Below are positions 1 through 64,000 of a DNA stretch of 64,000 bases, piece by piece. This DNA is from Cytophaga aurantiaca DSM 3654. GTDB taxonomy: Bacteria > Bacteroidota > Bacteroidia > Cytophagales > Cytophagaceae. Below the pieces are notes generated by a model that saw nothing but the letters and a program-made list of their open reading frames with translations, did not search any database and was not told the DNA's origin. Numbering within the stretch: the stretch's first letter is position 1; the number at the start of each line of letters is the position of its first letter. Position numbers and translations under genes: made by a program. The stretch covers positions 187,177-251,176 of the forward strand of contig NZ_KB903620.1 in the NCBI RefSeq assembly GCF_000379725.1, read 5' to 3'.

Positions 1-805
1 CCTGCTGCAACAACAGCTGCTGAACCATCTGAAGCACCTTTACACGTTACACCAAATCCATTATAATCCGAATGACTTGAAACAACTGTTACTAATGTCG
101 GTTCTGTAATGATTACTGTATCCAGAACAGCACAGTTATTTGCATCGGTTACACCTACATAATAGATACCTGCTGCCAATCCTGTAACTGCATTTGCTGT
201 AGATCCATTTGACCAGTTTATGGTATACGCTGGAACACCGCCTGCTGCAACAACACTTGCTGAACCATTTGAGGCACCTTTACACGTTACACCATAACCA
301 TTATAATCCGAATGACTTGAAACAACTGCTACTTTAGCTGGCTCTGTAATGATTATTGAATCATTGACAATACAGTCGTGAGCATCTCTTGCAGTTACAT
401 AATAGGTGCCTGCTGCCAATCCTGTAAGCGAATCATCTGTTGAACCAGTTGACCACACGATGTCGTACGATGGAACACCGCCGGCTGCAACAATACTTGC
501 TGAACCATCTGAAGCACCATTACATGTTACACCGAATCCGTTGTAATCGGAATGAGTTGAAACTGCTGTAAACAAAGTTGGTTCAGTAATAACCAATGTA
601 TCATAGATCGAACAATTATATGCATCCGTAATAGAAACCGTATATGTACCAGGTGCTGCATCTGTTAACTGTGCATCCGTTGAACCATTCGACCAGGCAA
701 ATGTAAACGGACCAAAACCACCTGTGAAGAGTACTTCTGCTGCCCCATTTGCACTACCATTACATGTCACATTATTTACAACGGTTGAAACCAATGCGAT
801 TGTAC
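1..805 (-). repeat. 240-bp tandem repeats encoding SprB units
   Basis: The segment beginning CCTGCTGCAACAAC at position 1 recurs at 241 and, with changes, at 481 and 721, giving an exact 240-bp (80-codon) period. Units at 1, 241 and 481 are highly similar at DNA level; the one at 721 is more diverged. This indicates recent in-frame duplication of the C-terminal side of the array, which continues past the window edge. Confidence 0.85.
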
Positions 806-2498
806 ACGGGATAACAGTTATGGTTACAATTTGAGAAGGTACTCCATGATTACCGGAGTGGTGATATATATCTTCCAGATATAACGTAATTGTATGTGTT
901 CCTGCATCTGCTATAGATGGCGTACCTGTTAAAGAGCCCGTTCCGTCACCGTTATCAACGAATGTTAACCAGGAAGGAACTCCGCTGCCAATAACTTCCA
1001 GTTCATCACCGTAAGGAATGTCCGGATCTAAGCCTGTAATTAAATATGAATACGGTTGATTTACAATTACACTTGCAACAGGTGGTGTTGAAGTAAATAT
1101 TGGTGGTGTATTTACAATCAAACTAATTTTGTGATACGCTTTATCACCATAACTATCTGTTGCTTCAAATTGAATTTCTCTTTCACCCCAATCCGCTACA
1201 GTTGGATTCCAAAAGAAATTAGCTGTTGTAGGATTAGCAGCAACCGAGGGTAGAGGTGTTAATGTAGCTGTTGCTGGTTTATTAATAACATTTGTAAGCC
1301 TTACACTGTCTAACGGATCAGGGTCGGATGCCTGAACCGGGAATTGAAATGGTGTGCCAGGTTCAGCACCTAACTCAATACCATAAGCCGGTGTTGGCGG
1401 AACATTAAATACTGGTTTTAAACTAACAACAATTGTTACAAAAGATGGTGTCTGAACATTTACATTATCTGTTGCAGTAAAATTAATTACAAAAGTTCCA
1501 AATTGAGTTGCTGCAGGAGTCCATGAAAAAGTTGTGGCAACAGGATTGGCAGGATTTACAAAAGGAAAACTAGAACCGATTGGCAAACCAACTGCAGTTA
1601 AAAAAACAGTACTTCCAGGATCCGTGTCAAATGCCTTAACACCAAAAGACAAATTTTGGCCTGGTGCTATTTGGAAAACGTTTCCATCCACTGGTGTTAC
1701 ACCATAATCAAATTTAGGAGGAGTAGATTGAGCAACCATACTAACTATAAGATCGGCCAGTACAGACGTTTTGCCATCGCTTACTATTATACCTAAAGCA
1801 TATTGTTCGTTCAAAAGTTTGCCGTTTCCGTTAAACGTAACTATACCTGAAGTAGCATTTATTGTGGTTCCTGCAGGTAGCACATAATTGGCAGCACCCA
1901 TTTCAGCTGCTGTTGCTAATCGATACGTTACTGGATCTCCATCTGGTTCAGAATATCCAACTGGAATAGTTGTAATTGTATTGATTTGTGCAGTTTTAAT
2001 TGGATTTACTGTTATAACGGGAGAGTTGTTTGTTGTACCAACATTGATCACAGATGTACTTAAATAGTCTCCATCTGCTGCATTTTTTAACGTGCTTATC
2101 CGACAACAACCTGCAAATCTTAGAGTGTAATCCCTAACGGTTGGTATAGGTGGATAGGTTTTTATATAGACGAATTGTCCATAAAACCAATCATCTGTGG
2201 GGTTTATCGAAGTTACATTTAATTGTACTGCAGTTGTTGTACCATCACCTAACTCCAATGTACCTGTATTTACTGTCCCACCCAGAACGACTCCCGGAAA
2301 AAACGATTTTCTCCAGGCTTGAGAAACAGTAATTCTGTAGGTATTACTAGATACGCCAGATACTTTTTCCCATGACATAGTGCCATATCTAAAGTGCGTG
2401 GCTTCGGAAATGTTACTTAACGCTAAAAAGAACACACTGAAAATTACGACTCGCAACACATATTGCATCGTATTACTGATTTTGTTGAGGTTTTTCAT
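1..2498 (-). CDS. Giant secreted SprB-repeat protein, N-terminal part (C-terminus beyond window)
   Basis: About 832 codons are readable from an ATG at 2498-2496 to the left edge with no stop. A hydrophobic N-terminal stretch at residues 13-33 reads as a signal peptide. Residues about 40-220 hold an unrecognised N-terminal domain, about 220-555 hold cadherin/putative-Ig (He_PIG-like) modules, and from about 560 three to four SprB-type repeats follow, each with a core like VTCNGASDGSASIVAAGG, then a WS.GSTD segment and GLAAGTYYVTVTDA. SprB-type repeats are known from Bacteroidota gliding adhesins and other T9SS cargo, so a cell-surface adhesive role is inferred. The C-terminal sorting domain that would prove T9SS export lies outside the window. 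Confidence 0.85.
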   Translation of the reverse strand, partial: MKNLNKISNTMQYVLRVVIFSVFFLALSNISEATHFRYGTMSWEKVSGVSSNTYRITVSQAWRKSFFPGVVLGGTVNTGTLELGDGTTTAVQLNVTSINPTDDWFYGQFVYIKTYPPIPTVRDYTLRFAGCCRISTLKNAADGDYLSTSVINVGTTNNSPVITVNPIKTAQINTITTIPVGYSEPDGDPVTYRLATAAEMGAANYVLPAGTTINATSGIVTFNGNGKLLNEQYALGIIVSDGKTSVLADLIVSMVAQSTPPKFDYGVTPVDGNVFQIAPGQNLSFGVKAFDTDPGSTVFLTAVGLPIGSSFPFVNPANPVATTFSWTPAATQFGTFVINFTATDNVNVQTPSFVTIVVSLKPVFNVPPTPAYGIELGAEPGTPFQFPVQASDPDPLDSVRLTNVINKPATATLTPLPSVAANPTTANFFWNPTVADWGEREIQFEATDSYGDKAYHKISLIVNTPPIFTSTPPVASVIVNQPYSYLITGLDPDIPYGDELEVIGSGVPSWLTFVDNGDGTGSLTGTPSIADAGTHTITLYLEDIYHHSGNHGVPSQIVTITVIPCTIALVSTVVNNVTCNGSANGAAEVLFTGGFGPFTFAWSNGSTDAQLTDAAPGTYTVSITDAYNCSIYDTLVITEPTLFTAVSTHSDYNGFGVTCNGASDGSASIVAAGGVPSYDIVWSTGSTDDSLTGLAAGTYYVTARDAHDCIVNDSIIITEPAKVAVVSSHSDYNGYGVTCKGASNGSASVVAAGGVPAYTINWSNGSTANAVTGLAAGIYYVGVTDANNCAVLDTVIITEPTLVTVVSSHSDYNGFGVTCKGASDGSAAVVAA

Positions 2499-2837
2499 TA
2501 GGGGTAGTTTTAAAAGTTTTCAATTAAATGAATATTATAACAAGTAATGAATCAAAAGTAAGTATTAAAAAATACGATACAAATTACATCAACTTTATTT
2601 ACATTAAAATAATATAAATAGCTATTTAATAGCATTTTGAATATAATATTTAACATTATTTCAATATAAATATATGTTAAAACATTTAATACAATTAAAA
2701 TATTACATATAAAATTAAAATTTTATATGTATCTTCGATATGTGATCTTCAGTTAGAAAAAACAAATACAGAATTTAATATTTATTTTTTCTGATTTTTT
2801 ATCGCTTCTATTCAACCCCTTCTAGCTAAATACACAC
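2499..2837. other. Divergent AT-rich intergenic region
   Basis: This spacer of about 340 bp lies between the divergent SprB-repeat gene and the Crp-type regulator. It is extremely AT-rich with runs such as AATATAAATATATG. No ORF, RNA gene or clear TAnnTTTG promoter element was recognised. It presumably carries both promoters. Confidence 0.4.
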
Positions 2838-3440
2838 ATGAGAAAACAAGCGCCCGGCTATCTTTCTGACTTAAACATTAATTGGAAAAATTATGCTCAA
2901 TTCCTGACTAGAATTGACGTTGAGCCTAAAACAAAATTGCTGCTTCAAGGTGAGGTTGCTGACAAACTTTTTATTGTTGAAAAGGGTGGTGTGCGCATGG
3001 GCTTTGAAAAAAACCAAAAGGACTTCACTCTACAATTTTTCTTTGAGAATGAAATGGTCACTGCAGTTGAAAGTTTGTTTTGTGAAAGTCCAAGCAACTA
3101 CTTCATTGAAACGATCGAACATTGCACCATTTATTATCTGACAAAAGAAAATTTAGATGCAATGGATGAAAAAGTTCCTGAAATGGCTCACCTTACACAA
3201 AGTATCTTAATGTCCCGATTGGTTTATTATGCGAATCATTTAAATAATTTTATTTCAGAAAGTCCTGAAGAACGTTTCAATAATTTAATAGAAAAGCGAC
3301 CATATATTTTTATGCGTGCAGCTCAACGTCACATAGCAACCTACTTAGGTATAACAAATGTATCCTTAAGCAGAATAAAAGCACGAAAATCAATTACGGA
3401 TGTATTAGCACCTAAAGCAAATAATCTAAGCGTTGGCTAG
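2838..3440 (+). CDS. Crp/Fnr-family transcriptional regulator
   Basis: The 200-residue protein has a cyclic-nucleotide-binding-like beta-barrel at about residues 25-110 (core LFIVEKGGVRMGF at 44-56), a long dimerisation helix at 115-140 and a C-terminal winged helix-turn-helix around 162-185 (QRHIATYLGITNVSLSRIKA). Length and order fit the Crp/Fnr family. The cAMP phosphate-binding RxA signature is not evident, so the effector is unknown. It resembles the numerous Bacteroidota Crp-like regulators with a degenerate ligand pocket. It is monocistronic, with a strong bidirectional terminator just downstream. The target genes cannot be inferred from context. Confidence 0.85.
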   Translation: MRKQAPGYLSDLNINWKNYAQFLTRIDVEPKTKLLLQGEVADKLFIVEKGGVRMGFEKNQKDFTLQFFFENEMVTAVESLFCESPSNYFIETIEHCTIYYLTKENLDAMDEKVPEMAHLTQSILMSRLVYYANHLNNFISESPEERFNNLIEKRPYIFMRAAQRHIATYLGITNVSLSRIKARKSITDVLAPKANNLSVG

Positions 3441-3470
3441 ATAATAAAAATTCTTTTCGATGAATCGTAT

Positions 3471-3517
3471 AAAAAGGGAATGAACAGTTTAAAAGTCTGT
3501 TCATTCCCTTTTTTTTA
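3471..3517. terminator. Bidirectional intrinsic terminator
   Basis: Perfect 12-bp arms GGGAATGAACAG (3476-3487) and CTGTTCATTCCC (3497-3508) enclose a 9-nt loop. A T-run follows on the plus strand and five A residues precede it, giving a T-run on the minus strand. It separates the convergent Crp-type regulator and desaturase genes and can serve both. Confidence 0.9.
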
Positions 3518-3522
3518 TTGCT

Positions 3523-4593
3523 TTAACGATTCCCCATTTGTTTTAAATGTACTATATGCGAAGCTATAGCAAAACGTACATGGGAGTACTCGTTATATGT
3601 AATGTTATATTCTTCACAAACCTGCTTAACAATCTTACTGATTGCAGGATAATGTATATGCGAAATGTGCGGAAATAAATGATGTTCTATTTGAAAATTT
3701 AAACCTCCGGATAACCAGGAAACAATTCTGTTCTTTGTGGCAAAATTTGTTGTTGTCTTCAATTGATGTAATGCCCATTCATCTTCCAGAACTCCTGTAG
3801 AAACATCTACCATTGGGAAGTGGGCATCCTCTACTGTATGTGCCAATTGAAACACAATGCTCATGATAAATCCTGTACACAATGCATATGTTAGAAAACC
3901 GATCAGCCAAGGTAAAAAGCCTACAAAATAAATCGGCAATGCAATAAAGAAAAACACGTGCGCCAATTTGAATCCCCAAAAAGTTATGTGATCCAGGATG
4001 ATCATTTTTTTTATTTTTAATTCACCGACTTTTCCTGTAAAGTATTTTTTATAATCCGTGAAGAAGATCCAATACATATATAAGAAAGCATATACAAGCC
4101 AAAAATATAAATGTTGAAAGCGATGGATCTGATATTTTTTTTGATTGTCACATAAACGCAAAAAAGGCTTTGCATCTATATCATCATCCAACCCTTCAAT
4201 ATTTGTAAATGTATGATGTATAACATTATGTTTCGACTTCCACATAAATACGTTTGCGCCAAACACATTTAAAGAAAGTCCGGCCAATTCATTTATCCAT
4301 GCCTTTTTACTGAAACTTCCATGCGCTCCATCGTGCATAATATTAAAGCCTATTGCAGCTGTTGCGATGCCAAGTAAAATGCATTCTACTAAACTGATAA
4401 GGATATATGGGGCAGTAAAAAATACTACATGAATATACATTGCAATAAAGCATGTTGATATTAATACCGCTTTTATATATAACTGAGTTCCGCCGGTTGG
4501 CTTAGATTCTACATCAATAAAGTGCGTATTGATACGTTTTCTCATTTCAGAGAAAAACGGTGTAGTTGGAATAAGAAATTTAGGAGGTTTCAT
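3523..4593 (-). CDS. Membrane fatty acid desaturase (acyl-lipid/linoleoyl-CoA desaturase type)
   Basis: This 356-residue integral membrane di-iron desaturase has the three histidine boxes of the family: HDGAH at 87-91, HNVIHH at 122-127 and QIEHH at 301-305. Hydrophobic segments at about 40-80 and 205-250 fit the usual four membrane spans. The QxxHH third box is typical of the delta-6/linoleoyl-CoA (front-end) type enzymes common in Bacteroidota; here there is no fused cytochrome b5 domain, so an external electron donor is needed. The expected role is introducing a double bond in membrane acyl chains. It stands alone, with a candidate -7 element upstream. Regiospecificity cannot be read from the sequence. 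Confidence 0.9.
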   Translation of the reverse strand: MKPPKFLIPTTPFFSEMRKRINTHFIDVESKPTGGTQLYIKAVLISTCFIAMYIHVVFFTAPYILISLVECILLGIATAAIGFNIMHDGAHGSFSKKAWINELAGLSLNVFGANVFMWKSKHNVIHHTFTNIEGLDDDIDAKPFLRLCDNQKKYQIHRFQHLYFWLVYAFLYMYWIFFTDYKKYFTGKVGELKIKKMIILDHITFWGFKLAHVFFFIALPIYFVGFLPWLIGFLTYALCTGFIMSIVFQLAHTVEDAHFPMVDVSTGVLEDEWALHQLKTTTNFATKNRIVSWLSGGLNFQIEHHLFPHISHIHYPAISKIVKQVCEEYNITYNEYSHVRFAIASHIVHLKQMGNR

Positions 4594-4655
4594 AGTGCGG
4601 GATTCTTGAACGACGGATGATCTCGCAACTCAAAAACAATGTTTTGTTTCTACTG

Positions 4656-4663
4656 TAAAGGTA
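4656..4663 (-). promoter_or_regulatory. Candidate -7 promoter element for the desaturase
   Basis: The minus strand reads TACCTTTA, one base from the Bacteroidota consensus TAnnTTTG, about 63 bp upstream of the desaturase start. A CTTG lies about 23 bp further upstream as a weak -33 candidate. This is a motif match by eye only. Confidence 0.35.
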
Positions 4664-4731
4664 CGAATTCCTTTTGGTTAAGTTATCAAGTACAAGAACC
4701 GTGCTATGAAAGCATGAATCTTTGAATTCTC

Positions 4732-5676
4732 TTATCTCCAATCTACAACATTGCCTCTATCTTTGGTTAACAGTGCTTTAGGGATAGATTTTTTTATTTC
4801 TTCTTCTAAAAGTACCAATAAACGTTTTTTAGAATAATTGCGGGTGTAGGCAAAGCTGACTTCACGCAAGGGAACCGTTTCAAATTGTTTGACTTTTGTT
4901 GTGACATCTTTGCTTAAAGTATCTACGGCCAATTCGGGTAATAAGGTAAACCCACCCTCCTTTTCAACAAACTTTTTGAGTGTTTCCAACGAACCACTTT
5001 CATACTCAAATGGCAATTCACTTCGTTTGGAGAGTTGATACGAACACAAGTTCATCACCTGTGAACGAAAGCAATGGCCTTTGCTAAGAAGCCACAGATC
5101 CGGACTTGCGATATCGGTTGTCTTCAATGTTTTTTTCTTAGCCAATGCATGATCTTTATGAATATACAGAACCACCTTTTCATAAAACAACGGCCGCTCT
5201 ATCACGCCGCTTTCATTTAAAGGAGTTACCAGAATCCCAACATCCAAGATGTCCTTCTTCAATTGCTGAATAATTTCTTCCGTCATCAGTTCGACAATTT
5301 TAACTTTCACCAATGGGTACTTCTGGGTAAACGCACCTATGAAAAGCGGCAACAGATAAGGCGCCAACGATGGGATAATACCAATGCTTAGTTCTCCGGA
5401 AACATCATTACTGTTTTCTTTTATCAGTTCCAGTATCTTTTTACTTTCTGCAAGGGTTATGCGCGCCTGAGCAATAATTTTTTCACCGACTTCTGTGGGC
5501 ACAATAGGTTGCTTCGTCCGATCGAAGATGATAACACCTAAGTCGTCTTCCAGCTTTTTTATCTGCATACTAAGCGTAGGCTGTGTGACAAAACATTTTT
5601 CCGATGCCGTAACAAAATGCCTGTAGGTATCTACCGCAATTATATATTCCAGTTGTGTAAGTGTAATGTTCATCAT
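4732..5676 (-). CDS. oxyR: Hydrogen-peroxide-sensing LysR-type regulator OxyR
   Basis: The 314-residue LysR-type regulator has an N-terminal winged HTH (residues 1-62, with VTQPTLSMQIKKLE) and a periplasmic-binding-protein-like effector domain. The region GHCFRSQVMNLC places Cys202 and Cys211 eight residues apart, matching the redox pair C199/C208 of E. coli OxyR, which form a disulfide on oxidation by peroxide. It is divergently transcribed from ahpC with about 107 bp between the starts, the classic arrangement for OxyR control of ahpC. An ATAG-N7-CTAT site lies just upstream of its own start. MMN gives two adjacent ATG codons, so the start is uncertain by one codon. Confidence 0.93.
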   Translation of the reverse strand: MMNITLTQLEYIIAVDTYRHFVTASEKCFVTQPTLSMQIKKLEDDLGVIIFDRTKQPIVPTEVGEKIIAQARITLAESKKILELIKENSNDVSGELSIGIIPSLAPYLLPLFIGAFTQKYPLVKVKIVELMTEEIIQQLKKDILDVGILVTPLNESGVIERPLFYEKVVLYIHKDHALAKKKTLKTTDIASPDLWLLSKGHCFRSQVMNLCSYQLSKRSELPFEYESGSLETLKKFVEKEGGFTLLPELAVDTLSKDVTTKVKQFETVPLREVSFAYTRNYSKKRLLVLLEEEIKKSIPKALLTKDRGNVVDWR

Positions 5677-5684
5677 AATTCAAT

Positions 5685-5699
5685 ATAGTTAAAATCTAT
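5685..5699. promoter_or_regulatory. Putative OxyR half-site ATAG-N7-CTAT
   Basis: ATAGTTAAAATCTAT matches one half of the OxyR consensus (ATAG-N7-CTAT, repeated after 7 nt). The next expected ATAG/CTAT pair is degenerate. The site sits 9 bp upstream of the oxyR start in the oxyR-ahpC divergent region, consistent with autoregulation and ahpC activation. Confidence 0.5.
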
Positions 5700-5719
5700 A
5701 CTATCATAAAAACAATCGA

Positions 5720-5751
5720 TTTGAATTATAGTTCAACATAACCCAAATTTG
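5720..5751 (+). promoter_or_regulatory. Candidate ahpC promoter (TTTG / CAAATTTG)
   Basis: TTTG at 5720-5723 and CAAATTTG at 5744-5751 (one mismatch to TAnnTTTG) are separated by 20 bp, within the Bacteroidota -33/-7 spacing. The -7 box ends 32 bp before the ahpC ATG. Confidence 0.45.
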
Positions 5752-5783
5752 TATCAATCAATTACACAAAAACATTCATCATT

Positions 5784-6341
5784 ATGCAAAATAGAATCTT
5801 AAGCGTGGGAAGTACATTCCCTGCATTCAAAAAAACAGCCGTAGTATCTATAGAAAAAGGAAAAGAATTTGCCGAGATCACTTCCGACAATCTGGTAAAT
5901 GAAAACAATCAATGGGCCGTTATGTTCTGGTGGCCAAAAGACTTTACGTTCGTTTGTCCTACCGAAATTGCAGAATTCAACAACGCATTCGGAGACTTCA
6001 GAGACAGAGATACTACACTTATAGGCGCTTCAACAGACTCTGAATTTGTGCACGCGGCATGGAGAAGAGATCACGAAGATCTGCGCGGATTAAAATTCCC
6101 AATGTTGGCAGATACTTCTAAATCATTGGCAGAAGAGTTAGGAATTCTTGAACCGAATGAAAAAGTTGCCTTACGTGCTACATTCATTATAGATCCACAA
6201 GGCATTATCCGTTGGGTTAGCGTAAATGATTTAAATGTAGGTAGAAATGTAAAAGAAGTGATCCGTGTATTGGATGCCCTACAAACAGATGAGCTATGCC
6301 CATGTAACTGGGAAAAGGGTCAGGAAACAATTCACGCATAG
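5784..6341 (+). CDS. ahpC: Alkyl hydroperoxide reductase AhpC (2-Cys peroxiredoxin)
   Basis: The 185-residue peroxiredoxin has the peroxidatic cysteine in FTFVCPTEIAEF (Cys58) and a C-terminal DELCPCNW motif (Cys172 and Cys174). The three-cysteine pattern matches the mycobacterial-type AhpC that is recycled by AhpD rather than by the flavoprotein AhpF. It reduces H2O2 and organic peroxides in the cytoplasm. ahpD follows 57 bp downstream, separated by a perfect hairpin, and oxyR is divergent upstream, so peroxide induction through OxyR is expected. Confidence 0.93.
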   Translation: MQNRILSVGSTFPAFKKTAVVSIEKGKEFAEITSDNLVNENNQWAVMFWWPKDFTFVCPTEIAEFNNAFGDFRDRDTTLIGASTDSEFVHAAWRRDHEDLRGLKFPMLADTSKSLAEELGILEPNEKVALRATFIIDPQGIIRWVSVNDLNVGRNVKEVIRVLDALQTDELCPCNWEKGQETIHA

Positions 6342-6346
6342 ATAAT

Positions 6347-6382
6347 TTCAGCGCATAGATTTATTGGACTCTATGCGCTGAA
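6347..6382 (+). other. Perfect hairpin between ahpC and ahpD
   Basis: TTCAGCGCATAGA (6347-6359) and TCTATGCGCTGAA (6370-6382) form a perfect 13-bp stem with a 10-nt loop. No T-run follows, so it is not a standard terminator. It may protect the ahpC 3' end or reduce read-through to ahpD. Confidence 0.7.
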
Positions 6383-6398
6383 TCTAAACAAGAAAATT

Positions 6399-6983
6399 AT
6401 GGTACAGGTAAATGAAACAACAGCTGAATTATTGCAGCTACTGAATATACAGGATGGTGTTACTCCAAATGTCTTGCAAATACTCAATGAGTCTGACGCA
6501 CGTTACATTCGTGATCTCAAAGTAAATGTTGGAAATGTATTGGTAACAACTCATCTTACTGAAAAAGAAAGTGCCTTGCTTGCATTATCTATTTCGGCCA
6601 ATCAGAAAAATAATATTTTGATTGCAGGCTTTCAAAAATTAGCAACAGAAAAAGAAGCTTCTGTAGAAGAACAAAACGAAGCGATCTCGTGTGCAAGTCT
6701 TCTTGCAGGCAACAATGTGTTCTACCGGTTCAGGCATTTTCAGCAAAAGGAATCATACAATACGATGCAGGCCAAAATCAAAATGAACATTATGATGAAG
6801 CCTGTACTTGGAAAAGAATTCTTTGAGTTAATGAGTCTTGCGATCAGCGCGGTTAATGGATGTGAAATGTGTGTGAATGCCCATGAACAATCTGTTAGAG
6901 AGCTGGGAGCAACAGAAGAACGTGTGTGGGACGCAATTCGTCTAGCTGCAGTAATTACAAGTTTAGATAAAATAATTTCATAA
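6399..6983 (+). CDS. ahpD: AhpD-like alkylhydroperoxidase (CMD family)
   Basis: This 194-residue all-helical protein carries the CMD/AhpD signature: NGCEMCVNAHEQSVRELG with Cys155, Cys158 and His162, plus a glutamate (Glu143) in FFELMSLAIS upstream. In M. tuberculosis AhpD the CxxC pair, a histidine and this glutamate form the catalytic relay that reduces AhpC, using lipoylated dihydrolipoamide acyltransferase as electron source. Adjacency to an AhpC with the matching cysteine pattern supports the same role here. It is the second gene of the ahpCD unit and ends at a bidirectional terminator. Confidence 0.9.
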   Translation: MVQVNETTAELLQLLNIQDGVTPNVLQILNESDARYIRDLKVNVGNVLVTTHLTEKESALLALSISANQKNNILIAGFQKLATEKEASVEEQNEAISCASLLAGNNVFYRFRHFQQKESYNTMQAKIKMNIMMKPVLGKEFFELMSLAISAVNGCEMCVNAHEQSVRELGATEERVWDAIRLAAVITSLDKIIS

Positions 6984-6985
6984 AT

Positions 6986-7019
6986 AAAAAGCGGAAGGTA
7001 TAACAGCCTTCCGCTTTTT
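6986..7019. terminator. Bidirectional terminator between ahpD and the SIR2-like gene
   Basis: AAAAAGCGGAAGG (6986-6998) and CCTTCCGCTTTTT (7007-7019) are perfect 13-bp arms with an 8-nt loop. The A and T tracts at both ends suit termination of both convergent genes. Confidence 0.9.
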
Positions 7020-7022
7020 ATT

Positions 7023-7907
7023 TTAAGAACGAATCTTCTTCAATACTTTTTCATAATAACCGATGCGATTGCCGTCATTCATCGGCAGACCGACAACTTC
7101 AACTCCGCAGGCCTTTAATAATTCTAATTTGTGCTTACTTGACAGTTCATATTTTTTTGGATAGTAATAACGAATCCGGTTTGTAATTGTTAATTTATTC
7201 GTCGCCTTCATGCGTGCCCGATAGGTAAGCAGCCACCAGAGGTGCACTTCAACAACATCCAGATTCAATCCAAAAATTTCAATATCGTGTGTGAAGAAAA
7301 AATCTACCCAACTAACATGCGTAATTTTATTCTTCTTAATCCGAAGTTCTAAAGGTGAAAATCGAACATCTTTATACGTATCTTTCGTTCCGGCAACAAC
7401 ATAATTGCGCATGTGTTGCAGATAACCGCCATAATGTTCGAAGCCCAACGTAATCGATTGGGGTTGAGCAGCACATCCATGGATGTGCCAGAAGTTTGTT
7501 TTACCGATTTGATTTTTCCGAAACAAACTGAACAACACTTCTTTTACACTACCGATATTGTGTATTTTTTTTACCGAACCGTTAACTGCTTCTTCCAGTG
7601 TAGAATCATAATTTGTCGTGAAAATATGCTGAACACCCATAGAAGCAATTGCATGATGAATGCTATTCGGCTTTAATAAGGCAATCTTTGAAGCAATAAA
7701 TTTTTTCAAGTCGTTTTCCTGAACCTTTCCCTCTGCCAATGTTTTTAAGATAATTTCCTCGTACACCAGCGGAAATGGTTTGTTCAGCATATTGGGCAAT
7801 GCTTTTAATCCGGTAAACTTCGTCAGATCTTTCAGCAGATTTTCCCAGCTATAACTTGCCGTTGCATTATTAATATCGTTGCCGATTAAAAAAACGGTAT
7901 TTTTCAT
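7023..7907 (-). CDS. SIR2-like domain protein
   Basis: This protein of about 294 residues (ATG at 7907-7905; an ATG three codons upstream is possible) starts with a Rossmann-type segment VFLIGNDINNATASYSWENLL. It then shows IFTTNYDSTLEEA, a HIHG motif, an ITLGFEHYGGYL segment and IFGLNLDVVEVHLWWLL near the C-terminus. These are the landmarks of SIR2_2-like NAD-binding proteins rather than classical deacetylases; no zinc-binding cysteine quartet is present. Proteins of this superfamily include NAD+-depleting antiphage effectors, but many standalone members are uncharacterised. It is monocistronic, and no partner (Argonaute, HerA, TIR or sensor) lies beside it. Function is unassigned. Confidence 0.7.
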   Translation of the reverse strand: MKNTVFLIGNDINNATASYSWENLLKDLTKFTGLKALPNMLNKPFPLVYEEIILKTLAEGKVQENDLKKFIASKIALLKPNSIHHAIASMGVQHIFTTNYDSTLEEAVNGSVKKIHNIGSVKEVLFSLFRKNQIGKTNFWHIHGCAAQPQSITLGFEHYGGYLQHMRNYVVAGTKDTYKDVRFSPLELRIKKNKITHVSWVDFFFTHDIEIFGLNLDVVEVHLWWLLTYRARMKATNKLTITNRIRYYYPKKYELSSKHKLELLKACGVEVVGLPMNDGNRIGYYEKVLKKIRS

Positions 7908-8061
7908 AACAATCAAATACGGATGTTTCCTCTACAAGTTGACACACTTTTACTATTCGTGTCTTTGATCCTAAATTATTTGTACAAAAGACCACAATAC
8001 GAAGATTTGATTTTTATTTGAAAAATAATTTAAGTATCATTAAGTATTAAAATAATCACAT

Positions 8062-8607
8062 ATGAAAAACAGTATACTTACTTTACTTATTGCATTTGGA
8101 CTGAGTTTAAATGTATTCGCTCAAAATCTTCCTGTAGATGCAGGTACAGGTAAAATTACTTACTTACAAGTAGTCGATGCTGCCGGAGTTAAACCTGCAG
8201 ATCTTTTAAAAGTTGTAAAAGACTGGGCAACCAAGCAAGGTTTTACACTTAAAGAAGAGACAGCCGACAAGCTCGTATACAATGCTTCTACAACAGTTGA
8301 TTATCCAAATATCAATGGCTCTGCTACAGAAAAGAGTGCTGTTACATTCACGCTTTCTGTTTTCATTAAAGATGGTAAGTACCGTTACATAGCAACAGAC
8401 TTTGTTCACGCAGGTGATATTAAAACTAAAGCTGCTGGTGGTAAACTTGAAAATGTAACGCCTGACTGTGGTGCTACAAAAATGACAAGTAAGTCGTGGG
8501 TATTGATTAAGAACAAAACAAATTCAAACCTGGTAGCTTTAACAGATGATTTGAAACGTGTTGTAAAAGAATTCCAAAACGATCCGGCAAACAAATCGGA
8601 TTGGTAG
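8062..8607 (+). CDS. Secreted DUF4468 protein
   Basis: This 181-residue protein has a clear signal peptide (residues 1-20, ending NVFA before QNLP). The mature part starts LPVDAGTGKITYLQVVD and contains GKYRYIATDFVH, both characteristic of DUF4468, a TBP-like-fold family found mainly in Bacteroidota. Its molecular function is unknown; a periplasmic or outer-membrane-associated location is inferred from the signal peptide. It is transcribed alone and ends at a strong terminator convergent with the HD-PycTM gene. Confidence 0.8.
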   Translation: MKNSILTLLIAFGLSLNVFAQNLPVDAGTGKITYLQVVDAAGVKPADLLKVVKDWATKQGFTLKEETADKLVYNASTTVDYPNINGSATEKSAVTFTLSVFIKDGKYRYIATDFVHAGDIKTKAAGGKLENVTPDCGATKMTSKSWVLIKNKTNSNLVALTDDLKRVVKEFQNDPANKSDW

Positions 8608-8651
8608 AAGTTAGTGATCAGAAGACAGTGGTCAATTGTCAGTCAAGACAT

Positions 8652-8691
8652 AAAAAAAGGAGTTCCGCCAAATGGTGGAACTCCTTTTTTT
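8652..8691. terminator. Bidirectional terminator
   Basis: AAAAAAAGGAGTTCCGCC pairs with GGTGGAACTCCTTTTTTT across a 4-nt AAAT loop, with one G-T wobble. A and T tracts on both sides serve the convergent DUF4468 and HD-PycTM genes. Confidence 0.9.
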
Positions 8692-8714
8692 ATGCTAGCT
8701 AAACTCTTTATGCG

Positions 8715-9899
8715 TTACAACGGTATCACTACAAATACAAACGACAATACAGAAATAATAAATCCGAACATAAAAAAACTGTAAGCGATACGGAGCATCT
8801 TATATTTTTTGCCAAGCACCACACCTAAATGATATATATCACGGGTCATACTTCCGTATAAAAAATCATTATCATTCATTACCTGCTTAATACCCCATTC
8901 ATAATCTTCCAATTTCATTTTATAAAAATTTCCGAAGAATAATAAGTTCGCACGTTTCTTCTCAATATCTTCTTTGCTGAATACACCGCTTGTTACATTC
9001 GGACGGGTAACAAAAATTGAAAATACAATTGTTGTAAGCGATGTAAACAACAGCAACATGGTAGGAATCAAAAACCGCGGGTCGGTATCCAGCTTTCTAA
9101 ACAACACTGTTAACAATACAGATATGATGATGGAATTTACTGTGATCATGATGTTGGCTTTGTTGTCCGCCATCTCACTTAAGCGCAGGTGATTGGTTGA
9201 AGTCGTGCGGAACATCGTCTCCACACCTCTATTCACTTTCTCCTTATCTTTGTTTTTATCTTTATCTTCTTTGCCCGTTTCTTTCTTTGAATCTTCCATA
9301 TCTTTTTCTGCTTGTTTTTCTACTATTGCCTGAATGTTTTTTTCTAATCCCGGCTGAAGGATTTTTTTACAATAATCTGTCTTGTATGTTTGCTTCTTTA
9401 GAAAGATCAACGAAAAGGTTCGCCACTCCGAACCGCTAAGCTCTTTATTCAATAAGATCTCAACTTCTTTGCGAACTTTTTTATTGTTGTTTTTAAAATG
9501 ATCCGTTCCCAGATCATACAGATCGGCGTCGCAAATAATTTCTTCCAATAAATTAGTAGGGTTCTGCGGCATTTTTGTTGCCTGTATACAGCCTTCAATT
9601 TTTGAAATAAATTCTGCGCTTGCCTGTTCTTTTGATAAAAATTCTTTTGCAATTTTTATTGAAGCTTCTTCATGATTTTCTCTTCCGGAAATAAGATAAC
9701 CCACATCATGCAGCCATGCCGCAACAAGCACTACGGCAAGATCCTCTCCATGTAGTTTATAGTGTGCAGCAATTTCTGCTGCTGCTTTCACCGCATGTTC
9801 TGTATGTTCCAGATTATGATAATAAAGCTCTTTATCCGTATCCGCATAAAGTTTGCGAACATACTTTTCTGCTTTGTGTATCAATGATTCTTCATGCAT
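8715..9899 (-). CDS. HD-domain phosphohydrolase fused to a Pycsar-type (PycTM) membrane effector domain
   Basis: The 394-residue protein has two parts. Residues 1-195 form an HD domain: YYHNLEHTEHAV (His28, His32), WLHDVGYL (the HD pair at 64-65) and ICDADLYDLG (Asp126). A highly charged lysine/glutamate/aspartate linker (195-225) leads to residues 228-394, with MADNKANIMITVNSIIIS, two membrane spans (about 252-270, 276-297), a cytosolic stretch with NDNDFLYGSMTRDIYHLG, and a third span at 370-392. The second part matches the PycTM (formerly DUF5706) domain known from Pycsar antiphage effectors. HD domains typically hydrolyse nucleotides or cyclic nucleotides. No uridylate/cytidylate cyclase is adjacent. 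It is the last gene of a four-gene operon, 5 bp after the phosphoesterase gene. Confidence 0.82.
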   Translation of the reverse strand: MHEESLIHKAEKYVRKLYADTDKELYYHNLEHTEHAVKAAAEIAAHYKLHGEDLAVVLVAAWLHDVGYLISGRENHEEASIKIAKEFLSKEQASAEFISKIEGCIQATKMPQNPTNLLEEIICDADLYDLGTDHFKNNNKKVRKEVEILLNKELSGSEWRTFSLIFLKKQTYKTDYCKKILQPGLEKNIQAIVEKQAEKDMEDSKKETGKEDKDKNKDKEKVNRGVETMFRTTSTNHLRLSEMADNKANIMITVNSIIISVLLTVLFRKLDTDPRFLIPTMLLLFTSLTTIVFSIFVTRPNVTSGVFSKEDIEKKRANLLFFGNFYKMKLEDYEWGIKQVMNDNDFLYGSMTRDIYHLGVVLGKKYKMLRIAYSFFMFGFIISVLSFVFVVIPL

Positions 9900-9904
9900 A
9901 AAAA

Positions 9905-12900
9905 TTACAATTTAACGCCTAATGAAATATACGGCAATACGCCTTCTTTTGAACATCCAAGTGTCAGATTTACAACCAGCATTTTTGCTGGAGCGATATA
10001 AAAACCTCCTCCATAGCCATCATGCCATTGACCAGATTCTTCTCCGTGTGCCCATACTCTTCCAAGATCATTAAAAGCAATTAAGCCAATAGAGCCGGGG
10101 AAAAGATACGATGTAAAATCAAATAATTTTAAACGCATTTCGATGTTGTAAAAGAATTTGCTGTTTCCGGCAAAACGATAATTTCTATATCCTCTCAAAT
10201 TTGTACTTCCTCCTAAATAACACATTTGAAAATAGTACGGATCTCCCACATTAATGCCGCCGCCAAAATGATTGATAAGCACAAAACGTGGATCTTTATG
10301 AAAGCTTGTATACACAGTCATATCGGTTTCAAAACGACCGAAACGTTGATTGTGTTCGTCCAGTTGCTGCATGCCTGTAAGAAACGTATTCCAGTATACT
10401 CCGCGAATGGGCATGAATTCTGAATTCCGCGTGTCCAATTGAAATCCGCCGATCAATCCGGCAAATATTTTTTTTGTAAATACATTTTCATCCGGATTGG
10501 CGGCATCATACACATTGATATACCTTCCAACATTCTCCATCGAATCGGTTGCATAGTATTGTCCGATCAAGCCGCCATACACTTTAAACGTACGCGCAAA
10601 AGTATGTTCAAGTTTTATTTGAGCCGTAATCAAATTGTAACGTGTACGGTAATAGGTAATCGGTTGCTCACCCATTTTTATATACTGCGTTTCGTTCCCT
10701 ACACCAAAAAAGTTGGAAACGTTATCCGGTGCCCGTGCATCAAAATTAATTTTCAAATCATTTTTACCTATCACATTTACAAAGTGTCCATAGTATTTAA
10801 CATTGGTAGCTTTAGTAGCCAATGCATGACCAAGTAACAAGCGGTGTCTCTGTGCATACGGCTCTTTCCTAAAACCATATTTGGTGTACTGCAAACCCGC
10901 GCCTAACCATATTCCGTCATCTACATTGTATCCACCGCTTGCCTGTGGAAGCAATTGATTATATTTAAATGTGCGGCCGTTATACTCATTAATAGAAGGA
11001 TCTGTACTTTTATGAACAACTGCCTTTGACCATTTTGGAAATGCATTGTTTTTATCGGAACGATCATACACAACAATGTTTGTTCTGCTATGTATGGATT
11101 TTGAAATATTGAATGAATCTTTTTCCGCTCCTCCGATCATACGCACTTTAATGGATGATCGACCTTTGCCTGTTACATCAAACACATCATCGCCATCTCT
11201 TCCATACAAACGAATTTCTTTGGTTACTTTTTTATTGAATGTGCGTTCATAAAAAATATTCCCTTTACTTCCGTCTTTTTTGATTTTATAAACCTTTAGA
11301 ACGATATCTCCATGATTCTGATAATTCACTTCAAAATAATCGTCTTTATCTGAACCTGGAATTTCGACGGTATGTGCTAAAAAAGCATAATACTTCAATC
11401 CTTCTTTTAATAAAGCATTTCTTCGTGCAATTAAATTCGCGCGTATCTGTTCGCCATATTGTGCATATACGGTATCCGGCAATTGATTTACTGCAGCTGC
11501 TAAGATCGAATCTGTTAAGGTTTGCTGTACATGCTTCAATACAACGATCCATTCGGCTTCACTTAATTCATTCAAAAAGAAACGGTCGAAATATTTTGCA
11601 TTAAACATAAAGCCGTTCACATCTCTGATCTTGGCATCAAATCCCTGAATCTTTGGCATGATCCATTTACGTGCAGCAATGTATGGAAGTAGTCCGGAAT
11701 TTATAAAATACGTTTGATCCCGATCTCTTGGAATTGGCGAGTAAATATTTTTTTTGCCATCGACTCTTTTCTCCCATCGCCATTGGTCTTCATGCCGATC
11801 CCAATCGCCAATAAGCAGATCCAGCATACGCGCTGTGAGCACTGCCTTTTCATCAATGAGATTGTCGTTGTCTTCCTGAAGCTTTTCTAATACTTTAGCC
11901 GTGTTATATGTTTTTGCTCCATCATCTGATGCCGGTTCACGTTCTTCAAATACACATACGGTATTGGCAAACTCGGTTCGATAAATTCCTAAAGCAGGAT
12001 CATTCGGAACAAATACAATTTGAGGATTCGCATGTGGTACATTTAACTCTTCAGCAAGAATAGGAACTGTCAACGGTGCATAAGGCTGTGCTGCAGAGAT
12101 CTGATCCTGTACAATTGTTTTAGCTACTGTTCCGCGCAAATTGTCCGGCAATGCTTTTGCAGGATCTTTTTGAACCGTCCTCAACACCCATTCTTTACCT
12201 GTAGAATCAACCAGGCGCAACGATTTCGTTTGCTGTCCTCCTCCCTGTTGCAAAATTTCCAATCCTTCTTTTTGAATATAAAAGACTTTAAGTGTTACAG
12301 GTGTAGCCCATGACGTACGATAATTATCGCCAAACCAAAATCGATGTGCGTTGTTAACCTCATTGTATTCCGGAGCAATAGCAACTGTGATGCTATCTTG
12401 CTGAATACAGGCTATATTTTCAAGAGAAGCCGTTTTAGGTAATTGTACGATTGGTAAAATCGTGTCGTAAACAATCTTATAATTCGATTGTTCATCTACT
12501 GCATACATTATGATCTGCTCGCTGCCATCTGTTCTGTATACAACTTCAACAAAACCTCTTTGATCCGTTACGTAGGCAGCGTTCTTTCCTTTCTTAACCC
12601 GTTCTCTGTTAATGCCCGATCCACTGACAATATAATTTTGTTTGCCTTCCTGAATATGCTGTAAGGAATGATCGTGACCACCTGCATAGATTACATCCGG
12701 AGCAATAGACATGGCGTCTTCAATACGCTTCACCATGTTTCTGTATTCCGGGTGTTTCAGATCCTGAATGTTACCAAACGTGCCGCGTACCAATGGATAC
12801 AGTGAACCTAAAACAGGTAAAGGAATGTAGGCATTCTTTGACATTTCTGTAAAAGGAAAAATATGCTGCTTCCAGGTGTAGTAGCCACCATGAATACCAT

Positions 12901-13576
12901 AACTACGCATGGGCTGATGCGATGTGAAAACAATCCGTTTGTTTCTATTGCGATAGGCAATGTCTTTTAACGCATTAATTACATCGTCTTCGGTTTTGCA
13001 ATTGCAACCATTATCAATGCCCGGTTTTTCAAACGGATGCAGCCACCACTGTGTATCCAGTATCACGAACACCAGACTATCATTGATGTGGATCTCTTCC
13101 GGACCGGGACAACCTTCTTTGGGAAGAAAAAATATATTGTCTTGATGTAAACTATCTATCCACGCTGCTTCACGCTTAATCCGTTCCCAGCCTTCCGGAC
13201 CGCTTTTCTGCCAGTCGTGGTTGCCGGGGATCATATATACTTTTGCAGCATAAGACTCAAAAGGTAATAATTGCTTTGATAATACTTCTACATATTCTGC
13301 ATAATTATTATCTTCTTTATCAGGCAATCCCTTTTCATAAATATTGTCGCCGAGAAATAAGATCGTTGTTGTGCTATCTGATCTGTTTACATGATTTGCT
13401 ACAGCATCTGAAACAATGCTCTTTCCATTCAACAGTCTGCCTGCATCACCGATCAATATGAATCGATGAACAATGCCTGACGTATCTGTCTGAGCACATA
13501 CAGATGCAGAAAGGAATAATATCCCCGATAAAAAAATAAATTTCAGTATACGCACATGTTGCTTCAGTAAAAGCAT
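9905..13576 (-). CDS. Metallophosphoesterase / kinase-like / Omp85 beta-barrel fusion
   Basis: The start at 13576 gives 1223 residues with a signal peptide (ending SASVCAQ) and lies one base after the upstream stop (TGATATG), so translation is probably coupled; a longer start at 13633 is less likely. Residues about 33-350 are a calcineurin-like phosphoesterase with GDAGR (43), LGDNIY (75), IPGNHDW (117), TSHQP and GGHDH (299). Residues about 450-640 look kinase-like (CotH/FAM20/HipA style): WVLRTVQKD, then LLIGDWDRHEDQW (588) and PRDRDQ (616). The rest reads as an Omp85/surface-antigen barrel with GGSTNLRGYRNYRFAG and a terminal LPYISLGVKL. It should sit in the outer membrane with soluble enzyme domains attached. 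The kinase-like call is inference. Confidence 0.82.
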   Translation of the reverse strand: MLLLKQHVRILKFIFLSGILFLSASVCAQTDTSGIVHRFILIGDAGRLLNGKSIVSDAVANHVNRSDSTTTILFLGDNIYEKGLPDKEDNNYAEYVEVLSKQLLPFESYAAKVYMIPGNHDWQKSGPEGWERIKREAAWIDSLHQDNIFFLPKEGCPGPEEIHINDSLVFVILDTQWWLHPFEKPGIDNGCNCKTEDDVINALKDIAYRNRNKRIVFTSHQPMRSYGIHGGYYTWKQHIFPFTEMSKNAYIPLPVLGSLYPLVRGTFGNIQDLKHPEYRNMVKRIEDAMSIAPDVIYAGGHDHSLQHIQEGKQNYIVSGSGINRERVKKGKNAAYVTDQRGFVEVVYRTDGSEQIIMYAVDEQSNYKIVYDTILPIVQLPKTASLENIACIQQDSITVAIAPEYNEVNNAHRFWFGDNYRTSWATPVTLKVFYIQKEGLEILQQGGGQQTKSLRLVDSTGKEWVLRTVQKDPAKALPDNLRGTVAKTIVQDQISAAQPYAPLTVPILAEELNVPHANPQIVFVPNDPALGIYRTEFANTVCVFEEREPASDDGAKTYNTAKVLEKLQEDNDNLIDEKAVLTARMLDLLIGDWDRHEDQWRWEKRVDGKKNIYSPIPRDRDQTYFINSGLLPYIAARKWIMPKIQGFDAKIRDVNGFMFNAKYFDRFFLNELSEAEWIVVLKHVQQTLTDSILAAAVNQLPDTVYAQYGEQIRANLIARRNALLKEGLKYYAFLAHTVEIPGSDKDDYFEVNYQNHGDIVLKVYKIKKDGSKGNIFYERTFNKKVTKEIRLYGRDGDDVFDVTGKGRSSIKVRMIGGAEKDSFNISKSIHSRTNIVVYDRSDKNNAFPKWSKAVVHKSTDPSINEYNGRTFKYNQLLPQASGGYNVDDGIWLGAGLQYTKYGFRKEPYAQRHRLLLGHALATKATNVKYYGHFVNVIGKNDLKINFDARAPDNVSNFFGVGNETQYIKMGEQPITYYRTRYNLITAQIKLEHTFARTFKVYGGLIGQYYATDSMENVGRYINVYDAANPDENVFTKKIFAGLIGGFQLDTRNSEFMPIRGVYWNTFLTGMQQLDEHNQRFGRFETDMTVYTSFHKDPRFVLINHFGGGINVGDPYYFQMCYLGGSTNLRGYRNYRFAGNSKFFYNIEMRLKLFDFTSYLFPGSIGLIAFNDLGRVWAHGEESGQWHDGYGGGFYIAPAKMLVVNLTLGCSKEGVLPYISLGVKL

Positions 13577-13577
13577 A

Positions 13578-14396
13578 TCAATTAGATAAAATAGGTATTT
13601 GAATAAGTGTAGGCGATCCACCTCCGCCTTCATTTGTGATGTACAGATTTCCTGTTGGGTCGAATGTTATCCCTTCGGGTTGTAGAAAATACGTTCGATC
13701 CAATTCATATTCTGCAAGCAGTTTCCAGTCTGAATTTAATACGATCAATCGTTTTTCAATGGAAGCCAATAAATAAATATCTTTTGAAACAGGATGAATA
13801 GCAACTGCGGATGGGTGAAGCAGTGCGGTACTTTTTAAATCGCTCCAGGATAACACGTGTTCTTTTTTATTGGCATATGTTCCATCCGACGCATTTATAG
13901 TATAGGTAACCGTCTGCTTTTCTTTCGCACCCGTTTTCGAATGTTTCGGAATCAATACTACTGTGTTTGATACAACATCGACATAAAATGATTCATACTC
14001 GGCTTTAGGACCTGTATAGGAAAGTATTTCCAGTGTGCCGTCAAAGTTCAGTTTATAGATTTTACCATCACTGCGCAAAATATAGATCGTCTTTTCATAC
14101 ACTTGGATTTCTTCGTAGTCTCCTGCATCTTCAAAATCAAATTTATTTGTAATGCGGAAGTTTTGAGGATCTAACAAATACATAATGCCTTTTTCATCGT
14201 TAACTGCTACAAATGAATTTGAATCTGCCCAATATGCTATGCCGGAAATCTCTTTTAAGGGATGCTCCAACTCCACTTGCTTCATTTGAGCATAATCATA
14301 TCCTTTAATATTGATGGGAGCATTTTTATCTGCAGCGCAGGCAGCTAACAAAACAATCGAACAAAAAAACTGAATGTATTTTTTTCTAAAAATCAT
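13578..14396 (-). CDS. Lipoprotein with SdiA-regulated-type beta-propeller
   Basis: The 272-residue protein starts with a lipoprotein signal (SIVLLAAC, lipidated Cys near 20). The mature part has beta-propeller features: LKEISGIAYWADSNSFVAVNDE, YLLDP, EILSYTGPKAEYESFYVD, and a final LQPEGITFDPTGNLYITNEGG. This pattern matches the SdiA-regulated/SMP30-like propeller family, whose biochemical role is generally unknown. It overlaps the GAF-protein gene by 4 bp (ATGA) upstream and is followed after 1 bp by the phosphoesterase-barrel gene, so the three are translationally linked. A periplasmic partner role for the barrel protein is plausible but unproven. Confidence 0.78.
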   Translation of the reverse strand: MIFRKKYIQFFCSIVLLAACAADKNAPINIKGYDYAQMKQVELEHPLKEISGIAYWADSNSFVAVNDEKGIMYLLDPQNFRITNKFDFEDAGDYEEIQVYEKTIYILRSDGKIYKLNFDGTLEILSYTGPKAEYESFYVDVVSNTVVLIPKHSKTGAKEKQTVTYTINASDGTYANKKEHVLSWSDLKSTALLHPSAVAIHPVSKDIYLLASIEKRLIVLNSDWKLLAEYELDRTYFLQPEGITFDPTGNLYITNEGGGGSPTLIQIPILSN

Positions 14397-16675
14397 ATGT
14401 TTTTTCCTTTCATTGTTACCCGAATGGCTTTTAATCCAACGACCCCTTGCAGATCTTCCAGATCTAAATATTCAACTTCTTGCATAAGAAGCCCTTGTTG
14501 AATATACTTTTGAATTGCTTGTGCATACACATCAATTTCGCTTGCATATAAATATACAATCGCAATTTTGTTCGGCTGCGTCAGGCGTTCTTTGGTATTC
14601 AATACGCTGACTTTATCAATTCGTTTTTTTATAACTTCATATCGAATGCTGTATGAACCTTCTACGTCAAACCGATGTTCGTCTGCCCTGAAACGAATAT
14701 CAAGCGGACTTGTATGTGCAAGGATCAATTGCGTTGTCTCTAGTTTATAGGGAAGTTTATCATGTAACGACGCAGCAATCAATCCCATGTTCAGCATGGT
14801 ATCAAGTTCCCATTCTTTTATTTTCAGAATCATTTCGTCTGTAACAACAATATCCGGACTCAATGATTGGCCTGCATAGATTGTATATTCCCAGCCGTCT
14901 GTTCTGAATTTATCAAAGTAAACCGGAATGCTTTTTTTCAGCTTTTGCTCTTGAGTATCCAATACATCTTTCAAAGCATTATTGATACTGAAAAGGCTTT
15001 GTTCATAATTGATTTCCTCTTCATGCAAAAAATCCATTTCTATTTCGGCATCCGGATAATTATCCAACAAATCCTGCGATGCCTTTTCAATAAATAACCG
15101 GAGGTTTAATTCCTGTTCATCTGCAAGCGGATTTTCAATGGTGTCTTTCCATTGTCTCAGATCTTTCTTAGAAGTAGTTTTCGTATCTCCATACTTCGAA
15201 AGAATTTTTTCAACTTTCTTTAAATGATCTTTTGAATCCTTTCTTAAAGCCTTTTGTCGGGCAACAGAAGAATTTTTTATATCAATGGCCCCATAAAAAG
15301 GTGTAAGTTCTTTAAATGAAATATCCGGCAACTTTGCATTGGGAGCCTTTTGCATGGTGTTCCACGCAACTTCATTGAACTTCCATTCTACTGCCGGCTG
15401 AATCGCTGTGTAATTATGCATGATGAATGATTCCATCTGCTCATGCAGTTTATTGGTTTGGTAAACAATAAACTCAGCAAACATCGGCATAGCAGATTCT
15501 ATCTTGCGTACATCTTCCGCTGTAACCTGTTCATTTTCATAACTTGCCAACTCGATGATACCAACCAGGTCTTGTTGGTGAAATACCGGAATAATAGAAA
15601 AATTTTTAACGCCTTCTTCTTTTAAATAATTTTTAAGTTCGTCACATACTTCATTGGATGGTTCTTTGAATATCTGAATAGGGAATTCATATGCTTCGAT
15701 ACACATGTCAATAAAACGTCCTAAAAATTCATTCAATTCGGCAGTCGACAAATGCTTCTGTAATATTTTAAATAGTATACTTGAATAATTAAACGACTTA
15801 TGATAAAATATTTTTTTATTGATATCAATGAGCGGAAGAATTCCTACTTCAAGATCTTTTTTCTGTAATAATGAAAGTGTATTGTTCTTGATCTGTATGA
15901 AGGTGTCTTTGCGAGACAGGGTATGCATGGTAGCTACATTGTCACTTAATTGATTGAGGGATTCAAAGAGGGTTTCATCTTTAATTGTAAATAAGATGAA
16001 ACCCTCTAAACCAAAACCCGCAAGCGGTAATTGATCTTTCATTTCTTTAATGGATTGAATATTTCCTTTGGCATATTCGATCCATTCGTCATTTAATTCC
16101 GGAAGTGTCCCCGCATAATTAATTTGTACAAACTGATTGTTTGTTATAAAATGATAATGACGCTTAAACCCTTCACTATCGTCTGTTAAACGCAGCAGCG
16201 TTTGTGATGAATCCAATGCAATATCATTGATCCCATAACATTTATATAGAATATCTCTATACAATCGTCTTGCATATTCTTCATTTACGAAACTATCGTG
16301 CAAATGCAGTTTTAAATTTCCATCGGTATCTGAAATGAGTTGCTTAAACTCTTTTGAATAAGAAAAAAACTTCATCGGTGACGAAGGAGTGCCGATTGCA
16401 TACAGATGATTTGTACCCTGAGAAGGAATGTGATTGATGTGAATCAGATTGATCAGGTCAGTGAACGGATCAAGTACCGACCAGTTTTTTATTGGTTCAA
16501 GCAATACAGGGTTTGCATATAATATTTCAGCAATAGATTTAAGATATGACTTGTAAATAAAATTGTCTGATTCCTTTATCTGCGTTTCAATAAAATTCAA
16601 ATACGGCTTAAAAGATAACTCCCAATGCAGTGAAAAGGCAAAGCGAAAAGGAACATTAACTGATAGCGTTTTCAA
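14393..16675 (-). CDS. Large GAF-like domain protein, cytosolic
   Basis: The 760-residue protein has no signal peptide or membrane span. The central part, about residues 270-400, resembles a GAF domain (FSIIPVFHQQDLVGIIELAS followed by an acidic helix). The N-terminal 250 and C-terminal 300 residues are unrecognised; the latter is rich in charged helices and ends with a mixed alpha/beta segment. No histidine kinase, GGDEF or other output domain is visible, so it may be a sensor/scaffold using a novel output. It is the first gene of the tight operon with the lipoprotein, the phosphoesterase-barrel and the HD-PycTM genes, overlapping the second gene by 4 bp. Confidence 0.6.
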   Translation of the reverse strand: MKTLSVNVPFRFAFSLHWELSFKPYLNFIETQIKESDNFIYKSYLKSIAEILYANPVLLEPIKNWSVLDPFTDLINLIHINHIPSQGTNHLYAIGTPSSPMKFFSYSKEFKQLISDTDGNLKLHLHDSFVNEEYARRLYRDILYKCYGINDIALDSSQTLLRLTDDSEGFKRHYHFITNNQFVQINYAGTLPELNDEWIEYAKGNIQSIKEMKDQLPLAGFGLEGFILFTIKDETLFESLNQLSDNVATMHTLSRKDTFIQIKNNTLSLLQKKDLEVGILPLIDINKKIFYHKSFNYSSILFKILQKHLSTAELNEFLGRFIDMCIEAYEFPIQIFKEPSNEVCDELKNYLKEEGVKNFSIIPVFHQQDLVGIIELASYENEQVTAEDVRKIESAMPMFAEFIVYQTNKLHEQMESFIMHNYTAIQPAVEWKFNEVAWNTMQKAPNAKLPDISFKELTPFYGAIDIKNSSVARQKALRKDSKDHLKKVEKILSKYGDTKTTSKKDLRQWKDTIENPLADEQELNLRLFIEKASQDLLDNYPDAEIEMDFLHEEEINYEQSLFSINNALKDVLDTQEQKLKKSIPVYFDKFRTDGWEYTIYAGQSLSPDIVVTDEMILKIKEWELDTMLNMGLIAASLHDKLPYKLETTQLILAHTSPLDIRFRADEHRFDVEGSYSIRYEVIKKRIDKVSVLNTKERLTQPNKIAIVYLYASEIDVYAQAIQKYIQQGLLMQEVEYLDLEDLQGVVGLKAIRVTMKGKNI

Positions 16676-16693
16676 TAGAATTCTATTTAAAAT

Positions 16694-16743
16694 AAATTAC
16701 CCTTGTATCAACAGTTATTATGTTGCTGATACAAGGGTAATTT
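16694..16743. terminator. 17-bp perfect hairpin, probable terminator
   Basis: AAATTACCCTTGTATCA (16694-16710) pairs perfectly with TGATACAAGGGTAATTT (16727-16743) around a 16-nt loop. It lies between the minus-strand DUF748-like gene and the GAF gene, 19 bp before the latter's ATG. The minus strand continues ATTTTAAATAG, a weak U-tract. It could terminate upstream transcription or act in the 5' leader of the four-gene operon. Confidence 0.65.
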
Positions 16744-16852
16744 AAGTATTTTTTTGATTTGGCAGTTAAATGGAAGATCTAAATCTTATAGCTTCCGAAT
16801 CATTTTGCAAAATGTGTCATTTTTAGACTTCCCCAAACAATATTATTCCTTC

Positions 16853-17992
16853 TCATTCGTCTTTCTTCTCTTTCACTTTAAAAAACAAAAACTTCTTCTC
16901 GTTCTCTTCACCGTTTTTATTGAAAGAAACCGAATCATCAATTGTTTTTTTATACGCTTCTATAAAGGCATTTTTCACAACACGCACAACTGTAGTGAAT
17001 ATATCCGTATCTATTTTCTGATCCAGCTTCCCTTTAATAGGGATTTTGGTAGCAAAACGATCTTTAGGCTGATTTTTAAATACAGCAAACGTTGTACCGA
17101 TTGCTGCCTGCCATAATTTTTGCATCACAGTAGGACCATCTTCATTCCAATCTAGTACATCAACATCTTCAAGAACAGGCTTTACATAACCTTCTACATT
17201 TGCATCTTTCACTGACATTTCACTGTAGATCGACAATCTTCCCTTTTCAAAATCGAACTTGCCATAGGCCTTCGCAAAATTATTTAATGCTTTAAGATTA
17301 ATATTTGTAAACTCCATATTAATATCTGCATCCGGCGTTTGTTTCATTACATTCATATGTCCCTTCAAAGAAAGTGCTCCGCCGCCAATTGAACTTCCTG
17401 TTATTGTCAATTCTGAAGGTAAAGGTTTTTCTTTATCTTCAACATTTGAAAGGTTTGTTGCATGAAGGTCAAGTTGGTTTATAAAAATATCAACCTTTGG
17501 TGTTGCATGAAAATCGTTGTATTTAATTATGCCATTATGTATGTGAAAGCGGTTAATTTCAATAGGCAATAATTTATCCAATGGCTCCGTCCAGTCAGTT
17601 CCAGCACCCGTTTGAGATGTTTCCTTTGTTGGGCCTGCAACAAAATTTAACGTCGGATCAACAAATTTAACTTCTGCTTTAACAGCGCCTTTAAATAAAG
17701 CCGCCCATTCTATAGACAAATCAATTGTGGGTGCAATTAAAAAAGGTACAGGAACTTTGCCAGTAGTTTTATTAATCTCCAGTCCGTTGATCACATAAGC
17801 ACCGCGTATCAGCCAGATATCGACGTCCTCTACATGGCCACTGTATTCGCCCATATCAGCTAGTGTTTTGTTTAGATAATTTTTAACAATGGTTGGAAGT
17901 AATAAGCGAAAAATGATCAACGCGATAATAATAACTGAAAGAGTAATCGTAACGATTTTTTTCTTTTTTGATAAATTTTGGAAAAAGGCCAT
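16853..17992 (-). CDS. DUF748/AsmA-like membrane-anchored protein
   Basis: The 379-residue protein has an N-terminal membrane anchor (residues 12-32: lysine cluster, then IVTITLSVIIIALIIFRLLL). An AsmA/DUF748-like repeat body follows, with VDIWLIRGAYVINGLEI, IDLSIEWAALFKGAVKAEVKFVDP, RFHIHNGIIKYNDFHATP and an internal LNNFAKAYGKFDFEKGRLSIYSEM. Proteins of this superfamily are envelope-spanning and are linked to lipid transfer or outer-membrane homeostasis; a specific role is unknown here. It ends about 177 bp before the GAF gene with a hairpin between, so it may be a separate transcription unit. Confidence 0.75.
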   Translation of the reverse strand: MAFFQNLSKKKKIVTITLSVIIIALIIFRLLLPTIVKNYLNKTLADMGEYSGHVEDVDIWLIRGAYVINGLEINKTTGKVPVPFLIAPTIDLSIEWAALFKGAVKAEVKFVDPTLNFVAGPTKETSQTGAGTDWTEPLDKLLPIEINRFHIHNGIIKYNDFHATPKVDIFINQLDLHATNLSNVEDKEKPLPSELTITGSSIGGGALSLKGHMNVMKQTPDADINMEFTNINLKALNNFAKAYGKFDFEKGRLSIYSEMSVKDANVEGYVKPVLEDVDVLDWNEDGPTVMQKLWQAAIGTTFAVFKNQPKDRFATKIPIKGKLDQKIDTDIFTTVVRVVKNAFIEAYKKTIDDSVSFNKNGEENEKKFLFFKVKEKKDE

Positions 17993-18296
17993 AACTGCGT
18001 CATTTTAATTGTAATAAATTATATACCCCTGAAAGTGCCTTGTATAAGCGCATTCAGAAGACCTTATATTAATTTACAATTAAATTATTTTATTGATGAA
18101 ATATTTTGAAAAATAAATTTACAACATGGAGATGTTGTAAAAGTTGATTGTAATGATATAACTACAGTAAAAAAATGGTTCGTATTTTATATTATGGTTT
18201 CTCAAACCTATGAGGTTTTATATCCATCACCTTTACTCATCGAATCATCATTTCTTTAAATTAGAGAAACTTCATAGGTTTTGTCTGTTATAATTT
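17993..18296. other. AT-rich intergenic region with inverted repeat
   Basis: The region lies between two minus-strand genes. It contains a small hairpin (ACAACAT/ATGTTGT near 18122-18139) and a 10-bp inverted repeat, AAACCTATGA (18204-18213) and TCATAGGTTT (18272-18281), separated by 58 nt. No gene was recognised. Confidence 0.4.
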
Positions 18297-18887
18297 TTAT
18301 TTTTTATTTGCAAACAATACAAATGAACTCGACACAACCGCCACAACCCAAATAGTACCGCTTACAGATAAGCCTGCAATTACGTAGCCTGTACAGCCAT
18401 GCTGAATAAAATAATTTTTTGTTAGCACAGCAATCGGAAAACAGAATGGCCAAAAGAAAGATACATACAACGCAGCTGGCCACATGTTGTCTCCTTCAAT
18501 TTTTTTCAACGGAAGAATGTTCTGAACAACTTCTACAATAAGCCCACCGGGCATGCCTAAGATTAAAATACTTATACCTATAATAACTGCAGCAATAATT
18601 AAAGATGTTATAAATTCTTCCTGAAAAGGCTGAATAAATTCATGGGTATTCATTGCACTATGTTTTACACTTGATGCAACTTTATAAATAAGTCCGCTTT
18701 GCTGTTGTTCTTTTTTTAGTATATAAATAGAGACTACATTATAACTTACATATAGTGCTGCACATAACAATAAAATATTACGGATACGTGCGCCTGTTCC
18801 TTCCGGTACAAACTTGTGATCTACAAAGAACATGATGCTGTATAGGATGAAGAGCGCGTTTGCGATGAGGATAAGAATGTATTTCAT
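18297..18887 (-). CDS. Multi-spanning membrane protein of unknown function
   Basis: This protein of 196 residues starts at the ATG at 18887 (MKYILILIANALF); an ATG five codons upstream is also possible. It shows about five hydrophobic segments: residues 1-22, 37-57, 93-115, 135-158 and 170-192. A soluble loop with NTHEFIQPFQEEF precedes the third span. No family was recognised. It is flanked by AT-rich spacers on both sides and seems monocistronic. Confidence 0.6.
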   Translation of the reverse strand: MKYILILIANALFILYSIMFFVDHKFVPEGTGARIRNILLLCAALYVSYNVVSIYILKKEQQQSGLIYKVASSVKHSAMNTHEFIQPFQEEFITSLIIAAVIIGISILILGMPGGLIVEVVQNILPLKKIEGDNMWPAALYVSFFWPFCFPIAVLTKNYFIQHGCTGYVIAGLSVSGTIWVVAVVSSSFVLFANKK

Positions 18888-18972
18888 GAGAATGTTAAGC
18901 AATATCCAAGCATCGCCGAGAGCAATAAGCTTATCATCTTAAATTATAATTTAACTTTGTTCAAAGTTGTAC

Positions 18973-19326
18973 TTAAAATTCGTCTTTTAGTATGTCATTG
19001 AATATATCATCTATTCCCAAAACCTTATCGGAAAGAATTTGATATAATTCTCTGAAGGATTCTATTCCTTCTTTAGTTTTTATATCTTCAGATGAATATG
19101 TAACATAAGTAAATCCTTCCCATTCCATATTTGTTGAAAGTTGTTTAATATCTAACTCATCGGTAGGATACAAGTGAAGAAAATATTCTTCTTCATCGTC
19201 TAATTTTGCAATAGACCATTTATGCTTTTTGTCATAAATAAAAAAATATTCCCTATTTTTTCTAATGATATCACTAATTTTAGACTGATTAGTAATCATT
19301 GTGTTAATTACTTGAATTATTTTCAT
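18973..19326 (-). CDS. Small acidic protein of unknown function (second of a coupled pair)
   Basis: The 117-residue protein lacks a signal peptide or membrane span and is acidic at the C-terminus (GIDDIFNDILKDEF). A central strand-rich part reads YFFIYDKKHKWSIAKL and EYFLHLYP. No family was recognised. It overlaps the upstream gene by 4 bp (ATGA), so the two are translationally coupled. Its high AT content and isolated placement suggest accessory DNA. Confidence 0.55.
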   Translation of the reverse strand: MKIIQVINTMITNQSKISDIIRKNREYFFIYDKKHKWSIAKLDDEEEYFLHLYPTDELDIKQLSTNMEWEGFTYVTYSSEDIKTKEGIESFRELYQILSDKVLGIDDIFNDILKDEF

Positions 19327-19769
19327 GATTTGTGTTCTTTTTTTGTATCAAAAATTTCATTGTAACTTGAAACATCAATATTTCTTACACTTTCTTTTAA
19401 TTCACTTACTAAACTTCTTTTTTTAGGCTCAGTCAAAATTTTAGGATTAGAAGTGTAATTTGCTAGTTTTCCAAGTTGCTCATGTAACTCTTTTTTTAAT
19501 TTTTTATTTCCTAATATTTGCCCTTCAATATCATGTAGAATATTTATCACTTCTGCTTTTTGCGAAACATCACCAGTGTTATAATCATTTAATCGTTCAA
19601 TTTTAAACTTAAGTTCTGTCAAAGAAAGTTGATTGGAATAACTCAGAATGAAATTTATAGCTGATGATATTTTTTCTTTATTAAAGAAAAAAACATACAG
19701 TGCTGTTATTGATACAGCAATCGTAAATATATTTGCTAGGAAATTAGTCCAAAAATCAATTTCTTTCAT
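19323..19769 (-). CDS. Membrane-anchored coiled-coil protein of unknown function (first of a coupled pair)
   Basis: The 148-residue protein has one N-terminal membrane span (residues 8-28, FLANIFTIAVSITALYVFFF). The rest is a mainly helical, lysine/glutamate-rich cytosolic domain (SLTELKFKIERLNDY, ILGNKKLKKELHEQLGKL). No family match was recognised. It overlaps the next gene by 4 bp, a common layout for two proteins working together. Defence, toxin-immunity and stress roles are all conceivable, and none is supported directly. Confidence 0.55.
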   Translation of the reverse strand: MKEIDFWTNFLANIFTIAVSITALYVFFFNKEKISSAINFILSYSNQLSLTELKFKIERLNDYNTGDVSQKAEVINILHDIEGQILGNKKLKKELHEQLGKLANYTSNPKILTEPKKRSLVSELKESVRNIDVSSYNEIFDTKKEHKS

Positions 19770-19834
19770 TGTTCAAATTTATGAATAAAAATATTTTAAT
19801 AAATAGAAAATATAGTTTCATTAATTTAATAAAG

Positions 19835-19860
19835 AAAGACAGCCTTATCAAGCTGTCTTT
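19835..19860 (-). terminator. Terminator of the leu/ilv operon
   Basis: AAAGACAGC (19835-19843) and GCTGTCTTT (19852-19860) form a 9-bp stem with an 8-nt loop. On the minus strand it is followed by CTTTATTAA, a T-rich tail. It lies 23 bp after the ilvB stop. Confidence 0.75.
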
Positions 19861-19882
19861 CCTTTTTATATCTCACGAATAA

Positions 19883-21604
19883 TTACTTCGTTACTTTTTC
19901 TGCTTGTGCCTTTGCAGGATAGTAGATCGTTTCTGAAAGCGATGTGCCTGGCGCAACCATTGGCAATACATTTTCTTCTTTCATTACGTATGCGTGTATC
20001 AAATACGGACCTTTGTGATCGTGTGCAGTTTGAATTGCCTTCTTCAAGTCTTCTGTATTGTCTACATAACATGAATCCATGCCGCACGCTTTTGCAAGCA
20101 TTACAAAGTCCGGATTCAATAAGTTTACACCACTGTAGTTTTTAGAATAGAATTGTTCCTGCCACTGACGTACCATTCCTAAATAATTATTATCTAAGAT
20201 TAAGATCTTCACCGGCCATTTCTCCTGAACACAGGTAACCATTTCCTGCATGTTCATTTGGAACGAACCATCACCTGTAATACACCATACATCGTTGAAT
20301 GGCAATGCTGCCTGTGCACCCATCGCAGCAGGTAAACCAAAGCCCATAGAACCTAGTCCACCTGATGTTAAGAAGTGATTTGGTTTCAAACGCTGACAAT
20401 ATTGTGCAGCCCACATCTGGTGCTGACCAACGTCTGTAGAAACAACTGCAGAACGATCCAGCATTTCATCCAGCAATTGTATTGCGGACACCTGCGTGAA
20501 CTTGCTGTAATCTGCTTCCTGTAATGGATACTCTTCACGCCATTCATTCAACTTTGCTACCCATGCAGCTCTGTCGCGAATGTTATTTTCTGTACGTGTA
20601 TCCGGCATGCGGTCAATAACGGTTTTCAAATCACCGTTAATGAATACGTTTGTAGGAACGTTTTTACTTGACTCACTTCTATCAATATCAACGTGTATTA
20701 CTTTTGCTTTTGGAGCGAAGTCTGCAAGCTTACCAGTAATACGATCATCAAAACGAATACCCCATGCAACGATCAAATCTGCATTCTGTACGGCATCGTT
20801 GCAATACTTCATACCATGCATACCCAACCATTGGAAGTACAACGGATCATCATGTTCCATAGCACCAATACCTAAGATGGTGGAGATCGTAGGAACATTT
20901 TCGCGATGTACAAATGTTCTCAATTCATCCCACGCTTTTGATAATAAAATACCATGGCCACATAAGATCAAAGGACGCTCTGCATTTTTGAATAATTCAA
21001 CTGCAGCTGCAATATCCTGATCAGAGAAGTTATTTTTTACTTCACGTTCAGGTTTTACAAATTTGCTTTCCCAATCTTCATCCAATTCAACGTACTCACC
21101 TTGAATGCTTCTTGGAACGTCGATCAATACCGGACCTGGACGGCCACTAACAGAAACTCTGTATGCTTCGCTGAAAATGTCTGCTGCATTGCTAAGGTCT
21201 GTTATCAAATATGTTTTTTTCGTGATCGGGATACAGATACCTGTAATGTCCGTTTCCTGAAACGCATCAGAACCAATTAAGTGCAATGCAACTTGTCCTG
21301 TGATCGCAATCATCGGAACACTATCCGCATACGCATCCGCAATACCAGTCACAAGGTTCGTAGCACCCGGACCAGATGTTGCCAGGCAAAAACCCGGACG
21401 GCCGCTAACACGTGCATAGCCATTAGCCATGAACGCTGCGCCTTGTTCGTGACGAACAAGCACACAATTTAAACTACTATATGCGAGCGCATCGTAGATA
21501 GGCAAAATTGCACCGCCTGGATAGGCAAAAAGATCACGCGCATCCAACAATTCGATGATGCGAACAATGTACTCTGCTCCTCTTAATTTAATCTTAGGCT
21601 TCAT
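19883..21604 (-). CDS. ilvB: Acetolactate synthase large subunit
   Basis: The 573-residue thiamine-diphosphate enzyme condenses two pyruvates, or pyruvate and 2-oxobutyrate, in valine/isoleucine synthesis. It shows FAYPGGAILPIYDAL at 26-40, the ThDP-activating glutamate in LVRHEQGAAFMANGYAR (Glu53), a GPGATN segment and the ThDP-binding motif from GDGSFQMNMQEMVT to LDNNYLGMVRQWQ. FAD-dependent AHAS rather than pyruvate oxidase is supported by length and by the ilvD/leu neighbours. It is the last gene of the operon, 16 bp after ilvD. The regulatory small subunit gene ilvN is missing next to it: the terminator follows directly. Confidence 0.95.
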   Translation of the reverse strand: MKPKIKLRGAEYIVRIIELLDARDLFAYPGGAILPIYDALAYSSLNCVLVRHEQGAAFMANGYARVSGRPGFCLATSGPGATNLVTGIADAYADSVPMIAITGQVALHLIGSDAFQETDITGICIPITKKTYLITDLSNAADIFSEAYRVSVSGRPGPVLIDVPRSIQGEYVELDEDWESKFVKPEREVKNNFSDQDIAAAVELFKNAERPLILCGHGILLSKAWDELRTFVHRENVPTISTILGIGAMEHDDPLYFQWLGMHGMKYCNDAVQNADLIVAWGIRFDDRITGKLADFAPKAKVIHVDIDRSESSKNVPTNVFINGDLKTVIDRMPDTRTENNIRDRAAWVAKLNEWREEYPLQEADYSKFTQVSAIQLLDEMLDRSAVVSTDVGQHQMWAAQYCQRLKPNHFLTSGGLGSMGFGLPAAMGAQAALPFNDVWCITGDGSFQMNMQEMVTCVQEKWPVKILILDNNYLGMVRQWQEQFYSKNYSGVNLLNPDFVMLAKACGMDSCYVDNTEDLKKAIQTAHDHKGPYLIHAYVMKEENVLPMVAPGTSLSETIYYPAKAQAEKVTK

Positions 21605-21620
21605 AAAGCTAGCTTTTTAA

Positions 21621-23309
21621 TTAATTATCGGTAACGCATCCTTCAGATGCAGAAGATACTAATTTCATATATTTATACAACACGCCAGACGTCGCTCTTG
21701 GTGCAGGTTTTACCCATACAGCACGACGTTTAGCGATTTCTTCTTCAGAAATTTTCACTTCCAAAATTCTTTTGACAGCGTCAATTAAAATGATGTCTCC
21801 ATTTTGTACCAAGCCAATCGTACCACCATCTATTGCTTCCGGTGTGATGTGGCCAACTACGAAACCATGCGTACCACCAGAGAAACGGCCGTCTGTGATC
21901 AATGCACATTCATTGCCTAAACCTAAGCCCATTAATAAAGCTGTTGGCTTCAACATTTCAGGCATACCCGGACCGCCTTTAGGACCTACGTTACGAATAA
22001 CGATTACCTCACCGGCTTTTACTTCATTGGCCTCTAAGCCTGCGTTTACTTCCTCTTCCGAGTTGTATACACGAGCAGGACCTTCGAAGAATGTTCCTTC
22101 TTTACCGGTAATTTTTGCAACAGAACCTTCGGGTGCAAGATTGCCATAAAGAATTTGTAAGTGACCAGTTGCTTTGATTGGGTTTTCCCAAGCATACATC
22201 AAGTCCTGATCATTCGGAAGATCTTGTGCTTCTTTTAAATTCTCTCCAACAGTTTTACCTGTTACAGTCATGCAATCTAAATGAAGCAAGTTATGTTTCG
22301 CTAACAAACGCATTACAGAAGGCACTCCACCAATAGCATCCATGTCTTCCATCATATACTTGCCGCTTGGTTTTAAGTCTGCCAATAACGGTGTTGTATT
22401 CCCGATGCGTTGAAAATCATCGATCGTTAATTTAACACCTGCAGCTTTAGCCATTGCGATCAAGTGCATTACTGCATTTGTAGAACCACCCAATACCAAA
22501 ATCACGCGTATTGCATTTTCAAATGCTTTAAACGTCATGATATCGCGTGGCTTGATATCTCTTTCTAACAAAAGCATCATTGCTTTACCAAGCGCCAATG
22601 TTTCTGCTTTTTTCTTTTCACTTGTTGCAGGAGCAGTAGAAGAATATGGAAGTGTTAATCCCATTGCTTCAATTGCTGATGCCATTGTGTTTGCAGTATA
22701 CATACCACCGCAAGCACCTGCGCCCGGACAAGCATTTTTAATTACACCCTGGTAATCTTCTTCCGAAATTGTGCCGGCTACTTTTTTACCCAATGCTTCA
22801 AACGCAGAAACGATATTTAGTTTCTCGCCTTTGTAGTGACCGGAGTGTATTGTACCGCCATATACCATGATTGACGGGCGATTCAAACGAGCCATTGCTA
22901 TTGCAGCACCCGGCATATTTTTATCACAACCTACAACCGTTATCAATGCATCGTAGTAATGAGCCTCGCAAATTGTTTCGATTGAATCCGCGATAACGTC
23001 ACGAGAAACAAGAGAGAAACGCATTCCTTCTGTGCCCATTGAAATACCATCACTCACACCGATTGTGTTGAAACCAAGTCCAACCATACCGCCACGTGTG
23101 ATGCTACCTTTCACTTGTCCGGCAAGGATATTTAAGTGCATGTTACATGTGTTACCATCGAAACCTGTACTGCCAATCCCAACGATTGGCTTTTTCATAT
23201 CCTCATCCGTAAAACCTGCTCCATACATCATGGCCTGAGATGCAGGCTGAGATGGATCTTGGGTTAAACGTTTACTTATTTTATTTAATTCTGTACTCAC
23301 AATAATCAA
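21621..23309 (-). CDS. ilvD: Dihydroxy-acid dehydratase
   Basis: The 562-residue Fe-S dehydratase converts 2,3-dihydroxy-3-methylbutanoate (or -pentanoate) to the 2-oxo acid. Three cysteine motifs mark the cluster: FDGNTCNMH (Cys55), [10 protein letters not shown] (Cys128) and [18 protein letters not shown] (Cys194/Cys200). The C-terminal [20 protein letters not shown] is the catalytic-serine region of the IlvD/Edd family. The ATG at 23309 or a GTG three codons downstream (VSTELNK) could be the start. It is flanked by leuB (9 bp upstream) and ilvB (16 bp downstream). Confidence 0.96.
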
Positions 23310-23317
23310 TGTTAAAA

Positions 23318-24400
23318 TTATGCAACAACGCTTGCGCCTTTAGCAACTAAGTTTGCAACGTAGTCACCAACTTCAGTAGTAGAGTTTGGGTTTTCACGAC
23401 GAATATCAATCGTTAAAATTCCATCTTCCATTGCTTTTTCAACTGCTGCACGAATTGCTTTCGCTTCAGCTACCATACCGAAAGAAGTCTCTAACAACAA
23501 TGCCGCTGAAAGAATTGCACCGTTCGGGTTCGCGATATTTAAACCTGCACCTTCAGGGTAAGAACCATGGATTGGCTCATACAAACCAACTACACTACCT
23601 ACAGAAGCTGAAGGCAACATACCCATAGAACCAGTAATTACTGAAGCTTCATCTGTGATGATATCACCAAACATGTTTTCTGTTAACACAACGTCAAAGA
23701 AAGCTGGTTGCTGAATGATCTTCATTGCTGCGTTATCAACGAACATGAAATCAAGTGTAACATCAGCGAAGTTTGCTGCATGATATTCTTTTACAACTTC
23801 TCTCCATAAACGAGACGAAGCCAATACGTTTGCTTTATCTACTAACGTAACGTGATTTTTACGTTGACGTGCAGATTCAAAAGCCAGTTTAGAGATACGA
23901 AGAATTTCATCGCGTGTGTATGTACATGTATCGAATGCCATGTTACCATCTTCGCTACGACCACGTGTACCGAAGTAAATACCGCCAGTCAATTCACGGA
24001 ATACAACGAAGTCAACATTCTGTACAAGATCTGCACGTAATGGAGAAGCGTTCTCTAATATTTTGTAAGTATTAACCGGACGAATGTTTGCGAACAAACC
24101 TAAAGCCTTACGCATTGCAAGTAAACCTTGCTCAGGACGTACTTTAGCTTTTGGATCGTTGTCATATTTCGGGTGACCGATAGCGCCAAATAAGATTGCA
24201 TCAGAACTTTGACAAACTTTCAATGTTTCTTCAGGAAAAGGGTTTCCTGTTGCATCAATTGCAACCGCACCAACTAGTGCTTCTGTATAATGAAATTTAT
24301 GACCGAAAGTTTTTTCTACTGCTTTCAAAACTTTTAATGCCTGATCCGTAACTTCCGGACCGATACCATCACCTTTTAATACTGCAATTTTCTTTTCCAT
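23318..24400 (-). CDS. leuB: 3-isopropylmalate dehydrogenase
   Basis: From the ATG at 24400 ([17 protein letters not shown]) the protein has 360 residues, the usual LeuB length. A 16-residue extension to 24448 would be translated from an intergenic inverted repeat and is rejected. It is an NAD-dependent decarboxylating dehydrogenase, with [24 protein letters not shown] and the metal/substrate aspartates in [19 protein letters not shown]. It performs the third committed step of leucine synthesis. It lies between leuD and ilvD. The leuD-leuB gap is larger than the others in the operon because it holds the inverted repeats. Confidence 0.96.
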
Positions 24401-24412
24401 GTTAAGCGAAAT

Positions 24413-24571
24413 GCCCAAGGCCAAAAGCCTAAGGCTTGTTTGGTGCAAAATATTTTAATTATGTTTTCTTTTTAAGCAATGATTGAGAAACATTCAATCT
24501 TACTATTAACTGTATTGGTTGTTAGAACAAAAGCTTTAGGCCTTAGGCTTTCAGCATTAAGCAATAACTAA
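24413..24571. repeat. Inverted repeat pair in the leuD-leuB gap
   Basis: AAAGCCTAAGGC (24424-24435) is perfectly complementary to GCCTTAGGCTTT (24540-24551). Around both cores the sequences are also related in inverted orientation (ATGCCCAAGGCC near 24411-24422; AGGCCT and AGCATTAAGC near 24538-24562). The distal unit begins at the leuD stop codon (24568-24570), the other just before the leuB ATG. The RNA could form a stem closing about 104 nt. It may be a small mobile or REP-like pair or an intra-operon regulatory stem. Confidence 0.6.
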
Positions 24572-25176
24572 GCCTTAAGTAAATCAAGATACTTTGAAGT
24601 CTTCTCGTACTGTTCGATCTTATCTTTAATACTCAATACATAATCGATATCATCGTAGCCGTTGATCAAACATGTTTTTTTGTATTCGTTGATCACGAAG
24701 CTTTCTTTCAAGTCTGTTCCGGTAATGGAAATTACCTGATTTACTAAATCAACATTTAATTCCTGTTTTGCATTTGCAGCTACTGCATCGAAAATGCTTT
24801 TTAAGAAAGCGTCTGATACCTGTACAGGAAGAATACCGTTGTTTAATGCATTGCCACGGAAAATATCTGCAAAGAAAGAAGATACTACCACTTTGAAACC
24901 TGCATCATCAATAGCCCACGCAGCGTGCTCTCTGGAAGAACCGCAACCGAAGTTTCTGCCAGCTACAAGAATTTTTCCGCTGTATAACGGATTGTTCATT
25001 ACGAAATCTGCTTTTGGAGTACCATCTTCATTGTATCTCCAATCACAGAAAAGGCTTTTACCAAAACCTGATTTTGTAGTCGCTTTTAAGAAACGCGCAG
25101 GTATAATTTGATCTGTATCCACATCTTCAATAGGAAGGGGAACCACAGTTGATTGTATTGTTGTAAATTTTTCCAT
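24568..25176 (-). CDS. leuD: 3-isopropylmalate dehydratase small subunit
   Basis: The 202-residue small subunit pairs with LeuC to isomerise 2-isopropylmalate to 3-isopropylmalate. It shows [20 protein letters not shown] at the N-terminus and [21 protein letters not shown], both family hallmarks. Length is typical. It lies 58 bp after leuC and is followed by the inverted-repeat spacer before leuB. Confidence 0.96.
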
Positions 25177-25234
25177 TGTTTCGGAATATTTTAAAGTCTT
25201 AAATTCTTTTAATGAATGAAATGAACGTTGAAGA

Positions 25235-26635
25235 TTAGTTCAACATCTCACGTACATCAACAATCTTACCGCTTACCGCGATTGCTGCTGCAGTCAACGG
25301 ACTTACAAGCAACGTACGTGCTCCAGGTCCTTGACGGCCTTCGAAATTACGGTTTGATGTAGATACACAATATTCACCTTTAGGAACTTTGTCTTCATTC
25401 ATTGCAAGACAAGCAGAACAACCTGGTTCTCTTAATTCAAAACCCGCTTCTGCCAATACTTTATCAATACCTTCTGCGATTGCTTGTTTTTCAACTTGCT
25501 TAGAACCCGGTACGATCAATGCATTGATGTTTGCAGCCTTTTGTTTGCCTTTTACAAATTCAGCAAACTGTCTTAAATCTTCGATACGGCCGTTTGTACA
25601 GCTGCCTAAGAATACCCAGTTTACTTGTTTGCCGATCAACGAATCACCTGCATGGAAGCCCATGTAGTCAAGTGCTTTATTGAATGTTACTTTATTACTT
25701 TCTTCGATTGAATCGATAGTAGGGATATTTTTATTTACACTGATACCCATACCCGGATTCGTTCCGTATGTGATCATCGGTCCGATATCCGCAGCATCGT
25801 ATTTCAATGTTTTATCGAATACAGCATCTGCATCTGTATACAATGTTTTCCAGTATGCAACTGCTTCATCCCATTTAGCACCTTTAGGAGCGAACTCACG
25901 TCCTTTGATGTAGTTGAATGTTGTTTCATCCGGAGCGATCATACCACCACGAGCACCCATTTCGATACTCATGTTGCAGATCGTCATACGTGCTTCCATA
26001 GAAAGCGCTGTAATTGCAGAACCACAGTATTCAACGAAATAACCTGTACCACCTGCTGCAGAGATCTGAGCAATTACATAAAGAATAACATCTTTCGCTG
26101 TTACGCCTTTAGCAAGTTTCCCATTGATTTCAATTTTTAATGTTTTTGCTTTTGTCTGCATCAAACATTGTGTAGCTAATACTTGCTCAACTTCAGAAGT
26201 ACCGATACCAAATGCGATTGAACCAAATGCACCGTGTGTAGATGTATGTGAATCACCACAAACAATTGTCATACCCGGAAGCGTCGTTCCTGTTTCAGGA
26301 CCAACTACGTGTACAACACCTTGAGATGCGTGACCTAAACCATAAAGCGTAACGCCAAATTTGTTGCAGTTATCTGTTAATTTATCAACCTGAAAACGAG
26401 ATAAGTCTTCAACGATCGGTAAATTTTGTCCTTTTGTAGGAACGTTGTGATCAGGAGTTGCTAATGTTCTTTCCGGACGGAAAACACCAATACCTCTTTT
26501 TTCAATACCTGCAAATGCTTGCGGGCTTGTTACTTCGTGAATCAATTGTTTGTCGATGTACAAGATACTTGGACCATCTTTAACCTCTGTTACTACGTGT
26601 GCATTCCAAACTTTTTCGAATAAGGTCGTTCCCAT
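25235..26635 (-). CDS. leuC: 3-isopropylmalate dehydratase large subunit
   Basis: The 466-residue aconitase-family protein ligates a 4Fe-4S cluster through FLGSCTNGR and [11 protein letters not shown]. It has the substrate-binding [14 protein letters not shown] segment and ends with the typical [21 protein letters not shown]. It forms isopropylmalate isomerase with LeuD. It lies 52 bp after leuA, in the same transcription direction as the rest of the leucine/ilv operon. Confidence 0.97.
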
Positions 26636-26687
26636 TTCTATATTCAGATACTAGTGTATATTATTATTACTTAATTTCTTTCAATAA

Positions 26688-27848
26688 TTACTTTGCGTAA
26701 ACTTTGCCACGCATTAATTCGTGTAAGTTCTCGTCTTCTACTTTTCTCAAGTGATCTGCCATATCTAAGAATTGAGAATATGCCTGATCCAATTGCTCTT
26801 TAGACAACATGTAACCGATTGTTGCCAAACGGTGGTTCAATGCTGCACGGCCGCTACGTGCCGTAAGAATAATCGAAGAAGAATCTGCGCCAACAGCAGC
26901 CGGATCAATGATCTCGTATGTTTCGCGGTGCTTTAAGAAACCATCCTGGTGAATCCCTGAAGAGTGCGCAAATGCATTTCTACCAACAATTGCTTTGTTT
27001 GGCTGAACTTGCATACGCATCAACGTAGATACCAGGTGACTGATCGGGACCAATTTTTTATGATTAATCCCTGTTTCAAAACCTAGTGTGCCTTTGTGGC
27101 ATTCCATTGCCATTACTACTTCTTCTAAAGCTGTATTGCCTGCACGCTCCCCGATACCGTTGATCGTACATTCAACCTGACGAGCACCATTTGTTAATGC
27201 AGCCAGTGAATTTGCGGTTGCTAATCCTAAATCGTTGTGACAATGCGCTGCTAAGATTGCTTTATCAATATTTGATACATTGTTCATCAAATATTTGATA
27301 CGCTCACCATACTGCCAAGGCAACATATATCCTGTTGTATCCGGAATGTTTACTACATCTGCTCCAGCAGCAATCACAGCTTCAACCATGCGCGCAAGGA
27401 ATGCTTCGTCTGCACGACCAGCATCTTCACAGAAAAATTCTACTTCATGAACAACTTTCTTAGCCTGCTTTACAGCAGCTACAGCCATTTCAAGAATATT
27501 TTCGCGGGTAGAACGAAGTTTATGTTCAATATGAATATCAGAACTGCCAATACCTGTATGAATACGGCTGCGCTTTGCAAAACGCAGTGCTTCACCAGCA
27601 ATATTGATATCCGCTTCTTTGGCACGTGTAAGTGCGCAAATAGTCGGACGCGTAACTGCTTTAGTAATTTCTACAACTGAATTAAAGTCTCCTGGGCTTG
27701 ATACCGGGAAACCTGCTTCGATCACGTCGACACCTAATTCGTCCAACGCTTTCGCAACGATGATTTTTTCCTCAGTGTTCAATTGACAACCCGGGACCTG
27801 TTCACCATCTCTAAGTGTTGTGTCGAAAACGAAAATTCTCTTTCCCAT
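26688..27848 (-). CDS. leuA: 2-isopropylmalate synthase, short form
   Basis: The 386-residue DRE-TIM enzyme condenses acetyl-CoA with 2-oxoisovalerate. [13 protein letters not shown] at 8-20 and HCHNDLG (His202, His204) give the catalytic/metal residues, and [13 protein letters not shown] follows. The protein stops after the linker subdomain region ([10 protein letters not shown]) and lacks the roughly 120-residue C-terminal LeuA dimer domain that binds leucine in enzymes of about 510 residues. Feedback inhibition by the standard route is therefore not expected. Homocitrate or citramalate synthase are alternatives by sequence, but the leuCDB neighbours fit leucine synthesis. It is the first gene of the operon, preceded by a structured leader. 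Confidence 0.92.
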
Positions 27849-27916
27849 AATAATAATTCGAACTATTTATTTGTATTTAATGCTAGCAACCGGATTCCTG
27901 AAAACGAAAAAGCTAT

Positions 27917-28020
27917 AAAAACATCTGATAATTAAGTCCTTTCAAACTAATCAGATAAAATCAACCGTCGTTGATTTATAATCTTTTTGTCATACTAAGA
28001 ATACGGTATGAACAAAAATA
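27917..28020 (-). promoter_or_regulatory. leuA promoter and possible attenuator leader
   Basis: Minus strand: a TATTTTTG (-7 type TAnnTTTG) at 28020-28013; a five-codon ORF, Met-Thr-Lys-Arg-Leu-stop, at 27993-27976; an 8-bp hairpin (27958-27965/27970-27977); then a second hairpin (27923-27929/27950-27956) followed by GTTTTTAT, terminator-like. leuA starts 69 bp further on. The order promoter, tiny leucine-ending ORF, two tandem hairpins and a T-run suggests transcription attenuation. No clear -33 TTTG was seen. Functional assignment is inference. Confidence 0.4.
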
Positions 28021-28349
28021 GCGAAATAAGAAGGAATTTTATTCTTAAATTCCATAATTATTACGGTTTCTGACAGATCATATGGTATTGACCAAAAATA
28101 TATAACATACATATATTATTTAAAATCAATATATTATAATTAAAAAATATCTCAATAAGAATTTTAAAGTATAGTTTCTAACAAGAAATCGAGGTTTTTA
28201 CGCTGTTTTATAATATTTCGAAGATTGTTTCTCTGTCCCTTTGGTATAAAGGATTTGAAAAAGGTGAGGTATTTATTGGGCAAATTCAGTCTTTCATTTT
28301 TAAATTTTACTACCTTCAACTTAATTCCTCCTTTTGTTGTTATAGTGCC
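28021..28349. other. Divergent AT-rich spacer leuA / vWA gene
   Basis: It holds an imperfect inverted repeat GGAATTTTATTCTTAAATTCC (28032-28052, 7-bp arms) and a second minus-strand TATTTTTG-like box near 28106. Towards the vWA gene there is a TTTG at about 28254. No gene was recognised. Confidence 0.35.
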
Positions 28350-29450
28350 ATGATTGGAAATCGTTTCTCAACTTATGTGCCGCCACCTTCTCAGGAAAAG
28401 GGGTTCAGCGGGCTCAATAAAATATTCCTGCATCTGCTGCAGCTCACCAATGGCAATGTGTCTGAAACATTGACCTGGATGAATGAGCTGGATCAGCAGT
28501 ATAAATTTATAGACCCGGCTTATGGCATGGGTGATTTTATAAGCGATCTGAAAGAGAACGGTTTCATCACAGATGTACCTGGAAGCGGAAATATTCCGCA
28601 GCCAACCTCTAAGACCGAACAAAGTATCCGCAAATCTGCATTGGAGGAAATTTTCGGTAAGCTGAAGAAAAACTCGGTAGGCAACCACAAAATCACGCAA
28701 AGTGGTGTAGGTGATGAATTTAATTCAGACTCCAGGCCTTTTCAGTTTGGCGATACACTGGATTCCATCGACATGACATCTTCTATTCACAATGCTCAAG
28801 TAAATCACGGCATTGATGAATTCAAATTATACGATGAAGATCTGAATATCCGTGAGCGCGAACATAAGTCGTCGAGCTCTACGGTGTTGATGATCGATAT
28901 CTCCCATTCAATGATTTTATACGGAGAAGATCGCATCACCCCTGCAAAAAAGGTAGCAATGGCTTTAGCAGAATTGATCAAAACAAAATATCCCAAAGAC
29001 ACTTTAGATATTATTGTTTTTGGCGATGATGCCTGGCCGGTTGAATTAAAGGACCTTCCTTTCTTACAAGTAGGGCCTTACCACACCAATACCTATGCGG
29101 GTTTAGAGCTGGCAATGGATATTTTACGCAGAAGAAAAACAGCGAACAAGCAAATCTTCATGATCACAGATGGTAAGCCTACCTGCATCAAAGAACATGG
29201 ACGTTATTATAAAAACAGTTTCGGTCTCGATCGGAAAGTAATCACAAAAACCATGAACATGGCTGCACAATGCCGCCGCTTAAAAATCCCGATCACAACA
29301 TTTATGATAGCCCGTGATCCATACTTACAGCAGTTTGTGCGCGAGTTCACCCAAACAAATAACGGCAAAGCATTCTATAGCGGTCTTGATGGCTTGGGTG
29401 ATTTTGTATTTGAAGATTATATAAAGAACAGAAAGAAGAATGTTAGATAG
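28350..29450 (+). CDS. von Willebrand factor A domain protein (partner of MoxR-type ATPase)
   Basis: The 366-residue soluble protein has an N-terminal helical region (1-170) and a C-terminal vWA domain (about 176-350). The MIDAS motif is DISHS at 183-187, with a conserved threonine region (PYHTNTYAGL) and an ITDGKPT segment later. The architecture matches the vWA partner of MoxR/magnesium-chelatase-like AAA+ ATPases, which act as chaperone-like pairs that activate or remodel a client. The AAA+ gene follows downstream. The client is unknown. The stop codon is the first three bases of a dispersed CTAG-rich element. Confidence 0.82.
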   Translation: MIGNRFSTYVPPPSQEKGFSGLNKIFLHLLQLTNGNVSETLTWMNELDQQYKFIDPAYGMGDFISDLKENGFITDVPGSGNIPQPTSKTEQSIRKSALEEIFGKLKKNSVGNHKITQSGVGDEFNSDSRPFQFGDTLDSIDMTSSIHNAQVNHGIDEFKLYDEDLNIREREHKSSSSTVLMIDISHSMILYGEDRITPAKKVAMALAELIKTKYPKDTLDIIVFGDDAWPVELKDLPFLQVGPYHTNTYAGLELAMDILRRRKTANKQIFMITDGKPTCIKEHGRYYKNSFGLDRKVITKTMNMAAQCRRLKIPITTFMIARDPYLQQFVREFTQTNNGKAFYSGLDGLGDFVFEDYIKNRKKNVR

Positions 29451-29478
29451 TTTCCAGCTATTAGGTACTAGTTACTAG
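29448..29478 (+). repeat. CTAG-rich dispersed element, copy 1
   Basis: This 31-bp unit starts TAGTTTCCAGCTATTAGG and ends ACTAGTTACTAG. Its first three bases are the vWA stop codon. It is paired in inverted orientation with copy 2 at 29591-29623. It closely matches copy 5 at 56495-56527. Confidence 0.75.
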
Positions 29479-29530
29479 AAAGTGGTTCCGGTACCATCTT
29501 TCGTCAGACCACTTTTTTGTGGTCTGACGA
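29479..29530. terminator. Overlapping hairpins between vWA and MoxR genes
   Basis: Two mutually exclusive hairpins are visible. AAAGTGGT (29479-29486) pairs with ACCACTTT (29508-29515), followed by a T-run. TCGTCAGACCAC (29501-29512) pairs perfectly with GTGGTCTGACGA (29519-29530) around six T residues. The first is terminator-like on the plus strand; the second would compete with it. Confidence 0.65.
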
Positions 29531-29590
29531 ATTACAATTAGAAATACAAAATTACTAAAAGAATTGCATTCAATATTATTAAACTAAAAA

Positions 29591-29623
29591 GTCTAGTACC
29601 TCGAAACTAGCGACTAGCAACTA
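29591..29623 (-). repeat. CTAG-rich dispersed element, copy 2
   Basis: The minus strand reads TAGTTGCTAGTCGCTAG, then TTTCGAGGTACTAGAC. It ends 3 bp before the MoxR ATG and is inverted relative to copy 1. It is the most diverged central part of the five copies. Confidence 0.7.
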
Positions 29624-29626
29624 TCT

Positions 29627-31156
29627 ATGAAGTACGACATGAAAAAGATCCGCACACTAGGCCAGTTAAAGGCTGCGGGTTATAAATCAAAAAGTGTAAA
29701 AGAAGAGATGCGTGATAATTTAATCGATGCATTAAAAAAGAAACATAATCCGTTTGTGGGCATTAAAGGTTTTGAGGATTCCGTTATCCCTCAATTACAG
29801 ACTGCAATTCTTGCAAAACATAATATTATTTTATTGGGTTTGCGCGGACAGGCAAAAACGCGTATTGCACGTATGATGACGCATTTGTTGGATGAATACA
29901 TGCCCGTGATCGCTTTCTCCGAATTGAATGATGATCCGTTAAAACCTTTGTCGCGTTTTGCTATCGATGCAATTGATGAGAATGGCGACAGCACCCCTAT
30001 TCAATGGATTCACCGGGACGAACGTTATACAGAGAAGCTTGCAACACCAGATGTTTCTGTGTCAGATCTGATAGGTGATGTAGATCCGATCAAAGCTGCT
30101 TCCTTAAAATTAACCTACGCCGATGAGCGTGTGATTCACTTCGGATTAATTCCACGTTCGCACAGAGGTATTTTTGTGATCAATGAATTGCCCGATCTGC
30201 AGGCACGTATACAGGTAGCGTTATTCAATATGCTTCAGGAAGGCGATATACAGATCAGAGGTTTTAAATTACGTCTGCCGCTGGATATACAATTTGTGTT
30301 TACAGCAAACCCGGAAGATTATACAAACCGTGGTTCTATTGTTACTCCATTAAAAGATCGTATAGACTCACAAATATTAACACACTATCCGAAGACAATT
30401 GATATCTCGAAAGAGATCACTGCGCAGGAAGCAAACATCAGTGCACATCAACGCAAGCATGTACACATCGATGATTTGTTAAGTGTCTTAATTGAAGAGA
30501 TTGCTTTCCAAGCACGCCAGAGCGAATTTGTAGATCAGAAGAGTGGTGTATCTGCACGTATGACGATCTCTGCAATGGAGAGCATCTTTAGTTATGCCGA
30601 ACGCAGAATGTTTATCAATGGAGAGAAGGATACCTTTGCGCGTTTATCTGATTTGTATGCAGTGATTCCATCTATTACTGGCAAAGTAGAATTGGTGTAC
30701 GAAGGAGAATTGGAAGGTATTGCAAACGTTGCGTATTTCTTAATTGGAAAAGCAATCCGTTCAGAGTTCACACATTTATTCCCGAATCCTGAAAAGCTAA
30801 AGAAGGATAAGAAAAAAGAAAATATCTATGCACCAATTATTGCATGGTTTGGCGAAGGAAATAAAGTAGATATTTTAAATGAAATGACACATGAGGCGTA
30901 TGAGAAAACATTGTTGTCAATATCAGGCTTAAAAGGGTTGGTAGAGAAACATGTTCCTTCAGCTTCCGCCGAACAGCAATTGTTATTAATGGAATTTGTG
31001 TTGAACGGACTTGCAGAATTTTCTCAATTGAGTAAAAACAAACTCGACAACGAAATGCAGTTTAAAGATCTGGTGGGCTCTATGTTTGATATCAACGATA
31101 CAAACGAAGATGATGAGGATGAAGAAGAGAATGGATTTGGATTCAGTAATAATTAA
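29627..31156 (+). CDS. MoxR/magnesium-chelatase-like AAA+ ATPase
   Basis: The 509-residue AAA+ protein carries the phosphate-binding loop GLRGQAKT at 71-78, a family variant with alanine before the lysine. It also has VINELPDLQARIQVALFNMLQEGDIQIRG (read as Walker B region plus the helix-2 insert) and the sensor segment FVFTANPEDYTNRGSI. The C-terminal 150 residues are helical and end with an acidic tail. It is probably the ATPase partner of the vWA protein encoded upstream. Clients of such pairs range from metal-centre maturation to envelope stress; none is indicated here. Confidence 0.83.
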   Translation: MKYDMKKIRTLGQLKAAGYKSKSVKEEMRDNLIDALKKKHNPFVGIKGFEDSVIPQLQTAILAKHNIILLGLRGQAKTRIARMMTHLLDEYMPVIAFSELNDDPLKPLSRFAIDAIDENGDSTPIQWIHRDERYTEKLATPDVSVSDLIGDVDPIKAASLKLTYADERVIHFGLIPRSHRGIFVINELPDLQARIQVALFNMLQEGDIQIRGFKLRLPLDIQFVFTANPEDYTNRGSIVTPLKDRIDSQILTHYPKTIDISKEITAQEANISAHQRKHVHIDDLLSVLIEEIAFQARQSEFVDQKSGVSARMTISAMESIFSYAERRMFINGEKDTFARLSDLYAVIPSITGKVELVYEGELEGIANVAYFLIGKAIRSEFTHLFPNPEKLKKDKKKENIYAPIIAWFGEGNKVDILNEMTHEAYEKTLLSISGLKGLVEKHVPSASAEQQLLLMEFVLNGLAEFSQLSKNKLDNEMQFKDLVGSMFDINDTNEDDEDEEENGFGFSNN

Positions 31157-31178
31157 TTTAACCGTTGGCTAAAACCAA

Positions 31179-31236
31179 ACGGCAATGAAAGATGTGTGTA
31201 GGATTGTATTACGATATGCTCGGCTTTCATTGCCGT
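31179..31236. repeat. 13-bp perfect inverted repeat between convergent genes
   Basis: ACGGCAATGAAAG (31179-31191) and CTTTCATTGCCGT (31224-31236) flank a 32-nt loop. Side hairpins CCGTTGG/CCAAACGG (about 31162-31182) and CCCATTTATGGG (31238-31249) adjoin. No T-run follows, so this is a composite palindromic element rather than a standard terminator. Confidence 0.65.
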
Positions 31237-31256
31237 CCCATTTATGGGGTGATCTA

Positions 31257-32129
31257 TTAAAACAACTCCATCGAATACGAATATTGAACTTCGCTTTCAG
31301 GTTTTAATTTTTGGATGCTTTCTTTTTTAGTGAAATCTCCCGTTGAATGAATATCGTCTGCAACGCCCATCCATGGCTCCAGACAAACAAACGGTCCAGG
31401 CTTGGACCAGATGCCAAACCACGGATAATTTTTATAATTAAAATGTAAGCCGTGAGCGGACTTCGTTGATTTTAAAGAGATGCGTTCGGAATTTAATCCG
31501 GAAACTACAATCGCATCTTTCGGACCAAATAGGTCAACTGTTAATGGTAATTTATTGTTTGTTAGTGCAACTGCTTCGGTTTCATCTCCGCGTAAGCCAC
31601 CATCCAATAATATTCGGTTCAGCTTTTCAGCTTTTTCAAATTCTAAATAATAATCTTCAAATTTTTCGCCTTCTACCAATGGGCAACGGAAGCCCGGATG
31701 AGCGCCGATAGAAAAATACAATTCTTTTTGGTCGGAAGGATTATGTATGCGGTATGCAACATTTAATCTGGCATCGTCAATTGAATAGATGATGTCTAAT
31801 TCAAATGCAAAAGGATATATATAGATTGTTTCGTCTGACGAAGTCAGTCTGTATGTACACGATGTGCTGGTGGATGCAATCAGCTTAAATGCACGATCGC
31901 GAGCAAAACCATGCTGCGGTAAGGAATATGCCTGCTGATTAAATATGTAGGTATTATCTTTTACTTTGCCGACAATCGGAAACAATACCGGGGCTTTGCG
32001 TGGCCAGACAGATGCTTCGCCTTGCCAAAGATATTCGATCTGATTCTGTTTATTAAAAATGCTTTGTAGTTCTGCTCCTTGATCTGAAACTTCAACTTTC
32101 ATCAAGGCATTCTCCAATGTCTGGATCAT
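31257..32129 (-). CDS. Aldose 1-epimerase family protein (LacX-like)
   Basis: The 290-residue protein has the galactose-mutarotase-like fold landmarks: EYLWQGEASVWPRKAPVLFP, LPQHGFARD, a histidine in FSIGAHPGFRCP and the catalytic-type glutamate in VCLEPWMGVADD. Length and motifs fit the LacX/YphB-like subgroup of aldose 1-epimerases, which act on sugars or sugar phosphates. It overlaps terC upstream by 4 bp, though a functional link between the two is not obvious. Confidence 0.85.
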   Translation of the reverse strand: MIQTLENALMKVEVSDQGAELQSIFNKQNQIEYLWQGEASVWPRKAPVLFPIVGKVKDNTYIFNQQAYSLPQHGFARDRAFKLIASTSTSCTYRLTSSDETIYIYPFAFELDIIYSIDDARLNVAYRIHNPSDQKELYFSIGAHPGFRCPLVEGEKFEDYYLEFEKAEKLNRILLDGGLRGDETEAVALTNNKLPLTVDLFGPKDAIVVSGLNSERISLKSTKSAHGLHFNYKNYPWFGIWSKPGPFVCLEPWMGVADDIHSTGDFTKKESIQKLKPESEVQYSYSMELF

Positions 32130-32908
32130 AATTCTTCTTCCTGCTCTTGTTCTTTCTCTTCCTGCTCAACTGCCTTTTCTATATTTTCTCGAGTCTTATT
32201 TCTTTTGTTTGAATACATGTTAATACCTTCAACCAATAAGGAAAAGAACATAGCAAAATAAATATATCCATGAGGAATTTCATTGCCAAACCCTTCTAAT
32301 ATCAACATCATACCAATCATTAAAAGGAATGATAATGCCAGGACTTTAACAGATGGATGCTTATTGATGAAATCACTTATGGTCTTAGAAAAAACAAGCA
32401 TAATTATTAAAGAAATAACTACAGCAACAACCATGATTTTAAAATGAACAGTCAAACCTACTGCTGCTAAAATAGAATCGAAAGAAAATACAACATCCAG
32501 CAATACAATTTGAGAAATTGCATTGCCCAGGCTTAATTTCTTTTTGTTGTCAACATCATGCTCGCCATAACCTTCTACCTTTTCATATATTTCACTTGTG
32601 CTTTTATATACCAGGAATAAACCGCCGGCTATGTGTATCAAGTCACTCCAGCTAAAGCCGATACTGAATAAATGGAATAACGCTACCTTATCCGCTTTGA
32701 CTAAATAGGAAACAAAGGATAACAATACAATTCTGATTATTAATGCTCCTGACAAGCCAATGAACCGGGCTTTAGCTTGAATATTAGCATCCAATTTGTC
32801 AGAAATGATTGAAATAAAAATTACATTATCAATACCCAAGACAATTTCCATGATCGTAAGCGTGAGCAAACTCATCAAACCATAAAATGTCAAAAACTCA
32901 TCAAACAT
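32126..32908 (-). CDS. TerC-family integral membrane protein
   Basis: The 260-residue polytopic protein has the TerC signature acidic spans EIVLGIDNVIFI near residues 21-32 and DVVFSFDSILAAVG in the middle. About seven membrane segments are seen and a charged C-terminal tail of about 30 residues. TerC family members are linked to tellurite resistance and to manganese or calcium export during metallation of secreted proteins. No ter gene cluster is present, so a metal-ion role is more likely than tellurite. The downstream epimerase gene overlaps by 4 bp. Confidence 0.88.
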   Translation of the reverse strand: MFDEFLTFYGLMSLLTLTIMEIVLGIDNVIFISIISDKLDANIQAKARFIGLSGALIIRIVLLSFVSYLVKADKVALFHLFSIGFSWSDLIHIAGGLFLVYKSTSEIYEKVEGYGEHDVDNKKKLSLGNAISQIVLLDVVFSFDSILAAVGLTVHFKIMVVAVVISLIIMLVFSKTISDFINKHPSVKVLALSFLLMIGMMLILEGFGNEIPHGYIYFAMFFSLLVEGINMYSNKRNKTRENIEKAVEQEEKEQEQEEEL

Positions 32909-33002
32909 ACGGTTAGCTAATTAAGAAATTGAAGATACGAATTTTTCTTTCACAAACGAAATGCTCAAATGATTGATCCCTAGATTGATTAAAAATATGA
33001 AA

Positions 33003-35030
33003 TCAATGATCAGAAATAATCACAATTTCTACTCTTCTGTTCTTTTTCCTGTTTTCTTCTGTATCGTTTGGTGCGATCGGCTTACTGCCTCCAAAAGCTT
33101 TTGTTGTAATGCGTTTTGCATCAATGCCTTTTTGTACAAAATATGCTTTTACCGCTTCAACCCTCGACTGCGATAATGCAATATTGAGAGCAGGGTCGCC
33201 TTGATTATCGGTATGCCCATCCAGTTCAATGGTAACTGCAGGATTGTTTTTTAATTCTTCCACTATTCGGTCCAATTCCGGATAAGACGTTTCGATCAGT
33301 TTTGCTGCACTTTGATAAAAAAATACATTATTCAATTCAATTTTCTGACCCGTTTCAATAGGAACCAATAATAGATCTACATGTATTTCATTGTATAAAG
33401 AATTTGTTTCGATCTTAATATTTTTATTAACAGAAAAATAACCCGGCACCTGCGCTCTGTATGCATAGGTATTACCACCAGGCAATACGATCTGATAACT
33501 GCCTGTTACTGCATTTGAATGTGCGATACCGATATTCATACCCGATGCTAAAATATCATATTCGATCTTCGCACCTATCGGTTTTTCTGTTTTCGCATCC
33601 AGTACACGTCCAATTACCATGGTTACAGGCTCCGGCTTAATCGAAGGCGCCAGTGCTATGGAATAGATATCCATCAGATTTGTTTTGTCTCTTAATGCAT
33701 ACGTGTACGCAACATCTCCCGAAGCCGGAATTGAAAAACTTAAATCGGCATACATGGTATTTACTTTCGGACCAAGATTTACGGGCGTTGTCCAGTTCAG
33801 CCAGGTATCATCCAACCGTTTGGTCATAAAAATATCATAACTTCCATAACCTAAATGTCCCTGTGAAGCAAAATAAAGTGTCTTGCCATCTGAGGCCAGA
33901 TAAGGCGTGGCATCTGCCTGAAACGTATTGATCGTTTTCCCGATATTTAATGGTCTTGTCCACGTTTTATCGGCTTTGATGAAGCTTACATAAATATCCA
34001 GATCTCCATACGAATCCGGCATCTCCGTGCACATCAGCATGGTCTTCCCATCAGCAGCCAAAAAATAAGACACAAATGAAAATTCATTCAGGTTCACGAA
34101 GCCCTCTATAATCAAGCGTTTGGGAACTTCCCATCCATTCATTGTATATTCTGAAATGGATACACCATTGCCTGCAGTACTTCCATCCGCCTTGTATGTA
34201 TTTGCGATCAGCAAGGTGTTTACATCCGGAGTAATGGAACTTACGAAGTTGTGTGCACTGTTATTTAAAGGCTTTCCGATGTTTTGAGCTTTTGCCCAAT
34301 TCCCATTTGGAAGTTTTGTTGAATACCAGATATCTGTCGTTGTAGGGTCATCAATATTGTCTTTATCACCGACGCGGGCAAAATATAATATATTTCCATC
34401 GGATGAAATGATCGGATAAGTCTCTAATGACGAGCTGTTGATGGCATCACTTAAAGGCTCGGAATTTCCGATTAGTGTTGCATCCGGATTTAAATTTATT
34501 TTCAGATCTATGGGTGCTTTTGTCGAAGCAACTCCAATCGCATCTATGTAATTCCACCCCGTAGAATGTGTATTAGAGGCAGTAATGAGAAGTGCTACAA
34601 CAGGCGACGATGTAGCTTTGATAGGAATGGATAATACTCTGCCTTTTTCCGATATTCCTTGCGGTTTTACTGAATAGACTTTTGTTGCTTTTCCTGATTT
34701 TTCAAAAATAGTTACGGATGAAATAGAGCCCGGATTATAAGATTCTATAATTACGATTTGCTCTGCAATGATCGGATCACAGAAGCCGACTTTAAGCGTT
34801 ATGTGATCTGACTTATATCCTTTATTGTTTCCTCCGACGATCCAGGAGTTCGGGTTTGTCTGGGCTCCATAAGCCGGATACACTTCTGGAACGCCCAGTA
34901 CCTTTTCCGGTGCATTTACTTTTCCGCTATGCGTTTCATTTGTTTCAAGAATTTTGCATGCCCAACGAACATTTTGTTGTGCCATGCAAAATTGAGAGAG
35001 AAGTAAAAATGATAGTAAAAAAAATCTCAT
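33003..35030 (-). CDS. OmpA-family protein with PD40 propeller and CRD domain (PorE-like)
   Basis: The 675-residue exported protein has a signal peptide (1-17, ending FCMA). An N-terminal beta-rich region (20-170) is followed by PD40/WD40-like propeller blades (about 180-455; repeated SSDGNILYFAR and DGKTLYFASQG type motifs), a carboxypeptidase-regulatory-like domain (about 465-555) and a peptidoglycan-binding OmpA domain (565-670; LDGHTDNQGDPALNIALSQSR). The order propeller-CRD-OmpA resembles PorE of the T9SS, which tethers the machinery to peptidoglycan, but the N-terminal TPR of PorE is not seen. It starts 11 bp after purE. Confidence 0.82.
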   Translation of the reverse strand: MRFFLLSFLLLSQFCMAQQNVRWACKILETNETHSGKVNAPEKVLGVPEVYPAYGAQTNPNSWIVGGNNKGYKSDHITLKVGFCDPIIAEQIVIIESYNPGSISSVTIFEKSGKATKVYSVKPQGISEKGRVLSIPIKATSSPVVALLITASNTHSTGWNYIDAIGVASTKAPIDLKINLNPDATLIGNSEPLSDAINSSSLETYPIISSDGNILYFARVGDKDNIDDPTTTDIWYSTKLPNGNWAKAQNIGKPLNNSAHNFVSSITPDVNTLLIANTYKADGSTAGNGVSISEYTMNGWEVPKRLIIEGFVNLNEFSFVSYFLAADGKTMLMCTEMPDSYGDLDIYVSFIKADKTWTRPLNIGKTINTFQADATPYLASDGKTLYFASQGHLGYGSYDIFMTKRLDDTWLNWTTPVNLGPKVNTMYADLSFSIPASGDVAYTYALRDKTNLMDIYSIALAPSIKPEPVTMVIGRVLDAKTEKPIGAKIEYDILASGMNIGIAHSNAVTGSYQIVLPGGNTYAYRAQVPGYFSVNKNIKIETNSLYNEIHVDLLLVPIETGQKIELNNVFFYQSAAKLIETSYPELDRIVEELKNNPAVTIELDGHTDNQGDPALNIALSQSRVEAVKAYFVQKGIDAKRITTKAFGGSKPIAPNDTEENRKKNRRVEIVIISDH

Positions 35031-35041
35031 GAAACATCGTT

Positions 35042-35557
35042 TTATTTTAACAAAGATCTGAAGCCGTTCTTATCAATCGTGGCAACCGACTCTTCTACTT
35101 TTGTTTTCAGTTCAATTTTATATGCCTGCAGTTTTTTCTGAACATCTGCATCAAACGCTCCTATGATCTGAGCCGCTATTATGCCCGCATTGGCAGCGCC
35201 ATCCAGGGCAACCGTTGCAACCGGAACGCCGGAAGGCATTTGTAAAATTGACAATACCGAATCCCAACCATCGATTGAGTTGGATGATTTAACCGGAACA
35301 CCTATTACCGGCAATGTTGTCAAGGCCGCAACCATGCCCGGTAAGTGAGCTGCACCGCCGGCACCGGCAATAATGCATTTCAATCCTTTTGCAAGTGCAG
35401 ACTGTCCATATTCAACCATACGCTCCGGTGTTCTGTGGGCAGATACAATGGTCAGTTCGAATGGTATTCCAAATTTATCTAAGATATCAGCAGCTGCAGA
35501 CATGATCTTCAGATCCGATTGGCTGCCCATAATAATACCTACTAATGGCTTGCTCAT
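35042..35557 (-). CDS. purE: N5-carboxyaminoimidazole ribonucleotide mutase
   Basis: The 171-residue class I PurE moves the carboxyl of N5-CAIR to give CAIR in purine synthesis. VGIIMGSQSDLKIM at the N-terminus, VSAHRTPERM and AGAGGAAHLPGMVAALT are signature segments. It overlaps purK by 4 bp, the usual Bacteroidota pairing, implying coupled synthesis of the two enzymes. Confidence 0.96.
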   Translation of the reverse strand: MSKPLVGIIMGSQSDLKIMSAAADILDKFGIPFELTIVSAHRTPERMVEYGQSALAKGLKCIIAGAGGAAHLPGMVAALTTLPVIGVPVKSSNSIDGWDSVLSILQMPSGVPVATVALDGAANAGIIAAQIIGAFDADVQKKLQAYKIELKTKVEESVATIDKNGFRSLLK

Positions 35558-36693
35558 GCTTTAATTTTTATAAGTTGTTTTACCTGTTCAGATTTCTTTT
35601 TTAACCCCTCGATCGATTGATCCAGTATGGTAACGTGTCCCATTTTCCGGAAAGGTTTGGTAATTTTTTTTCCATATAAATGCGGATACACGCCTTCAAT
35701 ATTTAATGCATCTTCCAGACCTTCGAAAATGGCATTTCCCACATAGCCCGGTTCACCCAATAAGTTCACCATGGCTGCAGGGCAGTGCTGATTTGTTGCG
35801 CCAAGCGGCATGTTTAAAATTGCGCGCAAATGCTGCTCGTATTGTGATGTGTAATTTGCCTGTATGGTTTGATGTCCGCTATTATGAGGTCTTGGTGCAA
35901 TTTCATTCACCAGAATTTCTCCGTCTTTGGTTAAGAACATTTCAACAGCAAGTATGCCTACCAGACCAATCTCATTGATTACTCCTTTGGCAATCTTCTC
36001 GGCTTTTTTATGAAGGTCTTCAGAAATTTCTGCCGGCGCAAACAAAAATTCAACTAAATTATGCACGGGATGGAAAACCATCTCAACCGTTGGAAATGCG
36101 GTGATTTCGCCGTCTGAATTGCGGGCAACAATAACACTCAATTCTTTTTCAAAATCGATTTTCTTTTCCAGTAAGCCGGGTTTATCAAAGCCTTTGGGAA
36201 TATCCGCTTTTGTTTCGATTACCTGTACTCCTTTTCCATCATATCCCTCTTTGCCCAGCTTATGTACTGCAGGCAAAAGATCAAGATGATTTAGTATATC
36301 TTCTTTTTTATCTGTCAGAACAAATGGAGCTGTAGGAATATTGTGATTCAGATAAAACGCTTTTTGCAATCTTTTATCCTGAATCATTTCAATAATTTCA
36401 GGCTGCGGAAATACTTTCGTACCTTCTTTTTGAAGCCTCTTTAATGCTTCAACATTGACATTTTCGATTTCTATTGTGATCAGATCCATATCCTTGCCAA
36501 ACTGATACACCGTATCAAAATCTGTCAGTGAACCGGTTGTAAAGCTGTTACCCCAGTTTTTGCAGGGAGCATCTGCATCCGGATCTAATACATGGATTTC
36601 AAGATTGTAATCAACTGCCGCCTGCAATAACATTCTTCCGAGCTGACCGCCACCCAGCATTCCAATCTTGTAGTCTGAATAAAAGTGTTCCAT
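35554..36693 (-). CDS. purK: N5-carboxyaminoimidazole ribonucleotide synthase
   Basis: From the ATG at 36693 (MEHFYSDYKIGMLGGGQLGRM) the protein has 379 residues, typical for PurK. A longer start at 36780 would add 29 residues that precede the conserved nucleotide-binding N-terminus, so it is rejected. It is an ATP-grasp ligase: KEGYDGKGVQVI, EKELSVIVARN and NEIAPRPHNSGHQTIQA are the family blocks. It makes N5-CAIR from AIR, bicarbonate and ATP, passing it to PurE encoded by the overlapping next gene. Confidence 0.96.
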   Translation of the reverse strand: MEHFYSDYKIGMLGGGQLGRMLLQAAVDYNLEIHVLDPDADAPCKNWGNSFTTGSLTDFDTVYQFGKDMDLITIEIENVNVEALKRLQKEGTKVFPQPEIIEMIQDKRLQKAFYLNHNIPTAPFVLTDKKEDILNHLDLLPAVHKLGKEGYDGKGVQVIETKADIPKGFDKPGLLEKKIDFEKELSVIVARNSDGEITAFPTVEMVFHPVHNLVEFLFAPAEISEDLHKKAEKIAKGVINEIGLVGILAVEMFLTKDGEILVNEIAPRPHNSGHQTIQANYTSQYEQHLRAILNMPLGATNQHCPAAMVNLLGEPGYVGNAIFEGLEDALNIEGVYPHLYGKKITKPFRKMGHVTILDQSIEGLKKKSEQVKQLIKIKA

Positions 36694-36757
36694 TTTTATC
36701 TTTAAGAATAACTCCAAAGATACGGAAAACTGTTTGTTTTGAGTTGTATTAGGTTGA

Positions 36758-36789
36758 AAATTCCAAATAACAAAAAACAAATTCCAAAT
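36758..36789. repeat. Direct repeat AAATTCCAAAT x2
   Basis: AAATTCCAAAT occurs at 36758-36768 and at 36779-36789, a period of 21 bp, in the purK upstream region. It adjoins the CTAG-rich unit at 36809. Confidence 0.6.
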
Positions 36790-36808
36790 GAGATATGATA
36801 TGCTTGGA

Positions 36809-36840
36809 GTCTGGTACCTAGTAACTAGAGCCTGGCAACT
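36809..36840 (-). repeat. CTAG-rich dispersed element, copy 3
   Basis: The minus strand reads AGTTGCCAGGCTCTAG, then TTACTAGGTACCAGAC. It is a single copy without an inverted partner, 12 bp before a strong terminator in the purK/BBP2 spacer. Confidence 0.7.
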
Positions 36841-36852
36841 CTTAAAAAAAAC

Positions 36853-36892
36853 AAAAAGCCCAGCGCCGAGGGTGTTGGCGACTGGGCTTTTT
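36853..36892. terminator. Terminator downstream of the BBP2 porin gene
   Basis: AAAAAGCCCAG plus CGCC pairs with GGCG, a one-base bulge, then CTGGGCTTTTT. The A and T tracts at both ends give a good terminator on the minus strand, 59 bp after the porin stop, and also insulate purK. Confidence 0.88.
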
Positions 36893-36951
36893 AACTAACC
36901 AGATTAAAAAATTAACCGTATTTTTAGATATTTTTTGTCCGAAGACTATGA

Positions 36952-38163
36952 TTAGAATGCGTAGATCGCAGCCATACCGATTGTTGGTTGGATGTTTGTT
37001 GCTTTAGCATCTGAAGAACCCGGATTTTTAACATATCCTTTGAATGCACCACCAAATTCATCGTTTACTTTTGCAACATCAATTCTGAATTCAGGCTTTA
37101 AGTTGAAGTGACCGTCCATAAATTTCAAGTCACCAGTTAATGTGAATTCACTTACTGTACAACCTTGACCGAATGTGCTAGAGATGTATCTTAAACCATC
37201 TTTATCGATGAAGTGTTCAGCACGTAATCCCAAACCGAAGAAGTCAGAGAATCTGTAGTCAGCATATAACGCTGCACCACCCCAAGTTCCTTTAGAATAA
37301 CCATCTGCTTGAGTAGCATCAATTTTCAAGTTAGTACCAAAACCATATGCTGCGTTCAAACCTAATTTGAAGGCGTCAGTCAATTGGTAAGTAGTTGTTA
37401 AGTCAAATAAGTGAGATACACATTTTGTTCCGCCTGGAGGTGTTGTTCCGAATTTGTTAGAGATTGTTGGGAAAGACCATCCGTTTCTTTCATCACCACC
37501 GATGTAGTTTACATAGATGTTGAATCCGTCTGTTGGAGCAACATAAATTTGTGCAATCGCTGATTTTGTTCCGTTGAAATCATACATCTCATCCCAACCG
37601 TTTACAATACCGGCCATAATACCGAAGCTTTCAGAGATTTCATACGAAGCTTTAGCACCAGTATGGTAGAATGGACCGTTACCAAATAGGTAAGATAGAG
37701 AGTAGTTGTAGTTTAAAGGAGCATCGATCAATTCATAACCAACGTGCGTACCAAACTGACCAACTGTAACATTCAATTTATCTGTAAACATATAAGAGAA
37801 ATATGCTTGCTTGATTGATATATCATTTGCACCTAAAACGTTACCGAAGTTACCTAAAACTGAGTTTGGACCGTAGGTAAGGTCCACAACTACTTCAGAT
37901 TTATCTGTAGTGTAAGCAAACTTTGTTTGTGCTAAACCTAAAGAGAACTGGTTGTTCTTAATATCAAAGATACGACCTGGGTTTTCAGTAAATGTAAGAC
38001 CTGGATCAGGTGTTGGATTGTTTAAGTTATATTGATAGTAAACATCTACGTAACCGGAGATCGTCAATTTTCCACTTTTTGTAGAATCTTCATTTACCCC
38101 TGCCTGAGATGTGAACGCTGAGAACAGTAAAGATGCCAGCGTAACGAGTGCAAATTTCTTCAT
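36952..38163 (-). CDS. BBP2-type outer-membrane beta-barrel porin
   Basis: From the ATG at 38163 (MKKFALVTLASLLFSAFTSQA, a standard signal peptide) the protein has 403 residues. A longer ORF from 38292 adds 43 implausible residues before the signal peptide. The mature protein is made of alternating amphipathic strands with aromatic girdles (ISGYVDVYYQYNLNN, NISIKQ-like turns, a final TIGMAAIYAF with terminal aromatic). This matches the BBP2/OmpL-like porin family, probably a general or poorly specific diffusion channel. It is monocistronic, with long AT-rich upstream DNA, often seen for highly expressed porins. Confidence 0.85.
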   Translation of the reverse strand: MKKFALVTLASLLFSAFTSQAGVNEDSTKSGKLTISGYVDVYYQYNLNNPTPDPGLTFTENPGRIFDIKNNQFSLGLAQTKFAYTTDKSEVVVDLTYGPNSVLGNFGNVLGANDISIKQAYFSYMFTDKLNVTVGQFGTHVGYELIDAPLNYNYSLSYLFGNGPFYHTGAKASYEISESFGIMAGIVNGWDEMYDFNGTKSAIAQIYVAPTDGFNIYVNYIGGDERNGWSFPTISNKFGTTPPGGTKCVSHLFDLTTTYQLTDAFKLGLNAAYGFGTNLKIDATQADGYSKGTWGGAALYADYRFSDFFGLGLRAEHFIDKDGLRYISSTFGQGCTVSEFTLTGDLKFMDGHFNLKPEFRIDVAKVNDEFGGAFKGYVKNPGSSDAKATNIQPTIGMAAIYAF

Positions 38164-38674
38164 AGTAATAATTCGTTTAGTTGGTAATAATTTGATAAAA
38201 GGGTTGGTTAATTTTTTTATGTCCTGTCTGAATACCGGGTTAGAATATTCATATCGTTCATGATGTAAACATAAGGCAAAATACAATTCCACGCAAATCT
38301 GAATTCTATCTAAAATCTAATATTTGTGTACTATTTCGCTTTAAAATGCCTTTATTATTGAAATAATACAATAGAATAATTATTAAACAAAATATTCAGA
38401 ATTGCTACAAAATTAAAATAGTACAATTTTAGAGCATGAAAAAGCCTTTAAATAAGCGGCAAAAAATGTAATTCCAGTCGATTCTACGTGTTTTCCGGTA
38501 TTGACACCTAAATATTGACCTTACATTATTCATATTTGTATGTTTTATTTAAAAATAAGTTAAAATTTTAACCACTTTTTTTAAAAAAAACATTTTTTTT
38601 TAATTTTTAGGCTAAAATTCAAACCAAAAAATTGAATTTTATATATTTTCGATGAAAAACAGTCTGGATTAGAC
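38164..38674. other. Long AT-rich upstream region of the porin gene
   Basis: More than 500 bp lie between the porin start and the gpmI terminator. It contains long A/T runs (for example near 38571-38615). No ORF, RNA gene or clear -33/-7 promoter was recognised by eye. Confidence 0.4.
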
Positions 38675-38705
38675 AAAAAAAGTCCCGCCTGAAGAGCGGG
38701 ACTTT
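38675..38705 (-). terminator. gpmI terminator
   Basis: AAAGTCCCGC (38679-38688) and GCGGGACTTT (38696-38705) form a perfect 10-bp stem with a 7-nt loop. The preceding A-run gives a T-run on the minus strand. It lies 28 bp after the gpmI stop. Confidence 0.9.
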
Positions 38706-38733
38706 AAATTTTAATCTGAATTTCGGTTTATTC

Positions 38734-40254
38734 TTATAAAACAGACTCTCCTGTCATTTCTTTAGGTTTAGTAACACCCATCAATTCTAATATAGTAGGA
38801 GCAAGATCTCCTAATTTACCATCCTTTAAAGGCTTATTATAGGCATTATCTATTAGAATACACGGAACAAGGTTTGTTGTATGGGCAGTATTCGGACTTC
38901 CATCTTCGTTGATCATGTAATCTGCATTGCCATGGTCAGCAATAACAATAGCTGTATAGCCATTTGCAAGAGCAGTAGTTACAACCGCTTCTGTACACCC
39001 ATCAACAACTTCGCATGCTTTTACTGCTGCTTCAAACACACCTGTATGACCTACCATATCCGGGTTTGCAAAGTTCAATACAATAAAATCCGGATCCTTC
39101 GATTTTAATTCAGCAATGATCTTATCCTTGATTTCATTTGCACTCATCTCCGGAGCCAGATCATACGTTGCTACTTTTGGAGACGCAGCCATCAATCTTT
39201 TCTCTCCTTTAAATGGTTCTTCTCTTCCACCTGAAAAGAAGAATGTAACGTGCGGATACTTTTCTGTTTCAGCAATACGAATCTGCTTTTTACCTGCAGC
39301 TTCTAATACTTCACCAAGTGTGTTGCTTAAATTATCTTTATCAAAAATGACTTTAACATTATTAAATGTGTCGTCATAATTGGTCATGGTTACATAATAC
39401 AGATCCTGCTTGAACATGTTTTGTTCGTGAAAATCTTTTTGTGTCAACGCCACTGTGATTTCACGTCCACGATCGGTACGGAAGTTAAAGCAGATCACCA
39501 CATCCCCTTTTTCAATCTTAGCAAGAGGTTTGTCGCTGCCATCTACAATTACTACCGGCTTGATGAATTCATCTGTAACGCCTGCTGCATAAGAAGCTTC
39601 GATTGCTTTCACTGCGTCTGTGGCATGTTCGCCTTCACCATGTACCATTACATCATACGCCAACTTTACGCGTTCCCAACGATTGTCGCGATCCATTGCA
39701 AAATAACGACCTATGATCGAAGCGATCTTGCCAGTTGATTTTGCCATAGATTCCTGCAGTTCTTTTACAAAACCCAAACCACTCTTAGGATCGCAATCTC
39801 TTCCGTCTGTGAATGCGTGTACAAACACATCTTTCAAACCATATTGGTGTGCAATAGAGCAAAGTCCTTTAACGTGATTCACGTGCGAGTGCACGCCGCC
39901 ATCAGAAACTAAACCTATAAAGTGTACTTTCTTGTTATTCGTTTTTGCATAATTGAAAGCATCTTTTATCGCAGGTTCATCAGCCAAGGTATTATTTTCT
40001 ACTGCTAAATTAATTTTAACCAGATCCTGATATACAATACGGCCGGCACCGATATTCATGTGACCAACTTCTGAATTACCCATCTGGCCGACAGGTAAAC
40101 CAACAGCCAATCCCGATGCTTCCAGCTTGCTATGCGGATATTTCAAAAACAGTGAGTCTACAAATGGTGTTTTAGCTGCAGCTATCGCTGAAACTTTTGG
40201 ATTGGTTCCTAAACCCCATCCATCCAGAATCATTAAAATTACTTTCTTATTCAT
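38734..40254 (-). CDS. gpmI: 2,3-bisphosphoglycerate-independent phosphoglycerate mutase
   Basis: The 506-residue alkaline-phosphatase-superfamily enzyme interconverts 3- and 2-phosphoglycerate in glycolysis. The N-terminal LMILDGWGLG carries a metal-binding aspartate, GQMGNSEVGHMNIGAGR holds the phospho-accepting serine (Ser61), and TDGRDCDP, MVGHTG and VIADHGNADYM supply the remaining metal ligands. Length is standard. It is transcribed alone and ends at a strong terminator. Confidence 0.97.
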   Translation of the reverse strand: MNKKVILMILDGWGLGTNPKVSAIAAAKTPFVDSLFLKYPHSKLEASGLAVGLPVGQMGNSEVGHMNIGAGRIVYQDLVKINLAVENNTLADEPAIKDAFNYAKTNNKKVHFIGLVSDGGVHSHVNHVKGLCSIAHQYGLKDVFVHAFTDGRDCDPKSGLGFVKELQESMAKSTGKIASIIGRYFAMDRDNRWERVKLAYDVMVHGEGEHATDAVKAIEASYAAGVTDEFIKPVVIVDGSDKPLAKIEKGDVVICFNFRTDRGREITVALTQKDFHEQNMFKQDLYYVTMTNYDDTFNNVKVIFDKDNLSNTLGEVLEAAGKKQIRIAETEKYPHVTFFFSGGREEPFKGEKRLMAASPKVATYDLAPEMSANEIKDKIIAELKSKDPDFIVLNFANPDMVGHTGVFEAAVKACEVVDGCTEAVVTTALANGYTAIVIADHGNADYMINEDGSPNTAHTTNLVPCILIDNAYNKPLKDGKLGDLAPTILELMGVTKPKEMTGESVL

Positions 40255-40533
40255 TATACCAGGTTCTTATGTTCTTATATATGTCTCTCAAAATTATGAA
40301 TAAATTCTGTGAGAATTTGATATTCGTAGAAACTTTAAACAATAACACATCCCAATTGAATCCCGTATTCATATTTAAACACATTAATACTACGAATGCA
40401 TTCATACACATTAATAAAATGTTTAATCTCTTACCAAATCTATTCCTCTATAAACATGGCTGTTATACCTTTAAGGAGAATAATCTCTCATAAAACCTCT
40501 TTTTGGCACTATTTTGGCTCTAACAAGCAGTAT

Positions 40534-40962
40534 ATGAATAAAATCCGGACAATAAGTTTTCTATTATCAGCAATACTGTTCGTTTTGTTGGTTCAAGTAA
40601 ATGAGGTTCAGGCACAGACGTCACAATCTATGCCCGATGTTATAGAAAATATTCGTATATCCATTAAGATGGCTAACTCGAAAGAGTTAACTGCTTTTAT
40701 GAGCGATATGGTAGAAATTCAACTTCCGGATCAAGACAGAAATAATTACAGCAAAACCCAGGCTGAATTTGTGATGCGTGATTTTATGAAAAAATATCCG
40801 CCTACAAATTTCACTTATATACATAAAGTACTTGATAAAGATGACTTTAAATTCACCATTGGTGAGTATGTATGTGCGGCAGGTACAATGCGGGTTACCA
40901 TGGTGTTAAAACCGGTGAATGGTAAGTTTCTGATCGATTCCATAATAATAGAGCATAAGTAA
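40534..40962 (+). CDS. Secreted DUF4783 protein
   Basis: From the ATG at 40534 (MNKIRTISFLLSAILFVLLV) the protein has 142 residues with a signal peptide ending near VQAQ. An upstream ATG at 40396 would put 46 unusual residues before the signal peptide and is rejected. The mature part (VIENIRISIKMANSKELTAFM, FVMRDFMKKYPP, GTMRVTMVLKPVNGKFLIDSI) matches DUF4783, an NTF2-like Bacteroidota family of unknown function. It is followed by a 24-bp terminator stem and then nadC. Confidence 0.8.
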   Translation: MNKIRTISFLLSAILFVLLVQVNEVQAQTSQSMPDVIENIRISIKMANSKELTAFMSDMVEIQLPDQDRNNYSKTQAEFVMRDFMKKYPPTNFTYIHKVLDKDDFKFTIGEYVCAAGTMRVTMVLKPVNGKFLIDSIIIEHK

Positions 40963-40997
40963 TTTCATGTAGTTTAGTTTATATAGTATATTTTCGC

Positions 40998-41052
40998 AAA
41001 AGTCCCCCGATCCCGATCCCGATAACTATCGGGATGGGACGGGGGACTTTTT
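40998..41052 (+). terminator. Long bulged terminator hairpin
   Basis: AAAAGTCCCCCG-A-TCCC-G-ATCCCGAT pairs with ATCGGGATGGGACGGGGGACTTTT around a 4-nt AACT loop, a 24-bp stem with two one-base bulges, followed by a T-run. It ends the DUF4783 transcript. The tandem CCCGAT units stand out as GC-rich in this genome. Confidence 0.92.
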
Positions 41053-41104
41053 GTTGCTACACAAAGAATAACTACCGACAGTATTCTTTTTAGTTATTAT
41101 CCAT

Positions 41105-41112
41105 TAATTTTG
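41105..41112 (+). promoter_or_regulatory. Candidate -7 element of nadC
   Basis: TAATTTTG matches TAnnTTTG exactly. It ends only 4 bp before the ATG at 41117 but 22 bp before the ATG at 41135, which favours the latter as start. No -33 TTTG was seen. Confidence 0.4.
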
Positions 41113-41134
41113 CCGGATGCAGTACACTTATTTA

Positions 41135-41974
41135 ATGCCGGAACTTATTGATGCTTTCATTGACAATGCCTTAGCTGAAGATATCGGTGATGGAGATCAT
41201 ACCTCGCTTGCTTCGATCCCTGCGGGGCAAACGGGCAGAGCTCAGTTGATATTGAAAGACGAGGGTATTTTAGCAGGTATTGAAATAGCGAAACGCATTT
41301 TTGATCGTGTAGATCCTAATCTTGCTGTAACTGTAAATATGAAAGATGGCGATCGATTTACTCCGGGCCAAATTGCCTTAACTGTTAACGGTTCTGTGCA
41401 TTCCATATTGGCTGCTGAGCGTTTGGTGCTAAATACCATGCAACGTATGAGCGGAATTGCCAGCTATACAAACTACTTGCAATCGTTGATCGCACATACT
41501 AAAGCAAAGTTATTGGATACACGAAAAACAACGCCCAATTTCAGAATGATGGAAAAATGGGCCGTTAAAATAGGCGGCGGCGTGAATCACCGTTATGGCT
41601 TATTTGATATGATCCTGTTGAAAGACAATCACGTGGATTATTCCGGTGGTATAAAACAAGCTTTAAAAAACAGTAAAGAATATATCCGCAAAACGAATAA
41701 GCCTTTAAAAATTGAAATTGAAACAAGAAATCTGAGAGAGGTTAAGGAAGCCCTTGAAGAAGGCGGTGCATTTCGCATTATGCTTGACAATATGAGCCCT
41801 GCCTTAATGAAGGAGGCGGTTACACTAATTAATAACACGGCAGAAACAGAGGCTTCCGGAGGGATCAATGAAGACACAATTGTTGCCGTAGCTGAATCCG
41901 GTGTAGATTTTATCTCTGTGGGTTCATTAAGCCATAGTTATAAAAGTAAAGACATGAGTCTGAAAGCTTACTAA
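41135..41974 (+). CDS. nadC: Nicotinate-nucleotide pyrophosphorylase (quinolinate phosphoribosyltransferase)
   Basis: The enzyme makes nicotinate mononucleotide from quinolinate and PRPP in NAD synthesis. Start M at 41135 (MPELIDAFIDNALAEDIGDG) gives 279 residues; an ATG six codons upstream (41117) is possible but sits inside a likely promoter. Signature blocks are AEDIGDGDHTSLASIP, LLDTRKTTPNFRMMEKWAV, GGVNHRYGLFDMILLKDNH and IEIETRNLREVKEAL, then SGGINEDTI and ESGVDFISVGSL. No other nad gene is adjacent. Confidence 0.94.
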   Translation: MPELIDAFIDNALAEDIGDGDHTSLASIPAGQTGRAQLILKDEGILAGIEIAKRIFDRVDPNLAVTVNMKDGDRFTPGQIALTVNGSVHSILAAERLVLNTMQRMSGIASYTNYLQSLIAHTKAKLLDTRKTTPNFRMMEKWAVKIGGGVNHRYGLFDMILLKDNHVDYSGGIKQALKNSKEYIRKTNKPLKIEIETRNLREVKEALEEGGAFRIMLDNMSPALMKEAVTLINNTAETEASGGINEDTIVAVAESGVDFISVGSLSHSYKSKDMSLKAY

Positions 41975-42079
41975 AAAGCACATTCCTTCTATAAGACTTA
42001 GTTAAGCAAGATGATTTTTTTGCTTAACTTGCATCGAAATTCAAAATCGTAAATCCAGTACATTTAATATATAGTATTC

Positions 42080-42562
42080 ATGATCGTTAAAACAAAAAGA
42101 TACCAGCTGACGCCAAAAGAATTTATTAAAGCAGGCTTATGGTCTATTGCCAAAGAGCAATGGTGGTATGTTGTATTCCCATTTGTATTTGGTTGTATTG
42201 CCTTTTTATTGCCGGACGAAAAATGGTGGTTTATTATTCCTGCTATTTTAGCTGTGGCATTGTATACCTTATTCTGGTACATCCAATTCTTAGGTGCTAC
42301 TCAAATGGAGCAGGCCAAAATGATGTTTGAGAAAATGAGCTACGAAATTGATAGTCGTCAATTACTTATTAAACTAAATGAAAAACAAGGAAGCCCTGTG
42401 AAGTGGGATATGTTTAAAAAAGTTTATAAGAGAAAGAATGATTTCTTATTTATCATGGGCAGAGGTCAGTTTTTACTTCTTCCATATAAAATATTCACAA
42501 CAGATAATGATTTAAAATTTGTTGAATCTATTTTAAACAGAAAAGAATTGATTCAAAAATAA
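42080..42562 (+). CDS. YcxB-like membrane protein
   Basis: The 160-residue protein has two membrane spans close together (about residues 30-46 and 50-70) followed by a C-terminal cytosolic domain with WDMFKKVYKRKNDFLFIMG and FLLLPYKIF. The two-span plus PH-like C-terminal layout resembles the YcxB-like family, of unknown function. It is monocistronic and ends at a very strong bidirectional terminator convergent with the GH8 cellulase gene. Confidence 0.65.
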   Translation: MIVKTKRYQLTPKEFIKAGLWSIAKEQWWYVVFPFVFGCIAFLLPDEKWWFIIPAILAVALYTLFWYIQFLGATQMEQAKMMFEKMSYEIDSRQLLIKLNEKQGSPVKWDMFKKVYKRKNDFLFIMGRGQFLLLPYKIFTTDNDLKFVESILNRKELIQK

Positions 42563-42580
42563 TCCTTCTTCTACATAGCA

Positions 42581-42628
42581 TATAAACAAAGAGCCTTCCG
42601 TTAATTAGCGGAAGGCTCTTTGTTTATA
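42581..42628. terminator. 20-bp perfect bidirectional terminator
   Basis: TATAAACAAAGAGCCTTCCG (42581-42600) and its exact complement at 42609-42628 enclose an 8-nt loop TTAATTAG. It separates the plus-strand YcxB-like gene from the minus-strand GH8 gene. Confidence 0.92.
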
Positions 42629-42675
42629 TGGCTTATATCTTACCGAACTAACAGATTTTATATCTGTCATTAAAT

Positions 42676-45600
42676 TTAATATTTAACAATTCTGTTCATT
42701 GCGGATTTGTCATCCCACTGAAGCATCAATTGGTAAACACCTGCTGCAACATCTGTTTCAATCTGCACTGCAGCGCCTGAGTATTCAATGATGCCTCTGC
42801 GTACAACATTTCCTGTAGCATCAATAAGCATATATGATACATTTGTAGTGACTGACGTATTCATGTCAATTGTTATTGTACCGTTACATGGTATCGGATA
42901 AACGGAAACTACTGTTTCTGTTGAAGGAAGTGTTACAGGCGTTGCCGGACCAACTACCACCGTTGTGGTTATCGTTGATGTCTGTGACGCAGGATTAGTT
43001 TCTTTCACAGTAACGGATCCGCTTGATGATCCGAAATTCACCACAATAGAATTTGTATTTTGTCCGCTAACAATTGTTGCACCCGCAGGAACAGTCCAAA
43101 CATAGGTCATTCCCGGTTGGTCTGTAACAGAATATGTTACGTTGGTTTGATTAGCTGTTACGTTTGTTGGACCTGTAATACTTGTATCAAACGTTGGATA
43201 TGGACTTACTGTAATGGTAATGCTTGATGAGTTTACTGTAGGCGCTGTTACACAGCCTGCATTTGAAGTCATGATAACACTTATTGAAGTGCCGTTTGTT
43301 AATGTGCTTGATGAGAAGGTTGCATTTGTTGCTCCGGATATTTCATTAATACCATTTCTCCACTGATAGGTGGGCGCAGTGCCTCCATTCGTTGGTGTTG
43401 CTGTAAATGTAAGCGTTTGTCCGGCATATGCATTGCTGGTTGGAGAAACAACAATATTTACAGATGCTGTTAAAGACGAACTAACATTCATTGTTACAGA
43501 TGCTGAAGTTGCAGTATTGCTTGTTCTACAAGTTGCAGTAGAAGTCATTACTACACTGAATTGATCATTATTTGCAATCGATGAAGTTATATATGTAGCA
43601 CCCGTTGCGCCGGAAATATCACTGCCGTTTTTTCTCCATTGATACGTTGGTGTTCCGCCATTCGTGGGAGTTGCTGAGAATGTAACAGAAGTGCCCGCAC
43701 AAATGGTTGTTGCATTGGCAATGGCTGAAACACCAGGTGTAACACTTGCATTAACCACCATCGTAATCTGAGAAGATGTTGCAGTATTTGTCGTTCTGCA
43801 AGTGGCAGTAGAAGTCATTACTACACTAATCTTATCATTATTAACGCTTGATGAAGTTGTGTATGTGGATGTAGTCGCACCGGATATATTGCTTCCGTTG
43901 TTCAACCATTGGTAGGTTGGAGTGCCACCATTTGTTTGTGTTGCTGTGAATGTAACAGCAGTGCCTGCACAAACAGTTGTTGCGCTGGCTCCTATTAAAA
44001 CACCTGGTGTAACACTTGCATTTACAGCCATTGTTATTTGATTCGATGTTGCAGCATTTACTGATCTGCAATTCGCAGTAGAAGTCATTACAACATCAAA
44101 TACATCTCCATTCGAAATCACCGAAGTTGAATAGGTTGCTGATGTTGCGCCTGAAATAGCTGCCGTGTTTTTTCTCCATTGATAGCTTGGAGTGCCACCG
44201 TTTGTTGGTGCAGCTGTGAATGTAACAGCAGTTCCTGTACAAATCGTTGTTGTGCTTGTACTTGCAATTACGCTTGGCGTAACACTCGTTGTAATTGTAA
44301 TTGTTACCTGATTTGAGTTTGCAGTATTCGCTGATCTACAATTGGCAGTAGAAGTCATTACAACATCAAATACATCTCCGTTGGAAATCACCGAAGTTGC
44401 ATACGTTGCTGAGGTCGCTCCTGAAATTGCTACTGTATTTTTTCTCCATTGATAGCTTGGCGTACCACCGTTTGTTGGTGTTGCTGTGAATGTAACAGCA
44501 GTGCCAGTACAAATTGTTGTTGCATCTGCAGCGGCAGCTACATTTGGTGTTACACTTGCTGTTACCGTCATCGTCACCGGATTTGAGGTAGCAGTATTTG
44601 CTGATCTGCAATTCGCAGTAGAAGTCATTACAACATCAAATACATCTCCATTCGAAATTACCGTAGTTGAATAAGTCGCTGATGTCGCTCCTCCAATGGC
44701 CGTGGAATTTTTTCTCCATTGATAGCTTGGCGTGCCACCATTTGTTGGTGCAGCTGTGAATGTAACAGACATTCCTGTGCAAATCGTTGTTGTGCTTGTA
44801 CTTGCAATTACGCTTGGAGTAACGCTTGCTGTTACCGTCATGGTTATCTGATTGGAATTTGCAGTATTTGCCGATCTGCAATTGGCAGTAGAAGTCATTA
44901 CAACATCAAACACATCTCCATTCGAAATTGCTGTAGTTGAATAAGTCGCAGATGTAGCTCCTGAAATAGCTACAGTATTCTTTCTCCATTGATAGCTTGG
45001 TGTGCCGCCGTTTGTTGGTGTTGCTGTGAATGTAACCGTAGTTCCTGCACAAATGGTTGTTGCATCTGCAGCAACCGCTACACTAGGGGTTACACTTGCT
45101 GTTACCGTCATCGTCACCGGATTTGAGGTAGCAGTATTTGCTGATCTGCAATTCGCAGTAGAAGTCATTACAACATCAAACACATCTCCATTCGAAATTG
45201 CTGTAGTTGAATAAGTCGCAGATGTAGCTCCTCCAATGGCCGTGGAATTTTTTCTCCATTGATAGCTTGGCGTGCCACCATTTGTTGGTGCAGCTGTGAA
45301 TGTAACAGAAGTTCCTGTACAAACAGTAGTTGCGCCTGTGCTTGCAATTACTATTGGAGTAACGCTTGCTGTTACCGTCATGGTTACTTGATTGGAATTG
45401 GCAGTATTTGCCGATCTGCAGTTGGCAGTAGAAGTCATCACAACATCAAATACATCTCCGTTGGAAATTGCTGAGGTTGCATACGTTGCTGTTGTAGCTC
45501 CTGAAATAGCTACAGTATTCTTTCTCCATTGATAGCTTGGTGTGCCGCCGTTTGTTGGTGTTGCTGTGAATGTAACCGTAGTTCCTGCACAAATGGTTGT

Positions 45601-47961
45601 TGCATCCGCAGCAGCAGCTACACTTGGTGTTACACTTGCTCCCACAGTAATTGTACTTGAACTGCTTGTGCCATTTCCACACGTATTCGTTGGCGTAACG
45701 GTAACACTACCGCCCGCTGTTCCAAATGTTACTGTAATAGAATTTGTATTTGTTCCTGCTGTGATGCTTGCGCCTGTTGGTACTGCCCAGGTATATCCGG
45801 TTGCTCCTGAAACGGTGGTAATAGAATACGTAACTCCGGCTGTACCTGCGCATGTTGTTGTGGTTCCAGTTATAGCCCCGGCAGCAGAAGGCAATGTACA
45901 AGCAATTCCTTTTAATATTACTGTTCCCATATAAGATGGGTTTGTCCAGGCCTGATCGGCAGACTGTGCCCATGAAATTTTACCATCACGGGCTCCTCCA
46001 TCATCGTCGTCATTAACGGCAACATCAAAACCTACAAGCTGATTAACTGCCGGAGAACCTGTTAATGTTGACCACGGGAAACGCATCTCCATAACATAGC
46101 CTGTTGCATTATCAACTTTTGCGAATGATACTCCTGTTATCTTACTGTTTTTTTCATAGATCGTATTGTCATTCCATCTGAATGTATATTGAAAATCATT
46201 CGTACCATACGTACTAGCCTTATTGTTTCCAATATCAAAGAATACTTCAACAGCATCGTCGTTATAATAATCTGTTCCGGCATTGTTTGTTTTAACATCA
46301 TCCGTAACATTTACAAGTAAATAAAAATACGTTGCATCCCACATGGCTTTGTAGTTTGCAGACAAATCAGATGAGCCGCTTATTGTTCCACCAATTAAAC
46401 TGTTTAGTGAAGCGGATGTATTTGAACCTCCCCAGATTGCTTCAGCCGTACCATCCATTACTGGTGCAGTAGAAGTTTGATATACAGATTTTATTACTAA
46501 AACAGGAATGGATGATGTCGCAGCTGTTTCACTAGCAGTGTTATATGCTTTGGCAACAATCTGATTTGTACCAGCTGGTGCAGTTGTCCATGAAATTGTA
46601 TAGGGCGATGAAGTTGCAGTACCAATCAATACTGAACCATTATAAAACTCAACTTTAGAAATTGTACCATTTGTTGTTGAAGCTGTTGCAGTTAATGTTA
46701 TTGCATCTCCTTCATTAAATGTTTGTCCGGTTGTAGGAGCCGTTAACGAAACGCTTACTGTTGCAGGTGCTGCATTACATGGCTTCCAAAAATTTCCTGT
46801 TTGTATAAACAGTGAAATTACTCGAAGTGTATTCCCGAAATATCTAGGCAATGCATCCGTTGTAGCAACTGTTTTGGTATACATGCTGTTCATTATCGTT
46901 TGGTATGTAGCATTAGAGCCACAAATACCTGCAGCATACATAGAGGAGAATGTTGCTTCATTTGTTGTAGTAGTTCCACCTGCCTGAGGTACCGGACCAC
47001 TTGCATTCGCTCCTTTGCCATTTACATACGCAGCAATAGGAATACAGAAGTTTGTTTGTGCTGTAGCGTTGCCGTTCCACAATACATCTGTAGCCATTCT
47101 CCATGGATTACGACACGCATCGTATCCATATTCATTACTCCCATTACAGCTATTAGGAGCACCACTAACGTCAGACCAGTTACTTATTAACCCAGTAGTA
47201 GTATTTCTATTTGCATTTAACAATGCATATGCTGCAGGCACTACATTCGTGTTCCAAAATGTAGCTTGACTCGCAATGTGAACGGCAAACTCTCTATAGT
47301 ATGCTGGTGATTGATAACCAGGGTTACGGCACGAGCTTCCGAATCCCCATCCGTCTCCGTTGATTGCCTGATAATTTGTATTGTGAATTTCAGTATTTTT
47401 AATTGCCGTGATTAACGTAGTAGCTTCGTTTGCATAATTGTACGGACTGGTTGCAGAAGGCCATTGGCATTTAGCGATCAATAATGCCATAGCAGCATCT
47501 AAGTCTGCATCCGTTGCACCACCGCTTTGATCAGCCGTGCATGCTCCCGTTCTCCAATTCATTAGACCATTCCCGTTTGAATTTGCTTTGTAATAACCCC
47601 ACAAACCATCAAACAACGTTTTATCTCCAGCGTATGCAGCGATCAACATCCCATATCCAATACCTTCAGAAACAGTTTGAGTTGGGGTGTCAAACTTTAC
47701 TCTAAAATTTGAGCCGCAGGCAACAACATAATTCGTTTTCCATGTATTGTATGCATCCGCAGCATCCTGTGACTTACCAAATTGGTTTGTACTTAAATCA
47801 TATGTTCCTGTTGGAAGATTGGTAGGCAAAATACCATTCCCGTATGGATTCGCAACTGTACTGATTTTAGAACCAAATGGAATTGCCGGACTGCCGGAAT
47901 TGATCTGACCAAAAACTGTTAGTGTTGCAAATAGAAAGGAGATGAATGTTACTATTCTCAT
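42676..47961 (-). CDS. Secreted GH8 cellulase with CBM9, nine Ig-like repeats and T9SS sorting domain
   Basis: The 1761-residue protein has a signal peptide (1-18). Residues about 25-393 form a glycoside hydrolase family 8 catalytic domain: TVSEGIGYGMLIAAY with the general acid Glu99 and GGATDADLDAAMALLIAKC with the candidate base Asp151/Asp153. Next come a bacterial Ig domain (about 400-490), a CBM9-like module (about 494-690; DDAVEVFFDIGN, MEMRFPWSTLTG), a PKD-like domain, nine 90-residue Ig-like repeats (about 773-1585), another PKD-like domain and a type A T9SS C-terminal domain (about 1688-1761, ending MNRIVKY). GH8 enzymes cleave beta-1,4-glucans or xylans, so a surface or secreted cellulase/xylanase is expected. 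Confidence 0.93.
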   Translation of the reverse strand: MRIVTFISFLFATLTVFGQINSGSPAIPFGSKISTVANPYGNGILPTNLPTGTYDLSTNQFGKSQDAADAYNTWKTNYVVACGSNFRVKFDTPTQTVSEGIGYGMLIAAYAGDKTLFDGLWGYYKANSNGNGLMNWRTGACTADQSGGATDADLDAAMALLIAKCQWPSATSPYNYANEATTLITAIKNTEIHNTNYQAINGDGWGFGSSCRNPGYQSPAYYREFAVHIASQATFWNTNVVPAAYALLNANRNTTTGLISNWSDVSGAPNSCNGSNEYGYDACRNPWRMATDVLWNGNATAQTNFCIPIAAYVNGKGANASGPVPQAGGTTTTNEATFSSMYAAGICGSNATYQTIMNSMYTKTVATTDALPRYFGNTLRVISLFIQTGNFWKPCNAAPATVSVSLTAPTTGQTFNEGDAITLTATASTTNGTISKVEFYNGSVLIGTATSSPYTISWTTAPAGTNQIVAKAYNTASETAATSSIPVLVIKSVYQTSTAPVMDGTAEAIWGGSNTSASLNSLIGGTISGSSDLSANYKAMWDATYFYLLVNVTDDVKTNNAGTDYYNDDAVEVFFDIGNNKASTYGTNDFQYTFRWNDNTIYEKNSKITGVSFAKVDNATGYVMEMRFPWSTLTGSPAVNQLVGFDVAVNDDDDGGARDGKISWAQSADQAWTNPSYMGTVILKGIACTLPSAAGAITGTTTTCAGTAGVTYSITTVSGATGYTWAVPTGASITAGTNTNSITVTFGTAGGSVTVTPTNTCGNGTSSSSTITVGASVTPSVAAAADATTICAGTTVTFTATPTNGGTPSYQWRKNTVAISGATTATYATSAISNGDVFDVVMTSTANCRSANTANSNQVTMTVTASVTPIVIASTGATTVCTGTSVTFTAAPTNGGTPSYQWRKNSTAIGGATSATYSTTAISNGDVFDVVMTSTANCRSANTATSNPVTMTVTASVTPSVAVAADATTICAGTTVTFTATPTNGGTPSYQWRKNTVAISGATSATYSTTAISNGDVFDVVMTSTANCRSANTANSNQITMTVTASVTPSVIASTSTTTICTGMSVTFTAAPTNGGTPSYQWRKNSTAIGGATSATYSTTVISNGDVFDVVMTSTANCRSANTATSNPVTMTVTASVTPNVAAAADATTICTGTAVTFTATPTNGGTPSYQWRKNTVAISGATSATYATSVISNGDVFDVVMTSTANCRSANTANSNQVTITITTSVTPSVIASTSTTTICTGTAVTFTAAPTNGGTPSYQWRKNTAAISGATSATYSTSVISNGDVFDVVMTSTANCRSVNAATSNQITMAVNASVTPGVLIGASATTVCAGTAVTFTATQTNGGTPTYQWLNNGSNISGATTSTYTTSSSVNNDKISVVMTSTATCRTTNTATSSQITMVVNASVTPGVSAIANATTICAGTSVTFSATPTNGGTPTYQWRKNGSDISGATGATYITSSIANNDQFSVVMTSTATCRTSNTATSASVTMNVSSSLTASVNIVVSPTSNAYAGQTLTFTATPTNGGTAPTYQWRNGINEISGATNATFSSSTLTNGTSISVIMTSNAGCVTAPTVNSSSITITVSPYPTFDTSITGPTNVTANQTNVTYSVTDQPGMTYVWTVPAGATIVSGQNTNSIVVNFGSSSGSVTVKETNPASQTSTITTTVVVGPATPVTLPSTETVVSVYPIPCNGTITIDMNTSVTTNVSYMLIDATGNVVRRGIIEYSGAAVQIETDVAAGVYQLMLQWDDKSAMNRIVKY
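43205..45645 (-). repeat. Nine tandem 271-bp Ig-like units in the GH8 gene
   Basis: Each unit has an SVTP start, a TTIC/TTVC motif, GGTPSYQWRKN and VFDVVMTSTANCRSAN. Units 1, 3 and 5 share an AADATTIC start and units 2, 4 and 6 an IASTxTTTIC-like start, giving a higher-order period of about 540 bp with near-identical DNA. Units 7-9 are more diverged. This points to repeated duplication of a two-unit block. Confidence 0.85.
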
Positions 47962-48105
47962 ATAAAGTGTGAATTATCCACACTAAGATACGAAAATTCG
48001 AACAGCCATTATTTGTTATGTAATAAAAATTAGTAAATAAATCCAATTATTAACATTGCATGAATAAGGATTTTATTAAAGATGAGCGTATTAGCTAAAA
48101 GCGAA

Positions 48106-50196
48106 TTATTTAAAGAACTGATAGAAAAGCAGACTGCTGCTGTAGGCCAAAAAAGACATATAGAAAAACTGAATAATAGGCCATTTCCAACCCTTTGTTT
48201 CTCTATAAACAATAGCAATTGTACTCATGCATTGCATGGCAAATAAATAAAAAAGTAAGAGTGATCCGGCACGGGCTGCTGTATAAAAAGGATCTCCGTT
48301 TTGATCCACCTGATTTTTCATCGATTCCCGTACAGATAATTCATCATCTGAATTTCCAACGCTGTATATCGTTGCCATTGTTCCCACAAAAACTTCGCGT
48401 GCCGCAAAAGAAGTGATCAGCGCTATTCCTATTTTCCAGTCATAGCCTAACGGCTTTATAACCGGCTCAATAAACTTTCCAAAATGCCCTGCATATGAAG
48501 CCTCTAATTTTGCAGAAGCAACTTTGTTCTGATATGCTTCTATATGTATTGTATCCATAGGGACAGACTGTTCAGCATGAAGCATTGCTTCTTTTGGACC
48601 AAACGTTGCAAGCACCCACAAAACAATTGAAATTGCCAGAATTACTTTCCCTGCTTCGAATGTAAATGTTTTAACCTTTTCAATGATGGATGTTGAAACG
48701 TTTTTAAATCGAGGTAATTTGTAAGTCGGAAATTCCATAATAAAATAGGTCTTAAATTTCCCACCCATCCATTTATGCAGAAACCATGCGCTAAGCAAAG
48801 CCATCGCAAAGCCCAATAAATAAAAGCCCATCAAGGCTATACCTTGCAAATTAAATATTCCTAATACTGTTGTGTCCGGTATCATCAATCCGATAAGCAC
48901 TGTAAACACAGGTATACGTGCAGAGCAGCTCATCAATGGCGTAACCATGATTGTTATCAAACGTTCTTTCCAGGTTTCAATACTACGTGTCGCCATAATA
49001 GCTGGCACAGCACAGGCAACACCTGAGATCAAGGGCACAACACTTCTTCCGCTTAATCCAAACGGGCGCATGATCTTATCCATCATAAACATGACGCGCG
49101 TCATGTATCCGCTCTCTTCAAGTATAGCGATGAATGCAAATAAAAATGTTATTTGAGGAATGAATATCAATACACCCTGAAGACCGGACAGAATTCCTTC
49201 GTTTACAAAATCACGCAAGTATCCTTCCGGCAATAACGAAGAAATAAAACCTTTTAATGCGCCAAAGCCTGAATCAATCCACTGCATAGGCATTTCAGAC
49301 CAGGCGAAAATAGATTGAAAGATCAAAAATAAAATTCCTAAGAAAATTAAATATCCCCAGATCTTATGTGTAACAATCCGATCCACATTATTTGACCAGC
49401 GAACTTTTCCCTGACGTGCATCTTCACTCATCACTTTATGAATAATGGTGTGAATGCTTTCATATCGTGCAAGTGTTTCCCGATACTGCAATGAGTTGCT
49501 TTGAAGATGATGCTTTTCAACTAAATCTGAAATATCTTTCTTTTCTTCTTCAGTTAAAATTTTTGTTTTCTTATGCTGATGTGCTAACAGCAAAGCCATG
49601 TAATCGCTTTTAATCTTAAAACGATTGCGTATATATGCAACAACGGGTTGGGCTACTTCTGCAGATTTATAAAAAATATCAGGAGCCACATGTACCGGAC
49701 AAACCAGTGCAGCTTTGAGAGAGTCTATTCCTTTTCCTGTTCGTGCATTGATCTCAACTATGGGAACATTTAGTTCTTTTTGTAAAGCAACAAGATCGAA
49801 ATCCAATCCATCTTTCTGTGCCAGATCCAGCATGTTCAATGCAAGAATAACTGGAAAGCCTAGATCTTTTACCTGAGTAAATAATAAAAGATTGCGCTTA
49901 AAATTTGACGCGTCAATTACTACAACTAAAATATCCGGTGCTTCATTCCGAAGTGCTTCTATCAGATAATCGAACACAACTTGTTCATCCAACGATCGCG
50001 GATAAATACTATAGGTGCCCGGTAAGTCAATAATGTCAGCCTGTACGGCTGCACTAAGAGTAGATACCCCTGTTTTTTTATCAACCGTTACACCGGGAAA
50101 ATTTCCTATTTTTTGATTCAGCCCAGTTAAATAATTGAAAAGAGAAGATTTGCCTGCATTGGGGTTGCCAATTAATGCTACTTTAAGTCTTTTCAT
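48106..50196 (-). CDS. feoB: Ferrous iron transporter FeoB
   Basis: The 696-residue inner-membrane Fe2+ transporter has an N-terminal G-protein domain: GNPNAGKSS at 10-18 (G1), DLPGTYS (G3) and LNMLDLA (G4-like). A GDI-type helical domain follows, then two Gate/Nucleoside-recognition regions with about ten membrane spans (GVACAVPAIMATRSIE; FAAREVFVGTMATIY). Length is typical. feoA ends 17 bp upstream, so the two are co-transcribed. Confidence 0.96.
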   Translation of the reverse strand: MKRLKVALIGNPNAGKSSLFNYLTGLNQKIGNFPGVTVDKKTGVSTLSAAVQADIIDLPGTYSIYPRSLDEQVVFDYLIEALRNEAPDILVVVIDASNFKRNLLLFTQVKDLGFPVILALNMLDLAQKDGLDFDLVALQKELNVPIVEINARTGKGIDSLKAALVCPVHVAPDIFYKSAEVAQPVVAYIRNRFKIKSDYMALLLAHQHKKTKILTEEEKKDISDLVEKHHLQSNSLQYRETLARYESIHTIIHKVMSEDARQGKVRWSNNVDRIVTHKIWGYLIFLGILFLIFQSIFAWSEMPMQWIDSGFGALKGFISSLLPEGYLRDFVNEGILSGLQGVLIFIPQITFLFAFIAILEESGYMTRVMFMMDKIMRPFGLSGRSVVPLISGVACAVPAIMATRSIETWKERLITIMVTPLMSCSARIPVFTVLIGLMIPDTTVLGIFNLQGIALMGFYLLGFAMALLSAWFLHKWMGGKFKTYFIMEFPTYKLPRFKNVSTSIIEKVKTFTFEAGKVILAISIVLWVLATFGPKEAMLHAEQSVPMDTIHIEAYQNKVASAKLEASYAGHFGKFIEPVIKPLGYDWKIGIALITSFAAREVFVGTMATIYSVGNSDDELSVRESMKNQVDQNGDPFYTAARAGSLLLFYLFAMQCMSTIAIVYRETKGWKWPIIQFFYMSFLAYSSSLLFYQFFK

Positions 50197-50213
50197 CTTG
50201 AGCTATAGAATAA

Positions 50214-50444
50214 TTAAGAAAGTAAAATTGTTGAAGCCTCTTCTAATCGCATAGAAAGGTTGTATCCGCATACTTTTATGCAAATCGGATCACCTAAAGG
50301 CGCTTTGCGATCCAATTCAATTTCACAGCCTGGCAAACAACCCATTTCTAAAAGCTTCAAAGAAGTTTCTTCATCGGTAAAACCACAAATCGTTCCTTTT
50401 TCTCCTATGCGTAAATCTGCAACCGTTTTAACTGGTTCGGCCAT
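50214..50444 (-). CDS. feoA: FeoA SH3-like accessory protein
   Basis: This 76-residue SH3-like protein has GEKGTICGFTDEETSLKLLE and LGDPICIKVCGYNLSMRLEEA, matching FeoA, which binds and modulates FeoB during Fe2+ uptake. It is the first gene of feoAB. A promoter with a perfect -7 box lies 22 bp upstream. No convincing Fur box was seen. Confidence 0.94.
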   Translation of the reverse strand: MAEPVKTVADLRIGEKGTICGFTDEETSLKLLEMGCLPGCEIELDRKAPLGDPICIKVCGYNLSMRLEEASTILLS

Positions 50445-50466
50445 TCTTATTTAGAATTAATTTAAA

Positions 50467-50498
50467 CAAAGGTACAATCCAAAGACGTGCCCTGCAAC
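50467..50498 (-). promoter_or_regulatory. feoAB promoter (GTTG-N20-TACCTTTG)
   Basis: On the minus strand GTTG (50498-50495) and TACCTTTG (50474-50467) match the Bacteroidota -33/-7 elements with a 20-bp spacer; the -7 is a perfect TAnnTTTG. Confidence 0.55.
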
Positions 50499-50598
50499 TC
50501 AAAACAGCTATAATTTGCATGTTCTCTTTACATTGTTCATATCAAGAGCATTAGAATCGTTTGGCTGGATTTATATAAAAAATTTCTACTCTTAACTT

Positions 50599-51216
50599 TT
50601 ACTGTGAGACATGATATCGGATCAAGTTCCATACCTGACCATTATACAGTTCTTTGCGCACTAAGCCAATATGGTTTGCATAATACCATCTTTTTGCATG
50701 ATTGGGGTATTGTTGGTAAAAGCTTAAGAAAACTTTAACGTGATGGAATGTTTCTTGGAAAGAAATACTATTTCTTTTTTCTTCGTAGTAAATATTATAG
50801 GTATAGTCTGGTGCGGTACCAATTTCCCCATCAAAATAAGTGATGCCGGGATTTAAAATGGGTGGTACAGTTTCCGCATACATTGCTTTTGTTTCACCAG
50901 AAGGTATATATCCTTTGAAAAAAAGAGTACTCTGGTTTAAAGATGAGTGTTTCCATTCTTCTAAGTATTGATATTTCATTGTACCATCTATTTCTTCAAT
51001 AAAAGAAAACTGATGCCTAACCAAATAAATACTGTCAATCGTTTTGCTCGCAGAATCTTCATACACCCAATAGCTTCCTGTGTTAAAGACTGTATAATTT
51101 TTAAAGTCCTGACTGAAACCGTAAGTAGTCACAGGTCTACTCCGATCGCAGGAAATACATGTTACACAAATCAAAAGTATTATAAAACGAATTGAAAAAT
51201 AGTTATTCTTAATCAT
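50599..51216 (-). CDS. Lipoprotein of unknown function
   Basis: From the ATG at 51216 the protein has 205 residues. A lipoprotein signal (FSIRFIILLICVTCISC, lipidated Cys near 23) precedes a beta-rich domain (FNTGSYWVYEDSASKTIDSIY, GYIPSGETKAMYAE, YYANHIGLVRKELYNGQVWNL). This resembles the many short Bacteroidota lipoproteins of unknown role. The nine upstream codons before a second ATG are probably not translated. It is the last gene of the MFS/murF-alr/RDD group. Confidence 0.6.
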   Translation of the reverse strand: MIKNNYFSIRFIILLICVTCISCDRSRPVTTYGFSQDFKNYTVFNTGSYWVYEDSASKTIDSIYLVRHQFSFIEEIDGTMKYQYLEEWKHSSLNQSTLFFKGYIPSGETKAMYAETVPPILNPGITYFDGEIGTAPDYTYNIYYEEKRNSISFQETFHHVKVFLSFYQQYPNHAKRWYYANHIGLVRKELYNGQVWNLIRYHVSQ

Positions 51217-51260
51217 GAAAATATAATTTAAAATACTAATCAATTTTATACGGCATGTAT

Positions 51261-52085
51261 TTATACTTCTTTTTTTAAAAGAACCACTCTTGTTTTAGAT
51301 ATCAAATCATGCCATCCCTTATTGTTAAAACATGTAAAAGCTTCAAATGGAATAAACCTGCATAACGTCCTCGTTAGAATCGCTGTAAACCTATTCCCGT
51401 CATATTCAACAAAAGAGTTGTTATGCAATTTCCCTATGGTTTGAAGGAACAGAGATTCCAAAACGAAATAATACAGGAAAGTATTCAAAAAGAAAAGTAT
51501 CTGAATACTTTCACGTTGCGTGAAGAAATCCAGCAAAATAAGGTCTCGTTGAAAATTGCTAAAATGTGAAAGTGTAAAAAATGAAATAAGAGCGAAATCA
51601 ATAATCCAATTGATAAACCGCGCCTTTGGAATTGCTGGTGCTGCAGTATTCGTTTCTTTTTTTTCTGTTCTATTAAAAAAATAAATGCATACCAAAATGA
51701 CAAACCCGGCATTGAGAATAAATAATGCATACCCATGCCAAGTTTCACCATGAAGTAGATGTAAATGGGATAAATTAGAGTTTTCCTTACTTAACAAAAG
51801 CAGTAAATACCAAAAGATATTTACAATCACTGAATAAAAAATTGAAAGCTTAAACTCATCTACCAATTCAATACTCTTGCGTTTAATAAGTTTATAGATA
51901 CCAATAAACGTTACTATATAAATTGTAGCTCTTAACAATAATTGGATATACCAATAGATATCTCCCACAGAGGTATTCGGTTGTTTTGCGCATTCATACA
52001 TTTCATAACATAGCACTGCTTGAAAAAATATATCTACTGCTGTAAGTAAAACCAAAAGAAACACGATTGTCTTTTCTAAGTTCAT
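51261..52085 (-). CDS. Membrane protein with C-terminal RDD-like domain
   Basis: The 274-residue protein has about seven membrane segments. The C-terminal half (ARFINWIIDFALISFF, LESLFLQTIGKLHNNSFV, RTLCRFIPFEAFTCF, GWHDLISKTRVVLL) has the Arg-Asp-Asp pattern and ending of the RDD family. The N-terminal half (four spans) is unrecognised. RDD proteins are poorly characterised; some transport ions. It lies 24 bp after murF-alr, in the same direction. Confidence 0.68.
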   Translation of the reverse strand: MNLEKTIVFLLVLLTAVDIFFQAVLCYEMYECAKQPNTSVGDIYWYIQLLLRATIYIVTFIGIYKLIKRKSIELVDEFKLSIFYSVIVNIFWYLLLLLSKENSNLSHLHLLHGETWHGYALFILNAGFVILVCIYFFNRTEKKETNTAAPAIPKARFINWIIDFALISFFTLSHFSNFQRDLILLDFFTQRESIQILFFLNTFLYYFVLESLFLQTIGKLHNNSFVEYDGNRFTAILTRTLCRFIPFEAFTCFNNKGWHDLISKTRVVLLKKEV

Positions 52086-52109
52086 TTACTTTAAAATTTA
52101 AATTTTTTT

Positions 52110-54581
52110 TTATGCTGAATAAAAAACACGTTTCACGCGCGCACCAACACTTGTGAGAATTTCGTATGGAATGGTATTAATGTTTTTCGCCAATTCTATC
52201 ACAGATGGGTTTTCTCCAAAGAGAATTACTTCGTCTCCTTGCTCAGCATGTGCATGCGTTATGTCAACCATACACATATCCATACATACATTTCCAATGA
52301 TCGGACAACGTATGCCATTTATTAGCACAACACCTACCCCATTGCTGTTTCTGCGATCGTAGCCATCTGCATACCCTACTGCAATCGTTGCAATTTTTGA
52401 AGCCTGCGAAACTTTACCTTTACGGCTGTAACCAACCGTTTCGTCTGAAGTAATCTCTTTTATCTGAGAGATGTGTGTTTTAAATGTACTGATCGGCTGC
52501 AATTCATGTTGATATAAACCAGCGCTTTCAACTCCATACAAACCAATACCCAAGCGCACCATATCATAATGTGCTTGAGGGAAGCGCATAATACCTGACG
52601 AGTTCGTTGCGTGCTTTAAAAAAGAATATCCAAGTGTTGTATATAGTTTGTCTGTCATAGAATCAAAAATTGCCAACTGACGATCTGTAAAGACATCGTG
52701 TTCTGCTCCATCAGAAGCTGCTAAATGCGTAAACACAGACAGTACTTTTATATATTGGTCCTGTTCTTTCAAACGTACTGTAATATCGTTAATATCTTTC
52801 TGTTCAAAGCCTAAACGCTTCATACCCGTATCCAACTTAATATGGATATCAATGCGCTGCTTTTTTGCACGCGCATAATCTATGATTTGATCTAATAGAT
52901 TTGGCTCGTAGATCTCTGGCTCCAGTTGATATTGAATCAATGTATCAAAACTGCTCAAGGAAGGGTTCATTACCATAATGGGTAATGTAATTCCATTTTC
53001 TCTCAAACGCGCTCCTTCATCTGCATAGGCAACAGCCAAATAATCTACACCATGGTATTGCAATAACTGAGCAATCTCAAAGCCACCGCTCCCATAGGAT
53101 AGAGCCTTTACCATGCACATGATTTTTGTGTTCGCTTTTAGTCTTCCTCTGTAAACATTCAGATTATGAACCAATGCATCTAAATTTATTTCTAAAACAG
53201 TTTCGTGGATTTTATACTGCAGCAATGAAACAATTTTTTCAAACTGATACATTCGTGCACCTTTCACCAGTATCACTTCTCTTTCAAAAGAAAAACTGTT
53301 CAGGTTTTTAGTGAAATCATCTGTCGTTTTAAAGAAAAATATTTCTTTGTTATACCATTTTTTCAGTGCTGCAATCTCTTCGCCGATAGCAATAACTTTG
53401 TCAAGTTTCGCAGCATTTAAATACGCTGCTACCTCTTTATACAATAGATCCGATTGCAGGCCCGACTCTAATACATCTGAAAGTATCAGTGTTTTTTTAT
53501 CGGTTTGTTTTACGTGATCTAAAAAATCCAATGCAATGGACAAACCTGCAAGGTCGTTGTTGTACGAATCATCGATCACATAACAGCCATTGGTTGCTTC
53601 CTTCAACTCCAATCGCATTTCAACCGGACGTAATTGAGAAAGCTTTCTTGAAATTTCCTGAATGGAATATCCAATATATAATAATGTTGTTGCTATATGC
53701 AGCGCATTTTCAAGAGATGCATCGTCTACGAATGGAACAGTTAAAACACCGGATATGGTTTTGGTTTTAACATCCAATTCTGTTTGAAAAGTGTTCGTAG
53801 TTCTGATCTTATATTCTACCGCTGCAGAACCTTTCAGAGACCAGTCAAATACAGGTAGCTTTGCTTTATGTATTTCCTTTTCGATTGCTTTATTATCGTT
53901 GCAATAAATAACAACCTCTGATGTTTTGAAAAGCCTCAATTTTTCCTGAATTTTTTCTGCGCGATCTGCAAAGCCTTCATCGTGTGCTGAACCGATCGTT
54001 GTAAAAATTCCTATAGAAGGTTTAATGATCTTTTCAAGAGCCTGCATTTCCTTTATTGTTGAAATGCCCGCTTCAAATATGCCAAATTGATGGCGTTCAT
54101 TTATTGCCCATACAGACAAGGGAACGCCTACTTGTGAGTTATAGCTTCGCGGACTCTTAACTACTGCGTAATCGCCGCTAAGAATCTGGCTAAGCCATTC
54201 TTTAATGATTGTTTTTGCATTGCTTCCTGTTATTCCAATGACAGGAATAGCAAATTGCGCTCTTCTGTATGCTACACATGCTTGCAATGCTTTTATAGCA
54301 GAAGATACCTGTATGATTGTTGCTTCAGGGAATCGTTCCAGGTTGTTTTTTTTCTCAACTATAAAAATCCGAACACCTCGTTGGTACAATTCATATATAT
54401 GATCGTGGCCATCGTGATGCTTGCCATCAATAGCAAAAAAAACAGCTCCTTGTGGAGCCATCAATTTTCTACTGTCAATCAACAATTGTTTTACGATTGT
54501 TTTTGGCGCGTTGAGTTGAATACAGCTACCATCTACGATCGCTGCTAACTGCTCAACCGATATGTCAATGGTCGTTATCAT
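52110..54581 (-). CDS. murF-alr: Bifunctional UDP-MurNAc-tripeptide:D-Ala-D-Ala ligase / alanine racemase
   Basis: The 823-residue fusion is characteristic of Bacteroidota. Residues 1-455 are MurF-like: ATP-binding loop GITGSNAKT at 116-124, FEAGIS, GIFTTIGSAH and DDSYNNDLAGLSIALDFL. Residues 460-823 are alanine racemase: PLP lysine Lys492 in MVKALSYGSGG, HIKLDTGMKRLG, and the tyrosine region VGYADGYDRR. It would make D-Ala and add D-Ala-D-Ala to the peptidoglycan precursor. The loop has Ala where most Mur ligases have Gly (GSNAKT instead of GTNGKT). It overlaps the upstream MFS gene by 17 bp. Confidence 0.93.
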   Translation of the reverse strand: MITTIDISVEQLAAIVDGSCIQLNAPKTIVKQLLIDSRKLMAPQGAVFFAIDGKHHDGHDHIYELYQRGVRIFIVEKKNNLERFPEATIIQVSSAIKALQACVAYRRAQFAIPVIGITGSNAKTIIKEWLSQILSGDYAVVKSPRSYNSQVGVPLSVWAINERHQFGIFEAGISTIKEMQALEKIIKPSIGIFTTIGSAHDEGFADRAEKIQEKLRLFKTSEVVIYCNDNKAIEKEIHKAKLPVFDWSLKGSAAVEYKIRTTNTFQTELDVKTKTISGVLTVPFVDDASLENALHIATTLLYIGYSIQEISRKLSQLRPVEMRLELKEATNGCYVIDDSYNNDLAGLSIALDFLDHVKQTDKKTLILSDVLESGLQSDLLYKEVAAYLNAAKLDKVIAIGEEIAALKKWYNKEIFFFKTTDDFTKNLNSFSFEREVILVKGARMYQFEKIVSLLQYKIHETVLEINLDALVHNLNVYRGRLKANTKIMCMVKALSYGSGGFEIAQLLQYHGVDYLAVAYADEGARLRENGITLPIMVMNPSLSSFDTLIQYQLEPEIYEPNLLDQIIDYARAKKQRIDIHIKLDTGMKRLGFEQKDINDITVRLKEQDQYIKVLSVFTHLAASDGAEHDVFTDRQLAIFDSMTDKLYTTLGYSFLKHATNSSGIMRFPQAHYDMVRLGIGLYGVESAGLYQHELQPISTFKTHISQIKEITSDETVGYSRKGKVSQASKIATIAVGYADGYDRRNSNGVGVVLINGIRCPIIGNVCMDMCMVDITHAHAEQGDEVILFGENPSVIELAKNINTIPYEILTSVGARVKRVFYSA

Positions 54582-55851
54582 GAGAACTCATGCCTTCGGT
54601 TAATTGCGAGAACTGCTTGTAATAGATCAACAATACCACACCTGCTATAAAACAGAATACGGCTAAGATGCCATATGCGTATACAACATTTGAGCCTTCC
54701 ATAAAAAATGGCAGTGTAAACATTGAAAGGAAAATCAATCTGAATACCGTATTCATTACATTAAAGAAGCTGTTCACTCTCCCTGCCAATTCATTTGGAA
54801 TCAAAGAGAATAAATATGTTACTCGAAAGATACGTGAACTCGCATTCGTAAAGCCTTTCAGGAACGCAACATTGATAAATACGATGATTGCACAGGTCAT
54901 TGAACTCAATAAGAAAATCGCGCCTGTAGCAAACGTCAATAAAACAACTGCTTTTAAAACAGGCATTTTACTAAACAATGTTTGAATAATTACGCCTGAA
55001 AATAATGCCCCTAAGCCGTACATTAACTCTGTAAGACCAAGTACCGGAGCATCTTCATGCAAGTGATTTAATACGTATGGTGTCATCAATGCAAATTGCT
55101 CGATGTATACTACTATAAAAATTGTGAATGAACAGATTCCAAACAAAGCAACAAGCTGATTGTTTTTCAAATACATATAACCCGTCTTCAAACGCTCATA
55201 CAATGAACCTTCGTCTGAAATTACCAGCTTCATATTTGGTGAATATTTAATCAATAAAATGATCAGGAACGAAACAAAGTAAGCGATCGCATCAAAAAGG
55301 AAAATTTCGTGAATCTCCCATCTTTCAATTGTTATCACAGAATTCGAGAATGGTACATGAAAGTCAGTGATGCCTTTCAGCAACATGGTACCCATGATGG
55401 CAGAGCCCATTACTGTTGATTGCCCAACGATTTCAATTAAAGATGTTATCTTTGTATAGTCTTTCGGCTCGGATAATTCCTGTGAAAAGGCGTACAGATT
55501 GGGATAATGTATCACATAACCAAACATGGTTAATGCATAAACCAATATTATTAATATATTCGTGAGTTCTCCTTCTTTAAAGCCGAGTGAGGCGATGGAT
55601 AAAATAACGATGCCTCCAACAAAGTTTGTTCCAAGGAAAACATCTTTACGATTGAAACCATCAATGATGGAGCCTGCGTAAAGCGCCCAGAATAAAGATA
55701 CTAATGTGATTACTGTTAAGCTTAAGCTAAAAAAAGAATAATCTCCTATTTTATTAAAATAATAAGGTATAGACATCATAGTGAAACCCTGAGCAAAGCT
55801 CGAAACTCCATTTGCTGTTAACAGGATCGCTAATGTTTTTTTATTTGTCAA
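54565..55851 (-). CDS. MFS transporter
   Basis: The 428-residue polytopic protein has about 12 membrane segments and an MFS-3-like loop (DGFNRKDVFLGTNFVGG) between spans 2 and 3. The substrate is unknown; the family includes drug/macrolide-type exporters. Its 3' end overlaps murF-alr by 17 bp, so they are co-transcribed and a cell-envelope export function is conceivable. It is divergent from recX. Confidence 0.85.
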   Translation of the reverse strand: MTNKKTLAILLTANGVSSFAQGFTMMSIPYYFNKIGDYSFFSLSLTVITLVSLFWALYAGSIIDGFNRKDVFLGTNFVGGIVILSIASLGFKEGELTNILIILVYALTMFGYVIHYPNLYAFSQELSEPKDYTKITSLIEIVGQSTVMGSAIMGTMLLKGITDFHVPFSNSVITIERWEIHEIFLFDAIAYFVSFLIILLIKYSPNMKLVISDEGSLYERLKTGYMYLKNNQLVALFGICSFTIFIVVYIEQFALMTPYVLNHLHEDAPVLGLTELMYGLGALFSGVIIQTLFSKMPVLKAVVLLTFATGAIFLLSSMTCAIIVFINVAFLKGFTNASSRIFRVTYLFSLIPNELAGRVNSFFNVMNTVFRLIFLSMFTLPFFMEGSNVVYAYGILAVFCFIAGVVLLIYYKQFSQLTEGMSSHDNDH

Positions 55852-55884
55852 TTATACCTAATATCTAAAGTTATCGAACACAAA

Positions 55885-56364
55885 ATGGCAACTACAAAGA
55901 CTACAAAAGTTTATACTTCATCTCAAGCATTTGTAAAAATTGCATCCTTTTGCGCATACCAAGAACGTACCCAACAAGAGGTTCGTCAAAAGTTATACGA
56001 ATATGGCATAAATTCAGATGAAGTTGAAGTAATTATTGTAAAATTAATTGAGGATAATTTTTTGAATGAAGAACGTTTTGCAAAGGCGTATGCCGGAGGG
56101 AAATTCAGGGTTAAAAAGTGGGGGCGTTTGAAAATTTCAAGAGCGCTGGAAATGAAGGAATTAAGCCCTTATTGCATCAAGTCGGGTTTAAAAGAGATCG
56201 ACGAAAACGACTATTTAGAAACAATTGCGCTCATTATAGCCAAAAAATCAACTGAAATATCTTTGAAAAATCCGTATCAAAAATCGTATAAAATTGCCAC
56301 GTATTTAATTTCAAGAGGTTTTGAGCCAGATTTGGTTTGGGACATTTTGAAAAGTAGTGATTAG
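55885..56364 (+). CDS. recX: RecX regulatory protein
   Basis: The 159-residue protein has three RecX-type helical repeats, with CAYQERTQQEVRQKLYEYG, a DNFLNEERFAKAYAGGKFRVKKWG core and a C-terminal YLISRGFEPDLVWDILK. RecX binds RecA filaments and limits RecA activity. recA is not adjacent. The stop codon TAG is the first part of CTAG element copy 4. Confidence 0.9.
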   Translation: MATTKTTKVYTSSQAFVKIASFCAYQERTQQEVRQKLYEYGINSDEVEVIIVKLIEDNFLNEERFAKAYAGGKFRVKKWGRLKISRALEMKELSPYCIKSGLKEIDENDYLETIALIIAKKSTEISLKNPYQKSYKIATYLISRGFEPDLVWDILKSSD

Positions 56365-56387
56365 CTGCTAGGTACTAGTGCCTAGAC
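56362..56387 (+). repeat. CTAG-rich dispersed element, copy 4
   Basis: TAGCTGCTAGGTACTAG, then TGCCTAGAC. Its first three bases are the recX stop. A second pair CTAGACGA/TCGTCTAG (56382-56389, 56425-56432) extends the structure. Confidence 0.7.
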
Positions 56388-56438
56388 GAGGTAATAATTT
56401 CCATCCTTACTTGATATTGATTTATCGTCTAGTCGTTT

Positions 56439-56494
56439 AAAAAACAGAAGAGTCTTTCACATTCCTATTGATGTAAAAGACTCTTCTGTTTTTT
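56439..56494. terminator. Bidirectional terminator between recX and lysC
   Basis: AAAAAACAGAAGAGTCTTT (56439-56457) and its exact complement (56476-56494) form a 19-bp stem, extended by four more pairs after one mismatch. It is framed by inverted CTAG elements (copies 4 and 5). Confidence 0.93.
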
Positions 56495-56527
56495 GTCTAG
56501 TAACTAGTACCTAGCAACTGGAAACTA
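56495..56527 (-). repeat. CTAG-rich dispersed element, copy 5
   Basis: The minus strand reads TAGTTTCCAGTTGCTAGG, then TACTAGTTACTAGAC. Its first three bases are the lysC stop codon. It is closest to copy 1 and inverted relative to copy 4. Confidence 0.75.
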
Positions 56528-57859
56528 CTTTACTGCTTCTGCATGAAAAAACAGCTTCTCATTCAATGCATTTAATGCTTCATTTTTTAAGCTGCTATTG
56601 ATAAGGATAGAGATGTTTGAAGAGCTTCCTCCATAAGAAATCATACGTACCGGAATTGTCTCCATTGCATCAAACAAACGTTTGCTGATGCCTATCTTTT
56701 CACTACCAAAACTTCCTACTACACAAATGATTGTTTGATCTTTGTCTACTTCTACAATAGAGAATTCTTTTAATTCTTTAACAATCTGATCCAGATTTTT
56801 AGCATCGTCGATCGTTAATGAAACTGCAACTTCAGAAGTTGTGATCATATCAACCGATGTTTTATAGTTTTCAAATATTTCAAACACTTTGCGCAGGAAG
56901 CCATGTGCCTGAAGCATTCTGCTTGATTTGATTTTAATTGCAGTAATATCATCCTTTGCCGCAATCGCAGTGATTTCGCGGTCTGAAGGTGTGCTGTTAA
57001 TTACAGTGCCCTTTTGTTCCGGCTGCATAGTATTTAATAAACGTACAGGCACTTTACGTACTTGTGCAGGACGGATACATGTTGGGTGCAAAATTTTTGC
57101 TCCGAAATACGCTAACTCTGCTGCTTCATCAAATGAAATTTCAGGGATCGGGAATGTGCGTTTAACAATGCGTGGATCGTTGTTGTGCATACCATCAATG
57201 TCTGTCCAGATCTGAATTTCTTCCATACGCAATGCCGCACCAATTAAGGTTGCTGTATAGTCTGAGCCCCCGCGTTTTAAATTATCAACTTCGCCATCTG
57301 AATTCAAACAAACATATCCTTGAGTAATGTATAAATGCTTGTTAGGAAATTTAACTAATTGCTCATTTAGTTTTGCTTCGATGTAATCAAGCATCGGCTC
57401 GCTATCCGCATCGGTCTTCATGAATTCCAATGCAGGCAGTAACGCAGATGAATAGCCCTGTTCAGCTAAATACTCCTGAAACAGATTTGTAGAAATAATC
57501 TCTCCTTGTGCTAGAAACAAACGCGTTTCTTTATCTCCAAAGCCAGCTTTGCCAACATAACTTTTTATTAAATCATGGTATGTTTTCACAATCGCATGAC
57601 CTTTTGATTTTCCGGCTTCAGTTGAATAAAGTTCTTCAACGAATGCTTTATATGGACCAAACAATTTTTCTATTGCTTCTTCTGCAGCTTTTGTGTCTTG
57701 CTTTGAAAGCTTATTTGATATGTCAACCAATGCATTTGTTGTACCTGAAACAGCCGACAATACAACTATTTTAGGATCCGGGCTAGAGATTAATTGCGCA
57801 ACAGAATGCATGCGCTCAGGCTTACCTACTGAAGTACCTCCGAATTTTAGAACTTTCAT
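56525..57859 (-). CDS. lysC: Aspartate kinase (monofunctional)
   Basis: The 444-residue aspartokinase starts with VLKFGGTSVG (3-12) and continues with KRGGSDYTATLIGAAL and the substrate-binding GMHNNDPRIV. Two ACT domains occupy about 310-440 (DITAIKIKSSRMLQAHGFLRKVFE; TIICVVGSFGSEKIGISKRL). It phosphorylates aspartate for lysine, threonine and methionine synthesis; ACT domains suggest feedback control. It has no fused homoserine dehydrogenase or decarboxylase. ribH lies 33 bp upstream. Confidence 0.93.
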   Translation of the reverse strand: MKVLKFGGTSVGKPERMHSVAQLISSPDPKIVVLSAVSGTTNALVDISNKLSKQDTKAAEEAIEKLFGPYKAFVEELYSTEAGKSKGHAIVKTYHDLIKSYVGKAGFGDKETRLFLAQGEIISTNLFQEYLAEQGYSSALLPALEFMKTDADSEPMLDYIEAKLNEQLVKFPNKHLYITQGYVCLNSDGEVDNLKRGGSDYTATLIGAALRMEEIQIWTDIDGMHNNDPRIVKRTFPIPEISFDEAAELAYFGAKILHPTCIRPAQVRKVPVRLLNTMQPEQKGTVINSTPSDREITAIAAKDDITAIKIKSSRMLQAHGFLRKVFEIFENYKTSVDMITTSEVAVSLTIDDAKNLDQIVKELKEFSIVEVDKDQTIICVVGSFGSEKIGISKRLFDAMETIPVRMISYGGSSSNISILINSSLKNEALNALNEKLFFHAEAVK

Positions 57860-57892
57860 TATATATTATTCTTAATTGTTTTACTTAATTTA

Positions 57893-58372
57893 TTATTTTG
57901 TCAGTGCTAGCATTTTCAATGCCGTGATAGCAGCTTCATCACCTTTGTTTCCATGCTTGCCGCCTGCTCTATCAAATGCCTGATCTTTATTGTCTGTAGT
58001 TAATACTCCAAAGATTACAGGCTTATTGTATTTCAAGTTCACTTCTGTAATACCCATGGCTACTGCCTGACAAATAAAATCGAAGTGTCTTGTTTCACCC
58101 TGAATTACGCAGCCCAAACAAATAACTGCATCAACATATTCCTTTGCTGCCAGCCATTGTGCACCTAAGCTCAATTCAAATGTCCCGGGTACATTGTTAC
58201 GAATTATATGCGTTGTCGGTATGCCATGTTTTAATAATACCTCTACTGCGCCTTCATACAATGCTTCAGTAATTTCTTCATTCCATTCAGCAACTACGAT
58301 TCCGAATTTTTTAGTAGACAGGTTGGGAATTTCTCCTGAGTAACTGCTTAAATTTTTATCTGCACTAGACAT
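57893..58372 (-). CDS. ribH: 6,7-dimethyl-8-ribityllumazine synthase
   Basis: The 159-residue protein carries FGIVVAEWNEEITEALYEGAVEVL, VPGTFELSLGAQWLA, ICLGCVIQGETRHFDFI and FGVLTTDNKDQAFDRAGG, all signatures of RibH. It makes the riboflavin precursor lumazine. Other rib genes are not adjacent. It has its own terminator-separated unit with lysC downstream by 33 bp. Confidence 0.95.
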   Translation of the reverse strand: MSSADKNLSSYSGEIPNLSTKKFGIVVAEWNEEITEALYEGAVEVLLKHGIPTTHIIRNNVPGTFELSLGAQWLAAKEYVDAVICLGCVIQGETRHFDFICQAVAMGITEVNLKYNKPVIFGVLTTDNKDQAFDRAGGKHGNKGDEAAITALKMLALTK

Positions 58373-58393
58373 ACCTTTTATTCTATATACAAC

Positions 58394-58425
58394 AAAAGGG
58401 ATAAAACGTTTGCTTTATCCCTTTT
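58394..58425 (-). terminator. Terminator after the TPR gene
   Basis: AAAAGGGATAAA (58394-58405) and TTTATCCCTTTT (58414-58425) form a 12-bp stem with an 8-nt loop. It ends the pdhA-TPR unit just before ribH. Confidence 0.85.
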
Positions 58426-58448
58426 TGACTTTCGTTTATTAAAATGAA

Positions 58449-59156
58449 TTATTCGGAAGCAGAAAGGGAAGCAGTTGCTTTTGCCTTATACTTCTTGGCA
58501 TCTGATACGTCCTGAGATTTAGGATACTCAGTAATAACTTTATCATATGTTGCTGCCGCTTCTTTCCAGTCGCTTTTCAACTCGTATGCCAATGCCAACT
58601 TCATTAAATATGATGGCGTTAATTGTTCGTTCTCTTTGTATTCAGAAGCTTTTTTATAATACGAAATCGCATTGTCGTTGTCGTTCAACTCTGTGTACGC
58701 ATCGCCAATAAGGCTCCATGCACGTGCCTGCATAATTCCTTCATTCGTATCAAACTTGTCTAAGTAATCAATTGCCTCCTGGAATTTTCCTTGCTTCAAG
58801 TAGATAACACCTGTGTAAAATGCAGCTAGCTTTCCTGCTTTTGTGTCGGAATATTCATCTGCTACTTCCTGTAATCCTTTGATTTCTTTTGCAGGAATTC
58901 CTTTTAATGCAAGTTCCAGAGAATCTTGTTCGAAGAAGAATACAGCCTGGTACATTTCTGATTGTGCTGCAGTATTGTTTTCAGATTGATTGTATTTATA
59001 GAAGGTAAATGCACCAACTAATGCTACAACAACAGCTAAACCTACTAGTGCAGGTTTTTTGTATTTTTCAATTAATTCTTCAGCAGACATATTCACTTTA
59101 GTTGTAACTACGGTTTGTGCCTTTTGAGTTGCACTTTTTTCGGTTAATTCAGCCAT
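58449..59156 (-). CDS. Membrane-anchored TPR protein (YfgM-like)
   Basis: The 235-residue protein has one membrane span at 35-54 (GLAVVVALVGAFTFYKYN) with the N-terminus inside and, for residues 60-235, TPR-like helical repeats in the periplasm (GKLAAFYTGVIYLKQGKFQEAIDYL; ARAWSLIGDAYTELNDNDNAISYYKKA; LMKLALAYELKSDWKEAAATYDKVI). The layout resembles YfgM, a SecYEG-linked periplasmic chaperone partner. It lies 27 bp after pdhA. Confidence 0.8.
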   Translation of the reverse strand: MAELTEKSATQKAQTVVTTKVNMSAEELIEKYKKPALVGLAVVVALVGAFTFYKYNQSENNTAAQSEMYQAVFFFEQDSLELALKGIPAKEIKGLQEVADEYSDTKAGKLAAFYTGVIYLKQGKFQEAIDYLDKFDTNEGIMQARAWSLIGDAYTELNDNDNAISYYKKASEYKENEQLTPSYLMKLALAYELKSDWKEAAATYDKVITEYPKSQDVSDAKKYKAKATASLSASE

Positions 59157-59183
59157 TATTGGTTTGTAAAAAGTATTCGGTAA

Positions 59184-60227
59184 TTATTCAATGATAAATG
59201 GATAATCTGTTTGCGTATACACATCTGTATAGGCTTCAGAAGCATCCGGGTATGGTGACTCTTCTGCAAATTTAACAGCTTCGTCGATGATTGCTTTTAG
59301 TTTTGCATCGATCGCTTCTAAATCTGCTTCAGTAGCGAATTTTTTAGAAAGGATCGTTTCGCGTACTTGCTGAATCGGATCTTGATTTTTGTAAGAATCC
59401 AATTCTTCTTTTGTACGGTATTTAGCAGGGTCAGACATAGAGTGACCTTTGTATCTGTATGTTCTGAACTCTAATAATGTAGGACCGCCACCGCTTCTTG
59501 CACGTGCAGCAGCTCTTGCAACAGACAAGTGAACTTCTTCTACACTCATTGCATCTACTGCTTCTGAAGGCATATCGTATGATTCACCAATTTGGTATAA
59601 TTCTGTAACGTTAGAAGTACGCTGAACAGAAGTACCCATTGCATAACCGTTGTTTTCAATTACAAAGATTACCGGGATGTTCCACAACATTGCTAAGTTA
59701 AATGTTTCGTGCAATGCACCCTGACGAACTGCACCGTCACCCATGTAGCAAATACATAGATTGTCAGTTCCTTTGTACATTTCTGCAAAAGCCAAACCAG
59801 CTCCCAATGGAATTTGCCCACCTACGATACCGTGACCACCTGCAAAATTTACTTCTTTATCAAAGATGTGCATTGAACCGCCTTTACCTCTGGAAGTACC
59901 TGTTACTTTACCATACATCTCAGCCATGATTGCTTTTGGATCTGTTCCCAAAACCAATGGTTGGCCGTGATCGCGGTAAGTTGTTATATAATGATCGCCC
60001 TTTTTTAATGCTGATACTGCTCCTGCAGCACATGCTTCCTGACCTATGTATAAGTGAAGGAAACCTTTGATCTTTTGCTGACCGTAAAGTTGTCCTGTCT
60101 TTTCTTCAAATTTTCTTACCAATTGCATTTTTTCATACCAGAATAGGTATGTTTCTTTGGTAAATGCTCCTGCGGATTCTACCTTTGTTTTAGTGTTATC
60201 CTTCGCTTTTTCTTTAACACTTGCCAT
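59184..60227 (-). CDS. pdhA: Pyruvate dehydrogenase E1 component, alpha subunit
   Basis: The 347-residue ThDP-dependent alpha subunit shows KIKGFLHLYIGQEACAAG, the ThDP motif GDGAVRQGALHETFN to IENNGYAMGTSVQR, and RYKGHSMSDPAKYR, the phosphorylation-loop-like segment. E1-beta, E2 and E3 are not adjacent. It is divergent from recF by 57 bp. Confidence 0.93.
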   Translation of the reverse strand: MASVKEKAKDNTKTKVESAGAFTKETYLFWYEKMQLVRKFEEKTGQLYGQQKIKGFLHLYIGQEACAAGAVSALKKGDHYITTYRDHGQPLVLGTDPKAIMAEMYGKVTGTSRGKGGSMHIFDKEVNFAGGHGIVGGQIPLGAGLAFAEMYKGTDNLCICYMGDGAVRQGALHETFNLAMLWNIPVIFVIENNGYAMGTSVQRTSNVTELYQIGESYDMPSEAVDAMSVEEVHLSVARAAARARSGGGPTLLEFRTYRYKGHSMSDPAKYRTKEELDSYKNQDPIQQVRETILSKKFATEADLEAIDAKLKAIIDEAVKFAEESPYPDASEAYTDVYTQTDYPFIIE

Positions 60228-60284
60228 CTCTTCTTAATTATGCTGTTTACAGTATACTTTGAAGGGCTAAAATAAACAAAATTC

Positions 60285-61400
60285 ATGTATATTGAAAAAA
60301 TAAGCCTGCTAAATTTTAAGAACTACGTGGAGTTAGAGCTCTCGTTCTCTGCGCAAATTAACTTATTGGCAGGTTTAAACGGCAGCGGGAAAACGAATTT
60401 GCTGGATGCAATTTACTGCTTGTGTTTGACTAAGAGCTTTTTAAGTACAACGGATCAACAAATGATCCATGCCAATCAAGGATATTTTTCAGCTCTGGGC
60501 TGGTTTAAAGAAAATTCTAAGGAATTTAAGCTTCAATATGATTTTGATGGAAAAAAGAAAAGCTTCACGGTCGACAAAAAATCATATACCAAAGTTTCAG
60601 AGCATATAGGCAAATTTCCGGCAATTGTTCTGACACCTCATGATACCGATCTGATCCGAAACGGTGCAGAAGATCGAAGACGTTTTTTTGATACGTTATT
60701 TTCTCAGGCAGACCCTGTTTACCTGGAAGCATTGATTCGCTATACGCATTTTATTAAACAGCGCAATGCATTGTTAAAACTTGCTGCTGAAGGTGCATTA
60801 ATCGACCGGATTTTGATGGATGCCTACGATCATAACTTATTGCAGTCGGGTAAAATTATTGCAGAAAAACGTTCGGGGTATCTTCAAAGACTCTTGCCAA
60901 TCTTTCAGGAATATTATGCCATGCTTTCCCCGGAACACGAGAACACAAACATTGAATATGAAACAAATGTGCTGGATCCGGATTTTGAAAGTGTCTACAA
61001 AAATTCGTATTCCAAAGATGTAATCCTGCAACGCACCAATAAAGGAATCCATAAAGACGATTTTAAATTTGTGATCAATTCTGAGCCCATTAAACAGTAT
61101 GGTTCTCAAGGCCAGCAGAAAACTTTTGTGATTGCATTAAAGCTAGCGCAATATGAATTGCTGAAAGAATGTACCGGACATATTCCTATATTATTGATGG
61201 ACGATATATTCGATAAATTAGATGATGTACGTATTGAAAAACTGATTTTATTAGTTCAAAAATGTGTTCATGGTCAATTATTTATCTCAGATGCCCGCCC
61301 GGATCGTTCCAGTATCTTTTTTGAAGCAAATACGAAAGATTTTCGTATGTTTATAATTGATCAGGGTAAGATCACCCAGTCAAACCAGCCGAATTCATAA
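60285..61400 (+). CDS. recF: DNA replication and repair protein RecF
   Basis: The 371-residue SMC-like ATPase has Walker A GLNGSGKT at 30-37, signature QYGSQGQQKTFVIALKLAQ and Walker B ILLMDDIFDKLD. It helps load RecA at gaps. The unit continues into a short DUF721 gene only 4 bp after it, suggesting a replication-repair role. Confidence 0.94.
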   Translation: MYIEKISLLNFKNYVELELSFSAQINLLAGLNGSGKTNLLDAIYCLCLTKSFLSTTDQQMIHANQGYFSALGWFKENSKEFKLQYDFDGKKKSFTVDKKSYTKVSEHIGKFPAIVLTPHDTDLIRNGAEDRRRFFDTLFSQADPVYLEALIRYTHFIKQRNALLKLAAEGALIDRILMDAYDHNLLQSGKIIAEKRSGYLQRLLPIFQEYYAMLSPEHENTNIEYETNVLDPDFESVYKNSYSKDVILQRTNKGIHKDDFKFVINSEPIKQYGSQGQQKTFVIALKLAQYELLKECTGHIPILLMDDIFDKLDDVRIEKLILLVQKCVHGQLFISDARPDRSSIFFEANTKDFRMFIIDQGKITQSNQPNS

Positions 61401-61404
61401 ATCT

Positions 61405-61722
61405 ATGTATAACAAGCCCGAAAGAGATTTTCGAAGGAAAAAAGACTCCCTTAGTATTGGTGACGCCATCGAACACTGGATGGACCAATTGCGGGTGCGT
61501 GGCAAATACAAAGAAACTTTTATTATTCAGAATTGGGAGAAAATCATGGGAACTCCTATTGCCAAGAGAACCACGAACTTATATATCCGTAATAAGAAGT
61601 TATATATCCATTTGTCTTCAGCACCTTTAAAAAATGAATTAAATCAGTCAAAACACAAGGTAGTTGAGTTACTTAACAAGGCGGCAGAGGATAAAGTACT
61701 AGAAGATGTTGTATTTCTATAA
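61405..61722 (+). CDS. DUF721 protein (DciA-like)
   Basis: From the ATG at 61405 (MYNKPERDFRRKKDSLSIGD) the protein has 105 residues. A DUF721/KH-like domain is marked by AIEHWMDQLRVRGKYKE, IIQNWEKIMGTPIAKRT, YIRNKKLYIHLSSAPLKNEL. DciA, the predicted ancestral loader of the replicative helicase, carries this domain, so a replication link fits the recF neighbour. A longer start at 61357 overlaps recF and is rejected. The length is short for DciA but typical of Bacteroidota versions. Confidence 0.82.
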   Translation: MYNKPERDFRRKKDSLSIGDAIEHWMDQLRVRGKYKETFIIQNWEKIMGTPIAKRTTNLYIRNKKLYIHLSSAPLKNELNQSKHKVVELLNKAAEDKVLEDVVFL

Positions 61723-61729
61723 TTCAAAA

Positions 61730-64000
61730 ATGATGGGTCTTAACCGTAAATTTCTCATTTTATTTTTAGCTCTTTTTATTCAAACATTCTCTTTATTCGC
61801 ACAATTTGCTCCTGAAAAAATGAAAGGTGGCTTATTCGTTGAAAATAAGGGTCAATGGGAAAATAACGTATTGTATAAAGCTGATATACCTTCAGGGCAA
61901 TTGTATATTGAAAAAAATCGTTTTCTGTTTAATTTTTATGATGCAGAAGCGATGTCCGGTCATCATGCGAATGGAAAGAGAGAAGCACATCAAAATACTG
62001 AACGATCTGCCGGAGGTGGTCAACCCATACAAGCAAATCTTATCAAGGCACATGCTTATGAAGTTGCTTTTTTAGGATGTAGTCCGATTTCTTCTACATC
62101 AGGGGTTAACCCTCAAAATTATGCATATAATTATTTTAAAGGAGATGACCCTGGCAAATGGGCAAGCAATGTTCAAGCATTTTCAAAAACTATTTTAAAA
62201 GATATTTACCCTAATACTTCGTTGGTATGTTTAGGACAGGAAACAGGGTTTAAGTATGAATTTCATTTAGCTGCAGGAGCAAATCCTTATGTAATTCAAA
62301 TGAAATATGATGGTGTTGATACTGTCTATTTAAAAAACGGAGAATTGTTCATTGAGACTTCTGTAACTGATTTTTATGAACAAAAGCCTTATGCCTATCA
62401 GGAAATCAATGGTGTTCGTTCAACAGTTCCTTGTCAATTTAAATTAATTAATAATGTATTGAGTTTTGTTTTTCCTAAGGGATACAATAAACACTATTCG
62501 TTGGTTATTGATCCACAATTAATATTTTCTACTTACTCAAAATCAACTGCTGATAACTGGGGAAATTCTGCAACATATGATGATGATGGTAATACGTATA
62601 TGGTGGGTATTGCATTTGATCTAGGATATCCTGTAACAACAGGTGCATACCAAATTGTATATAATGGCTCCCAAGAATACTTTAAAGATCCTGCATCAGT
62701 TTCTGATTATTACGGCAAAACGGATCCAGATATTGCTATTATGAAATTTGACCCATCAGGGAAAATTTTATATGCAACTTATTTGGGAGGAACAGAAGCA
62801 GAAGTGCCGAGTAGTTGTATCGTAAATAGTAAAAAGGAATTGGTGTTGTTTGGTTTTACAGGTTCAGATGGATTAAGAGATAATAAAATCAAGTTTCCTA
62901 CTACTGCCGATGCATATGACATAACATTTAACGGAGGAATTGCAGTAGCACCATTTGGAATTTGGGATGGAATATTTTTTGACAGAGGTTCTGATCTTTT
63001 TATTGCAACATTAAGTGAAAACGGAAATGCTTTGACACACTCAACCCTTGTGGGTGGAAGTAATAATGATGGTATGACCTATCTAGGAGATCCGCTTACC
63101 AGAAATTATGGCGATCAATTCAGAGGTGAAATTTACTGCGATGAATTTGATGATGTATACATTGTAACAAAAACGTTCTCTGCTGATATTATCAATACTT
63201 CCGTTCCCGGATACGATCAGACATTCAATGGAAGTGCAGGAACAGTCGATGCGTATGTTTGTAAGTTCTCCAGCACTTTGTCTACTATGTATTGGAATAC
63301 ATTCCTTGGAGGTACTAATGATGATGTAGGTTATTCCATTCGTGTGCCAGCTGATAAAAGCGTATACATTACCGGAGGAACAACAAGTTCAGACTTCCCT
63401 GGCACTTCAACTGGTCTAAACCCAACATACAGAGGCAATATAGATGGCTTTATTGCGCATCTCAGTGCGGACGGTGCTTCTTTAATTGCTTCAACCTATA
63501 TTGGTACTTCTTCTTACGATCAGTCTTTTTTTATTCAATTAGATGCTGCTGAAAACATTTATATTCTTGGACAGACATTTGGCGATTTTCCTATATCACC
63601 AGGTGCATACGGCAAAGCTTCAACTACACAATTTATTCAAAAAATTGACCCGGCTTTAACTTCTGTATTATTATCTACCACATTTGGAAGTCACACCAAT
63701 GCTATAAATATTGTACCTACTGCATTTTTAGTAAATAATTGTGATAATATTCTAATTGCTGGTTGGGGTGGTAATGTGAATTATACTCCCATTGAACATT
63801 ACCCGACGAACTTATATATAGGAGGTAATACCAATGGAATGGATGTCTCACCTAATGCACTCTTTCCAAATACCGATGGATCTGATTTTTATTTACTCGT
63901 GTTAGAAAAACAATTTAACAGTTTACTGTATTCAACTTATTATGGTGGTATCGGCGAAGATGATCACGTAGACGGCGGTACCAGTCGATTTGACAAAAAT
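61730..64000 (+). CDS. Large secreted SBBP-repeat protein, N-terminal part
   Basis: An open reading frame begins ATGATGGGTCTTAAC at 61730 and runs off the right edge without a stop (757 codons visible). A signal peptide ends at about residue 25 (LFAQ). Residues about 30-235 form an N-terminal domain (GGLFVENKGQWENNVLYK; KYEFHLAAGANPYVIQMKYDG) common before SBBP repeats. From about 250, beta-propeller repeats of SBBP type recur: LYATYLGGTEAE, YWNTFLGGTNDDVGYSI, IASTYIGTSSYDQSF and LYSTYYGGIGEDDH. Secretion by the T9SS is likely, but the C-terminal domain is outside. Confidence 0.85.
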   Translation, partial: MMGLNRKFLILFLALFIQTFSLFAQFAPEKMKGGLFVENKGQWENNVLYKADIPSGQLYIEKNRFLFNFYDAEAMSGHHANGKREAHQNTERSAGGGQPIQANLIKAHAYEVAFLGCSPISSTSGVNPQNYAYNYFKGDDPGKWASNVQAFSKTILKDIYPNTSLVCLGQETGFKYEFHLAAGANPYVIQMKYDGVDTVYLKNGELFIETSVTDFYEQKPYAYQEINGVRSTVPCQFKLINNVLSFVFPKGYNKHYSLVIDPQLIFSTYSKSTADNWGNSATYDDDGNTYMVGIAFDLGYPVTTGAYQIVYNGSQEYFKDPASVSDYYGKTDPDIAIMKFDPSGKILYATYLGGTEAEVPSSCIVNSKKELVLFGFTGSDGLRDNKIKFPTTADAYDITFNGGIAVAPFGIWDGIFFDRGSDLFIATLSENGNALTHSTLVGGSNNDGMTYLGDPLTRNYGDQFRGEIYCDEFDDVYIVTKTFSADIINTSVPGYDQTFNGSAGTVDAYVCKFSSTLSTMYWNTFLGGTNDDVGYSIRVPADKSVYITGGTTSSDFPGTSTGLNPTYRGNIDGFIAHLSADGASLIASTYIGTSSYDQSFFIQLDAAENIYILGQTFGDFPISPGAYGKASTTQFIQKIDPALTSVLLSTTFGSHTNAINIVPTAFLVNNCDNILIAGWGGNVNYTPIEHYPTNLYIGGNTNGMDVSPNALFPNTDGSDFYLLVLEKQFNSLLYSTYYGGIGEDDHVDGGTSRFDKN

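Follow-up and report, generated by a model that had tools for sequence, protein, structure and literature searches.

A predicted kinase-fold module between a phosphatase-like domain and an Omp85 barrel in Cytophaga aurantiaca

The fusion gene, its flanking modules and predicted topology

The window analysed here is a 64,000-nucleotide stretch of Cytophaga aurantiaca DSM 3654 (contig NZ_KB903620.1). It contains a fusion gene (9905..13576, minus strand) encoding 1223 amino acids from an ATG at 13576, one base beyond the TGA of the upstream gene (13580–13578). These are the coordinates of the original prediction, and we retain them. The first in-frame ATG of the ORF is at 13633 and gives a 1242-aa ORF; residue numbers below follow that ORF and are reduced by 19 for the start at 13576. 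The prediction had given no strand, and we found the ORF on the minus strand, running from 13576 to 9905. The gene is real, with a near-full-length relative, 82% identical, in a genome of the same genus (G002). From N to C terminus it encodes an exported purple-acid-phosphatase-like domain, a middle module, a small β domain and a 16-strand Omp85 barrel lacking POTRA domains. The three modules initially proposed were recovered, as Metallophos and Omp85 both score above the curated Pfam cut-offs and a kinase fold is modelled between them.

The protein begins with a putative signal peptide (13493..13576, minus strand), assigned by eye and by hydrophobicity (Kyte–Doolittle maximum of 2.38 over 12 residues). 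It is followed by the metallophosphoesterase module (12524..13486, minus strand), in which Metallophos (PF00149) matches residues 57–252 (E 1.8e-6; 29 bits vs a cut-off of 21.5). The module also matches tartrate-resistant (purple) acid phosphatase at the sequence level (E 2.3e-5). Its conserved positions, D63, D96, Y99, N138, H139, H239, H320 and H322, presumably take the roles of the purple acid phosphatase motifs, Y99 being read as the Tyr of GDNxY. All eight tested positions are intact in 83 of the 85 phosphatase-bearing fusions.

At the other end of the protein, a beta-rich linker domain (residues 755–866; 11036..11371, minus strand) has no family match in Pfam, and the segment ahead of the barrel is modelled as all-beta. 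The barrel itself (residues 893–1240; 9914..10957, minus strand) is supported by both Pfam and the model: Omp85 (PF01103) matches residues 998–1205 with E 4.1e-11, above the curated cut-off. The predicted model has 16 strands and places an LRGY sequence (1146–1149) between strands 11 and 12, which we take to be the Omp85 RGY motif in the L6 position; sixteen strands and an RGY motif in L6 qualify the domain as Omp85. Pfam detected no POTRA domain in the fusion protein up to an E-value of 1.

Given a predicted 16-strand barrel with LRGY at L6, the N-terminal modules should be periplasmic; on this model, both the phosphatase and the kinase modules should face the periplasm and not the surface. 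The substrates had been described as surface or periplasmic; for the enzymes, the predicted topology supports only the latter. Display of the enzymes on the surface also runs against the precedent of the patatin–Omp85 protein PlpD, whose enzyme domain is reported to be periplasmic (PMC11116518). According to an earlier view, quoted in PMC4104836, PlpD puts this domain on the cell surface, which leaves some doubt about any topology drawn by analogy. A cytosolic kinase was rejected on the export signals, which a crude hydrophobicity measure finds in most members (a comparison that omits the window and ORFs cut at their start).

Fold and conserved residues of the middle module

The middle module (residues 447–752; 11378..12295, minus strand) gave no significant match in Pfam, NCBIfam or PDB sequence searches. 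Pfam found nothing in the window protein between Metallophos and Omp85. A PDB profile search with the module returned weak matches only, CtkA among them at E 0.35 across the DRH motif, and when 84 middle modules were scanned against Pfam, the 25 of 38 families listed were all weak and scattered matches. CotH is absent from those 25 listed families, and Fam20C is absent both from them and from the Pfam matches of the window protein. Membership by sequence was rejected for CotH (PF08757; hhalign against 15 CotH proteins, probability 0.10%, E 0.55) and for HipA (PF07804; against 16 HipA proteins, probability 0.31%, E 0.2).

AlphaFold modelled the module confidently (pLDDT 94.9, pTM 0.93), and the best Foldseek matches in the PDB were atypical kinases (CtkA, E 3.2e-6; CotH, 7.9e-4), with low TM-scores of about 0.2–0.5. 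Structure alignment with VIA-align extended this group to PI4KII-beta (Z 14.7, 257 residues aligned, rmsd 4.4, 8% identity), CotH (Z 14.1, 249, 4.1, 14%), CtkA (Z 13.2, 240, 4.7, 12%), HipA (Z 11.0, 217, 4.1, 13%) and hydra Fam20 (Z 10.8, 219, 4.3, 10%). The predicted module thus has a two-lobed kinase fold. The original prediction had read residues 440–660 as kinase-like and proposed a structural comparison with CotH, FAM20 and HipA; all three are among the leading matches, and the structural reading holds at the level of the model. The module is larger than first given, at about 447–752 (428–733 in the earlier numbering).

Motifs follow in kinase-like order along the model: GGG between two strands, a helix, DxDRH, a beta hairpin and DRD. 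The Gly-rich loop GGG (464–466; 12236..12244) lies between strands beta1 and beta2. GDWDRHEDQW (609–618; 11780..11809), resembling a catalytic loop, comes after a long helix, and the DFG-like PRDRDQ (635–640; 11714..11731) after the beta hairpin. All three are on the minus strand and were assigned from the model together with conservation; the latter two had been picked out originally and are present as described. The Gly loop, D612 and D637 were placed by the order of secondary structure and not by residue-level superposition. As for the beta3 Lys of kinases, the third N-lobe strand holds an Arg, R485, and a Lys, K489, sits just past the strand.

Conservation was assessed in 154 aligned sequences, including that of the window protein, each of which had to cover 250 model positions or more. 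We removed L001 and L111, which duplicate the window gene, as well as identical segments. The start of the locus truncates six ORFs in the set (four kinase–beta-barrel, two three-module), and its end truncates one. The motif aspartates, whose invariance had been put forward as a check, are nearly invariant (D610 in 152, D612 in 146, D637 in 151 and D639 in 150), as are R613 (150) and H614 (146), and R485 and K489 are each kept in 149. Because they are conserved across these sequences, the two motifs are not due to chance. Neither of the two outcomes named as refuting the original prediction, a model without kinase lobes or unconserved aspartates, occurred. At least one of K489, D612 and D637 is missing in 9 of the 154 members. 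D612 is replaced in L018, in one L102 gene and, at both L153 and L154, in a single gene; L148–L151 are degenerate, and L095 is incomplete only through a cut at the locus end. Non-catalytic members therefore exist.

A kinase fold alone is no proof of kinase activity, and nucleotide binding and phosphotransfer remain inferences. ATP is not expected in the periplasm, and regulators built on kinase-like folds are known. With the degenerate paralogues, these points leave room for a silent fold that senses a nucleotide or lipid and controls the phosphatase or the barrel. We consider this quite improbable, as D610, D612, D637 and D639 are near-invariant in the 154 sequences beyond what the fold requires.

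Module arrangements and gene neighbourhoods

The family is present in 115 of 296 sampled Bacteroidota genomes. Of 85 phosphatase fusions, 84 retain the four tested kinase residues and 83 have phosphatase and kinase both intact; the kinase residues are also retained by 48 of 53 kinase–beta-barrel ORFs without a detected phosphatase (four of the 53 are cut at the locus start, where a phosphatase is possible). L038, counted as kinase–beta, is one fragment of a broken kinase–beta-barrel gene. At two loci (L155 and L156, two genomes of one genus) the modules are three consecutive same-strand genes; here the N-terminus is lipobox-like in the kinase and phosphatase proteins and resembles a signal peptide in the barrel. 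The kinase part also stands alone, as five genes in five genomes of one family (L141–L145). On a first quick kinase tree the phosphatase was gained or lost repeatedly, with 12 changes. A cleaned quick tree, which omits six ORFs cut at the locus start and three long branches, gives 9, of which 7 are forced by well-supported branches. Both trees contradict a single ancestral three-module gene unchanged since.

Around the window gene, the downstream neighbour (8715..9899, minus strand; cluster A) combines an HD domain with a PycTM membrane domain, as judged by Pfam and clustering. Upstream are a protein of the SdiA-regulated family (13578..14396, minus strand; cluster B), a probable lipoprotein by eye with a weak phytase-like match under its cut-off, and a 760-aa protein without a Pfam match (14393..16675, minus strand; cluster C), one relative of which has a weak GAF match, also under the cut-off. 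We sampled flanks of up to 5 kb in the best 80 of 592 relatives, sorted by ORF length into 46 three-module and 34 two-module loci; this sample is not random, includes near relatives and has some loci cut short. Among the three-module loci so sampled, HD-PycTM is near 40 of 46, the SdiA-regulated/phytase-like protein near 37, PPK1 near 22 and PAP2 near 6. PPK1 is absent from the neighbourhood of the window gene, and the sole match in its own genome is on another contig.

These phosphate-related names are what favours phosphate scavenging, in which the phosphatase works, the kinase fold does no more than bind a phosphorylated compound (a nucleotide, inositol phosphate or polyphosphate) or hand it on, and the barrel is an anchor or channel. 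Scavenging does not account well for the retention of kinase residues by 84 of 85 fusions and 48 of 53 ORFs without a detected phosphatase, nor for kinase parts standing alone, and we regard it as unlikely while keeping it in play. The frequent proximity of PPK1 and the expected lack of periplasmic ATP could also point to another transfer by the kinase fold: AMPylation, glutamylation, or transfer of a phosphoryl group from polyphosphate or a lipid-linked donor instead of ATP. SelO and SidJ are kinase folds with other chemistries. Here we noticed nothing in the motifs that indicates a different chemistry, and PPK1 is not near the window gene; this possibility appears quite improbable to us.

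The neighbours of the kinase-only genes L141–L145 include no family common to all five, some being common to pairs of loci, and their Pfam names give no hint of a substrate. Of 32 loci inspected, 3 (L141, L153 and L154) have an APP1-type phosphatidate phosphatase in their flanks, a lead towards a lipid substrate, not proof.

Proposed function and comparison with known systems

We put forward, with about even confidence, that the protein is an outer-membrane-anchored, periplasm-facing enzyme for phosphorylation and dephosphorylation. The Omp85 barrel would anchor it in the outer membrane, with the enzymes in the usual place of POTRA domains. On the periplasmic side, the kinase-fold module would phosphorylate an envelope substrate, and the purple-acid-phosphatase-like module may strip phosphate off that substrate or one linked to it, a lipid or other envelope molecule being likelier than a cytosolic protein. 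What we show of the modules and their fold, the preserved active-site residues, the export signals, the topology and the genetic linkage comes from prediction and comparison only; that the enzymes are active and coupled, and what substrate and donor they use, is inferred. No biochemical evidence lies behind the phosphorylation/dephosphorylation reading.

A kinase-shaped module beside a phosphatase suggests that phosphate may be put on and taken off beyond the inner membrane, in a space normally without available ATP. For a Pfam-blank region of a widespread outer-membrane protein there is now a fold prediction with a candidate active site, and the idea of phosphorylation chemistry in the Bacteroidota periplasm becomes testable. 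If the module is active, the origin of the phosphoryl donor and the identity of the modified envelope molecule become the questions. A broader idea, which we think improbable as things stand, is that Bacteroidota across the phylum operate a phosphorylation switch outside the cytoplasm, at their outer membrane. One protein would unite a kinase of a new family with the phosphatase that opposes it; the donor would not be cytosolic ATP but, e.g., exported polyphosphate or nucleotide, and the targets would be envelope lipids or proteins.

POTRA-less Omp85 subfamilies were described by Heinz & Lithgow in 2014 (PMC4104836), and they include a 'Metallo' subfamily with PF00149 ahead of the barrel, interpreted there as a metalloprotease. 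The family described here is likely identical with it. The phosphoesterase–Omp85 fusion was thus already noted; the kinase module is not mentioned there, word starts 'kinase' and 'phosph' being absent from the main text. We recognised no description of the module in the literature searched, which excluded subscription papers, preprints and supplements. Our analysis points to phosphatase–kinase proteins as at least part of the Omp85 class formerly interpreted as 'metalloprotease'.

Like PlpD (PMC11116518), the protein has an enzyme domain on an Omp85 barrel; PlpD carries a phospholipase (patatin-like) domain, and the window protein phosphatase and kinase modules instead. The phosphatase module shares with purple acid phosphatase its eight conserved active-site positions, including the GDNxY Tyr, and differs from the tartrate-resistant (purple) enzyme in sitting inside a fusion. 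A survey of the Legionella kinome (PMC9758233) found new families that cluster with FAM20/CotH, with lipid substrates suggested. The middle module resembles the PI4KII/CotH/CtkA/HipA/Fam20 atypical kinases in predicted fold and motif order, shows neither profile-level resemblance to CotH or HipA sequences nor a significant Pfam kinase match, and is set apart from the whole group by the export signals of most members and by its fusion to a phosphatase and an outer-membrane barrel.

Domain architecture and the predicted fold of the middle module

The fusion gene lies on the minus strand, and the ORF listing starts it at 13633. The stop codon of the neighbouring gene occupies 13580–13578 and the next ATG is at 13576, so the fusion likely starts at 13576 and encodes a protein of 1223 residues (13576–9905). 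We number residues by the 1242-residue ORF; subtracting 19 gives the numbering from the likely start. Pfam places a calcineurin-type phosphoesterase at residues 57–252 and an Omp85 domain at 998–1205, and finds no domain between them. The closest PDB sequence to the N-terminal part is a purple (tartrate-resistant) acid phosphatase (PAP; E 2.3e-5), and all eight positions that we take as PAP active-site residues, the Tyr of GDNxY among them, are present in the window protein.

The original prediction had placed a kinase-like fold between these two domains. An AlphaFold2 model of residues 408–872, computed from an 84-sequence alignment, has a mean pLDDT of 94.9 and a pTM of 0.93. In a Foldseek search of the PDB the first 13 places go to CtkA (best E 3.2e-6), HipA, a HipT, and further kinases from bacteria. 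CotH (7.9e-4), PI4KII (1.9e-3), and the Golgi casein kinase (2.2e-3), a Fam20 protein, come next; Rio2, Wee1, and COQ8A, kinases of other types, are likewise among the matches. VIA-align, in which we count entries no more than 1 Z unit apart as tied, superimposes the model on PI4KII-beta (Z 14.7, 257 residues, rmsd 4.4), CotH (Z 14.1, 249 residues, rmsd 4.1), CtkA (Z 13.2, 240 residues, rmsd 4.7), PI3K-type and PIKK kinases (Z 11–12), HipA (Z 11.0, 217 residues, rmsd 4.1), and hydra Fam20 (Z 10.8, 219 residues, rmsd 4.3), mostly over model residues 40–345 (447–752 of the ORF). In the secondary structure of the model, GGG (464–466) sits between two N-lobe strands, DWDRH (610–614) comes behind a long helix, and DRD (637–639) behind a beta hairpin. 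By this order, without residue-level superposition, we assigned them as the putative Gly-rich loop, catalytic loop, and DFG-like motif. The N-lobe lysine is ambiguous, with R485 inside the third strand and K489 just past it, and the strand ending at E563 may be the hinge.

In profile comparisons the module shows no similarity to CotH (15 proteins) or HipA (16 proteins) from the same order. Among the 25 listed of 38 Pfam families weakly matched by any of 84 members, no kinase-domain family appears; the only kinase-related name is KELK, a small accessory domain (one member, E 0.096). The sequence search against the PDB brought up no kinase other than CtkA, which at E 0.35 is weak evidence. Given this lack of profile likeness and these merely weak sequence matches, we treat the middle module as a separate kinase-fold family, whose fold relates it to the PI4KII/HipA/CotH/Fam20 group. 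Heinz and Lithgow describe Omp85 proteins with PF00149 (‘Metallo’), taken as a metalloprotease, and by word search their main text has no instance of ‘kinase’ (PMC4104836); kinase, phosphatase, phosphoesterase, and metallophos had no word matches in two recent papers on the Bacteroidota envelope (PMC12045153, PMC12611786). Within the literature searches made, the kinase module is undescribed.

Conservation, architectures, and distribution

We examined conservation in 154 members, counting the window protein and leaving out identical segments. The Gly-rich loop (G464 in 148 of 154, G465 in 149), R485 and K489 (149 each), E563 (151), the catalytic loop region (D610 in 152, D612 in 146, R613 in 150, H614 in 146, Q617 in 148), and D637 (151) and D639 (150) are nearly invariant. 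K489, D612, or D637 is missing in nine members: D612 is replaced in L018, in the second gene of L102, and in one of the genes at both L153 and L154; L095 is truncated where its locus ends; and the remote members L148–L151 also fail at one or more of these positions. Judged by sequence, the few paralogues at L018, L102, L148–L151, L153, and L154, which have partly or wholly lost the kinase residues, are possible pseudokinases.

Four kinase residues are intact in 84 of 85 phosphatase–kinase–beta–barrel proteins, 48 of 53 kinase–beta–barrel proteins (four of these ORFs are truncated where the locus begins and may carry a phosphatase), 8 of 10 kinase–beta proteins, all 5 proteins of kinase alone, and not in the single kinase–barrel protein. 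All eight phosphatase positions are kept together with the kinase residues in 83 of the 85; the exceptions are L017, which loses the phosphatase positions in the alignment and keeps the kinase residues, and the second gene of L102, degenerate in both. The kinase-only proteins L141–L145 carry a membrane segment at the N-terminus and have a C-terminal CF(D/E)C motif in common. A kinase–beta–barrel gene of Pontibacter ramchanderi (L038, 4911–7496) is split into two ORFs by a stop, either because the gene is broken or because of a sequencing error.

Matches, including a few remote or partial ones, were found in 115 of 296 genomes sampled phylum-wide, and a full-protein search gave some match in 32 of 59 relatives, counting barrel-only or phosphatase-only similarity. 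Among the matches listed, loci occur in Spirosoma, Siphonobacter, Pontibacter, Chitinophaga, Pedobacter, Mucilaginibacter, and Algoriphagus.

Split genes and gene neighbourhood

In two genomes of one genus (L155 and L156; Pfam was run on L156 only), kinase–beta, phosphatase, and Omp85 barrel are three consecutive genes on the same strand, with lipobox-like starts on the kinase and phosphatase proteins and a signal-peptide-like start on the barrel. Outer-membrane efflux, ABC, and ABC2 family genes precede the trio, separated from it in L155 by one extra ORF, and MgtE comes after it. The kinase tree implies 12 events of phosphatase gain or loss; a cleaned tree, omitting six cut ORFs and three long branches, gives nine such events, seven of them forced by well-supported branches. 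From the fusion, the adjacency, and the joint retention of residues, we argue that the kinase, phosphatase, and barrel modules work together.

In the window the minus-strand order is neighbour C (14393–16675; 760 residues, no Pfam match, a conserved neighbour family), neighbour B (13578–14396; SdiA-regulated/phytase-like), the fusion, and neighbour A (8715–9899; an HD domain joined to PycTM, a membrane domain). Overlaps and gaps are at most five bases, so the four genes are probably co-transcribed. We counted neighbours in the flanks fetched for the 80 best of 592 relatives, which are not independent: by ORF length, 46 three-module and 34 two-module loci. Clusters were named by Pfam on one representative each plus the window's A and B. 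Within these 80, A accompanies 40 of 46 three-module against 4 of 34 two-module loci, B 37 against 4, C (about 800 residues) 34 against 12, PPK1 22 against 6, a class III cyclase 8 against 1, and a PAP2 gene 6 against 0. By rough estimate, well below 1% of randomly placed loci would have a single-copy gene such as PPK1 no more than 10 kb away; the PPK1 of the window's own genome is on another contig. PycTM is named after Pycsar effectors, and A may represent a housekeeping relative of that effector module. The N-terminal part of a further minus-strand gene (7023–7916) looks SIR2-like by eye, from a motif alone. An APP1-type phosphatidate phosphatase gene lies somewhere in the fetched flanks around the kinase-only or kinase–beta genes of L141, L153, and L154.

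Possible function and membrane side

The best-supported reading, which we hold with about even confidence and whose activity is unmeasured, is an outer-membrane-anchored kinase–phosphatase pair: the barrel would anchor both enzymes, which would work from the periplasmic side on a substrate in the envelope. ATP is not expected in the periplasm, and this, together with the absence of measured activity, weakens the reading; a function in phosphate scavenging, service as a silent sensor, and transfer chemistry of another kind all remain open. A lipid substrate is worth testing, although not shown, given the resemblance to PI4KII, the presence of APP1 and PAP2 phosphatases close to some members, and the suggestion that FAM20/CotH-like Legionella families are lipid kinases (PMC9758233).

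Judged by hydrophobicity alone (at least 1.8 over 12 residues), 138 of the 147 family members whose start is not cut have a hydrophobic N-terminal segment, as do 50 of 51 cluster B proteins, which are probable lipoproteins; in neighbour clusters A, C, and D together the count is 12 of 119. Several kinase–beta proteins have lipobox-like starts. The model of residues 745–1242 (pLDDT 91.7, pTM 0.85) has 16 long strands from residue 893 onward and matches BamA and TamA (Z 27; Foldseek E 2.4e-12), and no POTRA domain was found in the fusion protein. LRGY (1146–1149) lies between modelled strands 11 and 12, the position of L6. BamA/TamA-like barrels have L6 outside the cell and the N-terminus in the periplasm.

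On the position of LRGY, this barrel topology, and the report on PlpD, the phosphatase and kinase modules should face the periplasm, an inference from model and analogy. An older view, quoted in PMC4104836, put the PlpD enzyme domain on the surface. PMC11116518 reports it as periplasmic, a precedent for an enzyme domain on the side predicted for the modules of the fusion.
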